Assembly: GCF_003086295.3 (NCBI RefSeq)
Contig: NC_092051.1
Location: 78,252,445-78,316,444, forward strand
Length of the DNA: 64,000 nucleotides
Origin: Arachis hypogaea
Taxonomy: Eukaryota; Streptophyta; Magnoliopsida; Fabales; Fabaceae
Direction of reading: 5' to 3'
Of this stretch, positions 1 to 64,000 are shown piece by piece. The notes under the pieces were generated by a model. It did no database searches. It saw nothing but the letters and a program-made list of their open reading frames with translations, and was not told where the DNA came from. Position 1 is the first letter of the stretch, and the number at the start of each line of letters is the position of its first letter. A program made the position numbers and the translations under genes.

Positions 1-1171
1 TGTATTGACAATTAAATTCAATTAATATAATAGTAAAGGGAATTTGTGAAAAGCAAGCATTGAATAGTAGAATAACATAGAGAAGTGCATAATGCCATAC
101 GGGATTTTTCACAAACACATAGCATGCATGGTGAAGAAGGTATAGAAAGTATTAAAATGAACATGCAAGCAACCCTTTAAAGAAAATAATATATAATTTC
201 CAAACAATTTGCAACAATCCACAAGCATATAATGAAGAATAATGACTCAAATAAAATTCCAACACCATGTAAAAAGGAAAGAAGAAGAAAGAAAATATGA
301 ATAATGAAAAGAAAAAGAAAAAAAAGAAAATAACATATAAAATAAGAAGAATGATAGAAAAGAAAAGGGTGAAGAAGAAAATAAAACCTTGTTAATGGAG
401 GTGAGGGAGAGAGAGTGAAAGGTGAGATAGAAGGAAGAAGGGAGGAGGAAGAAATAAGGAGGGAAAAGAAAAACTAGGATTTGGAGAAGAGAAAGATAAG
501 ATATTTGGCAATTTAGGTTGAGCTGTGCGGCGCAAGCGACGCGATCGCATGGGGCACGCGGTCGCGCGACTTGCGCTTAAGGTGATGGACGCGGTCACGT
601 GACCCAGTTTGTGCCAGTGGCGCGAGGGTTGCCTCGCACTCGCACAACTCTCTGTTCAAAATCATTAAATTCCAAATTTGAGGTGACGCGATCGCATGGG
701 GCATGCGATCGTGTGAGTGGGTAGTTTATGGGGTACGACGCGGCCGCGTGGGGCACGCGGTCGCGTGAGGGGGATTGCGCGTCCAGTGCCAGTCCAGCAC
801 CGCTCTAGCACAACTTTCAGCTGTGCATCCTTTCTACGTCAAAAATCAGGGCACGTGGTCACGTAGGGCACGTGGTCGCGTGGGAGGTCATTATGCCCAT
901 ACGACGCGGACGCGTCACTGACGTGGTCGCGTGGGCTGATTTGTGCCACTGGCACTCCTCCAGCCACGCTTCAGCGTGACTCTCTGTTCGTTTTTATTTT
1001 TCTCCCCTGTCCTTGTGATGCGGACGCGTCGCTGATGCGGTCGCGTCGCGTGGCATTTTTCTTTTTTTTTTTAAATAAAAATATGTAGATGCAGATGCAC
1101 GAAATCTACTAATAAAGAGAAGAGTTATTGGATAAGAAAACTAGAAATAGAGAAAAGAACAATCATACCAT
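1..1171 (-). other. Element C, noncoding spacer downstream of integrase with CpG-rich array
   Basis: No coding frame is supported here. Bases 1-510 are AT-rich and correspond to the stretch between integrase and the third ORF in element H (about 43600-44500). Bases 515-1060 hold a run of imperfect palindromes of the type ACGCGGTCGCGTG, usually in pairs separated by GGGC, alternating with a spacer containing CTCTGTTC (GAACAGAG on the element strand). Short open frames in this stretch are composition artefacts. The matching part of H, 43035-43600, has the same spacer words but the variant palindrome ACGCGTACGCGTG. Confidence 0.7.
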
Positions 1172-1189
1172 GGTGGGTTGTCTCCCACC
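1172..1189 (-). other. Post-pol stem-loop, element C
   Basis: On the minus strand the sequence is GGTGGG, loop AGACAA, CCCACC: a perfect 6-bp stem 43 bases after the integrase stop and preceded by AAAGTGCTA. Elements G, H, K and E carry the same loop type at the same place with different but complementary stems. Function is unknown. Confidence 0.6.
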
Positions 1190-1232
1190 TAGCACTTTGC
1201 TTTAACGTCCGTAAGTTGGACGCTCCACTAGC

Positions 1233-2774
1233 TCAGTCTTTGGCTATGTGGGGATCTTCCAAGAGGAAGATCTCGAGTTCCTTGTCTTTCTTCCGTTTTT
1301 CTCCATGGTACAGCTTTAAACGATGTCCGTTAACTTTGATAAGCTCCGAGCTCGAAGGATGGCTAAGGTGATAAACTCCGTACGGTTTGGCCTTCTCTAC
1401 TTTGTATGGACCTTCCCATCTTGATCTCAACTTGCCTGGCATGAGCCTCAGTCGAGATTTGTAAAGGAGGACCAAGTCCCCAGGTTGGAACTCTTTCCTC
1501 TTGATGTTCTGGTCATGTACAGCCTTCATCTTCTCCTTGTGTAGTCTTGAGTTCTCATAAGCTTCTAGGCGAAGGCTCTCCAGTTCTTGCAGTTGCAACT
1601 TTCTTTCAGCTCTGGCTTTCTCAATTCCCATGTTGCACTCCTTGACTGCCCAAAAGGCTTTGTGCTCTATTTCCACCGGGAGATGACAAGCTTTTCCATA
1701 AACTAAGCGAAAAGGACTCATCCCAATGGGTGTTTTGTATGCTGTTCTGTATGCCCAGAGTGTATCTTGTAGCCTGGTGCTCCAGTCTCTTCTATGAGGC
1801 TTTACTATCTTCTGCAAGATACGCTTTATCTCTCTATTTGATACCTCGGCTTGCCCATTGGTCTGAGGATGGTATGCTGTCGCAACTTTATGAATTATCC
1901 CATGCTTCTTCATTAGTCCTGTTAGTATCCTGTTACAAAAATGGGTGCCTTGATCGCTCACGATTGCTCGTGGGGATCCAAAGTGACAGATAATATGGTT
2001 TCTCACAAAGAAAACAACAGTGTTAGCATCATCAGTGCGGGTAGGAATTGCTTCCACCCATTTGGAAACGTAATCCACAGCTAACAATATATAAAGATAA
2101 CCATTAGAATTTGGAAATGGACCCATGAAGTCAATGCCCCAAACATCAAAAATTTCACAGAAAAGCATATATTGTTGAGGCATCTCATCCCTCTTGGATA
2201 TATTACCAAATTTTTGGCATGGGGGGCAAGATTTACAAAATTCAGCAGTGTCTCTTAAAAGAGTAGGCCACCAGAATCCACAGTCTAAGATATTTCTAGC
2301 AGTTCTTTGAGGGCCAAAATGTCCTCCACTCTCAGATGAGTGACATGCCTCTAAGATGGACTGGAATTCTGATTGAGGCACACACCGTCTAATTACCTGA
2401 TCAGCGCCATATCTCCATAAATATGGGTCATCCCATATATAATATTTAGACTCACTTTTCAGCTTGTCTCTTTGATGCTTAGAAAAGTTTGGAGGAAATG
2501 TGCGGTTAACTAGATAATTAGCTACAGGTGCATACCAAGGGGATACTTCAGATACTGCTTGCAGGTTATCAAATGGAAAATTATCATCTATAGGAGTAGA
2601 ATCATCCTTAATGTGCTCAAGGTGACTCAAGTGGTCTGCCACTAAATTCTGGTTACCACTCCTATCCTTTATTTCTAAATCAAATTCTTGTAATAGCAGT
2701 ATCCAACATATAAGCCTTGGTTTGGACTCCTTTTTAGATAATAGATACTTTAAAGCTGTATGGTCCGAATACAC
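1233..2774 (-). pseudogene. Element C RNase H C-terminal part and integrase
   Basis: This 513-codon open frame begins inside RNase H ([11 protein letters not shown], then [10 protein letters not shown]), continues into the integrase zinc-binding module (H and C residues in [12 protein letters not shown] and CKSCPPCQ), then the DD35E core: D215 in GIDFMGPF, D274 in VSDQG, E310 in NGQAEVSN. The C-terminal GPY-type motif is RWEGPYKV. No chromodomain follows, which fits Athila. The first methionine is internal; translation would come from the same frame at 2982-5084, from which it is cut by a TGA at 2802-2804. The integrase core looks complete, but the polyprotein cannot be made in one piece. Confidence 0.85.
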
Positions 2775-5084
2775 TACTACTCTAGTACCAAGTAAATAAG
2801 CTCAGAATTTATCCAGAGCAAAAACAATAGCAAGAAGCTCTTTCTCAGTAGTAGTATAATTGGACCGGGCAGCGTCTAAAGTCTTAGACGCATAAGCAAT
2901 AACAAAAGGATCCTTACCTTCGCGCTGAGCCAGTGCTGCTCCTACTGCATGGTTGGAAGCATCGCACATGATTTCAAACGGCTAGCTCCAGTCTGGTCCT
3001 CTCACAATTGGAGCTTGAGTCAGGGCGGCCTTCAGCTTATCAAACGCTTGCTTGCAATCTTCACTGAACTCGAACTCAATATCCTTCTGTAGTAATCTGG
3101 ATAAGGGAAGTGCTACCTTACTAAAGTCCTTAATAAATCTCCTGTAAGAACCTGCATGGCCAAGGAACGAACGAACTTCCATCACAGAGGAGGGGTAAGG
3201 TAAACTAGAAATAACATTCACCTTTGCTGGGTCTACAGAAATGCCATTATTAGATACCACATGTCCTAATACAATCCTTTGTTTTACCATAAAATGACAC
3301 TTTTCAAAATTCAATACAAGGTTTGTATTAACACATCTATCTAATACTCTAGATAATCCATCTAAGCAAAGGCTAAAAGAATCACCATAAACGCTAAAAT
3401 CATCCATAAAAACCTCCATACAGTCCTCAATAAGATCAGAGAAAAGACTCATCATACACCTTTGGAAAGTAGCTGGTGCATTGCACAAGCCAAAGGGCAT
3501 TCTCTTGTAAGCATAGGTCCCAAAAGGACATGTAAAAGTGGTCTTTTCCTGATCCTCAGGAGCTATATGAATTTGGAAATAACCTGTGTAACCATCTAAA
3601 AAGCAATAATGTGATTTACCTGACAGGTGATCCAGCATTTGATCAATGAATGGAAGTGGATAGTGATCCTTACGGGTAACTTGGTTGAGATGCCTGTAAT
3701 CAATGCAGACTCTCCAAGCATTCTGAACTCTAGTTGCTATGAGCTCTCCATGCTCATTCTTCACTGTAGTGACTCCAGACTTCTTGGGCACCACTTGTAC
3801 TGGGCTAACCCATTCACTGTCTGAAATGGGATAGATGATACCTGCTTCCAATAGTCTAGTCACTTCCTTTTTGACAACTTCCAAGATAGTGGGATTCAAT
3901 CTTCTTTGGGGTTGACGGATAGGTCTTGCTCCCTCTTCTAAAAATATTCTGTGCTCACATACTTGAGGGTTGATGCCTACTATGTCTGCCAAACTCCACC
4001 CAATTGCCTTCTTGTGCCTCCTCAGTACATCAAGTAGCTGCTCTTCTTGTTGAGAAGTAAGTTCCCTTGCAGTGATAACTGGAAACTTCTGCTCATCTTC
4101 GAGATAAGCATATTTGAGATGTGGAGGAAGAGGTTTTAATTCCAACTTCTGATCATGGGCAGGCTCTGGATCGTCTGGAACTTGTGAAAATGCCGAAGTG
4201 CCCTCATTGTCAGTCAAGAGGATCCCCACACTTGGACCATGTCCAGTATGCCTCTCTTCTAACTCTTCCTTGTGAACTGTAGCTACAGTTTCATCTATGA
4301 CATCACACTGGAAGATAGAATGATCTTCTGGAGGGTTGTTTATGACTCCATTCAGATTGAAGATTACTATGCGGCCATCTATTTCAAAAGAGTATGTTCC
4401 TGAAAAAGCATCCAATCTGAATTTTGATGTCTTCAGGAATGGTCTTCCAAGTAGGATTGATGATGGCTTATATGAGTCATTATGGGGCATCTCCAAGATA
4501 TAAAAATTAGTGGGAAATGTAAGCCCTTTAATGTTCACTAAAACATCTTCAGCAACTCCAGCCACTGTAATAATGCTTTTATCTGCTAACACAAAACGAG
4601 CTGCTGACCTTTTTAAGGGAGGGAGCCTCAAAATATCATATATAGACAAAGGCATTATACTAATACACGCTCCTAAATCACACATGCAATCATAAATTAC
4701 TACTCCACCAATAGTACAACTAACTATACAAGGACGTGGGTCACTACACTTCTCAAGTAATCCTCCCATTAAAGCAGATATGGAACTACCTAAAGGAATA
4801 GTTTCTAATTCATGAATTTTGTCCTTATGTATACATAAATCTTTTAGAAATTTTGCATATTTAGGTACTTGTTGAATAACATCAAAAAGAGGAACGGTTA
4901 CCTCAACCTTTTTGAATATTTCTACCATTTCGGGATCGGGTTCCAGCTGCTTCCTGGGCTTCCTTGCAAGTTGTGGAAATGGAATGGGAGTGGTATTTTT
5001 TGCAGTGTCTGCGCCTCTTGGTACTTCCTCCTGTGGTTGGGCTTCTTCTTTTTCAGTTATGTCCTGTATGTCCTCTTCCTCTTC

Positions 5085-5089
5085 AACAT
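5085..5089. repeat. Target-site duplication of solo LTR D, left copy
   Basis: AACAT here is repeated exactly at 6739-6743, on the other side of LTR D. The pair fixes the ends of D and shows that it is an insertion into element C, not part of C. Confidence 0.85.
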
Positions 5090-6738
5090 TGGTGTACGAA
5101 ATTGTGACCCCTGGTAATGGCTCCAAAAACATGGTGCACTAATCTTAATTCATAATTTGTCACAACTTCGATACAACTAACCAGCAAGTGCACTGGATCG
5201 TCCAAGTAATAAAACCTTACGTGAGTAAGGGTCGATCCCACGGAGATTGTCTGCTTGAAGCAAGCTATGGTCACCTTGTAAATCTCAGTCAGGCGGATAT
5301 CAAATGGTTATGGAGTTTTCGAATAATAATAATAAATAAACAGAAAATAAAGATAGAAATACTTATGTAATTCATTGGTGAGAATTTCAGATAAATGTAT
5401 AGAGATACTTTCGTTCCTCTGAACCTCTGCTTTCCTACTGTCTTCATCCAATCCTTCCTACTCCTTTCCATGGCAAGCTTTATATAGGGCATCACCGTTG
5501 TCAATGGCTACATCCCATCCTCTCTGTGAAAAAGGTCCAAATGCTCTGTCACGGCACAACTAATCATCTGGAGGTTCTCGATCATACTGTAATAGGGTTC
5601 ACCCTCCTTTTGCGTCTGTCACTATCCCCAGCACTCGCGAGTTTGAAGTTCGTCACAGCCATCCCTTCCCAGATCCTACTCGGAATACCACAGACAAGGT
5701 TTAGACTTTTCGGATCTCAAGAATGGCCATCCATGGGTTATAACTTATACCACGAAGATTCTAATATCTCGGACTCGGTCCTCTGTATTAGATATCTAAG
5801 AGATACTCATTCTAGATTATTTGCATGTAGAACGGAAGTGTTTGTCAGACACGTGTTCATAAGTGAGAATGATGATGAGCGTCACATAATCATCACATTC
5901 ATCATGTTCTTGGGTGCAAATGGATATCTTAGAAGCGGGATAAGTTGAATTGAATATAAAACAGTAGTACTTTGCATTAAATCATGAGGAACAGTAGAGC
6001 TCCACACCTTAATCTATGCAGTGCAGAAACTCTACCGTTGAAAATACATAAGTGATAATGGAGTTCATTGGTCTCAGCCCCAGAGGGGAACCGGAGTAAC
6101 CAAGACTTTGAATACAATGATAAAAAGTTCTATATATACTAGACTAGCTACTAGGGTTTACAGAAGTAAGTAATTGATGCATAAATCCACTTCCGGGGCC
6201 CACTTGGTGTGTGCTTGGGCTGAGCTTGAAGTTTACACGTGCAGAGGCTTCTTCTGGAGTTGAACACCAAGTTGTAACGTGTTTTTGGCGTTCAACTCTG
6301 GTTCGTGACGTGTTTCTGGCGTTTAACTCCAGACTGCAGCGTAGAACTGGCGTTCAACGCCCTTTTGCATTGTCTAAACTCGGAAAAAGTATGGACTATT
6401 ATATATTTCTGGAAAGCCCTAGATGTCTACTTTCTAACGCAATTGGAAGCGTGCCATTTTGAGTTCTGTAGCTCCAGAAAATCGACTTTGAGTGCAGGGA
6501 GGTCAGAATCCAACAACATTAGCAGTCCTTCTTCAACCTCTGAATCTAATTTTTGCTCAAGTCCCTCAATTTCAGCCAGAAAATACATGAAATCACAGAA
6601 AAACACACAAACTCATAGTAAAGTCCAAAAATGTGAATTTAACATAAAAACTAATAAAAACATCCCTAAAAGTAACTAGATCCTACTAAAAACATACTAA
6701 AAATAATGCCAAAAAGCGTATAAATTATCCGCTCATCA
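5090..6738 (-). mobile_element. Solo LTR D, TGATGAGCGG family
   Basis: On the minus strand it starts TGATGAGCGGATAATTTATA at 6738 and ends in TACACCA at 5090, 1,649 bases, flanked by AACAT duplications. It is the same family as the LTRs of E, G and J. No internal region or second LTR is attached, so it is a solo LTR, the usual product of LTR-LTR recombination. GGCGTTNAAC palindromes lie at about 6260-6365, and the shared LTR module around 6385-6480. Unlike the LTRs of E and G, its 3' end contains a primer-site relic (see 5108-5125). Confidence 0.9.
5108..5125 (-). other. Primer-binding-site relic inside LTR D
   Basis: The minus strand reads TGGAGCCATTACCAGGGG, which aligns to the Athila tRNA-Asp primer site TGGCGCCGTTGCCGGGGA with all but one difference a transition. 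It is preceded by a copy of the LTR end (GTGCACCA) plus six bases, and followed by 18 bases that end the LTR again. The outer duplications place it inside the LTR. Element J has the same arrangement. Confidence 0.8.
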
Positions 6739-6743
6739 AACAT

Positions 6744-7430
6744 CTTATATTCCTACGACCTCTTCAGCTGAGGCGTGTTCTGGTGGGCTTGGCTCCTCCT
6801 GATTCCTCTCCTAAAGTGTGGTTCCGGACCTTAGGGTGATGGCATTAATGCCCCCCTTTGGATTGGGTAATGGTTGAGAGGGGATTCCAGTGGAGCTCGA
6901 AGGTTGGTTACTGGAATTTTGCATTGATCCAATCTGTGAGACAAGAGCTTGCAAAGTAGCGATTAGACCATTCAGACTGGCATTAATGTTATTTTCCATG
7001 GTCTGTTGACTTCGCTCAAAAAATTTTAGTAACTCTTCATTAGGAGACGAAGAAGGGTGAGTAAATTGAGAGGTCTGCTGTTGGGTATTCTGTGGTCCTT
7101 GGGACTGCCTCAGGTGAGGTGCTCCGTAAGGTTGGTTCTGCTGCCTGTTGTTGTTATTATTCCATATCTGATTTCTCTAATTATCTCTGCCTCCTCTGTT
7201 ATTGTTGTCCCTCCAATTCTGGTTAGAATTGTCCTGCCATCCATGGTTATTATTTCCACCTTGATTGTACCCTTGGTTGGGGCGGTGATAGAAGTTATGA
7301 GTGGATGCCACCATGTTGTCTTCCTGTTGGAGTTGCGGGCATTCATCAGTATAATGGCTATAATCAGCACAAATTTCGCAGACTCTCTATGGGACTAACT
7401 GTTGGTTTTGCTGTGGTCAAGGAGGTTGAG
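6744..7430 (-). pseudogene. Element C gag, C-terminal part
   Basis: Read on the minus strand, 7430-7000 encodes an asparagine- and glutamine-rich segment after a knuckle-like CEICADYSHYTDEC (C-x2-C-x4-H-x4-C spacing), then 6999-6811 gives MENNINASLNGLIATLQ and the gag-protease linker NAITLRSG. Stops interrupt the frame at least near 7180 and 7395. The gag N-terminus is missing because E is inserted at 7431 and a deletion removed what lay beyond it. The adjoining protease half lies on the other side of LTR D. The open frame at 7110-7370 is in another frame and is a shadow. Confidence 0.65.
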
Positions 7431-8969
7431 TGATGAGCGGATAATTTATACGCTTTTTGGCATTATTTTTAGGTAGTTTTTAATATGTTTTAGTCACTTT
7501 TTATTATATTTTTATTAGTTTTTAAATAAAAATCACATTTCTAGACTTTACTATGAGTTTGTGTGTTTTTCCGTAATTTCAGGTATTTTCTGGCTGAAAT
7601 TGAGGAAGCTGAGCAAAAATCTGATTCAGGCTGAAAAAGGACTGCTGAAGCTGTTGGATTCTGACTTCTCTGCACTCGGAATAGATTTTCTGGAGTTACA
7701 AAAGTCCAATTGGCGCGCTTCCAATTGGGTTGGAAAGTAGACATCCAGGGCTTTCCAGCAATATAAAATAGTCCATACTTAGCTCAAGGATAGATGACGT
7801 AAACCGGCGTTCAACGCCAGTTCCATGTTGCAGTCTGGCGTTCAGCGCCAGAAACAAGTTACAAGTTGGAGTTCAACGCCAGAAACAGGTTACAACCTGG
7901 CGTTCAACTCCAGAAACAGCCCAGGCACGTGAGAAGCTTAAGTCTCAGCCCCAACACACACCAAGTGGGCCCCAGAAGTGGATTTTTGCACTATCCATCT
8001 TAGTTTACTCATTTTTTATAAACCTAGGTTACTAGTTAGTATTTAAACAACTTTTAGAGACTTATTTTGTACCTCATGACATTTTAGATCTGAACTTTGT
8101 AATCTCTGACGGCATGAGTCTCTAAACTCCATTGTTTGGGGTGAGGAGCTCTGCTGTGTTTCGATGAATTAATGCAACTACTTCTGTTTTCTATTCAAAC
8201 ACGCTTGTTTCTATCCAAGATGTTCATTCGCACTTCAACATGATGGATGTGATGATGCGTGACAGTCATCACCATTCTCAACCTATGAACGCGTGCCTGA
8301 CAACCACCTCCGTTCTACCTTCGATTGAATGAATATCTCTTGGATTCCTTAATCAAAATCTTCGTGGTATAAGCTAGAATCCATTGGCAGCATTCTTGAG
8401 AATCCGAAAAGTCCAAACCTTGTCTGTGGTATTCCGAGTAGGATTCAGGGATTGAATGACTGTGACGAGCTTCAAACTCGCGAGTGTTGGGCATAGTGAC
8501 AGACGCAAAAGGATCAATGGATCCTATTCTGACATGATCGAGAACCGACAGATGATTAGCCGTGCGGTGACAGCGCACCTGGACCTTTTTCACTGAGAGG
8601 ACGGATGGTAGCCATTGACAACAGTGATCCACCAACACACAGCCTGCCATAGGAGGAACCTTGCGTGCATGAAGAAGAAGACAGGGAGAAAGCAGAGATT
8701 CAGAAGACAAAGCATCTCCAAAACTCCAAAATATTCTCCATTACTGCAGAACAAGTATTTATTTCATGCTCTTTTATTCTTCGCAATTCAAACTGATAAC
8801 TATAATTGATATCCTGACTAAGAGTTACAAGATAACCATAGATTGCTTCAAGCCAACAATCTCCGTGGGATTCGACCCTTACTCACGTAATGTATTACTT
8901 GGACGACCCAGTGCACTTGCTGGTTAGTGGTACGAGTTGTGAAAAGTGTGATTTACAATTCGTGCACCA
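7431..8969 (+). repeat. 5' LTR of element E
   Basis: Begins TGATGAGCGG and ends GTGCACCA, 1,539 bases, followed by six bases and the primer site. The start is repeated at 18849. It contains the module shared by LTRs of several families (about 7690-7780) and a palindromic array (7800-7920). A TATA-like stretch lies near 8038-8046 (AGTATTTAA), about where transcription should start. No gene is coded inside; the 131-aa minus frame at 8315-8710 is a chance reading of LTR sequence. Confidence 0.9.
7800..7920. repeat. Palindromic GGCGTTCAACGCC array in LTR of E
   Basis: Four imperfect units of the type CTGGCGTTCAACGCCAG at a spacing near 28-30 bases, joined by AAACAGGTTACAA-like spacers. Each unit is self-complementary. 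Related arrays occur in the polyprotein frame (11549-11755) and in the 3' region (17018-17190) of this element. Confidence 0.85.
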
Positions 8970-8975
8970 AGTTTT

Positions 8976-8993
8976 TGGCGCCGTTGCCGGGGA
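8976..8993 (+). other. Primer-binding site, element E (tRNA-Asp type)
   Basis: TGGCGCCGTTGCCGGGGA, 18 bases, six bases after the LTR end. It is complementary to the 3' end of plant tRNA-Asp as used by Athila elements (from memory). The same sequence serves F, G and K. Confidence 0.9.
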
Positions 8994-9469
8994 TTATTCG
9001 AGTTTGAACAACTAACGGTTCATCTTGTTGCTTAGATTAGGAAAAATTTTGTCTTTTGAGTCAGAGTCTTTTACTTTCTTTTCAAAAATCTTTCAAAAAA
9101 AATTTTTATTTTTCTTTATTAATCTGTGATTTATCTTTGAGTCTTTTATTATTGTTCTTGTTAAAATTTTAGAATCCTTATTTCCTTTTTCAAAATTTTT
9201 TTCGAAATTTGATTTTTTTTACTAATAATTGAGTTTAGCTTTACATTTTAAGTTTGGTGTCAATTGCATATTTTATATTTTCCTTTAAATTTTCGAATTT
9301 GTGTCCTTTGTTTTTCCTGGATCTTCAAGTTGTTCTTGTTTAATTTTCTTGTTTGATCTTTAATTTTTCTTGTTCTGTTTCTTTTCTTGTTTTTCTTGTG
9401 CTTTTTCAAAACATTAGCTTTCAAAAAAAATTATTCTTAGTTATCAAAAATATTTCTTCAAAACAAGTG

Positions 9470-9530
9470 TTACATTTACAGCTCAATTGGCTAGAGCGTT
9501 GGTCTATGTTCTTGGTAACTGGGTACCTTC
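9470..9530 (+). other. tRNA-like relic in leader of E
   Basis: AGCTCAATTGGCTAGAGCG followed by TTGGTCT resembles the D arm and 5' anticodon stem of a nuclear tRNA, including an A-box-like pattern. The rest (to GGGTACC) only loosely resembles a T arm, and no closing acceptor stem is visible. It is a decayed or partial tRNA-like sequence, not a working gene. The amino-acid type cannot be decided by eye. Confidence 0.4.
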
Positions 9531-10442
9531 TTTTTAAAATCTTTTTCAAAAATAATTTTTCTTTGATTAAATCTTGTGCCAAACTTTAAGTTTGGTGTTT
9601 TCTTGTTAATCTTTCTATAATTTTCAAAAATTTTATTGAGGTTTTCTAAAAATTTTAAGTTTGGTGTTCTTTCTTCATGTTCTTGTGTTCTTCTGAGTCT
9701 TCAAAGTGTTCTTGAGTCTTCCTTGTGTTTTGATCTTAAAATTTTTAAGTTTGGTGTTCCTTGGTGTTTTTCCTCCAAAATTTTCGAAAGCAAGGAGCAT
9801 TAGATCTAAAAATTTTAAGTTGTGTGTCATTTGTGTGTTTTTCTCTTTCATCATAAAATTCAAAAATAAAAAAAAATATCTTTTCTAGCTATTTTTAAGC
9901 AAATATTTCGAAATTTTTTTAAAAAATTCAGATTTCAATTTCAAAATTTTATCTTATCTTAGTTTTAAAAATTTCAAAATTCAAATCTTTTTCAAAAAAA
10001 TTCATATCTTTTTCAAAATCTTATCTTATCTTATTTCAAATTCAAATTTCAATTCTCAGCTTCCAAAATTCAAATTTCAAAATTCAAATTTCAAAACTTT
10101 TTACTTTAAATTCCTTATCTTTTCTTACCTAGCTTATCTTATCTTTTCTAATCTCAAATCTTAAAATCAAATCTTTTTCATATATTTTATTTTATTTTAT
10201 TTTATTTTATTTTCTTTTCTTACAAGTATCTTTAATTTTAAGATATATCTTTTTCAAAACTTCCTAACCAATTTCTCTCTCTTCAATTTTTTTCGAAAAT
10301 CCTCACCCACATCTTTTTCAAATCTTTTTAATTAATTAATTTAGTTTTCAATTTTCTTTTATTTATTTTTCTTCAAATTTTCGAAATCATAATCAATTTT
10401 TCACTTATTTTATTTTATTTTATTTAGATTTCGTTTTTTTTT

Positions 10443-10445
<3 letters not shown>

Positions 10446-10489
<44 letters not shown>
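10446..10489. repeat. (AT)n microsatellite
   Basis: About 44 bases of alternating A and T, lying roughly 30 bases upstream of the gag start of E. The preceding bases are a T-run and TTTTA repeats. Confidence 0.95.
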
Positions 10490-10491
<2 letters not shown>

Positions 10492-10521
10492 TGCAATTCA
10501 CAACATCTCCATTTCTCCATC

Positions 10522-11376
10522 ATGGACCTAAGTGAAAATGAACAGTCCAGAAGGACTCTGGGGTCATATGCTAACCCCACTACTTCTTCATATGGGAGCA
10601 GTATCTGTATACCCTCCATTAGAGTCAGTAGCTTTGAGTTGAATCCTCAGCTCATTATCATGGTGCAGCAAAGTTGCTAGTATTCCGGTCTTCCACAGGA
10701 AGAACCTACAGAGTTTCTGGCACAATTTTTACAAATTGCTGACACAGTACATGATAAGAAAGTAGATCAAGATGTCTACAGATTATTACTGTTTCCATTT
10801 GCTGTAAAAGACCAAGCTAAGAGGTCGTTAAATAACCAACCTAAGGCTAGCATAAGGACATGGAAACAGCTGTCAGAAAAATTCCTGAATCAATACTTCC
10901 CTCCAAAACGGATGACACAGCTAAGGCTGGACATCCAAGGCTTTAAACAAGGAGATAATGAATCTCTTTATGATGCCTGGGAGAGATACAAAGAGATGCT
11001 AAGAAAATGCCCCTCTGAAATGTTTTCAGAATGGGTGCAGTTAGACATCTTCTATTATGGGCTTACGGAGAAAGCTCAAATTTCTCTAGATCACTCAGCT
11101 GGTGGATCTATATACATGAGAAAGACAATTGAAGAGGCTCAAGAGCTTATTGATACAGTTGCCAGAAATCAGCATCTGTACCTAAGTAGTGAATCTTCCA
11201 TGAAAGAAGAGGCTAAAACAGTAACTGCTGAACTTAGTCCTGTAGAACAAATTACTGAATTCAATCAGCAATTAGACTTTCTAACAAAACAGCTGGCCGA
11301 ATTCAAGGAGATACTACAAGACACAAGAATGGCTAATATAAATATGGAGGTACAGTTAAAGCAAACAGAAAAATAG
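10522..11376 (+). pseudogene. Element E gag
   Basis: The frame starts at ATG 10522 (MDLSENEQSRR) and matches the gags of G and K: a Q-[LI]-rich N-terminal part, then LLLFPFAVKDQAKRSL, FLNQYFPPKRMTQLRLDIQGF, DNESLYDAWERYKEMLRKCP and GLTEKAQISLDHSAGGS, the usual Athila/Tat gag core. TAG stops lie at codon 53 (10678-10680) and at the end (11374-11376). The downstream linker and protease are in the same frame, so gag and pol were one continuous reading frame. Product would be the capsid polyprotein. The ATG choice rests on position just after the AT run and on the start of homology with G. Confidence 0.8.
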
Positions 11377-11790
11377 TTATCAAAACAAATAAAAGAAGAG
11401 TTCCAAGTAGTTCAATTAAGAAGTGGGAAAATATTAAATACCTCACTTCAGAGCAGCAGAAAGCCAAGAAAAGAACAATTGATAGAGGATGAGCAAAATA
11501 CTATCCAAAATCCCTCTGAGGACAGTAAGAGCCCAGAGAGGAATAACTCTGGCGTTCAAACGCCAGAAAAGGGTGAAAAGCTGGCGTTAAACGCCCAACC
11601 CACGCACAGTTCTAGCATTCAAACGCCAGGAACAGGCAAGGAGCTAGCGTCAAACGCCCAATAGAAGCTCAGTTCTGGCGTTCAAATGCCAGAAATAGGT
11701 AGGAAGTTGGTGTCCAACGCCAATCAAGCTTCCAACCCTGGCATTCAAACGCCATTGAGGGATCAAACACACACAAGTGCTGATAACAAC
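11377..11790 (+). pseudogene. Element E gag-protease linker coding the palindromic array
   Basis: Same frame as gag and protease. It starts with the conserved VVQLRSGK linker motif. From 11549 to 11755 the coding sequence is built of GGCGTTCAAACGCC-type units, so the protein reads SGVQTPE, LALNAQ, SSIQTPG, LASNAQ, SGVQMPE, LVSNAN, PGIQTP in alternation. One TAG near 11662 interrupts it. The units are the same palindromes as in the LTR and 3' region of this element. Whether the peptide matters is unknown. Confidence 0.7.
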
Positions 11791-13605
11791 CCCTCTAAAA
11801 AGGCTTTCCCAACCACTTCTGTAGGAAATAAACCTGCAGCAACCAAGGTTGAGGAGTACAAAGCCAAGATACCTTATCCTCAAAAACTCCACCAAGAGGA
11901 GCATGATAAGCAATTTGCTCGCTTTGCATACTATCTCAGGACTCTTGAAATAAAGATTCCGTTTGCAGACGCACTTGAGCAAATACCCTCTTATGCCAAG
12001 TTCATGAAAGACATCTTGAGTCATAAGAAGGATTGGAGAGAAACTGAAAGAGTTCTCCTCACTGAAGAATGCAGTGCAGTCATTCTGAAAAGCTTCCCAG
12101 AAAAGTTTAAAGATCCCGGGAGCTTTATGATACCATGCATATTAGAGGGTAATTGCACCAAGACAGCTTTATGTGATCTTGGGGCAAGCATCAACCTAAT
12201 CCCTGCATCCACCATCAGAAAGCTTGGCTTGACTGAAGAGGTCAAACCAACCCGGATATGTCTTCAACTTGCTGATGGCTCCATTAAATACCCATCAGGC
12301 ATAATTGAGGACATGATTGTTAAGGTTGGGCCATTTGCCTTCCCTACTGACTTTGTAATGCTAGAAATGGAGGAGCACAAGAGTGCAACTCTCATTCTAG
12401 GAAGACCATTCCTAGCAACTGGACGAACCCTCATTGACGTCCAAAAAGGGGAGATAACCCTGGGAGTCAATGAGGATGAGTTTAAGTTGAATGTTGTCAA
12501 AGCTATGCAACATCCAGACACATCAGACGACTGCCTGAGCGTTGATATTATTGACTCCCTAGTGGAAGAGGTTAATATGACTGAGAGTCTCGAATCAGAG
12601 CTAGAGGACATTTTTAAAGATGTTCAGCCTGATCTGGAGGATTCAGAGGAATTGAAAGAGCCTCTGAAACTTCCTCAGGAAGAGGAAAAACCTCCTAAAC
12701 CCGAGCTCAAACCATTACCACCATCCCTGAAATATGCATTTTTGGGAGAAGGTGACACTTTTCCGGTAATCATAAGCTCTGCTTTAAATCCCCTGGAAGA
12801 GGAAGCGCTACTTCAAGTGCTAAGGACACACAAAACAGCTCTTGGATGGTCCATAAGTGACCTTAAGGGCATCAGCCCAGCAAGATGCATGTACAAGATC
12901 CTATTGGAGGATGATGCTAAGCCAGTGGTTCAACCACAGAGGCAGCTAAATCCAGCCATGAAGGAAGTAGTGCAGAAAGAGGTCACTAAGTTACTAGAGG
13001 CTGGGATTATTTATCCTATTTCTGATAGCCCCTGGGTGAGTCCTGTCCAAGTTGTCCCTAAGAAGGGAGGTATGACAGTAGTTCATAATAAAAAAAATGA
13101 ACTGGTTCCTACAAGAACAGTTACAGGGTGGCGTATGTGTATTGACTACAGAAGGCTCAATACAGCCACCAGGAAGGATCACTTCCCTTTACCATTCATA
13201 GACCAGATGCTAGAAAGACTAGCAGGTCATGAATACTACTACTTTTTGGATGGCTATTCAGGTTACAACCAAATTACAGTAGATCCTCAGGACCAAGAGA
13301 AAACAGCATTCACATGTCCATCTGGAGTATTTACATACAGAAGAATGCCTTTTGGTCTGTGCAATGCACCTGCAACCTTTCAGAGGTGCATGCTCTCTAT
13401 CTTCTCTGATATGGTAGAGAAATTTCTGGAAGTCTTCATGGATGACTTCTCAGTATTTGGAGACTCATTTAGCTCCTGTCTTAACCATCTAGCACTTGTT
13501 CTGAAAAGATGCCAAGAGACTAACCTGGTTCTAAATTGGGAAAAATGTCACTTTATGGTGACTGAAGGAATTGTCCTTGGCATAAAATTTCAAACAAGGG
13601 AATAG
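11686..13605 (+). pseudogene. Element E protease and reverse transcriptase
   Basis: A 639-codon open frame. Protease aspartate is D164 in CDLGASINLIP, followed by LILGRPFLATGR. RT has [71 protein letters not shown] and the catalytic FMDD (586-587). The frame breaks at about 13580 by a one-base loss relative to its siblings and runs into TAG at 13603-13605; RT continues in another frame at 13608. The beginning overlaps the linker because there is no separate start for protease. Confidence 0.85.
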
Positions 13606-13607
13606 AG

Positions 13608-14478
13608 GTGGATCAAGCTAAGGTAGAGGTAATTGAAAAATTACCACTACCCACCAATGTTAAGGCAAACAGAAGCTTTCTAGGACATGCAGGATTCTAT
13701 AGGAGGTTTATAAAGGATTTTTCAAAAATTGCAAAACCTCTAAGTAATCTGCTAGCTGTTGACACGCCATTTATGTTTGACACAGAGTGTCTGCAGGCGT
13801 TTGAAACTCTGAAAGCTAAGCTGGTCACAGCACCAGTTATTTCTGCACCAGACTGGACATTACCATTTATTTGAACTAATGTGTGATGCCAGTGACCATG
13901 CCATTGGTGCAGTACTGGGACAGAGGCATAACAAGCTTCTGCATGTCATTCATTATGCTAGCCGCATTTTAAATGATGCCCAGAAAAATTACACAACCAC
14001 AGAAAAAGAGCTGCTTGCAGTGGTTTATGCCATTGACAAGTTTAGATCATACTTAGTAGGATCAAAAGTGATTGTGTACACTGACCATGCTGCTCTTAAA
14101 TATCTACTCACAAAGCAGGATTCAAAGCCCAGGCTCATAAGATGGGTGTTGCTTATGCAAGAGTTTGATATAGAAATAAGAGACAGAAAAGGGACAGAGA
14201 ATCAAGTAGCTGATCACCTGTCCCGGATAGAACCAGTAGTAGGAGCATCCCTCCCTCCTACTGAGATCTCTGAAACCTTTCCGGATGAGCAATTGTTTGC
14301 TATTCAGGAAGCTCTGTGGTTTGCAGACATTGCAAACTATAAGACACAAGGTTCTCCTTCTGTAACCATGGAGAGGAAGCATGAAAAGCTTCTCTCAATA
14401 AAGAGTCAAACAAAACCCCCACATTCAAACTCTAAGTTTGGTGTTGGGAGGTTCCAACCTTGCTCTGATTATCTGTGA
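13608..14478 (+). pseudogene. Element E RT thumb, RNase H and shared tail
   Basis: Two pieces. 13608-13874 encodes the end of RT ([19 protein letters not shown]). A four-base duplication near 13870 then returns the original frame, and 13879-14478 encodes RNase H with [36 protein letters not shown] and [10 protein letters not shown], holding the expected D, E, D, D residues. After [10 protein letters not shown], where integrase should begin, comes the tail [13 protein letters not shown] ending in SNSKFGVG. G has the same tail right after protease. No integrase motif is present. Confidence 0.82.
14434..14451 (+). other. AAGTTTGGTGTTG box inside the coding tail of E
   Basis: AAGTTTGGTGTTGGGAGG encodes SKFGVGR in the tail. 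The same words precede the third ORF and, in shorter form, the 3' LTRs. G carries a one-base variant at 28450-28467 on the minus strand. Confidence 0.6.
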
Positions 14479-14518
14479 GGCTCCATGAGAGCTCATTGTC
14501 AAGCTATTGAAATTAAAG

Positions 14519-14540
14519 AAGCGCTTGTTGGGAGGCAACC
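14519..14540 (+). other. Post-pol stem-loop of E, split by insertion of F
   Basis: GAAGCGCTTG then TTGGG AGGCAA CC; the 3' arm continues after F at 16872. Before the insertion the site read TTGGG-AGGCAA-CCCAA, the counterpart of the hairpins in C, G, H and K. G shows the uninterrupted version on the minus strand at 28357-28374. Confidence 0.65.
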
Positions 14541-16189
14541 TGATAAACCCCGATTTTGTGGTTTATCTTCTGCTTATTTTGGGGGATTTTATCACCTTTT
14601 CTCACATTTATTCAATGAAATAGCATGGTTTTGTAATTCTCCCTTGATTTGTGCTTAAATGTGAAAACATGCCTTTTAGGCCCTAAAATTGTTGATTTTA
14701 ATTCACTTTAATTCCATTTGATGCCTTGATATGTTTGTTGAGTAATTTCATGTTCATAAGGCAAGTATCGGATGGAAAAAGTGAGGAGAAAAGCATGCAA
14801 AATGGGAGAACTCATGAAGAAATGAAGGAGCCGTAAAGCTGTGAAGCCTGACCTCGTCGCACTCAATTGACCATAACTTGAGCTACAAAGGTCCAAATGA
14901 GGCGGTTCCAGTTGCGTTGGAAAGCTAACATCCAGGGCTTCGAAATAATATAAATTTTTCCATATGTTGCTTCGCGTTCAGGGGCGCGCACGCGCCGATG
15001 CTGTCCGTGGCCCACTTTAATGAAATCGCCCCCAGCGATTTTGCAGCTCCTTTTGGGCCCAATCCAACCCATTTTTGATGCTATTGAACCCAAGGATTGA
15101 AAGGGAAAGGAAGAAAGTAGTCATAGTTTTAGTTTTCATCATGTTTTAGGGTAGAATTCTAGAGAGAGAAACTCTCTCCTCTCTCTAGATTTTAGGGTAA
15201 TTTTAGTTAATTCTTCTTGGATCCAAGTTTTAATTCTTGTTTTGATTTAGTTTCTCCTTTTAATTTCTTGTTTCTACTACTCTATTCTTCTTAGTTCTCT
15301 TGTCAATTTTACTTTTATGTCTCTTTTATGTTTATGAATGCTCATGTTGGATCTTGTTTACATTTAATGAATTTAATGTTTGATGTTCTTTTTATTGTTG
15401 ATTTGAGTTGTGTTCTTACTCTCCTTGCAATTTGTAGCTGGTAGAATTTACTATTTCTTGTCATTTATTATGCTTTCCTTTTATGCCTTCCAAGTGTTTG
15501 ACAAAATGTTTGGTTGGATGTTAGAGTAGATCTTGAGCATTCTTGGCTTGGAAAGAGTAATTGGGCAATCTTGAGTCATGAAAACCCAACTTATGTTGGT
15601 GATCTAGAGTTGTTAGCTAATATTGTTTCCATTGAGGCTAATCTTTTGCTAGTTTAATTAGTAAGTTGGTTAGGACTTTTGGATTGAGATTAGCTAGTCT
15701 CGTTAGACTTTCTCCCTATTTGTTGGAGTTGACATAATGAGATAAATTCTTGTTTATATTTGTGATATGATTAATTAGTCTTGTTTGACATTCTCCCGAT
15801 GTGTGAGTTAACTAAATAAGATGAATTAATCATGCATGACTAGGATAGAAAGCCTATGATCTCAATCCATTGCCATGAATGTCTCTCTTTATTACTTACT
15901 TTTTTTTAATTAATTGCTCTCTTTACTTTTCTTGCCATTTATTTTCTTGTCCTCTTATCAACCAAACCCCCTTTTGCATTTTCATAGCCAATAATTAAAC
16001 ACTTCATTACAACTTTTCGTGAGACGACCCGGAGTCTAAATACTTCGGTTATAAATTCATTGGGGTTTGTACTTGTGACAACTCAAATTTTTTATGTAGG
16101 AATTGTTTGTTGGTTTAGAACTATGCTTACAACGAAGTTCTTATTTCTAGAAGAGAAATTCTAAACCATCGAGCAAAACTCACTCATCA
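14541..16189 (+). repeat. 5' LTR of element F
   Basis: Starts TGATAAACC and ends CACTCATCA, 1,649 bases, with a three-base spacer before the primer site. It contains the shared LTR module (about 14865-14960: CATAACTTGAGCTACAAAG, then GTTGGAAAGCTAACATCCAG) followed at once by a short CpG-rich palindromic piece (GGGGCGCGCACGCGCC). No gene is coded in it. Confidence 0.9.
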
Positions 16190-16192
16190 AAA

Positions 16193-16210
16193 TGGCGCCG
16201 TTGCCGGGGA
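16193..16210 (+). other. Primer-binding site, element F
   Basis: TGGCGCCGTTGCCGGGGA, identical to the sites of E, G and K, three bases after the LTR end. Confidence 0.9.
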
Positions 16211-16337
16211 GTTGCAATGGTGTTATATTGTTGGCTATTGTATATATGTTAATATGCTTCTTTGCTAGTTTTTGCTTGTTTTAGGAGTTAGTTTTTATTC
16301 GTTCTTACTAGTCTTGTTTTTATTTTCTCTTGCTATT

Positions 16338-16664
16338 ATGAATTCTCATCACTTTGGCTATGAGTTTGGTTCAAATTATGTTGTAGGGAATAAAAGCTAC
16401 AATGAGGATGTGCATCAAGGATGGAACAATCAAAGGTGGGAGGAGCCTCAAGGGATTGATCAACCTTCTTGGCAACAACCCCCTCCGGATTCTTATGGGT
16501 ATAACTCTAATCCTAATGCATATCAATCTAGTCGATGTGGTGACCCTTATTGTGATTGTCAACAACCACCACCACATGCCTATGAACCACCCCCTCAACA
16601 TGACTTTGAACCACCTTACTCACAAGCCCCCTTTTCACCAAAAACCCCCCTATACCCCTCATAG
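16338..16664 (+). pseudogene. Element F gag N-terminal fragment
   Basis: From ATG 16338 the frame gives MNSHHFGYEFGSNYVVGNKSY and a stretch rich in W, Q, P, Y and N (QPPPHAYEPPPQHDF), typical of the low-complexity start of some Athila gag proteins. It runs straight into the end of the 3' LTR and stops at 16664. The break is near the C-rich word AACCCCCC that is also found in the 5' LTR near 15965, suggesting deletion at short homology. No gag core is left. A start at 16272 in the same frame would add an N-terminal hydrophobic stretch, but homology-free DNA just after the primer site makes that unlikely. Confidence 0.55.
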
Positions 16665-16866
16665 CCAATAATCATACAATTCATTGCAACTCTTCGTGAG
16701 ACGACCCAGAGTCTAAATACTTCGGTTATTTTTCATTGGGGATTGTTATTTGTGACAATCAAATTTTTTATTGAGAGGATTGTTTGTTGGTGTAGAACTA
16801 TACTTGCAACGAGATTTCATTCATTTGAGGAAATTCTATACCAACACGACAATTTTGTTAAAATCA
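16640..16866 (+). repeat. 3' LTR remnant of element F
   Basis: Matches the last 227 bases of the 5' LTR (15963-16189), from CATAGCCAATAATCA through GAGACGACCCAGAGTCTAAA to the terminal TCA, with many substitutions. It ends exactly at the CAACC duplication. Confidence 0.85.
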
Positions 16867-16871
16867 CAACC

Positions 16872-17017
16872 CAATGTTATTTAATCATATCTATTTTATT
16901 TTCTTTTTGTTATTTCGTGATTTATTAGGTTGATGATCATGTGAAGTCACAAAAACTACTGAAAAATCAAAAACAGAAAGAAAAACAGAATTGAAAATAG
17001 TACACCCTGGAGGAGAG
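16872..17017 (+). other. Element E, start of 3' noncoding region
   Basis: Continuation of E after F: CAATGTTATTTAATCATATC matches the minus strand of G just after its post-pol hairpin. The stretch is AT-rich, with no coding frame. Confidence 0.7.
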
Positions 17018-17190
17018 CAGTCTGGCGTTTAAATGCTAGAAACAAGCATCTGTCTGGCGTTTAACGCCAGAAATAAGCACCAAGCTGGCGTTTAACGCCA
17101 GAAATAAGTATCTGCCTGGCGTTAAACGCCAGAAATAGGCTACATTTGGGCGTTTAACGCCAGAAACAAGTAGCAGTCTGGCGTTAAATG
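17018..17190. repeat. Palindromic GGCGTTTAACGCC array in the 3' region of E
   Basis: Six units of CTGGCGTTTAACGCCAG type, period about 28-30 bases, with spacers like AAATAAGCACCAAG. G carries its own array at the same relative place (27985-28205). Transcribed, each unit can form a 6- to 7-bp hairpin, and neighbouring units can pair with each other. Confidence 0.88.
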
Positions 17191-17400
17191 CAAGGATTGC
17201 ACAGCAAGGGCATTTTACACGCCTAATTGGAGCAGGGATGTTAAGTCCTTGACCCCACTTGATCTGTGGACCCCACAGAATCCTCTACAGGATCTGTGGA
17301 CCCCACAGGATCCCCACCTACCTCAGCATTCCAATTCAAACCATTTCCCTCCCATACCCACCCATTCATACTTCTCCTTCTACTCCCTTCTATCTTCTTG

Positions 17401-17416
17401 TGCTCGAGGATGAGCA
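17401..17416 (+). other. AGGA-loop stem-loop, upstream copy in E
   Basis: TGCTC GAGGAT GAGCA, with a possible extra G-T pair closing the AGGA loop. About 10 bases later comes AAGTTTAGTGTGG. It is the upstream counterpart of the hairpin before the 3' LTR at 18811-18830. Confidence 0.55.
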
Positions 17417-17566
17417 AACCTTTTAAGTTTAGTGTGGAAAAAAGCGTTGCTTTTTGTTTTTCCATAACCATTTATGGCACCTAGGCCGGAGAGACCTCTA
17501 GAAAGAGGAAAAGGAAGGCAGTTGCTTCCACCTCCGAGTCATGAGAGATGGAGAGGTTCATCTCAA

Positions 17567-17607
17567 GGGTCCATAGTTCAGTGGTAGAGCATTTGACTGC
17601 AGATCAA
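17567..17607 (+). other. tRNA-Cys(GCA)-like 5' half
   Basis: Forty-one bases, from GGGTCCATAG through GTGGTAGAGC to GACTGCAGATCAA, match from memory the acceptor 5' strand, D arm and anticodon arm of plant tRNA-Cys, with about one difference (AGTTCAG for AGCTCAG). The match stops after the anticodon stem, so no T arm or acceptor partner is present. It cannot be a working tRNA. It lies in the decayed third-ORF region of E, and also reads as HSSVVEHLTADQ in one frame. Confidence 0.65.
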
Positions 17608-17700
17608 AGAGCTATGAGGGAGGAGCAACAAAGACAATGAAGAAACATAGAGGAGCTCAAGAGCACCATTGGTTCTTCAAGAAGAGGAAGATGCCACCCT

Positions 17701-18810
17701 CATTAAGGTGGACCCATTCCTTAATCTCCTTGTTCTTATTTTCCTGTTTTTCATTTACTATGCTTCATGTTTAATTATGTTTGTGTCTTTACTATACGAT
17801 CACTAGTATCTAAGTGTCTATGTCTTAAAGATATGAATGTCCTATGAATCCATCACCTTTCTTAAATGAAAATTGTTTTCTGAAAAAGAAAAAGAAGTAC
17901 ATGAATTTTGAATTTTAAAATAGTTTAATTATTTTGATGTGGTGGCAATACTTTTTGTTTTCTGAATGAATGATTGAACAGTGCATATGTCTTTTGAATT
18001 TGTGGTTTATGAATGTTAAAATTGTTGGCTCTAGAAGGAATGATGAAAAAGGAGAAATGTTATTTGATAACTTGAAAAATCACAAAAATGATTCTTGAAG
18101 CAAGAAAATGCAGTGAAGAACAAAGCTTGCAGAAAAAAATGCGAAAAAAAAAGAGAGCAAGAAAAAGAAAAGCAAGCAGAAAAAGCCAAAAGCTCTTTAA
18201 ACCAAAAGGCAAGAGCAAAAAGCCAATAGCCCTTAAAACCAAAAGGCAAGGGTAATAAAAAGTATCCAAGGCTTTGAGCATCAGTGGATAGGAGGGCCTA
18301 AAGGAATAAAATCCTGGCCTAAGCAGCTAAACCAAGCTGTCCCTAACCATGTGCTTGTGGCGTGAAGGTGTCAAGTGAAAACTTGAGACTGAGTGGTTAA
18401 AGTCGAGGTCCAAAGCAAAAACAGAGTGTGCTTAAGAACCCTGGACACCTCTAACTGGGGTCTTTAGCAAAGCTGAGTCACAATCTGAAAAGGTTCACCC
18501 AGTTATGTGTCTGTGGCATGTATGTATTCGGTGGTAATACTGGAAAACAGAGTGCTTAGGGCCACGGCCAAGACTCATAAAGTAGCTGTGTTCAAGAATC
18601 AACATACTGAACTAGGAGAATCAATAACACTATCTGAATTCTAAGTTCCTATAGATACCAATCATTCTGAACTTCAAAGGATAAAGTGAGATGCCAAAAC
18701 TGTTCAGAAGCAAAAAGCTAATAGCCCCGCTCATCTAACTAAGACTGATCTTCATAGATGTTTTTGGAATTCATTGTATATTCTCTTCTTTTTATCCTAC
18801 TTTGTTTTTA
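17701..18810 (+). other. Element E 3' noncoding region with a two-copy motif
   Basis: No coding frame. A purine-rich stretch lies at 18030-18260. The part 18280-18690 is conserved in G (26570-26990, minus strand). Within it two related blocks occur: AACCATGTGCTTGTGGCGTG near 18346 and CAGTTATGTGTCTGTGGCAT near 18499, about 150 bases apart. K has a diverged pair in the same region. Confidence 0.6.
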
Positions 18811-18848
18811 GTTGCTTGGGGACAAGCAACAATTTAAGTTTGGTGTTG
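18811..18848 (+). other. 3' stem-loop and putative polypurine-tract region of E
   Basis: GTTGCTTG GGGA CAAGCAAC forms an 8-bp stem with a four-base loop. It is followed by AATTT and AAGTTTGGTGTTG, which ends at the LTR start at 18849. By position the last bases must include the primer for plus-strand synthesis, although they are not a classical purine run. G and K have the same arrangement. Confidence 0.65.
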
Positions 18849-19017
18849 TGATGAGCGGATAATTTATACACTTTTTGGCATTGTTTTTAGGTAGTTTTTA
18901 ATATGTTTTAGTCACTTTTTATTATATTTTTATTAGTTTTTAAATAAAAATCACATTTCTGGACTTTACTATGAGTTTGTGTGTTTTTCTATAATTTCAG
19001 GTATTTTCTAGCTGAAA
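18849..19017 (+). repeat. Truncated 3' LTR of element E
   Basis: Starts TGATGAGCGG and follows the 5' LTR for 169 bases to TTTTCTAGCTGAAA, then switches to minus-strand C LTR. The word CTGAAA is common to both partners at the join, so the deletion probably used this six-base homology. Confidence 0.88.
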
Positions 19018-19220
19018 CGCTTAACACACAGATCATGGCATCGAATGGAATAAAGGAGAATTAAAATGCATAATTAAAAGTCTCTAGGAAGCAGTTTCAA
19101 TCATGTAATAATTTCAGGAAGGAAATATAAATGCATGCTAAATTAGTGAATAAGTGGGTAAGGATCATGATAAAACCACACAATTAAACACAATATAAAC
19201 CATAAAATAGTGGTTTATCA
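19018..19220 (-). repeat. LTR-start fragment, TGATAAACC family, inner copy
   Basis: On the minus strand it starts TGATAAACCAC at 19220 and reads about 200 bases to the deletion join. It differs from the outer copy at roughly one site in eight by eye, too much for a recent local duplication, so it may be a second insertion of the same family. Confidence 0.7.
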
Positions 19221-19587
19221 GGCGCACGAGCGCATCACTACGATTTCTCCATTCCGCGTGGTCGCATGAGTCATGCGTCTGCGTCGCTTCTCGCTGGTCA
19301 TCCCCTTAATTTCTTGTGTTCCTTCCATTTTTGCATGCCTCCTCTCCAATTTCCAAGTCATTCATGCCCTATAAAGCCTGAAACACTTAACAAAGGGATC
19401 ACGGCATCGAATGGAATAAAGGAGAATTAAAATACATAATTAAAAGTCTCTAGGAAGCAAGTTTTCAACCATGGAGTAATTTTGGGAAGGAGTTGTAAAT
19501 ACATGCTAATCATATGAATAAGTGGGTAAACATTTGATAAAACCACACAATTAAGCACAATATAAACCATAAAATAATGGTTTATCA
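19221..19587 (-). repeat. LTR-start fragment, TGATAAACC family, outer copy
   Basis: On the minus strand it starts TGATAAACCATT at 19587, where the LTR of B resumes. It runs 367 bases into a CpG-rich piece (ACGCAGACGCATG, ACCACGCGG) and is then replaced by the inner copy. It follows the LTR of H from 39215. It is the left edge of the insertion in B and probably the 5' LTR of C. Confidence 0.75.
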
Positions 19588-20870
19588 CGCACATACCAGA
19601 AATCATAAAATTCTGCAACTTTGCAAAATTTCAAATTTCGACACCAATCTTTGAATGATCATAACTTCCTCTACAAAAGTCCAAACTTTACAAACTTTAT
19701 ATCGATTTGAAGAGTTTTCAATGGACTTTAATTCTAAACAAATTTCAACAATTCTTAAAAAAAGGAGGCATAATTTATGATCAGACAAACTTTACCAATA
19801 ACCAACTTTTACCAAAAGTTCACAATAACCAATTTCCCAATTTTCACAACTCAAACCAACCAAAACCAAATAAAACCATTCCAAACTCCATTTCTCATCA
19901 AAATCTACCTTTATAACATATTGCACCATTCTTACTACTTTTTCCTTTACATTTCATCATTCTCAACCTCAACATCAAATGTATCACATTATAATCAATC
20001 CTCATTCACATTTTCCAACCACATTACCATTTCATAAATTTTAACCTACACATGTATCATTACCATTCACTTTTTAATCCACATACTCATTTATCATCAT
20101 CATATTATCACCAATCATCATAATTACTCAAATTCATCAACCCTTTATAAATCATCATACATCATCATTCAACAACTCAACAATCATTTCAAATTCAACC
20201 TATCCTATAGGTCACTAGCCTAAGTGTCCATGAATATTATATACTATATAGAGAAAACCGAAACCATACCTTGGCCGATTCCCAATATGTCCTTAACCCA
20301 AATTTGAGCAAAAGCTAGGCGTCCAACCACAATCAAACCACGAATGTAACTCCAACAAGCACCAACAAGCTCCAAACTCACAATAATCAAGCTATATATA
20401 CATCAATCATCATAAATCAACCTAGAGCTCATCATAAATAAAATTTCACAAGAGTTCAATGCCTCTTACCTTGTTCAACAGTTTTTGTAGCCAAAATCCA
20501 AGGCTAAGCAAGAGTTCGAGTGAACCTAAACAGCCAAAAATCATAAAACTTCACTTAATCAAAAGCCCTAAACTCAAAATCTTGAAGAGAAGAACTGAGA
20601 GGGATTCGAGCTTTCCTTTCCAGTTTCTTGGATGGGTTTTGTAGAGCTCTCTACGAGGAACGCGTGGCCACAAACGGTACCGCGATCGGAGCTTCGTAGT
20701 TCAAAATATGAGCTTAGGAAGCTCTATGTGAATAGTGCTCTATCTCTTCTCCCCTCTCTCTTTTCTTTCAGCTGGTGGTGTGGTGTTAAATGTGTGTTAT
20801 TGTTGAAAGGGGTTCATTAATGATCCTTTATATATGTTGGGCTTGGGCCCAACTTGGGCCTGGTCCAACC
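19588..20870 (-). repeat. 3' LTR remnant of element B
   Basis: Matches 34632-35925 closely, from CGCACATACCAGAAATCATA to GGGCCCAACTTGGGCC. Past that point the sequence departs from the right LTR, so its U3 start is lost or replaced. The other end was removed when C inserted. On the minus strand a TATA box (TATATAAAGG) lies at 20825-20834. The small frame at 20459-20820 is repeated at 35681-35869, but it is LTR sequence, not a gene. Confidence 0.85.
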
Positions 20871-22112
20871 CGTAATAAACTTCTAAACAACTGATAAACT
20901 TCTACTTATCATACTAAAATCAAATATTAAACTCATCCAAAAATTCAAGCCTAAATTTATTCTTACTTATTTTCTTCTTTTCTAATTACTTCTTCACGCA
21001 ATAATTTACCATGTGCCAAACGTTATATTATTTTATCTATCTTATAATCTACACGTGAGAACCAAAATCAAGCGTGATTATCCCTAGGTAGTAGCTTAAC
21101 TCCCAATTGTAGTCCTTGAGTAATTTCCTCCATCTTCATGGAGGTAGTTCCCCTTGCTCCACATCTTTAACACAAGTATAAACACAGCAGGCTCCAGATC
21201 GTGAGTCAGAGATTCCACTTCGTATTATTCAACGAGGTGTTATCGTAGATCCTAACTGGTCCTGGAGGTTCACATAACACAAGTACCGATGATGTAGCTA
21301 ATCATTCTTTCAAGTTCTGGAGGAATTACAATTCGGCGTTTGAGCCAATAGAGCATCCTTGTGTATTAATTTAGTCATAAGTAACGTAATTCGCAAAAGT
21401 AAGGCTTCACTACTCCTTGCGATATTGCACCCTCGCAAGTCTTGTCCTTCGGATTTATAATTCGTGTCCTAGAGAACTAACAGACCAATGATTGTGTCTA
21501 AGAATTATATACGATGTTGAAATGAACTCGAGTTATTTGAAGGAATACCAAGCTTAGAAGAGGGTAAACAATTTCGAATGGTATCCATACAAATTTGAAA
21601 AGACGCATTGTGTTATGATCAGACAAGGTTGTAAAAAATAAGAAAATGCACCAGAAAGGGAATTAGAGTGCACCCCAAGAAAGGAATTCCAAATTAAGAA
21701 TCTTTAGAGGAAACAATACGGCAAATTGAATCAAATTAGGTATTTACTGATTTTAAGAGTATTAAGAGCCCTTCAATAAAGGCGGTTCAACCTAACAGTA
21801 CGTGTTCAGGCATACATCAAGGAGTACAAGGTTCGCGTGAGGATATGTGCAAACAAGGAATAGGATTGGGCAAGGTTCAATTTATTCACCAAGAGGGATT
21901 TCAAAATAAAGAACTCTAAGGTAATTTACAAGGGAAAAGGTAGGTCGGTTCACAAGGATGTATTGGGCCTTCATTCGTATAAGACCTCACACCGTCATTA
22001 AAATCACCGTGCTTCGGCACCATTACTCTGATTCTTTGGTCTTTAAGAATTGGATTATTTGCCCACGCCAACCAAAATGTCCCTAAGTTCCATCAACTCT
22101 AGCGGCCTTACT
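20871..22112 (-). other. Element B, unreadable pol remnant
   Basis: No frame longer than a few dozen codons. On the minus strand, 21260-21170 gives THDLEPAVFILVLKMW, similar to the RNase H segment THDLELAAVVFALKIW of Tekay-type pol, which is the only recognisable piece. RT and integrase motifs cannot be found by eye. The length is far below a full pol, so large deletions are likely. Confidence 0.4.
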
Positions 22113-22400
22113 CTAAGCAGCACAAGTGAATTTGGTCCTAAATTTTGATACTAAGTTTGACACCTTTGTTCCCAAAACTTTCTCTCCGTCACAAACTATG
22201 AGTAAACGCGTTGTCCCAAAATCGAACAATACATTTAAAGTTGTATAACCAATTATACACCCACCTCTTATCTCAAGCAGCCACATAGGGCTTCCACAGT
22301 GGATACATGACTTTACTATTAGTTCTGACTGGCTAATTTTTCCCACGTCGGCAACACCTGGCAATGTGTCCAAACACCCCACAATTGTAGCATTGACCAT
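22113..22400 (-). pseudogene. Element B protease relic
   Basis: A 95-codon frame. VLFDFGTTRLLIV aligns with the retroviral-type aspartic protease signature D-S/T-G-A-T-H-S-F-I. Here the catalytic triplet is DFG, which would not be active. The frame is shifted relative to the gag frame just upstream and stops at TCAA. Confidence 0.6.
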
Positions 22401-22890
22401 CTCCTTTCGCTAGGTGAAACTGGGCTTTGTTGTTTCTTCTGAAGTTTCTTTGACCGCGAGGATGCTGAGTGGCATGTCTGTCCCTTTTGAAGATCTGGCC
22501 TCTAGGTGGAAAATACTTTTCATGACCTTTGCTACTGGTACCGCCACGAACATCTTTCTCCAAAGTCGTCTCCTTGGCATAATCCGCAATAATTGTTGCC
22601 TTGTCCACCAATTCAGAGAATCTACTAATCTCCAATGGAGCCTCAACAGACATGATATCTTCCCTCAGCCCTACTTCGTATTTGACACATTTCCATCCCT
22701 CATAGGACTCAGAAGTACCCTGACTTATTTTCGAGGACTTATAGAGTTCCTCGAACTTGCTGGTGTATTTAGCTATAGTCGTGGACCCTTGCTTCAGTTG
22801 TAAGAGCTCCAACTCTCTGGCCTCCCTTAAGGAATCATGCACGTACTTTTTGTAGAAAGCTTCCCGGAATAATGCCCATGTAATGTCCAC
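22333..22890 (-). pseudogene. Element B gag core and zinc knuckle
   Basis: A 185-codon frame containing the gag core (WALFREAFYKKYVHDSLREARELELLQLKQG, then YTSKFEEL and GLREDI) and a C-terminal CCHC knuckle, CYNCGVFGHIARCC, with the spacing C-x2-C-x4-H-x4-C. The R- and G-rich stretch before the knuckle is typical of Tekay/Del gag. It is in frame with the N-terminal piece at 22933-23319, separated by two stops. The product would bind RNA and form the particle. Confidence 0.78.
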
Positions 22891-22932
22891 CTTCTGTAGG
22901 TCTAGTAGTCGGCGCTCTCCTTGCTACCATTG

Positions 22933-23319
22933 TTAGGCTTCTCCCATTAGTTGATAAGCTGCATATTTCACGAACTGATTACTCGGGACTTGTTGAGTCT
23001 GTAATGCACCCTCCATAGCTTTGAACCAGTTGTCTACTTTAGCAGGATTTATCGATCCATTGAAAACCGGCGGGTCAGCTTTCAGAAACGCAGCTAGAGT
23101 TCTCGGAATACCAACTAAGTTGTCATCAGCACCTTCTTCATTTTCTCTTCTTACTGATTGCCTGGTTCGCCGCATAGCACGAGTAGTCCTCGCAGTGCTT
23201 GCTTGAATCGTGTTAGCTAAGTTAGTCATCGCCACCATAAGTTCCGCGTGATTATCTGTTGATGGTTTACCCTCATAATCTCTCTGTATAGGTGATCGAC
23301 CTTGTCCGCGAGTAGCCAT
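22933..23319 (-). pseudogene. Element B gag N-terminal part
   Basis: Starts MATRGQGRSPIQRDYEG about 200 bases after the primer site and ends FVKYAAYQLMGEA. It then meets TAA and, two codons later, TAG, before the frame goes on into 22890. The segment FLKADPPVFNGSINPAKVDNWFKAMEGAL matches the FxGxxxPxxAxxWL pattern common in plant Ty3 gag. The start codon is the first in this frame after the primer site. Confidence 0.75.
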
Positions 23320-23527
23320 TTGGGTTCCTGTCTACACCAAACAGTTGATATTAAGGTGATCAGTCTCAATATCAAAAGTCTAGTGCTTCAATTATCCCAA
23401 ACAGGCACTCACCAAAAAGCATGATATGCAATATCAAGTAGATAACCTAATAGCATCAAAGAAAAAGACACACAGAGTATGCAATGAAGCACAATCGGTC
23501 CATCCCTCAGTCTCACGAGGACGAACC
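23320..23527 (-). other. Element B leader
   Basis: About 200 bases between primer site and gag, with no coding frame. On the minus strand it begins GGTTCGTCCTCGTGAGACTG. Confidence 0.5.
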
Positions 23528-23539
23528 TCTCTGATACCA
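23528..23539 (-). other. Primer-binding site, element B (initiator tRNA-Met type)
   Basis: Minus strand TGGTATCAGAGA, the standard plant initiator tRNA-Met primer site, five bases from the LTR end at 23545. Confidence 0.85.
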
Positions 23540-23544
23540 CTAAA

Positions 23545-24736
23545 TGTAAGACTCTAATTAGCCTAAGCTTTACCTCGCATCATAAAGCAAAGGTTAATCA
23601 AAGGTTACGACAGTTTTAATCTCGTACATATAATATATAGAAGAAATAATATAATCTAGAAGCCCGATGAAAGATATAGCTCAAAAATAGGATTTGAAAA
23701 GCCAAAACGTACTAACGGAGCTACCAACTTAAAGCACAAGATATATATATAGATAATATAGCAAAAGATAAGAGTATAGTATCATAAGAATCTAGCCACG
23801 GCTCGCGGAGTTTAAGCCGGCTAGCCATACACAGACTATACAGAAACTAGACAGTAAAAATCAGCTAATACAAGTTTTTCTCTCTCAAATACAAGCCTCT
23901 AAACAAAACAAAATACAAAATGAGAGATGTATAAACAAAATAAATCAAAAAGACTCCAAGAGTAACAGGATCCTGCGCTTCTGTCACCATCCAAGCAACT
24001 CACCGAGGTGAGTTGTGACCTGCATCTGAAAAACACAACAGAAATATGGTATGAGAACCGGAGGTTTTCAGAATGATAACAATGCCCAGTGATGTAGGAT
24101 ATAAGACCCCGAGACGCCAAAGGCAATCCTAGACTTCATATCCATCACAAGATCTCATCTTAAGGCATAACTTAAATGATAAGGCATATATATAAACCTT
24201 AACATAGCTCAAAGCCTTAGCAGTACAAAATGGGTATTCTAACTTAAAGGATTCTCTAGTCTAACAATTCTCCGCTGTCCCACAGCCTTCACCAACCTAT
24301 CCTCTGTGCGATTCCATCACCGTCGCCTTCTGAATCTCCTCAATCCCAGCAGAAAGCACAATTATATACAATGCAAGTAAGACACAAGCAGAAGCATATA
24401 AAGTAAGTAGTCAAGTAAGCAAGTAGTCATGTTATTCAATTAGGCATACAATTTCAAGTCGGCAAAGCAAACAAACAGATAAAAAATGCACATGATGTCG
24501 CCCTACTGGCTGTGATATCACATTGTTGGTTCAACTGCCAACCCGACACATCTCCATGGAGATGTCGCCCTTCGGAATCGTCATTGGGAACCCCCGAGAT
24601 ATAGTGCTTAGATCACCGTCCAAGGTTTTGTGTCTGTGCACTCTATTGATCCGAAGGGATGCAAGCGGGATACTCTTGCCTTAGACCTCACATCTCAATG
24701 TAAGCGGGATTTAACCACCATCCTTATGCCGCCGCC
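23545..24736 (-). repeat. 5' LTR of element B, 3' part
   Basis: The LTR ends in TCTTACA (minus strand) at 23545 next to the primer site. The other part is 33846-36248; together they make about 3.6 kb. CCGCC at 24732-24736 is the target duplication of G. No coding frame is supported. Confidence 0.85.
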
Positions 24737-26416
24737 TGGTGCACAAAATTGTGATCATACTTTTCACAACTCCGCACAACTAACCAGCAAGTGCACTGGG
24801 TCGTCCAAGTAATACCTTAAGTGAGTAAGGGTCGATCCCATGGAGATTGTCGGCTTGAAGCAAGCTATGGTCATCTTGTAAATCTTAGTCAGGCGAATTC
24901 AAGTGGTTATGAGGTTTTGATAATTAAAAGATAAATAAAACATAAAATAAGATAAAGATACTTATGTAATTCATTGGTGGGAATTTTAGATAAGCGTTTG
25001 GAGATGCTTTGTTGCTTCTGAACCTCTGCTTTCCTACTGTCTTCATCCAATCATGCGTGCTCCCTTCCATGGCAAGTTGTATGATCCTCTCGGATGAAAA
25101 ATACCAAGTACGGTTTCTGCACGGCTAATCAACTGTTGGATTTTTCGTCTCGGATGAAAATACCAGGTATAGCTTCCGCACGGCTAATCATCTGTCGGTT
25201 CTCACAAGCGTCGAAATATAATCTCTCTATCCTTTTGTGCACTGTCACTGCAGCCAACATTCGCGAGTTTGAAGCTCGTCACAGTCATCCCTTTTCAGAT
25301 CCTACTCGGAATACCACAAACAAGGTTTAGACTTTTCGGATCTCAGGAATGCTGCCAATTGGTTCTAGCCTATACCACCACGAAGGTTCTAATCTCACGA
25401 ACTCGGTCAATGGATTATAGACCCAGGAGAATATACTCCGGCTGTCGTCCAATAACTACGTTGAACATCATGTAGACCGCTTGTGGTTGTCAGGCACGCG
25501 GATCTTGCCTAAGCGAGTAACGAAGATAGTGGGTGATTGTCACGGGACACCCCTTCATTCTGACTTAACTGAATTAAGTACGAAAGTATATCTTGGAGAA
25601 GAAGTAAGCTTAAATTGAAAGAGAAACAATAGTACTTGCATTAATTCATGAAGAATAGCAGAGCTCCGCACCTTAATCTATGAGGTGTAGAAACTCCACC
25701 GTAGAAAATACATAAGAGAAAAGAGGTCTAGGCATGGCCGTGAGGCTAGCCTCCAAATGTAACATAAAATTTCCCAAGTGTTTGAATACAATAGTAAAAA
25801 GTGCTATTTATACAAAACTAGTTACTAGGGTTTACAGAAAATAAGTAACTAAGTGCAGATAGTGCAGAAATCCACTTCCGGGGCCCACTTGGTGTGTGCT
25901 TGGGCTGAGCATTGAACTTTACACGTGCATAGGCCATTTCTAGAGTTAAACGCCAGCTTGGATGCCAGTTTGGGCGTTTAACTCCAGTTCTGGTGCAAGT
26001 TCTGGCATTTTACGCTAGAAAAGGGTCTCTCGCTGGCTTTGAACGTCAGTTTGGGCCATCAAATCTCTAGCAAAGTATGGACTATTATGTATTGATAGAA
26101 AGCCTAAGATGTCTACTTTCCAACGGAATTGAGAGCGCACCAATTGGGGTTTTGTAGCTCTATAAAATCCACTTTGAGTGCAGGAGGGTCAGAATCCAAC
26201 ATCATCTGCAGTCCTTTCTCAGCCTCTGAATCAGACTTTTGCTCAGATCCCTCAATTTCAGCCAGAAAATACCTAAAATTACAGAAAAATACAAACTCAT
26301 AGTAAAGTCCAAAAATGTGATTTTTGCATAAAAACTAATAAAAATAAAAGTAACTAAAACATACTAAAAACTATGTAAAAACAATGCCAAAAAGCGTATA
26401 AATTATCCGCTCATCA
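24737..26416 (-). repeat. 3' LTR of element G
   Basis: 1,680 bases on the minus strand, TGATGAGCGG to GTGCACCA. It is about 70 bases longer than the 5' LTR, which lacks a block around 32537. A TATA-like GTATAAATA equivalent lies near 25805. Palindromes are at 25940-26060 and the shared module near 26075-26180. The CDS-like frames at 25094-25475 are LTR sequence. Confidence 0.92.
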
Positions 26417-26453
26417 CAACACCAAACTTAAATTATTGCTTGTCCCCAAGCAA
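26417..26453 (-). other. 3' stem-loop and putative polypurine-tract region of G
   Basis: On the minus strand TTGCTTG GGGA CAAGCAA (26453-26436) forms a 7-bp stem, followed by TAATTT and AAGTTTGGTGTTG ending at the LTR start. The arrangement is the same as in E and K. Confidence 0.65.
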
Positions 26454-27712
26454 CCAAAAATAAAATAGGATAAAAAGAAGAGAAAATACAATAAGTTTCA
26501 AAATATCAATGAAGATTAGTCTTAATTAAATGAACGAGACTAGTAGCTTTTTGCTTCTGAACAGTTTTGGCATCTCACTTTATCCTTTGAAGTTCAAAAT
26601 GATTGGCATCCATAGGAACTCAGAATTCAGATAGTGTTATTGATTCTCCTAGTTCAGTATGTTGATTTTTTAACACAGCTACTTTATGAGTCTTGGCCGT
26701 GACTCTAAGCATATGGTTTTCCAGTATTACCACTAGATACATAAATGCCACAGACACATAACTGGGTGAACCTTTTTAGATTGTGACTCAGCTTTGCTAG
26801 AGTCCCCAGTTAGAGGTGCCCAGAGTTCTTAAGCACACTCTTTTTGCTTTGGACTACGACTTTAACCGCTCAGTCTCAAGCTTTTCACTTGACACATTCA
26901 CGCCACAAGCACATGGTTAGGGACAGCTTAATTTAGCCGCTTAGGCCAGGATTTTATTCCTTTGGGCCCTCCTATCCATTAATTCTCAAAGCCTTGGATC
27001 TTTTTTACCCTTACCTTTTAGTTTAAAGGGTTATTGGCATTTTGCTCTTGCATTTTGGTTTAAAGAGCTATTGGCTTTTTCTGCTTGCTTTTTCTTTTTC
27101 TTTCTTTTTCTTTTTTTTTTGCAATAAATTTTTTTTTTTGCAAGCTTTGTGTTTTCCACTGCTTTTTCTTTCTTTAAGAATCAATTTTATGATTTTTTAG
27201 ATTATCAATAACATTTCTCTTTTTTTCATTATTCTTTCAAGGGCCAACAATTTTAACATTCATAAACTTCACTATAAAAAATATGCACTGTTCAAGCATT
27301 CATTCAGAAAACAAAAAGTATTGCCACCATATCAAAATAATTAAACTAATTTCAAGATAAATTTCGAAATTTATGTACTTCTTTTTCTTTTTCAGAAAAC
27401 ATTTTTCAATTAAGAAAGGTGAAAGATTCATGGAATCATTCATAGCTTTAAGACATAGACACTAGACACTAATGATCATGTAATGAAGACACAAACATAG
27501 ACAAAACATAAAGCATAAAAACCAAAAACAGAAAAGAAAATAAACAAGGAGATTAAAGAATGGGTCTACCTTTGTGATGGTGGCTTCTTCTTCCTCTTGA
27601 AGAACCAATGGAGTTTTTGAGCTCCTTTATGTCTCTTCCTTGCCTTTGTTACTTTTTTCTCATGGCCTTTTGGTCCATTAGTGGTTATGGAAAACAAAAA
27701 GCTGAGCTTTTC
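26454..27712 (-). other. Element G 3' noncoding region
   Basis: AT-rich, no coding frame. Minus strand 26990-26570 matches E 18280-18690. The two related blocks are near 26905 (CATGTGCTTGTGGCGTGAAT) and near 26760 (TTATGTGTCTGTGGCATTTA). A short relic of the third-ORF region lies at about 27560-27720. Confidence 0.6.
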
Positions 27713-27730
27713 CACACCAAACTTAAAAGG

Positions 27731-27750
27731 TTTGCTCGTCCTCGAGCAAA
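27731..27750 (-). other. AGGA-loop stem-loop, upstream copy in G
   Basis: Minus strand TTTGCTCG AGGA CGAGCAAA, an 8-bp stem. It is followed by CCTTTTAAGTTTGGTGTGG. Compared with the 3' copy (TTGCTTG/CAAGCAA) one pair has changed from T-A to C-G on both sides. Confidence 0.65.
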
Positions 27751-27984
27751 ATAAAATAGAAGATAGTAGAAGAAGAATGATGCAATTAATTTTGAAAACT
27801 TATTACTGTATGCAAGAAAAATTAAAAAGAATTGAAAAAGAATTAAAAAAATTGGAATGATTATTAATTTTTGAAAATAGAAATTGAAAGATGAATGTTT
27901 AAAATATGTTTGACGCAAAAAATTATGAATTAAAACATGAAAAATTGAAAAAAATCATATTGGAAACAAAACAACCTTCCTTGT

Positions 27985-28205
27985 GTTATCCTGGCCTTAA
28001 ACGCCCAGAATGCTATCCATTCTGGCGTTTAATGCCTACTTGATTGCCTCTTTGGGCGTTTAACGCCAAGCCAGATACCCTGGCTGGCGTTAAACGCCAG
28101 GAATCGTTCTTTACTGGGCATTTTTTTGAACGCCCAGAATGCTGCCTGCATGGGTGTTAAATGTCCATTCTGCTATCCTTACTGGCGTTTAAACGCCAGT
28201 AAGCC
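27985..28205. repeat. Palindromic GGCGTTTAACGCC array in the 3' region of G
   Basis: Six or seven imperfect units, including GGCGTTTAACGCC and GGCGTTAAACGCC forms and GGCGTTTAAACGCC near 28183. It is at the same relative position as the array of E. Confidence 0.85.
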
Positions 28206-28356
28206 TGTCCTCCAGGTGTGCTGTTTTGATGCTATTTTTGATTCCGCTTTAATTCTGCAACTGTTTTTATGACTCCACATGATCATCAACATAAAGAAAA
28301 CATAAAATAACAATGGAAAACAAATGTCTATAAAAAAATAAATATAATTAAATAAC

Positions 28357-28374
28357 ATTGGGTTGCCTCCCAAT
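28357..28374 (-). other. Post-pol stem-loop, element G
   Basis: Minus strand ATTGGG AGGCAA CCCAAT, 6-bp stem, preceded by GAAGCACTT. This is also the intact version of the site into which F inserted in E. Confidence 0.65.
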
Positions 28375-28422
28375 AAGTGCTTCTTTAATGTCAATAGCTT
28401 GACAGTGAGCTCTTAGAGAGCT

Positions 28423-29286
28423 TCACAGAGACTCAGAGCATGATGGTGGCCTCCCAACACAAAACTTAGAGTTTGAGTGTGGGGGCTCTGTTTGACTCTG
28501 TATTGAGAGAAGCTTTTCATGCTTCCTCTCCACGGTTACAGAGGAAGATCCTTGAGCCTTAAACACAAGGTAGTCCTTATTCAGTTGCAAGACTAACTCT
28601 CCTCTGTCCACATCAATCACAACCCTTGCTGTGGCTAGGAAGGGTCTTCCAAGGATGATGGATTCATCCTCATCCTTCCCAGTGTCTAGGATTATGAAGT
28701 CAGCAGGGATGTACAGACCTTCAACCTTCACTAAGACATCCTCTACAAGTCCATAAGCCTGTTTCATTATTTTGTCGGCCATCTCTAGTGAGATTCTCGC
28801 AGCTTGTACCTCAAAGATCCCTAGTTTCTCCATTATAGAGAGTGGCATGAGGTTTATACCTGATCCCAGGTCACACAGAGCCTTCTCAAAGGTCATGGTG
28901 CCTATGATATAGGGTAGTAAGAACCTTCCGGGATCCGGTTTCTTTTGAGGTAATTTCTGCTGAACCAGGGTATTCAGTTTATTGATGAGAAATGGAGGTT
29001 CATCCTCCCAAGTCTCATTACCAAATAACTTGGCATTCAGCTTCATGATTGGTCCTAGATACCGAGCAACTTGCTCTTCAACAATATCTTCATCCTCTTC
29101 AGAGGAAGAATACTCATCAGAGCTTATGAATGGCAATAGTAAGTTCAGTGGAATCTCTATGGTTTCTATATGAGCCTCAGATTCCTTTGGTTCCTCATTA
29201 GAGAACTCCTTATTGGTCAGTGGATGTCTAGCAAGGTCTTTCTCACTGGAAATCACTGCTATTTTACTCTCTCCAGGTTTGGCCAC
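28423..29286 (-). pseudogene. Element G protease with C-terminal tail
   Basis: A 287-codon frame. The protease aspartate is D139 in CDLGSGINLMP, followed by LILGRPFLATAR-like IILGRPFLATARVVIDV. Right after LNKDYLVFKAQG comes the tail [23 protein letters not shown], the same tail that follows RNase H in E. The frame is open but has no start of its own: it would be the end of a gag-protease polyprotein whose upstream part holds several stops. Acidic residues (SSSEEDEDIVEE) precede the protease domain. Confidence 0.8.
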
Positions 29287-29755
29287 TTTGGATATAGCTA
29301 TGGCCTTGCACTCTCTTTTGGGATTCTCTTCTGTATTGCTTGGGGAGAGTACTAGGAGGGATTTCAGTAACCCTTTTACTCAGCTGACCCACTTGTGCCT
29401 CCAACTTTCTGATGGAGGACATTGTTTCAGCCATGAAACTGAGAGTGGTCTTAGATAGATCAGAGACTATGGTTGCTAAGTCAGAGAGACTCTACTTAGA
29501 ATTCTCTATCTGTTGCTGAGAAGATGATGGAAAAGGCTTGCTATTGCCAAACTAAATTCTCCCACCATTATTATCATTGAAGCCTTGATTAGGTTTCTGC
29601 TGATCCTTCCATGAGAAATTTGGATGATTTCTCCATGAAGGATTATAGGTGTTTCCATAGGATTCTCCCATGTAATTCACCTCTTCCACTGCAGGATTCT
29701 CAGGGTCATAAGCTTCTCCTTCAGAGGAGGCTCCTTTAGTACTGCTGGATGCAGC
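29287..29755 (-). pseudogene. Element G gag-protease linker
   Basis: Degenerate coding sequence in the gag frame with several stops: pieces such as EEVNYMGESYGNTYNPSWRNHPNFSWKDQQKPNQGF, ATIVSDLSKTTLSFMAETMSSIRKLEAQVGQLSKR and IPPSTLPKQ can be read. These match the N- and Q-rich gag C-terminal part of K. Confidence 0.6.
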
Positions 29756-30085
29756 TTACATTCCAGTCTGATTCTGAGAAATCATATTGACTTGCTGAGT
29801 CAATATTTTATTCTGAGCCAATATGGCATTCAGAGTATCAATCTCAAAAACTTCTTTCTTTTGAGTTATCCCATTATTCACAGGATTTCTTTCAGAAGTG
29901 TACATGAACTGGTTATTTGCAACCATTTCAATGAGTTCCTGGGCTTCTGCAGGGGTTTTCTTCAGATAAAGAGATCTACCAGCAGAGTGGTCCAATGACA
30001 TCTTGGATAATTTAGACAGACCATCATAAAATATACATAAGATGCTCCATTCTGAAAGCATGTTAGAAGGACACCTTCTGATCAA
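29756..30085 (-). pseudogene. Element G gag, central to C-terminal part
   Basis: 109 codons: RCPSNMLSEWSILCIFYDGLSKLSKMSLDHSAG and the TPAEAQELIEMVANNQF motif conserved in E and K. It is separated from the N-terminal part by stops after QTFR and in KSLYEA. Loss of WERY-type residues at that junction suggests G-to-A changes. Confidence 0.75.
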
Positions 30086-30130
30086 TTGCTTGTATCTTTT
30101 TCAAGCTTCATAAAGGGATTTACCTTCCTT

Positions 30131-30706
30131 CTATCTGAAAGTTTGGACTTCCACCCTAAGCTTACTCATTTTTTGAGGGGGAAAGAATTTGGCCAAGAAA
30201 GCATTGACCAACTTTTTCCAAGAGTTCAGGCTTTCTTTAGGTTGTGAGTCCAACCATATCCTAGCTCTGTCTCTTACTGCAAAGGGGAAAAGCATAATTC
30301 TGTAGACCTTGGGATTAACCCCATTGGTCTTAACATTGTCATATATTTGCAAGAATTCAGCTAAGAACTGATGAGGATCTTTCAATGGAAGTCCATGAAA
30401 CTTGCAATTCTGCTGCATTAGAGAAACTAATTGAGGTTTAAGCTCAAAGTTTTTTGCTCTAATTGCAGGAATTGAGATGCTTCTTCCATAGAAGTTGGAA
30501 GTTGGTGCAGTAAAGTCACCAACCATCTTTCTTGCATCTCCACCATTGTTGTTAGGTTTGGCTGCCATGTCTGCTTCTTTTTCAAAAATTTCTGTAAGGT
30601 CCTCTCCAGAGTATTGTGCTTTAGCTTCTCTTAGCTTCCTCTTTAGAGTCCTTTCAGGTTCAGGATCAGCTTCAACAAGAATGTCTTTATCCCTGTTCTT
30701 GCTCAT
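30131..30706 (-). pseudogene. Element G gag N-terminal part
   Basis: From ATG at 30706: MSKNRDKDILVEADPEPERTLKRKLREAKAQ, then SISIPAIRAKNFELKPQLVSLMQQNCKFHGLPLKDPHQFL and the core LFPFAVRDRARIWLDSQPKESLNSWKKLVNAFLAKFFPP. The upstream frame to 30742 adds hydrophobic residues that are not shared with E or K, so 30706 is preferred. It ends in a stop after LRVEVQTFR, where siblings continue. About 190 residues of gag. Confidence 0.8.
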
Positions 30707-30742
30707 ATGAAAAAGAAGATAATAGAAAAGAAGAGGAATCAT

Positions 30743-32207
30743 CTATGTCACAGTATAGAGATTTCTTTATGTGAGTAGAAGAATAGAAGAATAGAAAAAT
30801 GAGAATAGAGAGGATAAGAGGAATTCGAACACAGAGAGAGAAAGAGGGTTCAAATTATGAGTAGAAGAGAAGTGTTAGTGAATAAAAAAATAAATAAATG
30901 GAAAGAGATGAGAGAGAGAGTATTCGAATTTTAAGAAGAGGGAGAAGAAAAATATTTTTATTTTTATTTAATTAATTAAGTTAGAATTCAAAATTTAAGA
31001 AAAGAATTAAGAGCGAATTGAAAACTAAATAAATTAATTAATTAAAAAGATTTTTGAAAAAATTGTATTTAGTTTTCGAAAATGAGAAGTGAAAACGTAG
31101 TTAGGTGGTTTTGAAAAAGATAAGAAATAGTAAACTTTTTAAAATTAAAACAAACAAATCAAGTGGTTAATTGAAAAAGATTTGAAAATAAATTTTGAAA
31201 AGATAAGAAGTTAGAAAAAGATTTTGAAATTAAAATTTTGAAAAAGATATGATTGAAATTTATTTTGAAAAATATTGAAAAAGAAATAAAAAATATTTGA
31301 TTTTTAAAATTAAAGTTGATGACTTGACTAACAAGAAACTAAAAGATATGATTCTAGAATTTAAAGATTGAACTTTTCTTAACAAGAAAGTAGAAAACTT
31401 GAAATTTTTGAATCAAAACATTAATTGTTAGTAAAGTTTTCAAAAATATGAAATAAAATTAAGGAAAAGATTTTGAAAATTTATTTAAGAAATTCGAAAA
31501 TATTAAGAAGAAAAATGAAAAAGATTTGATTTTTGAAAAAGAATTGAAAAGATAAAATTTTTTAAATTGAAATTTTGACTTGACTAACAAGAAACAACTA
31601 AATTTTAAAAAATCTTTGACTAAGTCAACTCAAAATTTCAAAATTTGTTAGTAAAATAAGGAAAAGATATTATTTTTTATTTTTATTTTTTTGAATTAAT
31701 GAAGAAAGAAAAAACAACAAAATGACACAAGACATAAAAATTTAAGATCAAAACAAGAAAAATATGCAAAAACACTTTGAATATTAGGATGAACACCAAG
31801 AACACTTTGAAGATCATGATGAACATCAAAAACATATTTTTGAAAATTATTAAGAAAAGAAAGACATGCAAGACACCAAACTTAAAAATTTTTAAACTTT
31901 AGACACTAATAATTCGAAAATGAACAAGAAAAAAAAGACAACACACAAAACAAGAAAAATTAAAGATTAAACAAGAAAAATCATCAAGAACAACTTAAAG
32001 ATCAAAGAACATAATGCATGTTGAATTTTCGAAAATTTAAGGAAAATTAAAAACATGCAATTGACACCAAACTTAAAATTTGACACTAGACACAAACAAG
32101 AAACATAAAAAAAATTTTCGATATTAAAAATAAAAAAACATAAACATAAAATAAAATTACCCAATTTAAGTAACAAGATGAACCATCAGTTGTCCAAATT
32201 TGAACAA
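30743..32207 (-). other. AT-rich untranslated leader of element G
   Basis: About 1.46 kb, A-rich on the plus strand, no coding frame. On the minus strand the box AAGTTTGGTGT occurs near 31870-31880 and 32063-32073. It is the counterpart of the leader of E. Confidence 0.7.
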
Positions 32208-32225
32208 TCCCCGGCAACGGCGCCA
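32208..32225 (-). other. Primer-binding site, element G
   Basis: Minus strand TGGCGCCGTTGCCGGGGA, six bases (AGTTTT) after the LTR end at 32232. Confidence 0.92.
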
Positions 32226-32231
32226 AAAACT

Positions 32232-33840
32232 TGTGTACGAAATTGTGATCACACTTTTCACAACTCCGCACAACTAACCAGCAAGTGCACTGGGTGGTCC
32301 AAGTAATACCTTACGTGAGTAAGGGTCGATCCCACAGAGATTGTCGGCTTGAAGCAAGCTATGGTCATCTTGTAAATCTTAGTCAGGCGGATTCAAATGG
32401 TTATGAGGTTTTGATAATTAAAAGATAAATAAAACATAAAATAAGATAAAGATACTTATGTAATTCGTTGGTGGGAATTTCAGATAAGCGTTTGGAGATA
32501 CTTTGTTGCTTTTGAACCTCTGCTTTCCTACTGTCTGCACGGCTACTCAACTGTCGGATTTCTCGTCCCGAATGAAAAATACCAGGTACAGCTACCACAC
32601 GGCTAGTCATCTGTCGGTACTCACTAGCGTCGGAATAGGATCTCCCTATCCTTTTGTACACTGTCACTGCGCCCAACATTCGCGAGTTTGAAGCTCGTCA
32701 CAGTCATCCCTTTCCAGATACTACTCGGAATACCACAGACAAGGTTTAGACTTTCCGGATCTCAGGAATGTTTCCAATTGGTTCTAGCCTATACCATGAA
32801 GGTTCTGATCCCATGGACTCGGTCCGTGGATTAGAGACCCAAGAGAATATACTCCGGTTGTCGTCCAATGACTACGTTGAACATCATGTAGACCGCTTGT
32901 GGTTGTCAGGCACGCGGATCTTGGCTAAGCGAGTAACAAAGATAGTGGATGATTGTCACGGGTCACCCCTTCATTCTGACTTAACTGAATTAAGTACGAG
33001 AGTATATCTTAGAGAAGAAGTAAGCATGAATTGAAAGAGAAACAATAGTACTTGCATTAATTCATGAAGAACAGCAGAGCTCTGCACCTTAATCTATGAG
33101 GTGTAGAAACTCCACCGTAGAAAATACATAAGAGAAAAGAGGTCTAGGCATGGCCATGAGACCAGAATCCAAATGTAACATAAAAAGTCCCAAGTGTCCG
33201 AATATAATAGTAAAAAGTGTTATTTATACTAAACTAGTTACTAGGGTTTATAGAAAATAAGTAACTAAGTACAGATAGTGCAGAAATCCACTTCCGGGGC
33301 CCACTTGGTGTGTGCTTGGGCTGAGCATTGAGCTTTAGACGTGCATAGGCTATTTCTAGAGTTAAACGCCAGCTTGGATGCCAGTTTGTGCGTTTAACTC
33401 CAGTTCTGATGCCAGTTCTGGCGTTTTACGCCAGAAAAGGGTCTCTGGCTGGCTTTGATCGCCAGTTTGGGCCATCAAATCTCGAGAAAAGTATGAACTA
33501 TTATATATTTTTGGAAAGCCCAAGATGTCTACTTTCCAAAGCAATTGAAAGCGCACTAATTGGGCTTCTGTAGCTCTAGAAAATCCACTTCGAGTGCAGG
33601 AGGGTCAGAATCCAACAGCATCTGCAGTCCTTTCTCAGCCTCTAAATCAGACTTTTGCTCAGATCCCTCAATTTTAGCCAGAAAATATATGAAATTAGAA
33701 AAGAACACACAAACTCATAGTAAAGTCCAGAAATGTGATTTTTGCATAAAAACTAATAAAAATATAATAAAAAGTAACTAAAACATACTAAAAACTATGT
33801 AAAAACAATGCCAAAAAGCGTATAAATTATCCGCTCATCA
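32232..33840 (-). repeat. 5' LTR of element G
   Basis: 1,609 bases, TGATGAGCGG to GTACACA on the minus strand. Near 32537 it lacks about 70 bases that are present in the 3' LTR. TATA-like AGTATAAATA lies at 33221-33230 on the minus strand. The palindromes are at 33358-33470, with units like GGCGTTTTACGCC. Confidence 0.92.
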
Positions 33841-33845
33841 CCGCC

Positions 33846-36248
33846 GCTACCTCGACAGACGGGATCCAACCGCCGTCCCTGCCGGGCGCTTAACATCTCA
33901 TAATCTCAATATAAAACAGTAGTTCAATGGATTTTTAGAAAATATTTTCAATACATCAATGATTCATCATTGCACATTCGAGTCCTCGACTCATCTCAAC
34001 CACTGTCACATCAACATTTTCATTTTCGAGTCCTTGACTCATCTCAACTACTGTCAATTCACATTTCAGTTTCGAACTCTGCAGTTCATCACTTCTCATC
34101 TCATATTTTAATCTACCTTCACTTATCATCAAACCCATCATCAGTACACCAGAAACCTAAGCCTGCGTTTTCTAATTTTTCATAATAATATCAACTAAAA
34201 CTCTTAAATTATTTCCCATGTTCTCATACACAAAATTAAGCCCAAAAGTCTTAAAATGGTGTCATAGAAGCTTACAATCTTGTTGGAAAGGTAAAATAGT
34301 TGAAAACAAAAAAGTTAAATTTGAGAAACAAGACGTGTGCGTACGCACATGGGTGTGTGTGCGCACGCCCAGGAGATTTTTAAAAGTGTGCGTACGCATA
34401 AGGGTGTGCGTATGCACAGGTACCAAATTTTACAAGGTATGTTCGCTCGCACAAGGTGTGCAAGTGCTCTCAACAGACTCCCCTTCCCAACTTGTGCGTG
34501 CGCACAGGTTGCAAATCCTCGTTGGTGTGTGCGCGCACAATCTGTGCTAGCGCTGTAAACAGAAAGCCCTTCCCTTCCTGTGCGTATGACAGGTCTGTGC
34601 GTGCGCATAGTTAAATATTTTGCAGGGTTGTGCGTGCGCACATACCAGAAATCATAAAATTCTGCAACTTTGCAAATTTTCGGATTTCGACACCAATCTT
34701 TGAATAATCATAACTTCCTCTACAAAAGTCCAAATTTTACAAACTTTATATCGATTTGAAGAATTTCAATGGAATTTAATTCTAAACAAATTTCAACAAT
34801 TTTTAAAAAATTGAGGCATAATTTATGATTATACAAACTTCACCAATAACCAACTTTTACCAAAAGTTCACCAATAACCAATTTCCCAAATTTCACAACT
34901 CAAACCAACCAAAACCAAATAAAACCATTCCAAACTCCATTTCTCATCAAAATCTACCCTTTATCACATATTGCACTATTCTTACTACTTTTTCCTTTAC
35001 ATTTCATCATTCTCAACCTCAACATCAAATGTATTACACTATAATCAATCATCATTCACATTTTCCAACCACATCACCATTTCATAAATTTCAACCTACA
35101 CATGTATCATTACCATTCACTTTTCAATCCACTTACTCATTCATGATCATCATATTATCATCAATCATCATAATTACTCAAATTCATCAACCCATCTTAA
35201 ATCATCATACATCATCATTCAACAACTCAACAAATCATTTAAAATTCAACCTATCCTATAGATCACTAGCTGAAGTGTCGATGAATATTATATACTACAT
35301 AGAGGAAATCAAAAATATTCCTTGGCCAATTCCCAATATGTCCTTAACCAAATTTGAGCACAAGCTAGGCGTCCAACCACTATCAAACCACCAATGTAAC
35401 TCCAACAAGCACCAACAAGCTCCAAACTCACAATAATCAAGCTATATATACATAAATCATCATAAATCAACCTAGGGCTTATCAAAAATAAAATTTCACA
35501 AGAGTTCAATGCCTTTTACCTTGTTCAACAATTTTGGTAGCCAAAATCCAAGGCTAAGCAAGAGTTAGAGTGAACCTAAACACCCAAAAATCACGAAACC
35601 TCACTTAATCAAAAGCCCTAAATTCGAAATCTTGAAGAGAAGAACTGAGAGAGATTCGAGCTTTTCTTACCATTTTTTGGATGGGTTTTGTAGAGCTCTC
35701 CACGAGGAACGCGTGGCCGCAAACGGTGCGGAGATCGGAGCTCCGTAGCTCAAGATATGAGCTTGGGAAGCTCTATGTGAATAGTGCTCTATCTCTTCTC
35801 CCATCTCTCTTTTCTTTCAGCTGGTGGTGTGGTGTTAAGTGTGTGTTATTTCTGAAAGGGGTTCATTAATGAACCTTTATATATGTTGGGCTTGGGCCCA
35901 ACTTGGGCACGGTCCAATCCGTTAGCGTTTTTAGCCCGTTTGGCCCAACTTCGGGCCAAACCTTTAAAATTAACGTCTGGTTTTTTACTTCTAATATTTT
36001 TCGAAGGTTTTTGACTATTTTCATTTTTTCTCGCACAGTACCGGGCAGAGTTGAACCGGTTTGACCGGTTCAACTGCCGGTTCGCAGTTTTTCTCGGTTT
36101 TTTGCCGAAAATACATTTTCTGGCTTAGAAAAATCTACTGAGTCTAAAAATTATATTTAAATCCCCTAATTCTCACTCTAATTATTCAGAACCTATTTTG
36201 GGCAAATAAATTATCTAGTTAGGCGGTTAATTAGTCGCGGTTCTTACA
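33846..36248 (-). repeat. 5' LTR of element B, 5' part
   Basis: Minus strand starts TGTAAGAACCGCGAC at 36248. It includes the TATA box TATATAAAGG at 35875-35884 and, near 34330-34640, a run of GTGCGTGCGCAC palindromes next to the shared ATCATAACTTCCTCTACAAA module (34705-34725). The 203-aa plus frame at 34825-35436 is repetitive LTR sequence (YHTIINH-like low complexity) and has no counterpart in any known gene I recognise. Confidence 0.85.
34330..34640. repeat. GTGCGTGCGCAC palindromic array in LTR of B
   Basis: About eight copies of TGTGCGTACGCAC-like words at uneven spacing of 25-50 bases. The copy in the left LTR of B is cut off by C exactly at CGCACATACC. It is a third palindrome sequence type, in an unrelated family, at a similar place in the LTR. 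Confidence 0.75.
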
Positions 36249-37190
36249 ATAATACTTCTTCAAATTTTTGTTCTTGAAGATTCTTCTTCCGTTTCTTCAA
36301 GATTCAAATATTTTAAATTTATTAAATATAACCACCTCTTTTAAGAACCACCACTTTTGTTTGAATTCATTATTCAAACTTTTCATTAAGATATCCCCCA
36401 TATAAAGTGATTGCTAGAGTATGCAATACATGCATGAAAAGAAAATAAAGGAAATAAACAAAAAAGAAAAACAAGAAAAAGAAAATTACTAACTACCAGA
36501 ATATAGGATTCATCTCACCCTAATCTTACCAATTACTTGTTCATTATCACTATCTTCTTTATTCTTCTCATCCTGAGGCTCATGGTGTTACTAACACCAA
36601 ACCTTAGGGTTTATACCAAACTTAGAATTTATCAAAGTTTATCAATAAATGGTGTAAGTCATATAAAGAAGAATACATGCATGAGAAATAAAGGGATAAG
36701 ATGAGTGCAACTGTTAGTGGAGGAACAAGTAAAAGAAAACAAATTTTGATGCATAGGAAAAGAAAGGGAAGGGAAAACAAGGGTAGAAATCTTTAAAGAA
36801 AACATCATAAAATAGAAGGAAGGAAAAAGTGAAAACTGATTTTTGAATTTTAAGAACTCTGGATGTCCCCCTCCCCCATTTTTTTGAAGTTTAAAAATTA
36901 AGAACAGAAAACAACCGTTTAAAATTGTTTTGAAGATGATGCATGTGATGATTGTTTTTTTTTTTAAGAAAATTTTTTACTAAGTTGAAATTAGAAATAA
37001 ATTTTGAAAAACTTTGAAACACAATGTGAACTAAAAAAGAAACATGAAAGAAGAATGCAAAAGAACATAAAGAAGAAGAAGAATGCAAATTTGGAATATT
37101 TAATTAGAACAGAAAAGATATAGATTTTTTTTTCCAATTAATTAAAAGAAAAGACTTTAATGAAAGAAAAAAGGAATAGATTCTTAGTAA
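36249..37190 (-). other. Element A, unreadable internal region
   Basis: A- and T-rich; I see no coding frame. It contains CTAACACCAAACCTTAGGGT at 36590-36609 and a close repeat ending at 36630, both variants of the AAGTTTGGTGT box on the minus strand. Confidence 0.4.
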
Positions 37191-37840
37191 TTGGATTTCT
37201 TCCCACAATTTGATTACCTCTTTGTAAATAACTTCTTTCATTGGATTAAGCCTTCTTTGGGTTTAGAATTTTCTTCTAGTGAGATTTTGTACACGCACAT
37301 AGTGGGACTTATTCGCTTTAGATTGCTTGAGAATGTGTTCTCTGTTGAACAAGTAACTGTTGGCTTCTTTTCTTTTTCCTCCTTGGTTTGTTCGGGCGAA
37401 TTAGTTAGAGCTATTTTATTGCGCACCTTTTGGCTTAATGGATTACCCAAATTGCTCTCTATGATTTCTTCTATTTTATTGAGACATGGACCCCTTATAT
37501 TAATTGCCTCATATTTCTCCGTGGGATTTTTCCTTTTTGCCAGTTGCTTGGTAGCATGCTCGACTTGTATCTCTAAATTTCTGATGGAGAGTTCTCAGCT
37601 TTTAAAGTTTGTTCTTATTTTTTGCATGAAATCATAGATTTGTTGAATAAGCTAGGCAATGGATTGAGACAATTTTTCCATCTTACTCTTAAGAGCTTGT
37701 TGAGACATCTTAGCAATAATTTTATTTATTTTTTCTAAGGTACATACATTCAAGTGGTGATGGTCCTTGAGGAATTTGATATCGACTCTCCCAATTAGAA
37801 TTTGGGTAATTCCTCCATTCAGGGGAAGATGAGTAATTGG
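37191..37840 (-). pseudogene. Element A gag C-terminal relic
   Basis: The minus strand gives MSQQALKSKMEKLSQSIAQLIQQIYDFMQKIRTNF, then ELSIRNLEIQVEHATKQLA and NPLSQKVRNKIALTN, in the style of Athila/Tat gag ends (compare RNLERQMGQLAKQ in K). Several stops interrupt it. The longer plus-strand frame 37191-37637 is its shadow. Confidence 0.55.
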
Positions 37841-38235
37841 AGGAGTACCCCAAGTGCTTACACTATGTTTGTTCCACTTATTTTATGAGGAAAGAAAGTT
37901 GTTGCATCATACGTTCATTGTTTGCTAGAATTTTCTCTACAACATCTAGCTTCATCGTTCCTTGTATACACAAACAAGAGAAGATTAAAAACATCTTATG
38001 GAAAAAAGAGAAGAAAGAAAAATTTTTGATAGGGTAAAGAATTAAAACAATGTAAAAAAAGAATGTAAAAGAGAAGAAAAAAACATAAAGGAAATAAAAG
38101 GAAAAGAACGTAGGGTAGAATTAAAATAAAATAAAGAAACTAAAGAAAATAAATAAACTAAACGTGAAATAAAAAAAGAAGTAAACAAGATCTAAGTTAA
38201 GATTTAACCAGACGGATGTTGTTAGTCTCAATTAA

Positions 38236-38253
38236 TCCCGGGCAATGGTACCA
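38236..38253 (-). other. Degenerate primer-binding site, element A
   Basis: Minus strand TGGTACCATTGCCCGGGA differs from the tRNA-Asp site at four positions, mostly transitions. The six-base spacer AGTTTT is intact, and the LTR begins at 38260. Confidence 0.75.
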
Positions 38254-38259
38254 AAAACT

Positions 38260-39214
38260 TGATGAGCAAAAAATTAAGCTAATGGATACTGGCAAGTGCA
38301 CTGGATCGCCCAAATAATACCACGGTGTGTGGATATCGTTCCCATAAGGATTAAATACTGAACAAGCAAATATTAGATTAAATACCTAATTAGATTAAAA
38401 GAGCCTAGATTGAAAAGGGCAAGATTAAATCTTGATGAGAACTTTAGAACTTGAATGCTTGAATGCTTACGGACAGAGAACTTAAATGTTAATTTGAGAA
38501 AAGACAGTGATGATGAGAGTCAAGGGCTTCGAAGATGTTTATAATCTTAGAGAAATCAAACCTTGTTTACTTATCGTGAAGTATGCAAAGATCTTTCACG
38601 ACAAATCTTTAGTAACTTATTTCCAATTTCTTGATTCCTCAATTTCTCAGCAATTAATTAGTCGTCAATTAATTAATCAAAGAGGCCAAGCACGAAATCT
38701 GATTTAAAATAAGATTTAAAAGTAGTTCTTAGGTCGAATTATATATCAGGAATTCAAGCTAGTCCTATCCAGTTAAATCTTAGAAGAAAAACACAATTTT
38801 CAAAAGTTGTTCAAATCCTAATTATATGTCACTTATTCAAAACTAGAGTGATTGAAAATTATGTATGTGTCGCACACTAATTGAACGACTATTCCTAGCC
38901 GAATTCAAAGAGTCGTGTAAAAAAGTTTCCAAGCTATAATTCAAATATCAAAATTTTCAATTATAATAAAAGAATTCAAAAGAGATTAGTATACCTTCCA
39001 ATATCACTAATCCAAATAAAGAATGAATAACTTAATCATTAAATAGATCAATGCAAAACTTTAAAATAAAATAAACGTAGATTAATAACCCATAGAAAAC
39101 ATAAATAGAGCTCATAACCCTTTGACAGAGGATTAGTTACACATGGAATGAAAGAAAAATAAGAAGAAAACTATGCTGAGGAACGGAATGTCTGGATTTG
39201 GATTCGAAGATCCT
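38260..39214 (-). repeat. 5' LTR of element A, 3' part
   Basis: 955 bases, ending CTCATCA on the minus strand next to the primer site. It is truncated on the right by the insertion of H. No coding frame is supported. Confidence 0.7.
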
Positions 39215-39830
39215 TGATAAACTGCTATTTTACGGTTTATCTTGTGCTAAATTGAGTGGTTTTTATCAGTTCTTCACACACTTATTTAGACAAATTGCAT
39301 AGTTTTACAAATCCTTCCTAATTTTGTACTATGATTGAAAACATGCTTCGTTGGCCTTAAATTTGCTAATTTTTAATTCTCCTTTGTACCATTCGATGCC
39401 GTGATCCATTTGTTAAGTGTTTTCAGCCTTTATAGGGCAGGAATGGCTTAGAAGATGGAAAGGAAGCATGCAAAAAGTGGAAGGAACACAAGAAACAAAG
39501 GAGATGACCAGTGAGTATCGACGCGCACGCATGGCTCACGCATGTGCATGACTTGGAGCTTTTCACAACGACGCGTACGCGTGACCGACGTGTACGCGTG
39601 ACTGACGTGCACCCGTGACACGCACAGAAGACCATCAACGCATACGCGTGACATGCGTCAGGTGCTGAAATTGCAGAAGACGCTGGGGGCAATGTTAGGC
39701 TGGTTTTTGACCCAGTTTTTGGCCCAGAAACACATACTAGATCCAGGGGACAAGCAGAGACTCGAGAGACATTCACATTCACTTAGTTTTAGTTTTAGTT
39801 TTGAATCTTAGAGAGAAAACACTACTTCCT
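39215..39830 (+). repeat. 5' LTR of element H, truncated
   Basis: Starts TGATAAACTGC. It contains a short CpG array at 39515-39660 (GACGCGTACGCGTGACC and relatives). It follows the LTR of F up to the AGAGAGAAA words and then switches to pol sequence. Confidence 0.8.
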
Positions 39831-39833
39831 CTA

Positions 39834-42800
39834 ATGGCTGAAGTTCACCAAGAAGAAGTAGAAGAGATGCACATGGAGCAAGGTGCAAGTGTGGGGAAAC
39901 CCTCTGAGCTTACTGAAGATACTTTAACACCACCAATGGCTCCAGATGATCAAGTGCCCAGCATAAGCTAAAAATGGAGTTGAAGCCCCTTCCACCCCAC
40001 CTCAAGTATGCTTACCTTGAGGATAATCATAAGCTCCCAGTTATTATTACAAGGGAACTCACTTTCCAACAAGAGGAACAGTTGCTTAGTGTGTTGAGAA
40101 GACACAAGAAAGCCATTGGGTGGAGCTTGGCGGATATAATAGGCATCAGCCCTCAAGTCTGTGAGCACCGCATATTTTTAGAAGACGGAGCAAGGCCTAT
40201 CCGTCAACCTCAAAGGCGGTTGAACTCCACCATCTTGGAAGTTGTCAAGAAGGAAGTGACGAGACTGCTTGAATCCAATCTCAGATAGTGAATGGGTTAG
40301 CCCAATACATGTGGTACCAAAGAAGTCTGGCATCACAATAGTGAAGAATAAGCATGGGGCACTCATGCCAACTAGAGTGCAAAACTCCTAGAGAGTGTGC
40401 ATTGATTATAGACGCCTCAACCAGGCTACCCGCAAGGATCACTACCGACTGCCTTTCATCGATCAAATACTTCATCGCCTGTCAGATAAATCACACTACT
40501 TTTTTCTAGATGATTACACTGGTTATTTCTAAATTCATATAGCTCCTGAAGATCAGGAGAAAACTATTTTTACATGTCCATTTGGAACGTATGCATATAA
40601 GAGAATGCCTTTTGGCTTATGTAATGCACCGGCTACGTTTCAAAGATGCATGATGAGTATTTTCTTAGATCTTCTTGAGAGCTGTATGGAAGTTTTTATG
40701 GATGACATTAGTGTGTATGGTGATTCGTTTGACCTTTGTCTGGATAGTTTAGCTAGAGTATTAGAAAGGTGTGTTAGTTCAAACCTTGTACTAAATTTTG
40801 AAAAATGTCTTTTTATGGTAAAACAAGGTATTGTTCTAGGACATGTTGTTTCTAATACTGGTATTTCAGTTGATCCAACAAAGGTAGATGTGATTTCTGG
40901 TTTACCTTATGCTTCCTCCGTGAGGGAAGTCCGTTTGTTTTTTGGTCATGCAGGTTTCTACCGGCGATTTATCAAGGACTTCAGTAAGGTAGCACTACCT
41001 TTATCCCGATTACGGTAGAAGGACGTTGAGTTCGAGCTGAGTGAAGACTGCATGGAAGTGTTTGATAAGCTGAAGATTGCCTTGATTCAAGCTCCAATTG
41101 TGAGAGGGCCCGACTGGAGTCAGCCATTTGAGATAATGTGTGACGCCTCCAACTACGCGGTAGGAGCGGCGCTGGCTCAACGCGAAGGTAAGGACCCTTA
41201 TATAATTGCTTATGCTTCTAAGACCTTAGACGCTGCTCAGTCTAATTATACTACCACTGAAAAAGAGCTTCTGGCTATTATTTTTGCTCTAGATAAATTC
41301 TGAGGCTACTTACTTGGTACTAAGGTGGTAGTATACTCAAACCATGCAGCTCTAAAATATTTGTTAGCTAAAAAAGAGTCCAAACCAAGGTTAATCCGTT
41401 GGATATTGTTGCTGCAAGATTTTGATTTAGAAATCAAAGATAGGAGTGGTTTCCAAAATTTAGTGGCAGACCACTTGAGTCGCCTAGAGCACATTAAGAG
41501 TGACTCCACTCCTATCAATGATGCTTTTCCATTTGATAGCTTGCACGCAATATCTGAGGTGGTTCCTTGGTATGCACCTATAGCTAATTATTTGGTTAGT
41601 CGTACCTTTCCTCCTAATTTTACTAAGCATCAGAGGGACAAGCTTAAAAACGAGTCCAAATATTATATATGGCATGACCCATATTTATGGAGATGTGGTG
41701 CTGACCAAATAATTAGAAGGTTTGTGCCACAATCAGAATTTCAGTCAATTTTAGAGGCCTGCCACTCTTCTGAGAGTGGTGGACACTTTGGACCTCAAAG
41801 AACAGCTAGAAAAATTTTAGACTGTGGATACTAGTGGCCTATACTTTTTAACGATGCCACTGCTTTCTGTGATTCTTGTTCCCCTTGCCAAAGGTTTTGG
41901 AATATATCCAAGAGGGATGAGATGCACCAAAAACTTATGTTGTTCTGTGAAATTTTTTATGTTTGGGGTATTGACTTCATGGGTCCATTTCCAAACTCTA
42001 ATGGTTTCTTATTCATATTGTTAGCTATTGAATATGTTTCTAAATGGGTGGAAACAATTCCTACCCGTACTGATGATGCTAACATTGTATTCTCTTTTGT
42101 TCGAAATAATATTATCTGTCACTTTGGATCACCACAAGCAATCGTGAGTGATCAAGGCACTCATTTCTGTAACAGGAGACTGACAGGTTTGTTAAAGAAG
42201 CATGACATTGTTCACAAAGTAGCGACGGCTTACGATTCCCAGACCAATGGACAAGTCGAGGTGTCCAACAGAGAGATAAAGCGCATACTAGAGAAGATTG
42301 TGAAGCCTCACAGAAGAGACTGGAGTACTAGACTGGGAGATGCGCTTTGGGCTTATCGGACCGCTTACAAGATGCCTATCGGAATGAGTCCATTTCGTCT
42401 AGTTTATGGAAAGGCTTGTCACCTCCCAGTGGAGGTGGAGCACAAAGCTTTCTGGGCGGTAAGGGACTGCAACATGGGATTGGAGAGAGCAGCGGCTGAA
42501 AGGAACCTGCAACTACAAGAACTCGAGTGCCTTCGACTTGAAGCATACGAGAATTCGAGGCTCTACAAGGAATGGATGAAGGATGTGCATGACAAGAACA
42601 TCAAGAGAAGAGAGTTCAGACCTAGAGAGTTAGTCCTCCTCTATAACTCCAGGTTGAGACTCATGACAGGAAAGTTGAGATCAAGATGGGAAGGCGCCTA
42701 CAGGGTGAAAAAGGCAGAGCCATACGGAGTCTTCCACCTAAGTCATCCTTCAAGCCCCAAATTCTTCAAAGTCAATGGCCACAACTTGAAGCTATACCGT

Positions 42801-42872
42801 GGTGAGAATATGAAGAAAAACAAGGAGTTAGAGATCTTCCTCGTGGAGGATCCATCAACAGAAGAAGACTGA
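39834..42872 (+). pseudogene. Element H reverse transcriptase, RNase H and integrase
   Basis: Starts with MAEVHQEEVEEMHMEQG (46 codons, matches the protease-RT linker of C), then 39974-40288 in another frame (MELKPLPPHLKYAYLEDN), then back after a deletion of about 14 bases near 40277. RT has [10 protein letters not shown] and FMDD in VFMDDISVYG; RNase H has CDASNYAVGAAL. Nonsense codons lie at 40389, 40530, 41016, 41301 and 41832. The last open part, 41922-42872, holds the integrase core with D18, D77 and E113 (DD35E) and RWEGAYRV, where the usual GPY has become GAY. Confidence 0.85.
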
Positions 42873-42915
42873 GCTTGTGGACCGTCCCACTTAAGGACGT
42901 ACAAGAAAAGTGCTA

Positions 42916-42933
42916 GGTGGGAGACAACCCACC
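42916..42933 (+). other. Post-pol stem-loop, element H
   Basis: GGTGGG AGACAA CCCACC, 6-bp stem, 43 bases after the integrase stop and preceded by AAAGTGCTA. It is identical to the hairpin in C. Confidence 0.65.
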
Positions 42934-44530
42934 ATGGTATGATCGTCCCTTTTTACTTTTAGTTTTATCTTATTTTTATTAGTGTTGATTTATAAATTCT
43001 GCATAGTTACCTGCATTCTGCATAAAAAAAAGAGCATTCGACGCGCAAGCGTCTATGACGCGTACATTTCATTCGTGAATGCGCAACACATTAGAATTGA
43101 ACAGAGAGTTATGCGGGACTTGAGCAGGAAGCGTGATTTGCACACAAGCAAGGCTACGCATACGCGTACCTCACGCATGCGCATCACTTACAATTTTGGC
43201 AACCCACACGTATGCGTCCAGGACGCGAACGCGTGGACATGGAAATCGGTGTAAATAAGTGTTTGAACAGAGAGTTGTGATGGTCTGGCACTGGCACTGT
43301 GCTAGAGGCAAAAATTCACCCACGCGTACATGTCTCTGACGCGTATGCGTCATTTTTGCTTTAAGGACATCCATAAGTAAGCGTGTTACGCGTGCACACG
43401 TCATATGCAATTTTGGCCCCAGTGCATTTCAAACAGAGTTGTGCATGCGCGCGGCTGGATTCGCGCGACTGGCACGACCAAAGGCACGCGTACGCGTGCC
43501 AGATACTTACGTGTCACCTTCACTTTTGCGCAACCCATGCGTACGCGTGGGTTACGCGTGCGCGTCGCATGCGCCGCATCACTTATCCAGCACGCCGCCC
43601 AGATTTCAATTCTTTCCCCCTCTCTAATCCAAATTTTCATTCAATCCTAATTCTTCCTTCTTTCTTCTTCCTTCTTTCCCTCTTCTTCCTCCTTCCTTCT
43701 TTCTTCTTTCTTCTTCCCTTTTACCACCATCACCAGCGGACCACCACCGGAGATCACTAATTCTGGCAACTACAATTTCCTTTTCTTTCTCCTCTACCAT
43801 TCCTACTCCTCTTCTCCCATTCTTTCTTCCACTCACCTTCCTATCTTCATCTTCTTCCTAAGGTTTCTTTTCTCCCTCTCCTCTCCTCTTTCATTCTTCT
43901 TTCATTTATTACATTTAATTATTTTTATTTATTTTAAATTTTATATTAGCTTAGTTATTTATAGTTTCTTTTTCATTTCTTTCATCATGCATTTTTATGT
44001 TGGTGTTGGAGCTTTATTTGGGTATTATTTTATTATATTTGAGCTTGTGGATATTATGAGGAGTGATTGACAATTGACATTTTATTATGGATCTTATATA
44101 CACTTGGATTAATTATTTTAATTCCTATTTTAACTTGCACACCAAGTGTTTATGAAAAAGCTCTCATGGCCTTTTGAATTCTATTCTATTTTACTCTCAC
44201 ACTTTAATGCTTCTTTTTAACAACACTTGCAATCCACATGTATTGATATTATCATTCACAATTGTCATCATATAATTGCTCTTTAATTTGGTACATTTAA
44301 TAATTGATGCTTGAGTTATGCTTCTCATGCCTATTACTTGCATGCTTTTAGCCCTCTTGCATCTAATTGTTATGAATTTCCTTCATGATTTTACTTAATG
44401 TCTTCCATGTATGTTGTAGCTACCATGTATAGGACATCCCTTTTCCTTTGGCATTCATTATTACTTGGACTTTCTTCCTTCCAATTGTTAGTTATCTATA
44501 CTTGAAATTAATTCTCTTTCTTCCTTCTTT
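42934..44530 (+). other. Element H spacer between integrase and third ORF, with CpG-rich array
   Basis: 43035-43600 contains about eight pairs of ACGCGTACGCGTG-like palindromes separated by GAACAGAGAGTT-containing spacers. 43610-43900 is a C- and T-rich tract (CTTCTTTC repeats). The remainder is AT-rich. Frames across the array, such as 43401-43650, differ between strands without similarity and are artefacts of the array. Confidence 0.7.
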
Positions 44531-44642
44531 AGGATGGTCACTAAAAGAGGAAAGGAGAAGGCTTCTGAAAAGCCACTGGCAAGGAGAGGAACCAAGAGAG
44601 CACCGGCTAAGGCGCCACCATCTACAAGCATCAACCGCCAAC

Positions 44643-45102
44643 TGTAATAGCCCAGACCACCAGCTAGCACGATATTGTCCGCTTTGGCACACAAGGCCTC
44701 ACGGTTTTTCCTTTGACGATAGGGATGATAGCCAAAGCCCCCACACTCACTCGTCAAAACGCATCATGCTAGGGAGAGGTATCCACACCCTTATAAGGCA
44801 TGCTTCATTCCCCTCCCCAACCAATGTGGGCCTTACAATCCATCCCCCTAAGGGAGCCCATCGCCCTCGCTGGCACATCGATCCGGGCTCTGCCTCTGAT
44901 ACCATCTGTAACAGCCCAAACCACCCACTAGCACAATATTGTCCGCTTTGGCACACATGGCCTCACGATTTTGCCTTTGACGATAGGGATGATAGCCAAA
45001 GCCCCCCACACTCACTCGTCAAAACGCGTCATACTAGGGAGAGGTATCCACACCCTTATAAGGCATGCTTCGTTCCCCTCCCCAATCGATGTGGGCCTTA
45101 CA
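44643..45102 (-). mobile_element. Element I: TRIM (terminal-repeat retrotransposon in miniature)
   Basis: 460 bases. Two direct repeats of 195-196 bases (44643-44837 and 44907-45102) start TGTAAGGCCCAC and end GGGCTGTTACA on the minus strand. The 69-base middle holds a tRNA-Met primer site next to the right repeat and a purine-rich CTTAGGGGGATGGAT next to the left one. Flanks are CCAAC and CCAAT, a target copy with one mismatch. It codes for nothing and depends on other elements. The repeat resembles a TRIM family known from many dicots. The plus frames at 44448-45137 run through it by chance. Confidence 0.88.
44892..44904 (-). other. Primer-binding site of TRIM I
   Basis: Minus strand TGGTATCAGAGGC, two bases from the 5' LTR. 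It is complementary to initiator tRNA-Met. Confidence 0.8.
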
Positions 45103-46012
45103 CCAATAAAGCGGGTAAAGAGGATCATCAAAGTTGATGAAGCAGAGAAAGCCTTTCCTGCACGGGACTCCACACGGTTCACTAATTGTTACTGCGAGCA
45201 GGTGTTCCCCATCCTAGCCGAGAGGAACTACAATAATGAGCATCTACTCATTCTCCCAACACATTTTGTTGATTTTGTGGAGACCCGCATCGAGAGGAGA
45301 CAGTGAGAATTCTTAAGGAGGCAGCCGTGGGAGGCCAACCTATCATGGGTAGTTGAATTCTACTCCAACTTCTACTCGCCTACCTTGCAGACTGTCTATG
45401 TTTGTCAGCAGCAAGTCCCTATCTCTGAGGGTGCCATACAGAGAGTACTGGATCTTCCACTTAGCCCAGAGGGATTGGATGCCTATCAAGAGGCCCAGCT
45501 TAAGCGCCAGATATATCAGTTTGACTAGGACAGCATCCTTGGAGTTATAGCCCAACCTGGCAGCACTTGGATCTACGGGCAACACTGGTCAAAACCCAAG
45601 AGTATCTCAGCCCAAGCACTTACCTTGGAGGCTCACGTTTGGGCACAGATTATGTCCCACTATATCTTTCTGAGCACTCACGAGTCCACCTTCACAGTGG
45701 ACATGGCTGTTCTCATCTGGTGCATCCTTACGGAACAACCTCTCAACCTGCCCCGACTCATCCGACAGGCAATCGGACATGTGCAGATCGCGGGTAACCT
45801 GCCTTTCCCCATATTAGTTTCAAATTTAGTCTCTGCAGCAGGTGTCTCCTATCGGGATAGGGACACGAAGGCCATGATCCCTAGGGCCGATCAGTATGTC
45901 CCGAATGGGAAGTACATCAGACCCCCAGTCCCTTCTATGAGCTGGCCTCCAGGCCCATCTTGGGACACTCCTCCTTCTTCTGCTCCACCATCCTCCACAC
46001 CACAAGCACCAT

Positions 46013-47552
46013 TGATGAGAGGATAATTTATACGCGTTTTGGCATTATTTTTACATAGTTTTTAGTATGATTTAGTTAGTTTTTAGTATATTTTTATTAG
46101 TTTTTAAATAAAAATCAAATTTCTAGACTTTACTATGAGTTTGTGTGTTTTTCTGTGATTTCAGGTATTTTCTGGCTAAAATTGAGGGACTTGAGCAAAA
46201 ATCTGATTCAGAGGCTGAAAAAGAACTGCAGATGCTGTTGGATTCTGACCTCCCTGCACTCGAAATGGATTTTTTGGAGCTACAGAAATCCAATTGGCAC
46301 GCTCTCAATTGCGTTGAAAAGTAGACATCCAGGGCTTTCCAGAAATATATAATAGTCCATACTTTTTACGAGTTTTAACGACACAAACTGGCGTTCAAAC
46401 GCCAGCTCCCTGCCCTATTCTGGAGTTAAACGCCAGAAACAGGTTGCAAATCAGAGTTAAACACCAGAAACAGGCTACAACCTGGCGTTTAACTACAAAA
46501 AGAGTCTCTACACATGAAAGCTCAATGCTCAGCCCAAGCACACACCAAGTGGGCCCGGAAGTAGATTTCTACATCATTTACATATCTTATGTAACCCTAG
46601 CTACTAGTTTAGTATAAAAACTACTTTTAGTGATTTATTTCACATCTCTGGTTAGTCTTTGACTAATTTTATGTTCTGAGATCACGTTTAGGGGGCTGGC
46701 CATTCGGCCATGCCTGAACCTTCATCACTTATATATTTTCAACAGTAGAGTTTCTACACACCATAGATTAAGGTGTGGAGCTCTGCTGTTCCTCATGAAT
46801 TAACGCAAAGTACTATTGTTTTCTTATTCAATTCAAGCTTATTCCTATTCTAAGATATTCGCTTGCACTTCAACATGATGAATGTGATGATCCGTGACAC
46901 TCATCACCATTCTCGACCTATGAACGCGTGCCTGACAACCACTTTCGTTCTACCTTGGATTGAGCGTTTATCTCTTAGCCTCCATTCCGAAAGATCGGAG
47001 TCTTCGTGGTATAAGCTAGAATAATTGGCAGCCATTCTTGAGATCTGGAAAGTCTAAACCTTGTCTGTGGTATTCCGAGTAGGATCTGGGAAGGGATTAC
47101 TGTGACGAGCTTCAAACTCGCGAGTGTTGGGCGTAGTGACAAACGCAAAAGGATCAATGGATCCTATTCCAACATGATCGAGAACCGACAGATGATTAGC
47201 CGTACGGTGACAGTGCATTTGGACCATTTTCACTGAGAGGACGGGAAGTAGCCATTGACAACGGTGATGCCCAACATACAGCTTGCCATGGAAAGGAGTA
47301 TGAATGATTGGATGAAAGCAGTAGGAAAACAGAGGTTCAGAAGGAACAAAAGTATCTCCATATGCTTATCTGAAATTCTCACCAATGAATTGCATAAGTA
47401 TCTCTATCCTATTTTATATTTTATATCATAATTATCAAAATCCCATAACCATTTGAATCTGCCTGACTGAGATTTACAAGGTGACCATAGCTTGTTTCAA
47501 GCCGACAATCTCCATGGGATCGACCCTTACTCATGTAAGGTTTATTACTTGG
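46013..47552 (+). repeat. 5' LTR of element J, first part
   Basis: Starts TGATGAGAGG. Shared module at 46262-46365; palindromes at 46385-46500 (GGCGTTCAAACGCC and decayed units). CTTGG at 47548-47552 is the left target copy of K. Together with 62863-62978 the LTR is 1,656 bases. Confidence 0.88.
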
Positions 47553-50457
47553 TGATGCATTCGCATATTTGCTATTCTAGCTAGTTAAGTTTAGTTAATT
47601 TTAGCTGAATATCACTCATTACTACTAGAATAAACAAGAAATTTTGTGAGTTATCTATCCATGCATTCATGAACCAAGAACTAGGTGAAATTTGGCATAA
47701 TCCATGCAAATGATTTAAGGAGTTCATAAACAAGTTGATGTGAATAATTCCCTTGAATTTTAGTGCATAAGATGGTAATACTTTGATGAGGATTCTTTGG
47801 TTGATGTTAGGAAATAAAGCAAGCAGGCAATGGAGAAAAGAAGGCTTGGAGATACATCACTCTTTGCAAGGAAACAGAGGATTACACGTTGCCAACTCCA
47901 GCGTGTTTGTGAACAACGTAAGAATCTTGAAGCAGAGCAAGAATTGGAGCCAGAGAGCGTTGCCAGGTAGGGGATGAACTGGCGTGTTCCCTGGCAACAC
48001 CCACAACAACGCTAGGCCAAAATGCTAGGCCAAGGAAGGATCGAAAGTGTTGTTGGCAGGGGATAACATGGGCGTGTTTGGCAATAACGCCAGCAACAAC
48101 GCTGGCCACTTCAAGGCACCCCTGGAGAGGCTCGAAAGCGTTGCCAGGTAGGGATTGACCTGGCATGTTTGGCAATCACACCAGCAACAATACTGGCCAC
48201 TGTAAGGTAGCCATGGGAGTGATATTGGGCGTTGCCAACGTTGAAGAGAGTTGGCGTGTTCCTTGGCAACGCAAGGCAAAGAAATGGAGCCAAGGAAGAG
48301 GTCGAAGGCGTTGTTGCCTTAAAAATGAATTGGCATGTTCATCAACAACGTTAGCAACAACGCCAATGCAAAGAACTTGAGTCAGGGGAGGACAGAGCAC
48401 GTTGCTAGTGGCATGTTTGCCAACAACTTCACCAAAAATGCCCAACCAAGGCAGCCTGACCTTGCCCTCTTCAAGGATGCATAACTTGAGTTACAGAGAA
48501 CCAATTTGAGTACTTCTAGTTGCATTAGAAAGCTGACATTCAGAGCTTTCCAATGATATATAATAGTCTATAGTGTAACATGAAATGGGAGCTCAAATCA
48601 GAGTCATCATTAGGCCCTAAAAATAAGAAAATGGAGTTGAGAGTTAGGGAGGCATGAATGAGCCACAAAAAGGTGATCGAGAGCGTTGCCAGGCAGGGAT
48701 TGAACTGGCGTGTTCCGTGGAAACGCCCACAACAATGCCAAGGCTAAGGAATTGGGCCAGAGGAGGTCGTGCACGTTGTTGGTGGTGTGTTTGCCAACAA
48801 CATCACCAAAAACGCCCAACCAAGGCAGCCTGACCTTGTCCTCTTCAATGGAGCATAACTTGAGCTAGGAAGATCCAATTGAAATGATCCCAAGTGCATT
48901 GGAAAGAAGACATTCTGAGCTTTTCAATGATATATAATAGTCCAAATTGAAGCAAAGGACTGAAGCTCAAAGTTCAGGCAACATCAAGCATGAAAAGTGA
49001 AGAATGGGCCAAGTGTTTGTCAATAACGCCCATAACAACGCCCAAGCACCAAGTGCAACTCCCAGAAAATTGCCATGCACGTTGCCAACGTGCATCAAGG
49101 CTGGCATGTGTGCCAACAATGCCAGGCCATTGGGCCAGAGCAATGGAAATGAGCCCTGTTTCCTCTATTTGGCAAGAATCCTTTCATTAACCAAAAATCA
49201 ACAAGAGCAAGGCCCAAATTGCTAACCCAAAAGGAGAATTTCAAGGAGTCTTAGGACTAGTATAAATAGAGAAGAAGTTTGTACTTAAAGGGAACTTTTT
49301 AGACACTGAGGGAATTTGTTTTATTACACTAGCATTTTTACTTTTTTTTCACCGGTCTTCTATTTTGTTTTTCTTGCAACTTTGAATTTCAGTTTTAAGA
49401 ACTTCCTCTTCCTCTTCTTCTTCATTCTTCTCTACACTTAGTTTAATTTTTATCTATGGCAATTGTTATTGAAATTGGAGCTATGATTCACTAAACCCCA
49501 TTTTCATTAGGGGGAGGAGCTCTGCTCACTTGAATTGGTTGATAACTTTTCTTTTCCTTTTTAATTCAAGTGGCTCATCTAAGAGGAAACTCTTGTTCTT
49601 CACAGATTCAATTACCATCGAGAGAGGGATTGAATCTATATGAATTGTGTGGTGAACTTGAGAAAGGAGCTACATAATTCAGTTTAAAGTTCATCCTCTC
49701 ATGGTTTCCTTGATTAATACACTTTGGGTTGGTATGTGAGATGTAACCACCCTTAGTTGAGATCCTAGAAGTCATGTGGCATGAAGGATTAGTAAATTGA
49801 GCTTTATCTCTTCTCATGAACAATTAGATCACGAGAGTGGCAATTGGTTGTGTTGAGAGAAATTGAGTTACCAAGAGATTGGAACTCAATTACCTACAAT
49901 CTGCCATGGATCTATACCCATGATTGAGAAGGAATTGATCAATATCAATTCATGAGAATTTGCATCTCTGATCCCTAATGATCTCTTCCATCATTAATTC
50001 TCATCTCTTTTGTTCTTTAGTTATTTTGAATACCCATTACCCAATTCCCTTTTACATTCAAGCAATTTAACATTCCTGCTATTTAGATTCAATCTTAATT
50101 ACTTGCAATTTACTTTTCTGCTCTTTACAATTTAGCACTCTACTTTCTTGCAATTTACTGTTATGTCATTTAAGTTTCTTGCAATCTAAGTTTCCGTTAT
50201 TTACTTTCAGTCATTTAATTCGCCTTCATTATTTCACTTCTTTAAATTTCTTGTCATTGAATTTCTTGCAATTTCTTTCAAGCATTCAAATCTCATGAAA
50301 CCAAAACAATGTTTGCTCAACTAAACTACCAATTAACTAAAGTTTCTTAATCTACCAATCTCTGTGGGATCGACCTCACTCCGGTGAGTTTTACTACTTG
50401 ATACGACCCGGTATACTTGCCGGCGGTAATTACGTGAAATTAATTTTTCGCGTATCA
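47553..50457 (+). repeat. 5' LTR of element K
   Basis: TGATGCATTCGCATATTTGC to CGCGTATCA. It carries two copies of the shared module (about 48476-48575 and 48845-48945) and a palindromic array based on GGCGTTGCC and GGCAACGCC (47890-48440 and 48670-48820). The TATA box is TATAAATAG at 49261-49269. Frames of 60-97 codons over the array, in both strands, are not genes. Confidence 0.93.
49261..49269 (+). promoter_or_regulatory. TATA box, 5' LTR of K
   Basis: TATAAATAG in a GC-neutral context; conserved in the 3' LTR at 61662-61670. Transcription should start roughly 30 bases downstream, giving an LTR leader of about 1.1 kb. Confidence 0.65.
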
Positions 50458-50463
50458 AGTTTT

Positions 50464-50481
50464 TGGCGCCGTTGCCGGGGA
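50464..50481 (+). other. Primer-binding site, element K
   Basis: TGGCGCCGTTGCCGGGGA, six bases (AGTTTT) after the LTR end. Confidence 0.93.
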
Positions 50482-50636
50482 TTGGCAAAGATTAACAATG
50501 ATTAAGTGAATGGTAGTTTAGATTAAGCATTTTTCTTTTCTTTGTTAAGACCCACTAACTGTTTGATATTTTGTTTCATTAATTTTAACTTCACTCTAGC
50601 AATAGAGTATTTTAATTGTGTTGTTGGTTTGGTTGT

Positions 50637-51680
50637 ATGTCAGAAGCAAGCAGAGAGGTCTCCACCTTTTGTGAAAGTGATGAGAGAAGCCTCCGAAGAT
50701 TGAGAAGAGAAGCAAGGGGGAAAGGAGTAATCGGTGAAGAAGACTCAGAAGGAGAAGACCAAGTCATGGAGGGCAATTTGCATAACCCCCCTGAGGGCGT
50801 TGCCAACAATAACGGCCCACCTCAAAGGAGAGTTCTAGCTTCTTACACTTTCCCCAATCCCAGAAACTGTGGGAGCAGTATACTCACTCCTAATGTTCAT
50901 ACAAATAACTTTGAACTGAAGCCTCAGCTTATCACTTTGGTGCAAAACAATTGTTCCTATGGAGGAGGGCCCCTTGAGGATCCAAATCAACACCTATCTG
51001 TCTTCCTAAGAATATGTGAAACTGTCAAGACAAATAGTGTACATCCAAATATTTACAAGCTGCTGTTGTTTCCATTTTCTTTGAGGGACAAAGCATCTCA
51101 ATGGCTTGAGACATTCCCAAAAGAAAGTATCAACACTTAGGATGATTTGGTGAATAAATTCCTATCTAAGTTCTATCCATCTTAGAGGATCATCAGATTG
51201 AAGACGGAGGTGTAAACTTTCACTCAAATGGATGGGGAATCATTGTATGATGCATGGGAAAGATACAAAGCTCTGATTAAGAAATGTCCACCTGAAATGT
51301 TCAGTGAATGGGATAGACTTCAAAATTTCTATGAGGGGTTAACCCTAAAAGCTCAAGAGTCCTTGGATCACTTTGTGGGAGGCTCGCTATAATTGATGAA
51401 GACAGCCGAGGAAGCCCAGAATCTCATAGACATGGTAGCAAACAATCAATATTTCTATGCTCATCAGAGGCAATGCCAACCCGTTCAAAAGAATGGTGTG
51501 TTGGAATTAAAAGGAGTGGACACCATTTTGGCACAGAACAAGTTGATGCACCAACAAATCCAGCAACAAATGGAAATGATGGCTAAAAGAATAGATGGCC
51601 TCCAACTAGCTTCAGTGAGCACAACAAATCAACCTTCAATTGAATGGGGCCAAGGTGAAGTAGGCAATGTTGAGCAGTAA
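50637..51680 (+). pseudogene. Element K gag
   Basis: From ATG 50637 (MSEASREVSTFCESDERSLRRLRREARG) the frame gives FELKPQLITLVQNNCSYGGGPLEDPNQHL and the core LLLFPFSLRDKASQWLETFPKESI. TAG follows at about 51138, TAG near 51182, TAA near 51212 and TAA near 51390, all in one frame. Between them lie DGESLYDAWERYKALIKKCP and GLTLKAQESLDHFVGG; after them EEAQNLIDMVANNQYFYAHQRQ. A TAA ends this block at 51678. Four to six lost residues were Q or W in siblings. The longer frame start at 50616 lies in the leader and is not conserved. Confidence 0.8.
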
Positions 51681-52271
51681 CAAGAACAAGTTCAATACAT
51701 GTAAAACACTTCAAATTCTTCTCAGAATGAATTCCATGGTGACACATACAACTCATCTTGGAGGAATCACCCCAACCTGAGATGGGGTGATAATCAAAGC
51801 CATTGGCAGAAGAACAACAATTCCAACCATTCTCGTAACACAAACAGCCAAAATCATTCATCTAACAACACTAACCAATACAAAAAACCACAAAACACAT
51901 ACCAATCACCTCACAACAACTCACAAACTCACCAAAATACCTTCCCCGCACCAACATCCAACTCACAAAGCTATCACCCTATCTCCCCAAATAACTTCCA
52001 GTAACAACAATCACACCCTATCATACCACCAATTGACCATCATGAAACTAGGATCTCAAGTCTTGAAGCAGCATTACAAAACCTTTCCCAAAGCACACAA
52101 TCAATTGCTCAGACCACTCAAACTTTGCTCAAAGGACAAGAAAGATATGAATCCACCATGAGGAACCTTGAGCGACAAATGGGACAATTAGCCAAACAAT
52201 CTAAAAGGCCAACCAATGTACTTCTAAGTGATACAATCCCGAACCCAAGGGAAGAATGTAAAGCTGTGTAG
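51681..52271 (+). pseudogene. Element K gag C-terminal, N- and Q-rich part
   Basis: In the gag frame: SSWRNHPNLRWGDNQSHWQKNNNSNHSRN, then an asparagine- and proline-rich stretch, ISSLEAALQNLSQSTQSIAQTTQTLLKG and RNLERQMGQLAKQ (likely coiled coil), IPNPREECKAV and a TAG just before LRSGK. Stops also occur near 51700 and 52002. No zinc knuckle is visible. Confidence 0.65.
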
Positions 52272-53323
52272 TTGAGAAGTGGCAAGGTAGTTGGGAGAGA
52301 AGTCAACAAAGAAGCAACAGGGCATGAAGGGGAAGATACAATAGACAAGAAGGAGGATGAAAATGCATCAACATCCAAAAAGAGAAAAGAACTTGTGGAG
52401 CCACTAAGCAAGTTGCCAACACAAAATAACAATGCCAACAACAAGGAAATTGTGAAGCCACAGCAAGAGGAAAGAAGTGAAGGGGTAAAATCTTATGCAC
52501 CCAAACTCCCTTACCCAACAAGGTTACACAAAGGAATACGAGACCAACAATTCCCAAAATTCTTGGAAATCTTTAAGAAACTTGAGATCAACATTCCATT
52601 GGCCGAAGCTTTAGAGCAAATGCCACTATATTCAAAATTTCTTAAAGAATTGATCACCAAGAAGAGAAGCTGGCATGAGAAAAAAACCGTACTCCTTACT
52701 CAAGAGTGTAGTGCCATCATTCAAAAGGGACTTCCACCAAAACTTAAGGATCCAGGCAGCTTCCTCATACCATGTACAATTGGGAATATGGCCATTGATA
52801 AATCACTTTGTGACTTGGGAGCAAGCATTAACTTAATGCCTCTTGCCATGATGAAGAAGCTGATGATAGAAAAGGATAAACCTACAAGGATGTCACTACA
52901 ACTTGATGACAGATCCCTCAAAATACCAAATGGAGTAGTGGAGAATCTCTTGGTAAAAGTGGAAAATTTTATATTCCCAGCCGACTTTGTAGTGTTGGAG
53001 ATGGATGAAGAGGGAAGTAACTCAGTCATTCTTGGTAGACTTTTTTGGCCACTGCTAGAACAATCATTGATGTGGAGAAGGAGGAGATGATCTTCAGAGT
53101 ACATGATGAACAAATGACCATAAATGTCTTCAAGGCAATGCAATATCCAGCTGAGAAAGAGAGTTGCATGAGGATTGATGTGGTAGATTCTTTAGTTGAA
53201 GAAATATTTGAAGCAAGTCATGGGGAGAATCAAGAAGAAACTCAAGACATCCAAGAGCAAGAGGTAGAAGAGATACAACCATCAGAGGAACCAAGTGAAG
53301 TTAAGATAGAAAGTGCACCATAA
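52272..53323 (+). pseudogene. Element K protease
   Basis: 52272-53090 starts at the LRSGKVV linker, passes an acidic-basic stretch and reaches the protease motif CDLGASINLMP (DLG aspartate near residue 181). At about 53040 one base is missing relative to siblings, so ILGR runs out of frame. The correct continuation is 53045-53323 (MATARTIIDVEKEEMIF...), which ends at a TAA in place of a glutamine codon. The next 250 bases, to 53581, continue in that frame (KLKPLPPHLKYAFLGE) with a TAG at about 53562 before the long pol frame. Confidence 0.78.
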
Positions 53324-53581
53324 CAAAAGCTAAAGCCTCTACCCCCTCATCTTAAATATGCATTCCTTGGTGAGAAGGATCACTTCCTAGTGATCATCAA
53401 CTCCACCCTGAGTGAGGAAGAAGAAGAAAAGCTACTTGCTGTACTAAGAGCCTACAAGGATGCTCTGGGATGGACCATTGATGACTTAAAGGGTATATGC
53501 CCTGCTATATGTATGCATAAGATTCTCTTGGAGGAAAATTCCAAACCAGTAGTACAACCTTAGAGAAGACTGAATCCCACA

Positions 53582-56179
53582 ATGAAGGAGGTTGTTCAGA
53601 AGAAAGTGATGAAGTTATGTAAAGCTGGAATCATTTACCCCATCTCTGACAGCCCATGGGTGAGCCCAGTTCAAGTAGTACCGAAGAAAGGTGGCATGAC
53701 TGTCATTGTCAATGAGAAGAATGAAATCATACCCACAAGAACAGTAACAGGGTGGAGAATGTGCATTGACTATAGAAGGCTGAATGATGCCACACGAAAA
53801 GATCACTTCCCCCTCCCTTTCATTGACCAAATGCTTGAAAGGTTGGCTGGCCATGCCTATTACTGCTTCCTTGATGGATATTCTGGCTATAATCAAATAG
53901 TTGTTGACCCCATGGATCAAGAGAAGACCTCCTTCACTTGCCCCTTTGGAGTTTTTGCTTACAAGAGAATGCCATTCGGGTTGTATAATGCCCCAGCTAC
54001 CTTTCAGAGGTGCATGCTATCAATCTTCTCAGACATGGTAGAAAAATTTATTGAAATTTTTATGGATGATTTCTCCATTTTTGGTGATTCTTTCAATGAT
54101 TGCTTACACCATCTTACTCTAGTCTTAAAAAGGTGCCAAGAAACCAATTTGGTTTTGAACTGGGAGAAATGCCATTTTATGGTACCCGAAGGAATTGTTC
54201 TTGGTCACAAAATTTCAAGAAAGGGTATAGAGGTGGACAAGGCAAAAGTAAAAATTATAGAAAAGCTTTCACTGCCAACAAATGTAAAAGCTGTTAGAAG
54301 TTTCTTGGGCCATGCTGGATTCTATAGACGATTCATCAAAGATTTTTCTAAAATAGTAAAACCATTAAGCAACTTGCTTGTGGTGAGCAACCCTTTTTCC
54401 TTTGATGATGAATGTAAACAGGCCTTTGAGACTCTAAAAGCTAAGCTCACCACAGCACCAATTATCACACCCCCAAGTTGGGGATTACCTTTTGAACTTA
54501 TGTGTGATGCAAGTGACCTTGCAATTGGTGTTGTGCTGGGGCAGAAGAAGGACAAGAAGCACCATGTCATCTACTATGCAAGCAAAGTATTGAACGAAGC
54601 TCAAAGAAATTATACCACAACAGAGAAAGAGTTACTAGCTGTGGTATATGCTTTTGATAAGTTTAGGCAATATTTGATTGGATCCAAAATCTTAGTTTAT
54701 ACTGATCATGCTGCTCTCAAGTATCTAATGTCAAAACAGGATGCCAAACCAAGGCTAATTAGATGGATATTACTTCTACAAGAGTTTGACATTGAGATCA
54801 AGGACAGAAAGGGTAGTGAGAATCAAGTTGCTGACCATCTATCAAGGTTGCCACAAGGGACGAATCAAGATACCTCTCAACCAGTGAATGAGAATTTTCT
54901 GGATGAGTACCTCTTGCAAATCCAACAAACCCCTTGGTTTGTAGACATGGCCAACTACAAAGCAGGAAGGAGTATTCCACAAGAGTATACAAGGCAACAA
55001 GTTAAGAAGCTGCTACATGAGGCTAAGTTATTCTTGTGGGATGAACCCTTCCTATTCAAAAGATACCCAGATGGAATGATTAGAAGATGTGTGCCGGAAG
55101 TTGAAATGAAGGACATACTATGGCATTGTCACAATTCAAGCTATGGTGGCCATTTTGGAGCGGAAAGGACTGCTGCAAAAGTCCTCCAAAGTGGGTTCTA
55201 TTGGCCTTCTATCTTCAAGGATGCTAGAGATTTTGTGAGTTACTGCAATGAATGCCAAAGAACAGGAGGCTTGACAAAGAAGAATGAGATGCCTCAGAAG
55301 TTCATTTTGGAAGTGGAACTCTTTGATTTATGGGGAATAGACTTCATGGAACCCTTCCCTCCATCCTACACATTCAAGTACATCTTAGTGGCAGTGGAGT
55401 ATGTTTCAAAATGGGTAGAGGCAATAGCCACCACTACATGTGATGCTCATATGGTATTGCAATTTCTAAGGAGAAACATCTTCACTAGGTTTGGGGTGCC
55501 AAAGGGACTTATAAGCGATGGGGGAAGCCACTTTTGCAACAAACAATTGAACTCCCTCCTCCATAGATATGGAGTAACCCACAAGGTAGCCACACCCTAT
55601 CACCCACAGACAAATGGACAAGCTGAACTTGCAAACAAAGAGCTAAAGAGAATTTTGGAGAAAACTGTAGGAGCAACAAGAAAGGATTGGGCAAGGAAGC
55701 TAGATGATGCACTCTGGGCATATCGGACAGCATTCAAAACCCCCATAGGAAGATCTTCATTTCAGCTGGTGTATGGAAAAGCATGCCATTTACCTGTAGA
55801 GCTTGAACACAAAGCTTTCTGGGCCACAAAACTTCTAAATCTTGATACCCAAGCAGCTGGAGAGAAGAGACTGTTGCAACTCAATGAGTTAGAGGAATTC
55901 AGACTTGAAGCATATGAGAATGCCAGAATATACAAGGAAAGAACAAAGAGGTGGCATGACAAGAAGATATCTCCAAGGACATTTGAACCAGGCCAAAAAG
56001 TGTTACTCTTCAACTCTAGGCTAAAAATTTTTCTTCGAAAGCTTAAATCCAGATGGACTGGTCCATACACCATCACAAGAGTTTTCGCTCATGGTTATGT
56101 GGAACTACATGATGAAACCTCAAAGGAGACATTCACAGTCAATGGTCATAGGGTGAAGCTCTATCTTGGTGGCCCCTAG
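53582..56179 (+). CDS. Element K reverse transcriptase-RNase H-integrase, long open frame
   Basis: 865 codons without a stop. [17 protein letters not shown] at the start, [20 protein letters not shown], catalytic D162-D163 in FMDDFS. RNase H: D309 in [42 protein letters not shown]. Integrase: zinc-binding H515, second H in GGHFG, C555 and C558; DD35E core D587 (GIDFM), D646 (ISDGG), E682; end motif [11 protein letters not shown]. No chromodomain. The first ATG is internal to RT, since translation should come through from gag-protease, which is broken. A small change next to the core (FMEPFP for FMGPFP) could matter. It is the most complete enzyme frame in the window. Confidence 0.88.
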
Positions 56180-57143
56180 AGCAAGGAAGAAAGTGTGCAC
56201 TTGTTAACATAAGCAAGGGAGCTGCAATGTCAAGCTAAGGACAATAAACAAGCGCTTCATGGGAGGCAACCCATGCACAGGAGTCTTTTATTTTCATGCT
56301 TTAGTAATCAATAATAATAGGTTGAATCATATGCATCTAAGAGAATAAAGATTGAACTAGCACATAGTGTATGCAAGGTACTAAGTTTGGTGTGGCCAAT
56401 CTTGAAGCAAATGCAAAAGCTATTTTTTTTACAACACGTAGTCACAAACTAAGTTTGGTGTCCACACATACACGAAATGCTAGATCATGGAGCAAACATG
56501 TAGTCATTTCCCTTAGACATATGAAAGCAACCATTAAATTTCAATTTTGTCTTGTTGTGTATCATAAATCTTTTGAAAATTGTAGCATTAGTCCAAACAT
56601 CACAAGGAATTCTAAAGTCTTTATATTCTTGTTGCAGGAAAGAAAAAGAAAAAAGTGATGGAGAATCTTGGGAGAGGAGTTCACGGACACACACAAGGAA
56701 AAGGAAGTCACATGTGCCTTGGGTTTTGTGCATTGGGAAGAGCAACTCAACATGCAATAGCTAGAAGATTCATGTTTCCCATAACTTGACCAAACCTTTA
56801 ACCCCTCCACCATTTTAAGTGACGTGAACCCCCAACAACAATCAAACTTTGCCTTACCTTCACATTCATATATAGACCACTCAACATCACCATATTTCAC
56901 CAATACATCACCACACCTCATCAATTCACCTCAACCGAAATCACACTCACCCCATTAATCATCTTTGTTTCACAAACCTTGTTCTTGATCCTAAGAATCA
57001 CTAAGCAAAACCCATGATGCACTATTTCTCCTAGCCTACCCGAACCATTATTCTTCTTCATTCCCCTTCACATTCACTTTCAAGCTTGCACTTCTTACCT
57101 TGTTGCCATATCCACTTCAACCTCCTTCATAAACATTCTCTTT
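56180..57143 (+). other. Element K spacer between integrase and third ORF
   Basis: No coding frame. After the post-pol hairpin it carries AAGTTTGGTGT boxes at 56382-56392 and 56451-56461, a purine-rich run (GAAAGAAAAAGAAAAAAG near 56638), and a C-rich stretch. The short ORFs of both strands are not conserved. Confidence 0.6.
56258..56275 (+). other. Post-pol stem-loop, element K
   Basis: CATGGG AGGCAA CCCATG, 6-bp stem, 78 bases after the integrase stop and preceded by AAGCGCTT. The stem differs from those of C/H and G at matching positions on both sides. Confidence 0.65.
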
Positions 57144-57180
57144 ATGCTTGAGGACAAGCATTCTTCTAAGTTTGGTGTTG
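57144..57180 (+). other. AGGA-loop stem-loop and box, upstream copy in K
   Basis: ATGCTTG AGGA CAAGCAT (57144-57161), 7-bp stem, then AAGTTTGGTGTTG at 57168-57180 and GAGGATTCG. It lies 30 bases before the third ORF. The copy at the 3' LTR (59917-59953) differs by a compensated outer pair. Confidence 0.65.
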
Positions 57181-57209
57181 GAGGATTCGACCCTTGTAAT
57201 TGAATTCCA

Positions 57210-58721
57210 ATGGCCTCATCATCAAGAGCTAGCAAAGGAAAGGACAAGCAGCCGGTGGGAGAGCAAGACACGTTTGATGAGAGAATATTCAAATCCAAAA
57301 ATCATGAGCGCATCTTTAATTGGATGATAAGCAAAGATATTGTTCTGGAGGTGCCCTTCAAGCTAAGAAAGGAGGAATACCCTGAGATGCAAAAAGTGAT
57401 TAGAAAAAGGGGATGGGAGCTTCTCTGTAATCAACCTCAAGTTGTAAGTATGCCTCTCATTCATGAGTTCTATGCCAATGTCATAAAGAAAACTGATGAT
57501 GAAGAACCATATCTGAGCTATGTAAGAGGAGTGGTGGTCCACTTTAGCCCAGACACCATCAATAGGGTGCTAATGATCAAGACAAAACGGTTTAAGCAAC
57601 CTAGCTTTGAGGAAAGGGTTACATATGACCAAAGATGTGTGGATGTGCTAAGTGACCTATGCAAAGTGGGCACAGACTGGGTGTTGGATTCACAAGGACA
57701 ACCACTCAAACTTAGAAGAGGTGATCTCATACCTCAAGCAAAAGGATGGCATGACATAGTGAGAAGATCATTAATCCCTACCTCAAACAACTCAGAGGCA
57801 ACAATAAACAGAGCAATAATGATCCACTGCATAATGAAAGGAGGGGAGATCAACGTAGGAGAAATCATAGCTAAAAACATCATTGACACAGCTGAAAATG
57901 TCAAACAAGATAGTTTGTTAGGATATCCTAGCACTATCTTATGCCTATGTAAAGAAGCTGGGGTACCTCTTAAAGAGTTTGAAGATACAGACTTGGTGTC
58001 CATAGGGAAGCCTATCACCAAGGAAAGATTGGAGTACGTCACCACAGTCCAATTGGAAAGGCAACCTCTAGCAAGAAGAAAGAAAAGGAAAGGAGCAAGA
58101 CAAGAGGAAGAGCATGAAGAAATGGAAGAACCAAGTGCCTTAAACATGAATCAACTCCAAGCCGCTTTGGAAGGAATTTCTGGGCAATATTCACTAATTC
58201 AAAGAAGCCAAGAGGAACAAGCTCAACAACAAAAGGACCTTTGGCATTTGATGGATCAGCAAAGAGGAGTTCAAGCTCAATGGATGGATCAGCAAAGGGA
58301 ATATCAAATGCACATGATGGAACAACAACAAGAGCAATATGCAAAAATGTATGAAGTCATCAACAACTCAGATGCTGAACATGAAAGATCCATGGAGAAA
58401 GTAATACAAGAACAGGCTCAGCTAAGGAAAGAGCAAGCTCAGCAAAGGGAGCTCCTCCAGAGGATAGATGGGAGACAAGATGCCTTACATAGAGACTACA
58501 ATGAGAACAGAATGTTCAAAGTGGCTAGACATAGAGACAGGATTGATTATGATATGTGCACCCAAGAAAAACTCAGCTACCTTTGTGGAACACTTCCAGT
58601 GCTCAACCCACAACTCCAAACATTCAATGAAGCACAAAAGGTATTAGAAGAGCAGGAAATTGCAAGGGTGAGATTTAATGCTCAAAGGCTAAAGGAGAGG
58701 ATGGTAAGCTCAGGGATATAG
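57210..58721 (+). CDS. Element K third ORF, putative plant transposon protein domain
   Basis: 503 codons, open. It starts MASSSRASKGKDKQPVGEQDTFDERIF. Residues 25-290 form a helical region with WELLCNQPQVVSMPLIHEFYANV, YVRGVVVHFSPDTINRVL, WHDIVRRSLIPTSNNSEATINRAIMIHCIMKGGEINVGEII, and GYPSTILCLCKEAGV, typical of the third ORF of Athila elements in the env position (Transposase_32 type as I recall). Then RRKKRKGARQEEEHEE, a basic-acidic hinge, and a long Q- and E-rich coiled coil (about 325-425). No signal peptide or transmembrane segment, so it is not a visible envelope protein. Function is unknown. Translation route is also unknown: it lies a kilobase past pol in the same RNA. Confidence 0.75.
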   Translation: MASSSRASKGKDKQPVGEQDTFDERIFKSKNHERIFNWMISKDIVLEVPFKLRKEEYPEMQKVIRKRGWELLCNQPQVVSMPLIHEFYANVIKKTDDEEPYLSYVRGVVVHFSPDTINRVLMIKTKRFKQPSFEERVTYDQRCVDVLSDLCKVGTDWVLDSQGQPLKLRRGDLIPQAKGWHDIVRRSLIPTSNNSEATINRAIMIHCIMKGGEINVGEIIAKNIIDTAENVKQDSLLGYPSTILCLCKEAGVPLKEFEDTDLVSIGKPITKERLEYVTTVQLERQPLARRKKRKGARQEEEHEEMEEPSALNMNQLQAALEGISGQYSLIQRSQEEQAQQQKDLWHLMDQQRGVQAQWMDQQREYQMHMMEQQQEQYAKMYEVINNSDAEHERSMEKVIQEQAQLRKEQAQQRELLQRIDGRQDALHRDYNENRMFKVARHRDRIDYDMCTQEKLSYLCGTLPVLNPQLQTFNEAQKVLEEQEIARVRFNAQRLKERMVSSGI

Positions 58722-59916
58722 AAGAAAATAGAGGAGGACTCAACAACAAAACAACAAGGAGAAGTAAGAAGGAAGAAGAAAGAAGATCCGAAAGGCAAAG
58801 GAAAGCAAGGAGAACCAAGCAAAGGAAAGGGGCATAAAGACTAAAGGTGGTGAAGTTCTTTTTTTATGCTTTAACAAATAAAGAAGATGTATATCTGAAA
58901 CATGATATACCTTCTAAGTTGTTTTTTTTCTACAATATGCAATTTCATTTTTTTTACAATATGCATTTTCATGTTTAGTCCATGTATCACTCATATGCTT
59001 GGAATGTTTGCTGGTCTTAAGTACTTTTACTTGCCAATGGAATAAAAGATGTAGTTTGAACAAAAACAGAGAGGAATCTATCTTAGGAAGAATAAGATGC
59101 TTGTTTACATTGTGAGTAAATCAGGGCTCAAGAAATTAAAAAGAGTTAAGATGCTTGCTTACACAAAACTAGTTTGTTGAGGGTTATAAGACTCAAGAAG
59201 TTAGAAGCACAAAGATCCGTGACAATGAAAAAAAAAAGAGAAATAAAGAAAACAAAGAACAAAGAATGAAAAGCTAGGCATCAATGACAAAATTTGGATA
59301 TATGTCTGTGGTGATTGATGTTAGGGGACATACTTGAGCTAGTAAATCCGAGGGGTGCCTCATCACCCGATAACTTGAGTTAACTAACTCGGGATTATCG
59401 ATTGAAAACTCACATTCAAGAGTAGCTCTATAACAGAATATTTAGCAACTCAAAGAGGTGCTGGACACCACTATCCAAACAGAATCTCAAAGTTATATGC
59501 CTGTGATTGAATGTGTTAAGGAGAGAAACTTGAGTTAGTAGATCTTTAAGAGTGTTTCAACACTTCACAACTTAAACCAACTGATTTGGGATTGTTGATT
59601 GAAAACTTATGATAAAAAGCCGTCTTAAGACAAGATTTTTTAGCTCAAGTGAAACAAAAGAAATTTGAAAAGAAGAAAAGCAGAGAAAGAAATAGTTTGA
59701 GGATTTTGTGCTGAGGTGTGAACAAGGAGTCTAGTAAAGCTAATCAACCTAGTATTAAAGCAAGCATTTTAATTAAAGAAGTTGAATTAGCCATGATCAT
59801 TTGCAATGAACAAACAACTATGCAAATAAGGATGACATACTTCTGGGAAGAAGTTCTTCTCTGTTGAGACATTCAATTCTTGCATCTTAAGCCTTGTGAT
59901 CAAATTCTTTCATTTC
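58722..59916 (+). other. Element K 3' noncoding region with two-copy motif
   Basis: No coding frame. The blocks 59298-59420 (TATATGTCTGTGGTGATTGA, then ATCGATTGAAAACTCA) and 59491-59610 (TTATATGCCTGTGATTGAAT, then TGTTGATTGAAAACTTATGA) are diverged direct repeats about 195 bases apart. E and G carry a related pair at this place. Confidence 0.6.
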
Positions 59917-59953
59917 TTGCTTGAGGACAAGCAACATTTTATGTTTGGTGTTG
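59917..59953 (+). other. 3' stem-loop and putative polypurine-tract region of K
   Basis: TTGCTTG AGGA CAAGCAA (59917-59934), then CATTTT and ATGTTTGGTGTTG ending at the LTR start at 59954. Confidence 0.65.
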
Positions 59954-62857
59954 TGATGCATTCACATATTTGCTATTCTAGCTAGTTAAGTTTAGTTAAT
60001 TTTAGCTGAATATCACCCATTACTACTAGAATAAACAAGCAATTTTGTGAGTTATCTATCCATGCATTCATGAACCAAGAACTAGGTGAAATTTGGCATA
60101 ATCCATGCAAATGATTTAAGGAGTTCATAAACAAGTTGATGTGAATAATTCCCTTGAATTTTAGTGCATAAGATGGCAATACTTTGATGAGGATTCTTTG
60201 GTTGATGTTAGGAAATAAAGCAAGCAGGCAATGGAGAAAATAAGGCTTGGAGATACATCACTCTTTGCAAGGAAACAAAGGATTACACGTTGCCAACTCC
60301 AGCGTGTTTGTGAACAACGTAAGAATCCTGAAGCAGAGCAAGAATTGGAGCCAGAGAGCGTTGCCAGGCAGGGGATGAACTAACGTGTTCCCTGGCAACG
60401 CCCACAATAACGCTAGGCCAAAATGCTAGGCCAAGGAAGGATCGAAAGCGTTGTTGGCAGGGGATAACACGGGCGTGTTTGGCAATAACGCCAGCAACAA
60501 CGCTGGCCACTTCAAGGCACCCCTGGAGAGGCTCGAAAGCGTTGCCAGGCAGGGATTGAACTGGCGTGTTTGGCAATAACGCCAACAACAACACTGGCCA
60601 CTGTAAGGTAGCCATGGGAGTGATATTGGGCGTTGCCAATGTTGAAGAGAGTTGGCGTGTTCCTTGGCAACGCAAGGTAAAGAAATGGAGCCAAGGAAGA
60701 GGTCGAAGGCATTGTTGCCTTGAAAATGAATTGGCGTGTTCATCAACAATGCCAGCAACAATGACAATGCAAAGAACTTGAGTCAGGGGAGGACAGAGCA
60801 CGTTGCTAGTGGTGTGTTTGCCAACAACTTCACCAAAAACGCCCAACCAAGGCAGCCTGACCTTACCCTCTTCAAGGATGCATAACTTGAGTTACAAAGA
60901 ACCAATTTGAGTACTTTCAATTGCATTGGAAAGCTGACATTTAGAGCTTTCCAATGATATATAATAGTCTATAGTTTAACATGAAATGGGAGCTCAAATC
61001 ATAGTCATCATTAGGCCCCAAAAACAAGAAAATGGAGTTGAGAGTTAGGGAGGCATGAATGAGCCACAAAAAGGTGATCGACAGTGTTGCCAGGTAGGGA
61101 TTGAACTGGCGTGTTCCCTAGAAACACCCACAACAATGCCAAGGCTAAGGAATTGGGCCAGAGGAGGTCGAGCACGTTGTTGGTGGCGTGTTTGCCAACA
61201 ACTTCACCAAAAACACCCAACCAAGGCAACCTGACCTTGTCCTCTTCAATGGAGCATAACTTGAGCTAGGAAGATCCAATTGAAATGATCCTAAGTTCAT
61301 TAGAAATAAGACATTCTAAGCTTTCCAATGATGTATAATAGTCCAAATTGAAGCAAAGGACTGAAGCTCAAAGTTCAGGCAACATCAAGCATGAAAAGTG
61401 TAGAATGGGCCAAGTGTTTGTCAATAACGCCCATAACAACGCCCAAGCACCAAGTGCAACTCCTAGGAAATTGCCATGCACGTTGCCAACATGCATCAAG
61501 GCTGGCACGTGTGCCAACAACGCCAGGCCATTAGGCCAGAGCAATGGAAATGAGCCCTGTTTCCTCTGTTTGGCAAGAATCCTTTCATTAACCAAAAATC
61601 AACAAGAGCAAGGCCCAAATTGCTAACCCAAAAGGAGAATTTCAAGGAGTCTTAGGACTAGTATAAATAGAGAAGAAGTTTGTACTTAAAGGGGACTTTT
61701 TAGACACTGAGGGAATTTGTTTTATTACCCTAGCATTTTTACTTTTTTTTCACCGGTCTTCTATTTTGTTTTTCTTGCAACTTTGAATTTCAGTTTTAAG
61801 AACTTCCTCTTCCTCTTCTTCTTCATTCTTCTCTACACTTAGTTTAATTTTTATCTATGGCAATTGTTGTTGAAATTGGAGCTATGATTCACTAAACCCC
61901 ATTTTCATTAGGGGGAGGAGCTCTGCTCACTTGAATGGGTTGATAACTTTTCTTTTCCTTCTTAATTCAAGTGGCTCATCTAAGAGGAAACTCTTGTTCT
62001 TCACAGATTCAATTACCATCGAGAGAGGGATTGAATCTATATGAATTGTGTGGTGAACTTGAGAAAGGAGCTACATAATTCAGTTTAGAGTTCATCCTCT
62101 CATGGTTTCCTTGATTAATACACTTTGGGTTGGTATGTGAGATGTAACCACCCTTAGTTGAGATCCTGGAAGTCATGTGGCGTGAAGGATTAGTAAATTG
62201 AGCTTTATCTCTTCTCATGAACAATTAGATCACGAGAGTGGCAATTGGTTGTGTTGAGAGAAATTGAGTTACCAAGAGATTGGAACTCAATTACCTACAA
62301 TCTGCCATGGATCTATACCCATGATTGAGAAGGAATTGATCAATATCAATTCATGAGAATTTGCATCTCTGATCCCTAATGATCTCTTCCATCATTAATT
62401 CTCATCTCTTTTGTTCTTTAGTTATTTTGAATACCCATTACCCAATTCCCTTTTACATTCAAGCAGTTTAACATTCCTTCTATTTAGATCCAATCTTAAT
62501 TACTTGCAATTTACTTTTCTGCTCTTTACAATTCAGCACTCTACTTTCTTGCAATTTATTGTTATGTCATTTAAGTTTCTTGCAATCTAAGTTTCCGTTA
62601 TTTACGTTCAGTCATTTAATTCGCCTTCATTATTTCAGTTCTTTAAATTTCTTGTCATTGAATTCCTTGCAATTTCTTTCAAGCATTCAAATCTCATGAA
62701 ACCAAAACAATGTTTGCTCAACTAAACTACCAATTAACTAAAGTTGCTTAATCTACCAATCTCCGTGGGATCGACCTCACTCCGGTGAGTTTTACTACTT
62801 GATACGACCCGGTATACTTGCCGGCGGTAATTACATGAAATTAAATTTAGCGTATCA
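59954..62857 (+). repeat. 3' LTR of element K
   Basis: 2,904 bases, nearly identical to the 5' LTR. Differences counted by eye over about 1.8 kb are near 2% and mostly transitions. TATAAATAG is at 61662-61670. The 187-aa minus frame at 60283-60846 crosses the palindromic array and is not conserved as a protein between the two LTRs. Confidence 0.93.
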
Positions 62858-62862
62858 CTTGG

Positions 62863-62978
62863 ACGACCCAGTGCACTTGCTGGTTAGTTGTATCGGAGTT
62901 GTGAAAAAGTATTTGAGATTATAAACGTGCGTACCAAGTTTTTGGCGCCGTTGCCAGAGATCACAATTTCGTGCACCA
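62863..62978 (+). repeat. 5' LTR of element J, last part, with internal primer-site copy
   Basis: Continues from 47552 with ACGACCCAGTGCAC. At 62931-62936 a first LTR-like end (GTACCA) appears, then AGTTTT, a primer-site copy TGGCGCCGTTGCCAGAGA (62943-62960), then 18 bases to the second end GTGCACCA at 62978. LTR D has the same structure, with its ends proven by target duplications, so the second end is the real one. Confidence 0.8.
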
Positions 62979-62984
62979 AGTTTT

Positions 62985-63002
62985 TGGCGCCGTTGCCGAG
63001 GA
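62985..63002 (+). other. Primer-binding site, element J
   Basis: TGGCGCCGTTGCCGAGGA, one difference from the standard site, after the six-base spacer AGTTTT. It is the second of two in tandem. Confidence 0.85.
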
Positions 63003-64000
63003 TTGTTCGAGTTTGGACAACTGACGGTTCATCTTGTTGCTCAGATTAGGTAATTTTATTTTAATTTTAAGAAAATGTTTTTATTCTTTTTATTTTCAAA
63101 AAATTTTCAAAAAAATATTTTTAAATCATAAAACCAAAAATAATTTTGTGTTTCTTGTTTGAGTCTAGTGTCAATTTTTAAGTTTGGTGTTAATTGCATC
63201 TTTTTTATTTCTTAAAAATTTCGAAAACTCATGCATAATGCTCTTCATGATCTTCAATTTGTTCTTGATGATCTTCTTTGTTTGATCTTTGCATTTTCAT
63301 GTTTTGTGTCTTTTCTTGTTTTTCATATGCATTTTTAATTTGTTAGTGTCTAAACATTGAAAATTTCTAAGTTTGGTGTCTTGCATGTGTGTCTTTTCTT
63401 AAAAATTTTCAAAAATAAGTTCTTGGTGTTCATCTTGACATTCAAAGTGTTCTTGGTGTTCATCTTGACATTCAAAGTGTTCTTGCATGCATCATGTGTT
63501 TTGATCTTGAATTTCCATGTTTTGCATCATTTTTGTATTTTCTCTCTCTTCTTAAAAATTTAAAAATAAAAAAAATATCTTTCCCTTTTTCTTCTCATAA
63601 ATTTCGAATATTTTAGTTGACTTTTTCAAAAAATTTTCAAAATTTAGTTATTTCTTATGAGTCAAATCAAATTTTCAATTTAAAAATTCTATCTTTTTCA
63701 AATCTTTTTCAAAAATAAAATCTTTTTCATTTTTTCTTTCATATTTTCAAAAATTCAAATTGATTTTCAAAAATCTTTTTCTTATTTTATTCCATATTTT
63801 TCAAAATCTTTACTAACAATTAATGTGATTGATTCAAAAAATTTTTGAGTTTGTTACTTGCCTATTAAGAAAGGTTCAATCTTTAAATTTTAGAATCATA
63901 TCTTTTAAATTCTTGTTAGTCAAGTAATCAATTTCAATTTTCAAAATCAAATATTTTTAATTTCCAATTCAAATATTTTTCAAAATGATTTTCAATCATA
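63003..64000 (+). other. AT-rich untranslated leader of element J
   Basis: No coding frame. It begins like the leader of E (GATTGTTCGAGTTTGGACAA), holds the box AAGTTTGGTGT at 63180-63190 and 63369-63379, and a 31-base direct repeat (TTCTTGGTGTTCATCTTGAC and following) at 63420-63481. It leaves the window before gag. Confidence 0.7.

What the first reader, a model, noticed from the sequence alone, without database searches (positions are those of the whole stretch)
56258..56275. A post-pol stem-loop with compensated stem changes, conserved across Athila families
Shortly after the pol stop, C and H have GGTGGG-AGACAA-CCCACC (1172-1189 minus; 42916-42933), G has ATTGGG-AGGCAA-CCCAAT (28357-28374 minus), K has CATGGG-AGGCAA-CCCATG (56258-56275), and E had TTGGG-AGGCAA-CCCAA before F split it (14527-14540 plus 16872 on). 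The loop is nearly fixed and the outer three stem pairs change on both sides together. An AAGYGCT word precedes each. Independent compensated changes in diverged elements indicate selection on RNA structure. It lies between pol and the third ORF, so a role in expressing that ORF, RNA processing or packaging is possible; the role is inference.
Basis: partly seen in the sequence, partly recalled or inferred. Interest (0 to 1): 0.88.

Follow-up and report, generated by a model that had tools for sequence, protein, structure and literature searches.

The report
Conserved RNA hairpin in plant retrotransposons
Athila-type jumping elements in this plant genome carry a small RNA hairpin just after their main genes; its stem has been rewritten several times while staying paired, and it is kept even in copies that lost most of those genes, so it probably acts as a signal on the element's own RNA.

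Summary
The hairpin is real. The five Athila-type 3' coding ends found in the window all carry it; one (E) is split by an insertion. Two details need correction: only the two outermost stem pairs vary, not three, and G has AAGCACT, so AAGYGCT does not precede every copy. C and H share one stem, so the window alone gives three independent stems.

I added 25 stretches of 10 kb from the window's genome and one plant-contaminant contig: 24 copies in all. On 22 aligned rows the 6-bp stem is 96.2% paired; the covariation score is 0.367 against 0.114 in shuffles (0/500). One pair shows all four Watson-Crick types. RNAalifold returns exactly this hairpin; Rfam has no match.

It follows the last coding stop whatever remains upstream: pol region, pol without integrase, protease without RT/RNase H/integrase, or ORFs without recognisable protease or pol. 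E, G and L027 keep it without a detectable ORF3. This weakens the ORF3 idea and favours a cis-acting signal on full-length RNA. Best guess: a recognition or packaging mark shared by autonomous and pol-less families; main rival: a stop-proximal stability element like that of Rous sarcoma virus. A U-rich tract follows in 22/22 rows. Function is inference.

The parts
56258..56275 (+). post-pol hairpin of element K: CATGGG-AGGCAA-CCCATG
42916..42933 (+). post-pol hairpin of element H: GGTGGG-AGACAA-CCCACC
1172..1189 (-). post-pol hairpin of element C, same stem as H
28357..28374 (-). hairpin of element G: ATTGGG-AGGCAA-CCCAAT, after an ORF with a protease-like part but no RT/RNase H/integrase
14527..14540 (+). 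5' part of the hairpin of element E (pol without integrase), cut by insertion F
16872..16875 (+). rest of the 3' stem of E's hairpin, after the second CAACC (16867-16871)
56228..56257 (+). conserved upstream block of K: TGTC..GAC mini-stem, spacer and AAGCGCTT word
56276..56315 (+). U-rich tract after the hairpin in K (17 T of 40)
53564..56179 (+). K pol ORF (RT, RNase H, integrase), stop 78 nt before the stem
57204..58721 (+). K ORF3 (PF20167 Transposase_32)
57144..57161 (+). second hairpin type (ATGCTTG-AGGA-CAAGCAT) before the internal TAAGTTTGGTGT copy, ahead of ORF3
59917..59934 (+). second hairpin type before TATGTTTGGTGT and the 3' LTR of K (from about 59953)

Best explanation
It is a cis-acting RNA hairpin of the full-length Athila RNA, 6 bp with a near-fixed AGRCAA loop, placed just after the last stop codon of the gag-pol part. 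Shown: the block is conserved, the stem is kept by compensated changes, and it stays when pol or ORF3 is lost. Inferred: a protein, most likely element-encoded Gag, reads the fixed loop and GGG/CCC core, while the two outer pairs only need to pair. In that reading it marks unspliced RNA for selection into particles, and because the core is common to diverged families it lets pol-less families be carried by the enzymes of pol-bearing ones. I give about 0.93 to a selected RNA hairpin acting in cis and about 0.4 to the packaging/recognition role.
For: Covariation; on a tree made without the hairpin columns the second pair needs at least 4 changes on each side. Retention: 18 of 18 Athila-type pol or protease tails with sequence held behind them carry the block, 5 in the window and 13 in the sample, counting E (split) and L022 (decayed). 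Five more copies follow ORFs with no protease or pol hit (L024, L030, L032, L033b, L035a). E and G, and L027 with 6.1 kb held downstream, have no ORF3 hit. The model finds 24 copies at E <= 6.5e-13, 22 of them its own training rows; the next match is at 0.011. Sense-strand G-U cells number 9 against 2 A-C cells, as expected if the sense RNA is read. Marco and Marin 2008 (PMC2410132, passages read) report that most Athila elements of Arabidopsis lack pol and infer that they are mobilised in trans by other families, which calls for a shared cis signal.
Against: No RNA, binding or packaging data. Retroviral packaging signals known to me lie mainly in the 5' leader (recalled). Six of the 9 G-U cells come from one stem type. 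Retention in deletion derivatives could partly reflect recent shared ancestry. The position beside the stop codon has no obvious need under a packaging role. In K the minimum-energy fold of 72 nt does not contain this hairpin. Two of the five measures do not exceed shuffles: pairs with a change on both sides (367/500) and further pair types (75/500).
Confidence: 0.4

Rival explanations
1. A stop-proximal RNA stability element. The hairpin and the U-rich tract behind it bind a host RNA-binding protein that shields the long untranslated 3' part of the genomic RNA from nonsense-mediated decay, as the Rous sarcoma virus RSE does.
For: The stem starts 41-52 nt after the stop of the longest nearby ORF in 16 of 22 rows, and T is 0.555 of the next 40 nt against 0.268 in wider flanks. 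The RSE lies immediately downstream of the gag stop, and PTBP1 bound near a stop blocks UPF1 (abstracts of PMC5580461 and PMC4764554). It fits pol-less copies too.
Against: The distance is not fixed: K 78, L017 67, L026 and L035a 19, L030 88 and L032 126 nt. It may be constant elsewhere only because the whole block is homologous. Neither abstract describes a sequence-specific loop.
Confidence: 0.27
2. It helps express ORF3, for example at a splice site, an internal promoter, or a re-initiation or internal entry site.
For: It lies between pol and ORF3. A splice-acceptor-like AG|GATG stands at the ORF3 start in H (44531-44536) and L030. A U-rich stretch, typical of plant introns (recalled), follows. 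ORF3 hits follow 11 of 19 hairpins outside the window.
Against: E, G and L027 have the hairpin but no ORF3 hit. ORF3 begins roughly 760-2100 nt further on in the ten elements looked at. By eye no shared 5' splice site stands at the hairpin: C and H have GTATGAT, K has none nearby.
Confidence: 0.12
3. It acts in reverse transcription or as DNA, for example as a pause or strand-transfer site, or as a palindrome.
For: Insertion F sits inside E's hairpin. A second compensated hairpin type stands next to the PPT-like word.
Against: The G-U over A-C excess points to sense RNA, though most of it is one stem type. The block is far from both LTRs of K, and the fixed loop is not explained by a palindrome.
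Confidence: 0.1
4. Chance or phylogeny alone: a conserved motif that only looks like a stem.
For: Four of the six pairs hardly vary, many rows are related, and most forks of the tree are unresolved.
Against: all four Watson-Crick types at one pair; slid registers score at most 0.151 against 0.367.
Confidence: 0.03

Closest known systems
[quoted passage not shown]
   Same: Just downstream of a stop codon in unspliced retroelement RNA with a long 3' part; a protein that binds polypyrimidine tracts is involved there, and a U-rich tract follows here.
   Different: The RSE is about 400 nt and follows gag (abstract); this is an 18-nt hairpin with a near-fixed loop after the last gag-pol stop. No homology is claimed.
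Retroviral packaging signals (psi stem-loops)
   Same: Short stem-loops with purine-rich exposed loops on genomic RNA that can serve helper-dependent genomes (recalled).
   Different: Those lie mainly in the 5' leader (recalled); this lies after pol. Binding is untested.
Extra PPT in the linker of Athila4/Calypso and the Sirevirus inverted repeat at the PPT (PMC2829016, passages read)
   Same: Conserved non-coding motifs between pol and the 3' LTR of env-bearing plant elements.
   Different: Those are PPT copies and a repeat at the LTR junction. The post-pol hairpin has another sequence and place. The second hairpin type noticed here sits at the PPT and may belong with them.
Pol-less Athila families of Arabidopsis (PMC2410132, passages read)
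   Same: The same architecture class: gag and ORF3 without pol, inferred to be mobilised in trans.
   Different: No hairpin is reported there: 'hairpin' and 'stem' have 0 occurrences in that paper.

Membership tests
Athila lineage of Ty3/gypsy elements | RT, RNase H and integrase in Ty3/gypsy order | tested here: met
   K ORF 53564-56179: RVT_1, RT_RNaseH, Integrase_H2C2, rve
Athila lineage of Ty3/gypsy elements | Additional sense ORF between pol and 3' LTR | tested here: met
   K 57204-58721, PF20167; related ORFs behind 11 of 19 hairpins outside the window; no hit in E, G or L027
Athila lineage of Ty3/gypsy elements | PBS matching tRNA-Asp | tested here: inconclusive
   K 5' LTR end is followed by TGGCGCCGTTGCCGGGGAT; the tRNA-Asp match is recalled, not computed
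Athila lineage of Ty3/gypsy elements | Placement in an RT tree with reference Athila | not tested
   no named reference plant elements were available in the collections used
RSV-type RNA stability element | Close downstream of a stop codon on genomic RNA | tested here: met
   41-52 nt in 16 of 22 rows, 19-126 nt in the other 6
RSV-type RNA stability element | Protects RNA from NMD through a bound protein | not testable with these tools
   needs RNA decay assays
Retroviral packaging signal | Bound by Gag and needed for RNA encapsidation | not testable with these tools
   needs binding and particle RNA data
Retroviral packaging signal | Present in genomic RNA and kept in helper-dependent derivatives | tested here: inconclusive
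   kept in derivatives lacking RT/RNase H/integrase, integrase alone, or protease and pol; presence in genomic RNA is assumed from position, no RNA was examined
Any Rfam 15 family | Match to a covariance model | tested here: not met
   0 at gathering in the window; 0 at E<=1 for 56170-56330

The most novel reading that the evidence does not exclude
The hairpin is a recognition mark shared across diverged Athila families. Its loop and core are nearly fixed, and its outer stem drifts by paired changes. It lets pol-less families be packaged and mobilised by the proteins of distant pol-bearing families. That would be an RNA 'passport' explaining the cross-family mobilisation inferred for Athila.
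Probability: 0.33. Interest if true: 0.78.

Novelty: new member of a known kind. Interest (0 to 1): 0.62.

Why it matters
To my knowledge, how plant LTR retrotransposons mark the RNA that goes into particles, and how whole families without pol spread, is poorly understood. A short element with clear covariation, kept through loss of much of the coding sequence, gives a specific target: it can be probed, bound and mutated in reporters. It also gives a sequence-and-structure handle for finding pol-less Athila derivatives that annotation by RT would miss.

Tried and rejected
Rejected: a larger conserved post-pol fold. C and H fold into a bigger domain around the pol stop, but the folds of G and K do not show it. 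The upstream GTC..GAC mini-stem is conserved, but its three inner pairs hardly vary and its fourth often fails to pair, so it gives no covariation support; this was read from the alignment, not counted by a tool. I also looked by eye for a loop-loop pairing between that mini-stem and the AAGYGCT word: K-type copies would use other bases than C/H-type ones, and I dropped it.

Led nowhere: viral contigs, three pattern scans and one protein scan, gave only two hits, L001 and L011, which I take as chance. The first genome-contig scan gave 0. The second gave 9 hits: L002-L009 have bacterial or archaeal titles and I take them as chance; L010 lies on plant DNA. Against L010: tblastn of the window's ORFs gives no hit in it at E <= 1, so its element type is not shown. 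Protein searches for ORFs that read across the hairpin gave one relative each, P0001 and P0002; their residues agree with a G/E-type and a C/H-type stem, but the DNA was not seen. Papers: the two searches for the 12-mers gave only unrelated papers. Searches listed no paper whose title or abstract start describes a post-pol hairpin in Athila (search 14 held 1,006 papers, 20 listed). In papers opened by word search: 'hairpin' and 'stem-loop' have 0 occurrences in PMC11963269, 'hairpin' 0 in PMC7264820, 'hairpin' and 'stem' 0 in PMC2410132, 'stem' 0 in PMC1142308; the stem-loop passages shown from PMC3276544 concern microRNA precursors. The library holds open-licence papers only. PMC311225 and PMC155253, the Bagy-2 and Athila4/Calypso papers, are not held.

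Dropped rows: E was left out of alignment A6 because it is split; L022 (decayed core) is not in A6; the chance hit L035:1809 was dropped.

Full report
What was checked. Stems: C and H GGT/ACC, G ATT/AAT, K CAT/ATG, E GTT/AAT with a G-U pair. The pair beside GGG is T-A in all, so two outer pairs vary, not three. G has AAGCACT, so AAGYGCT does not precede each. In a C/H comparison 9 of 78 positions differ, with none in a 37-nt run over the AAGTGCTA word, the hairpin and its edge.

Context. K has an 871-aa pol ORF with RT, RNase H and integrase, and an ORF3 with PF20167. A PBS-like stretch follows its 5' LTR. tblastn of the window's ORFs shows that E passes from RNase H to a short C-tail with no integrase, and that G passes from a protease-like part straight to the same tail with no RT, RNase H or integrase. 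The G ORF has no Pfam match of its own; 'protease' rests on its alignment to E's protease ORF. E's first ORF is a gag (PF03732). Neither E nor G has an ORF3 hit or a sense ORF of 90 aa or more after the hairpin.

More copies. The collections hold few plant sequences. Scanning bacterial and archaeal genome contigs gave one plant contaminant, L010, on a contig labelled Candidatus Burkholderia humilis whose stretch carries a tnp2 transposase and a Ty3-type gag. I recall this species as a leaf-nodule symbiont of Psychotria; one search found no paper to confirm it. Its block reads TGTCAGGCTGGTGAC...AGCGCTT CTTGGG AGGCAA CCCATG, with one mismatch in the stem, and no pol is recognisable beside it. 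The window's own genome is a 2.557-Gb assembly in 440 contigs; size and sequence fit peanut, which is my inference. Whole-genome search did not complete, so I took 25 stretches of 10 kb, all at round coordinates and not chosen by content; the genome-wide number of copies is therefore unknown. One search lists the copies found.

Covariation. Alignment A6 has 22 rows: C, H, G, K, L010 and 17 sample copies. Left out were E (split), L022 (decayed) and one chance hit. With the 6-bp stem, 96.2% of cells pair against 84.1% when shuffled. Cells with both sides changed number 15 against 4.6, and the covariation score is 0.367 against 0.114; 0 of 500 shuffles reach each of these three. Two measures do not stand out: pairs with a change on both sides, 2 against 1.7 (367/500), and further pair types, 8 against 6.3 (75/500). 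Slid registers score at most 0.151. The outermost pair is GC 9, GU 7, CG 3, AU 1, other 2; the next is UA 9, GC 6, CG 3, AU 2, UG 1, other 1. RNAalifold alone returns exactly these six pairs. On a tree made without the hairpin columns, the second pair needs at least 4 changes on each side, but 14 of 19 inner branches are drawn open. Taking each distinct stem once (11 stems), 19 of 22 variable cells pair, reached by 22 of 200,000 shuffles. Sense G-U cells are 9 and A-C cells 2; 6 of the 9 come from one stem type. Single-sequence folds are strong for C and H (z -4.0, -3.6), weaker for G (-2.0) and K (-1.6), and K's best fold is a different one. So the case rests on comparison, not on energy.

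Retention. A covariance model of the block finds 24 copies in 322 kb at E <= 6.5e-13, with the next match at 0.011. Of the 24, 22 were used to build it; E and L022 were not. Of Athila-type pol or protease tails with sequence held behind them, 18 of 18 have the block, counting E and L022; tails cut by the end of a stretch and a distant gypsy fragment in L027 (about 29% identity) were not counted. Upstream architectures, intact or not: pol region present (C, H, K, L015, L027, L035b); no integrase (E); protease-type tail without RT, RNase H and integrase (G, L017, L019, L020, L022, L023, L028, L036, L037, with L033a cut by the edge of its stretch); a separate deletion that keeps an integrase tail (L026); and ORFs without protease or pol hits (L024, L030, L032, L033b, L035a). 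Outside the window 11 of 19 hairpins are followed by an ORF3 hit in the same sense. Without one are L010, L027, L032, L033b, L035a, L035b, L036 and L037; only 1.1 to 2.2 kb is held behind L035b, L036 and L037, and a diverged ORF3 could be missed. L027 is telling: its relative L015 shows ORF3, while L027 runs to its PPT word at 5543 without one. So the hairpin is tied neither to pol nor to ORF3.

Position. The longest ORF ending within 150 nt upstream stops 41-52 nt before the stem in 16 of 22 rows; the others are 78, 67, 19, 88, 126 and 19 nt. T makes up 0.555 of the 40 nt after the stem against 0.268 in wider flanks, and all 22 have at least 15 T of 40. This is what a stop-proximal shield would look like (RSV RSE; PTBP1 near stop codons; abstracts). 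But the constant distance may be plain homology of the block.

Mechanism. Shown: a conserved block, a stem under pairing constraint, retention after loss of coding parts. Inferred: the near-fixed loop and core are read by a protein and the outer pairs only need to pair. Because the element persists in derivatives that rely on others' enzymes, and because Athila families are inferred to be mobilised across families in Arabidopsis (PMC2410132, passages), I judge a shared recognition or packaging mark on full-length RNA most likely (0.4). Next come a stability element (0.27), ORF3 expression (0.12), and reverse transcription or DNA effects (0.1).

Novelty. Rfam has no match, and the paper searches named in Tried and rejected listed no description of it; the Athila4/Calypso and Bagy-2 papers could not be read. 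It is a new cis-acting RNA element of a known general kind.

Noticed in passing
57144-57161, 59917-59934, 18812-18829 (+); 27732-27749, 26436-26453 (-): A second hairpin type, TTGCTYG-RGGA-CRAGCAA with a 7-bp stem, stands a few bases before TAAGTTTGGTGT, before the 3' LTR and/or before the ORF3 region. In 19 copies (window plus 250 kb; the search fixed the other stem columns) one pair is T-A 13 / C-G 6 and the outermost T-A 18 / A-T 1. The internal copy probably is the extra PPT already reported for Athila4/Calypso (PMC2829016, passage).
   Followed up: partly
window, 19 places incl. 56382, 56450, 57167: TAAGTTTGGTGT (up to 1 mismatch) occurs 19 times against 0.65 expected, also in stretches outside this hairpin module (9249-9757, 31873-32075, 63179-63379).
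   Followed up: partly
14536-14540 and 16867-16871: Element F inserted inside E's hairpin, at the loop/3'-stem border (CAACC duplication). The title of Jedlicka 2019, seen only in a reference list, says LTR elements often target palindromes.
   Followed up: no
44531-44536 and L030 (sense about 3550): ORF3 in C/H-type elements starts right after a strong splice-acceptor-like sequence (TTCTTTAG|GATG, TTTTTCAG|GATG), consistent with a spliced ORF3 message.
   Followed up: no
L024, L030, L032, L033b upstream of the hairpin: A group of elements with a PF20167 ORF3 downstream in at least two of the four (L024, L030) but no protease or pol hit; the 260-aa ORF before the hairpin in L024 has no Pfam match.
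   Followed up: no
about 28000-28200 (-) and 17000-17200 (+): Palindromic CTGGCGTTTAACGCCAG-like units repeated after the hairpin in E and G.
   Followed up: no
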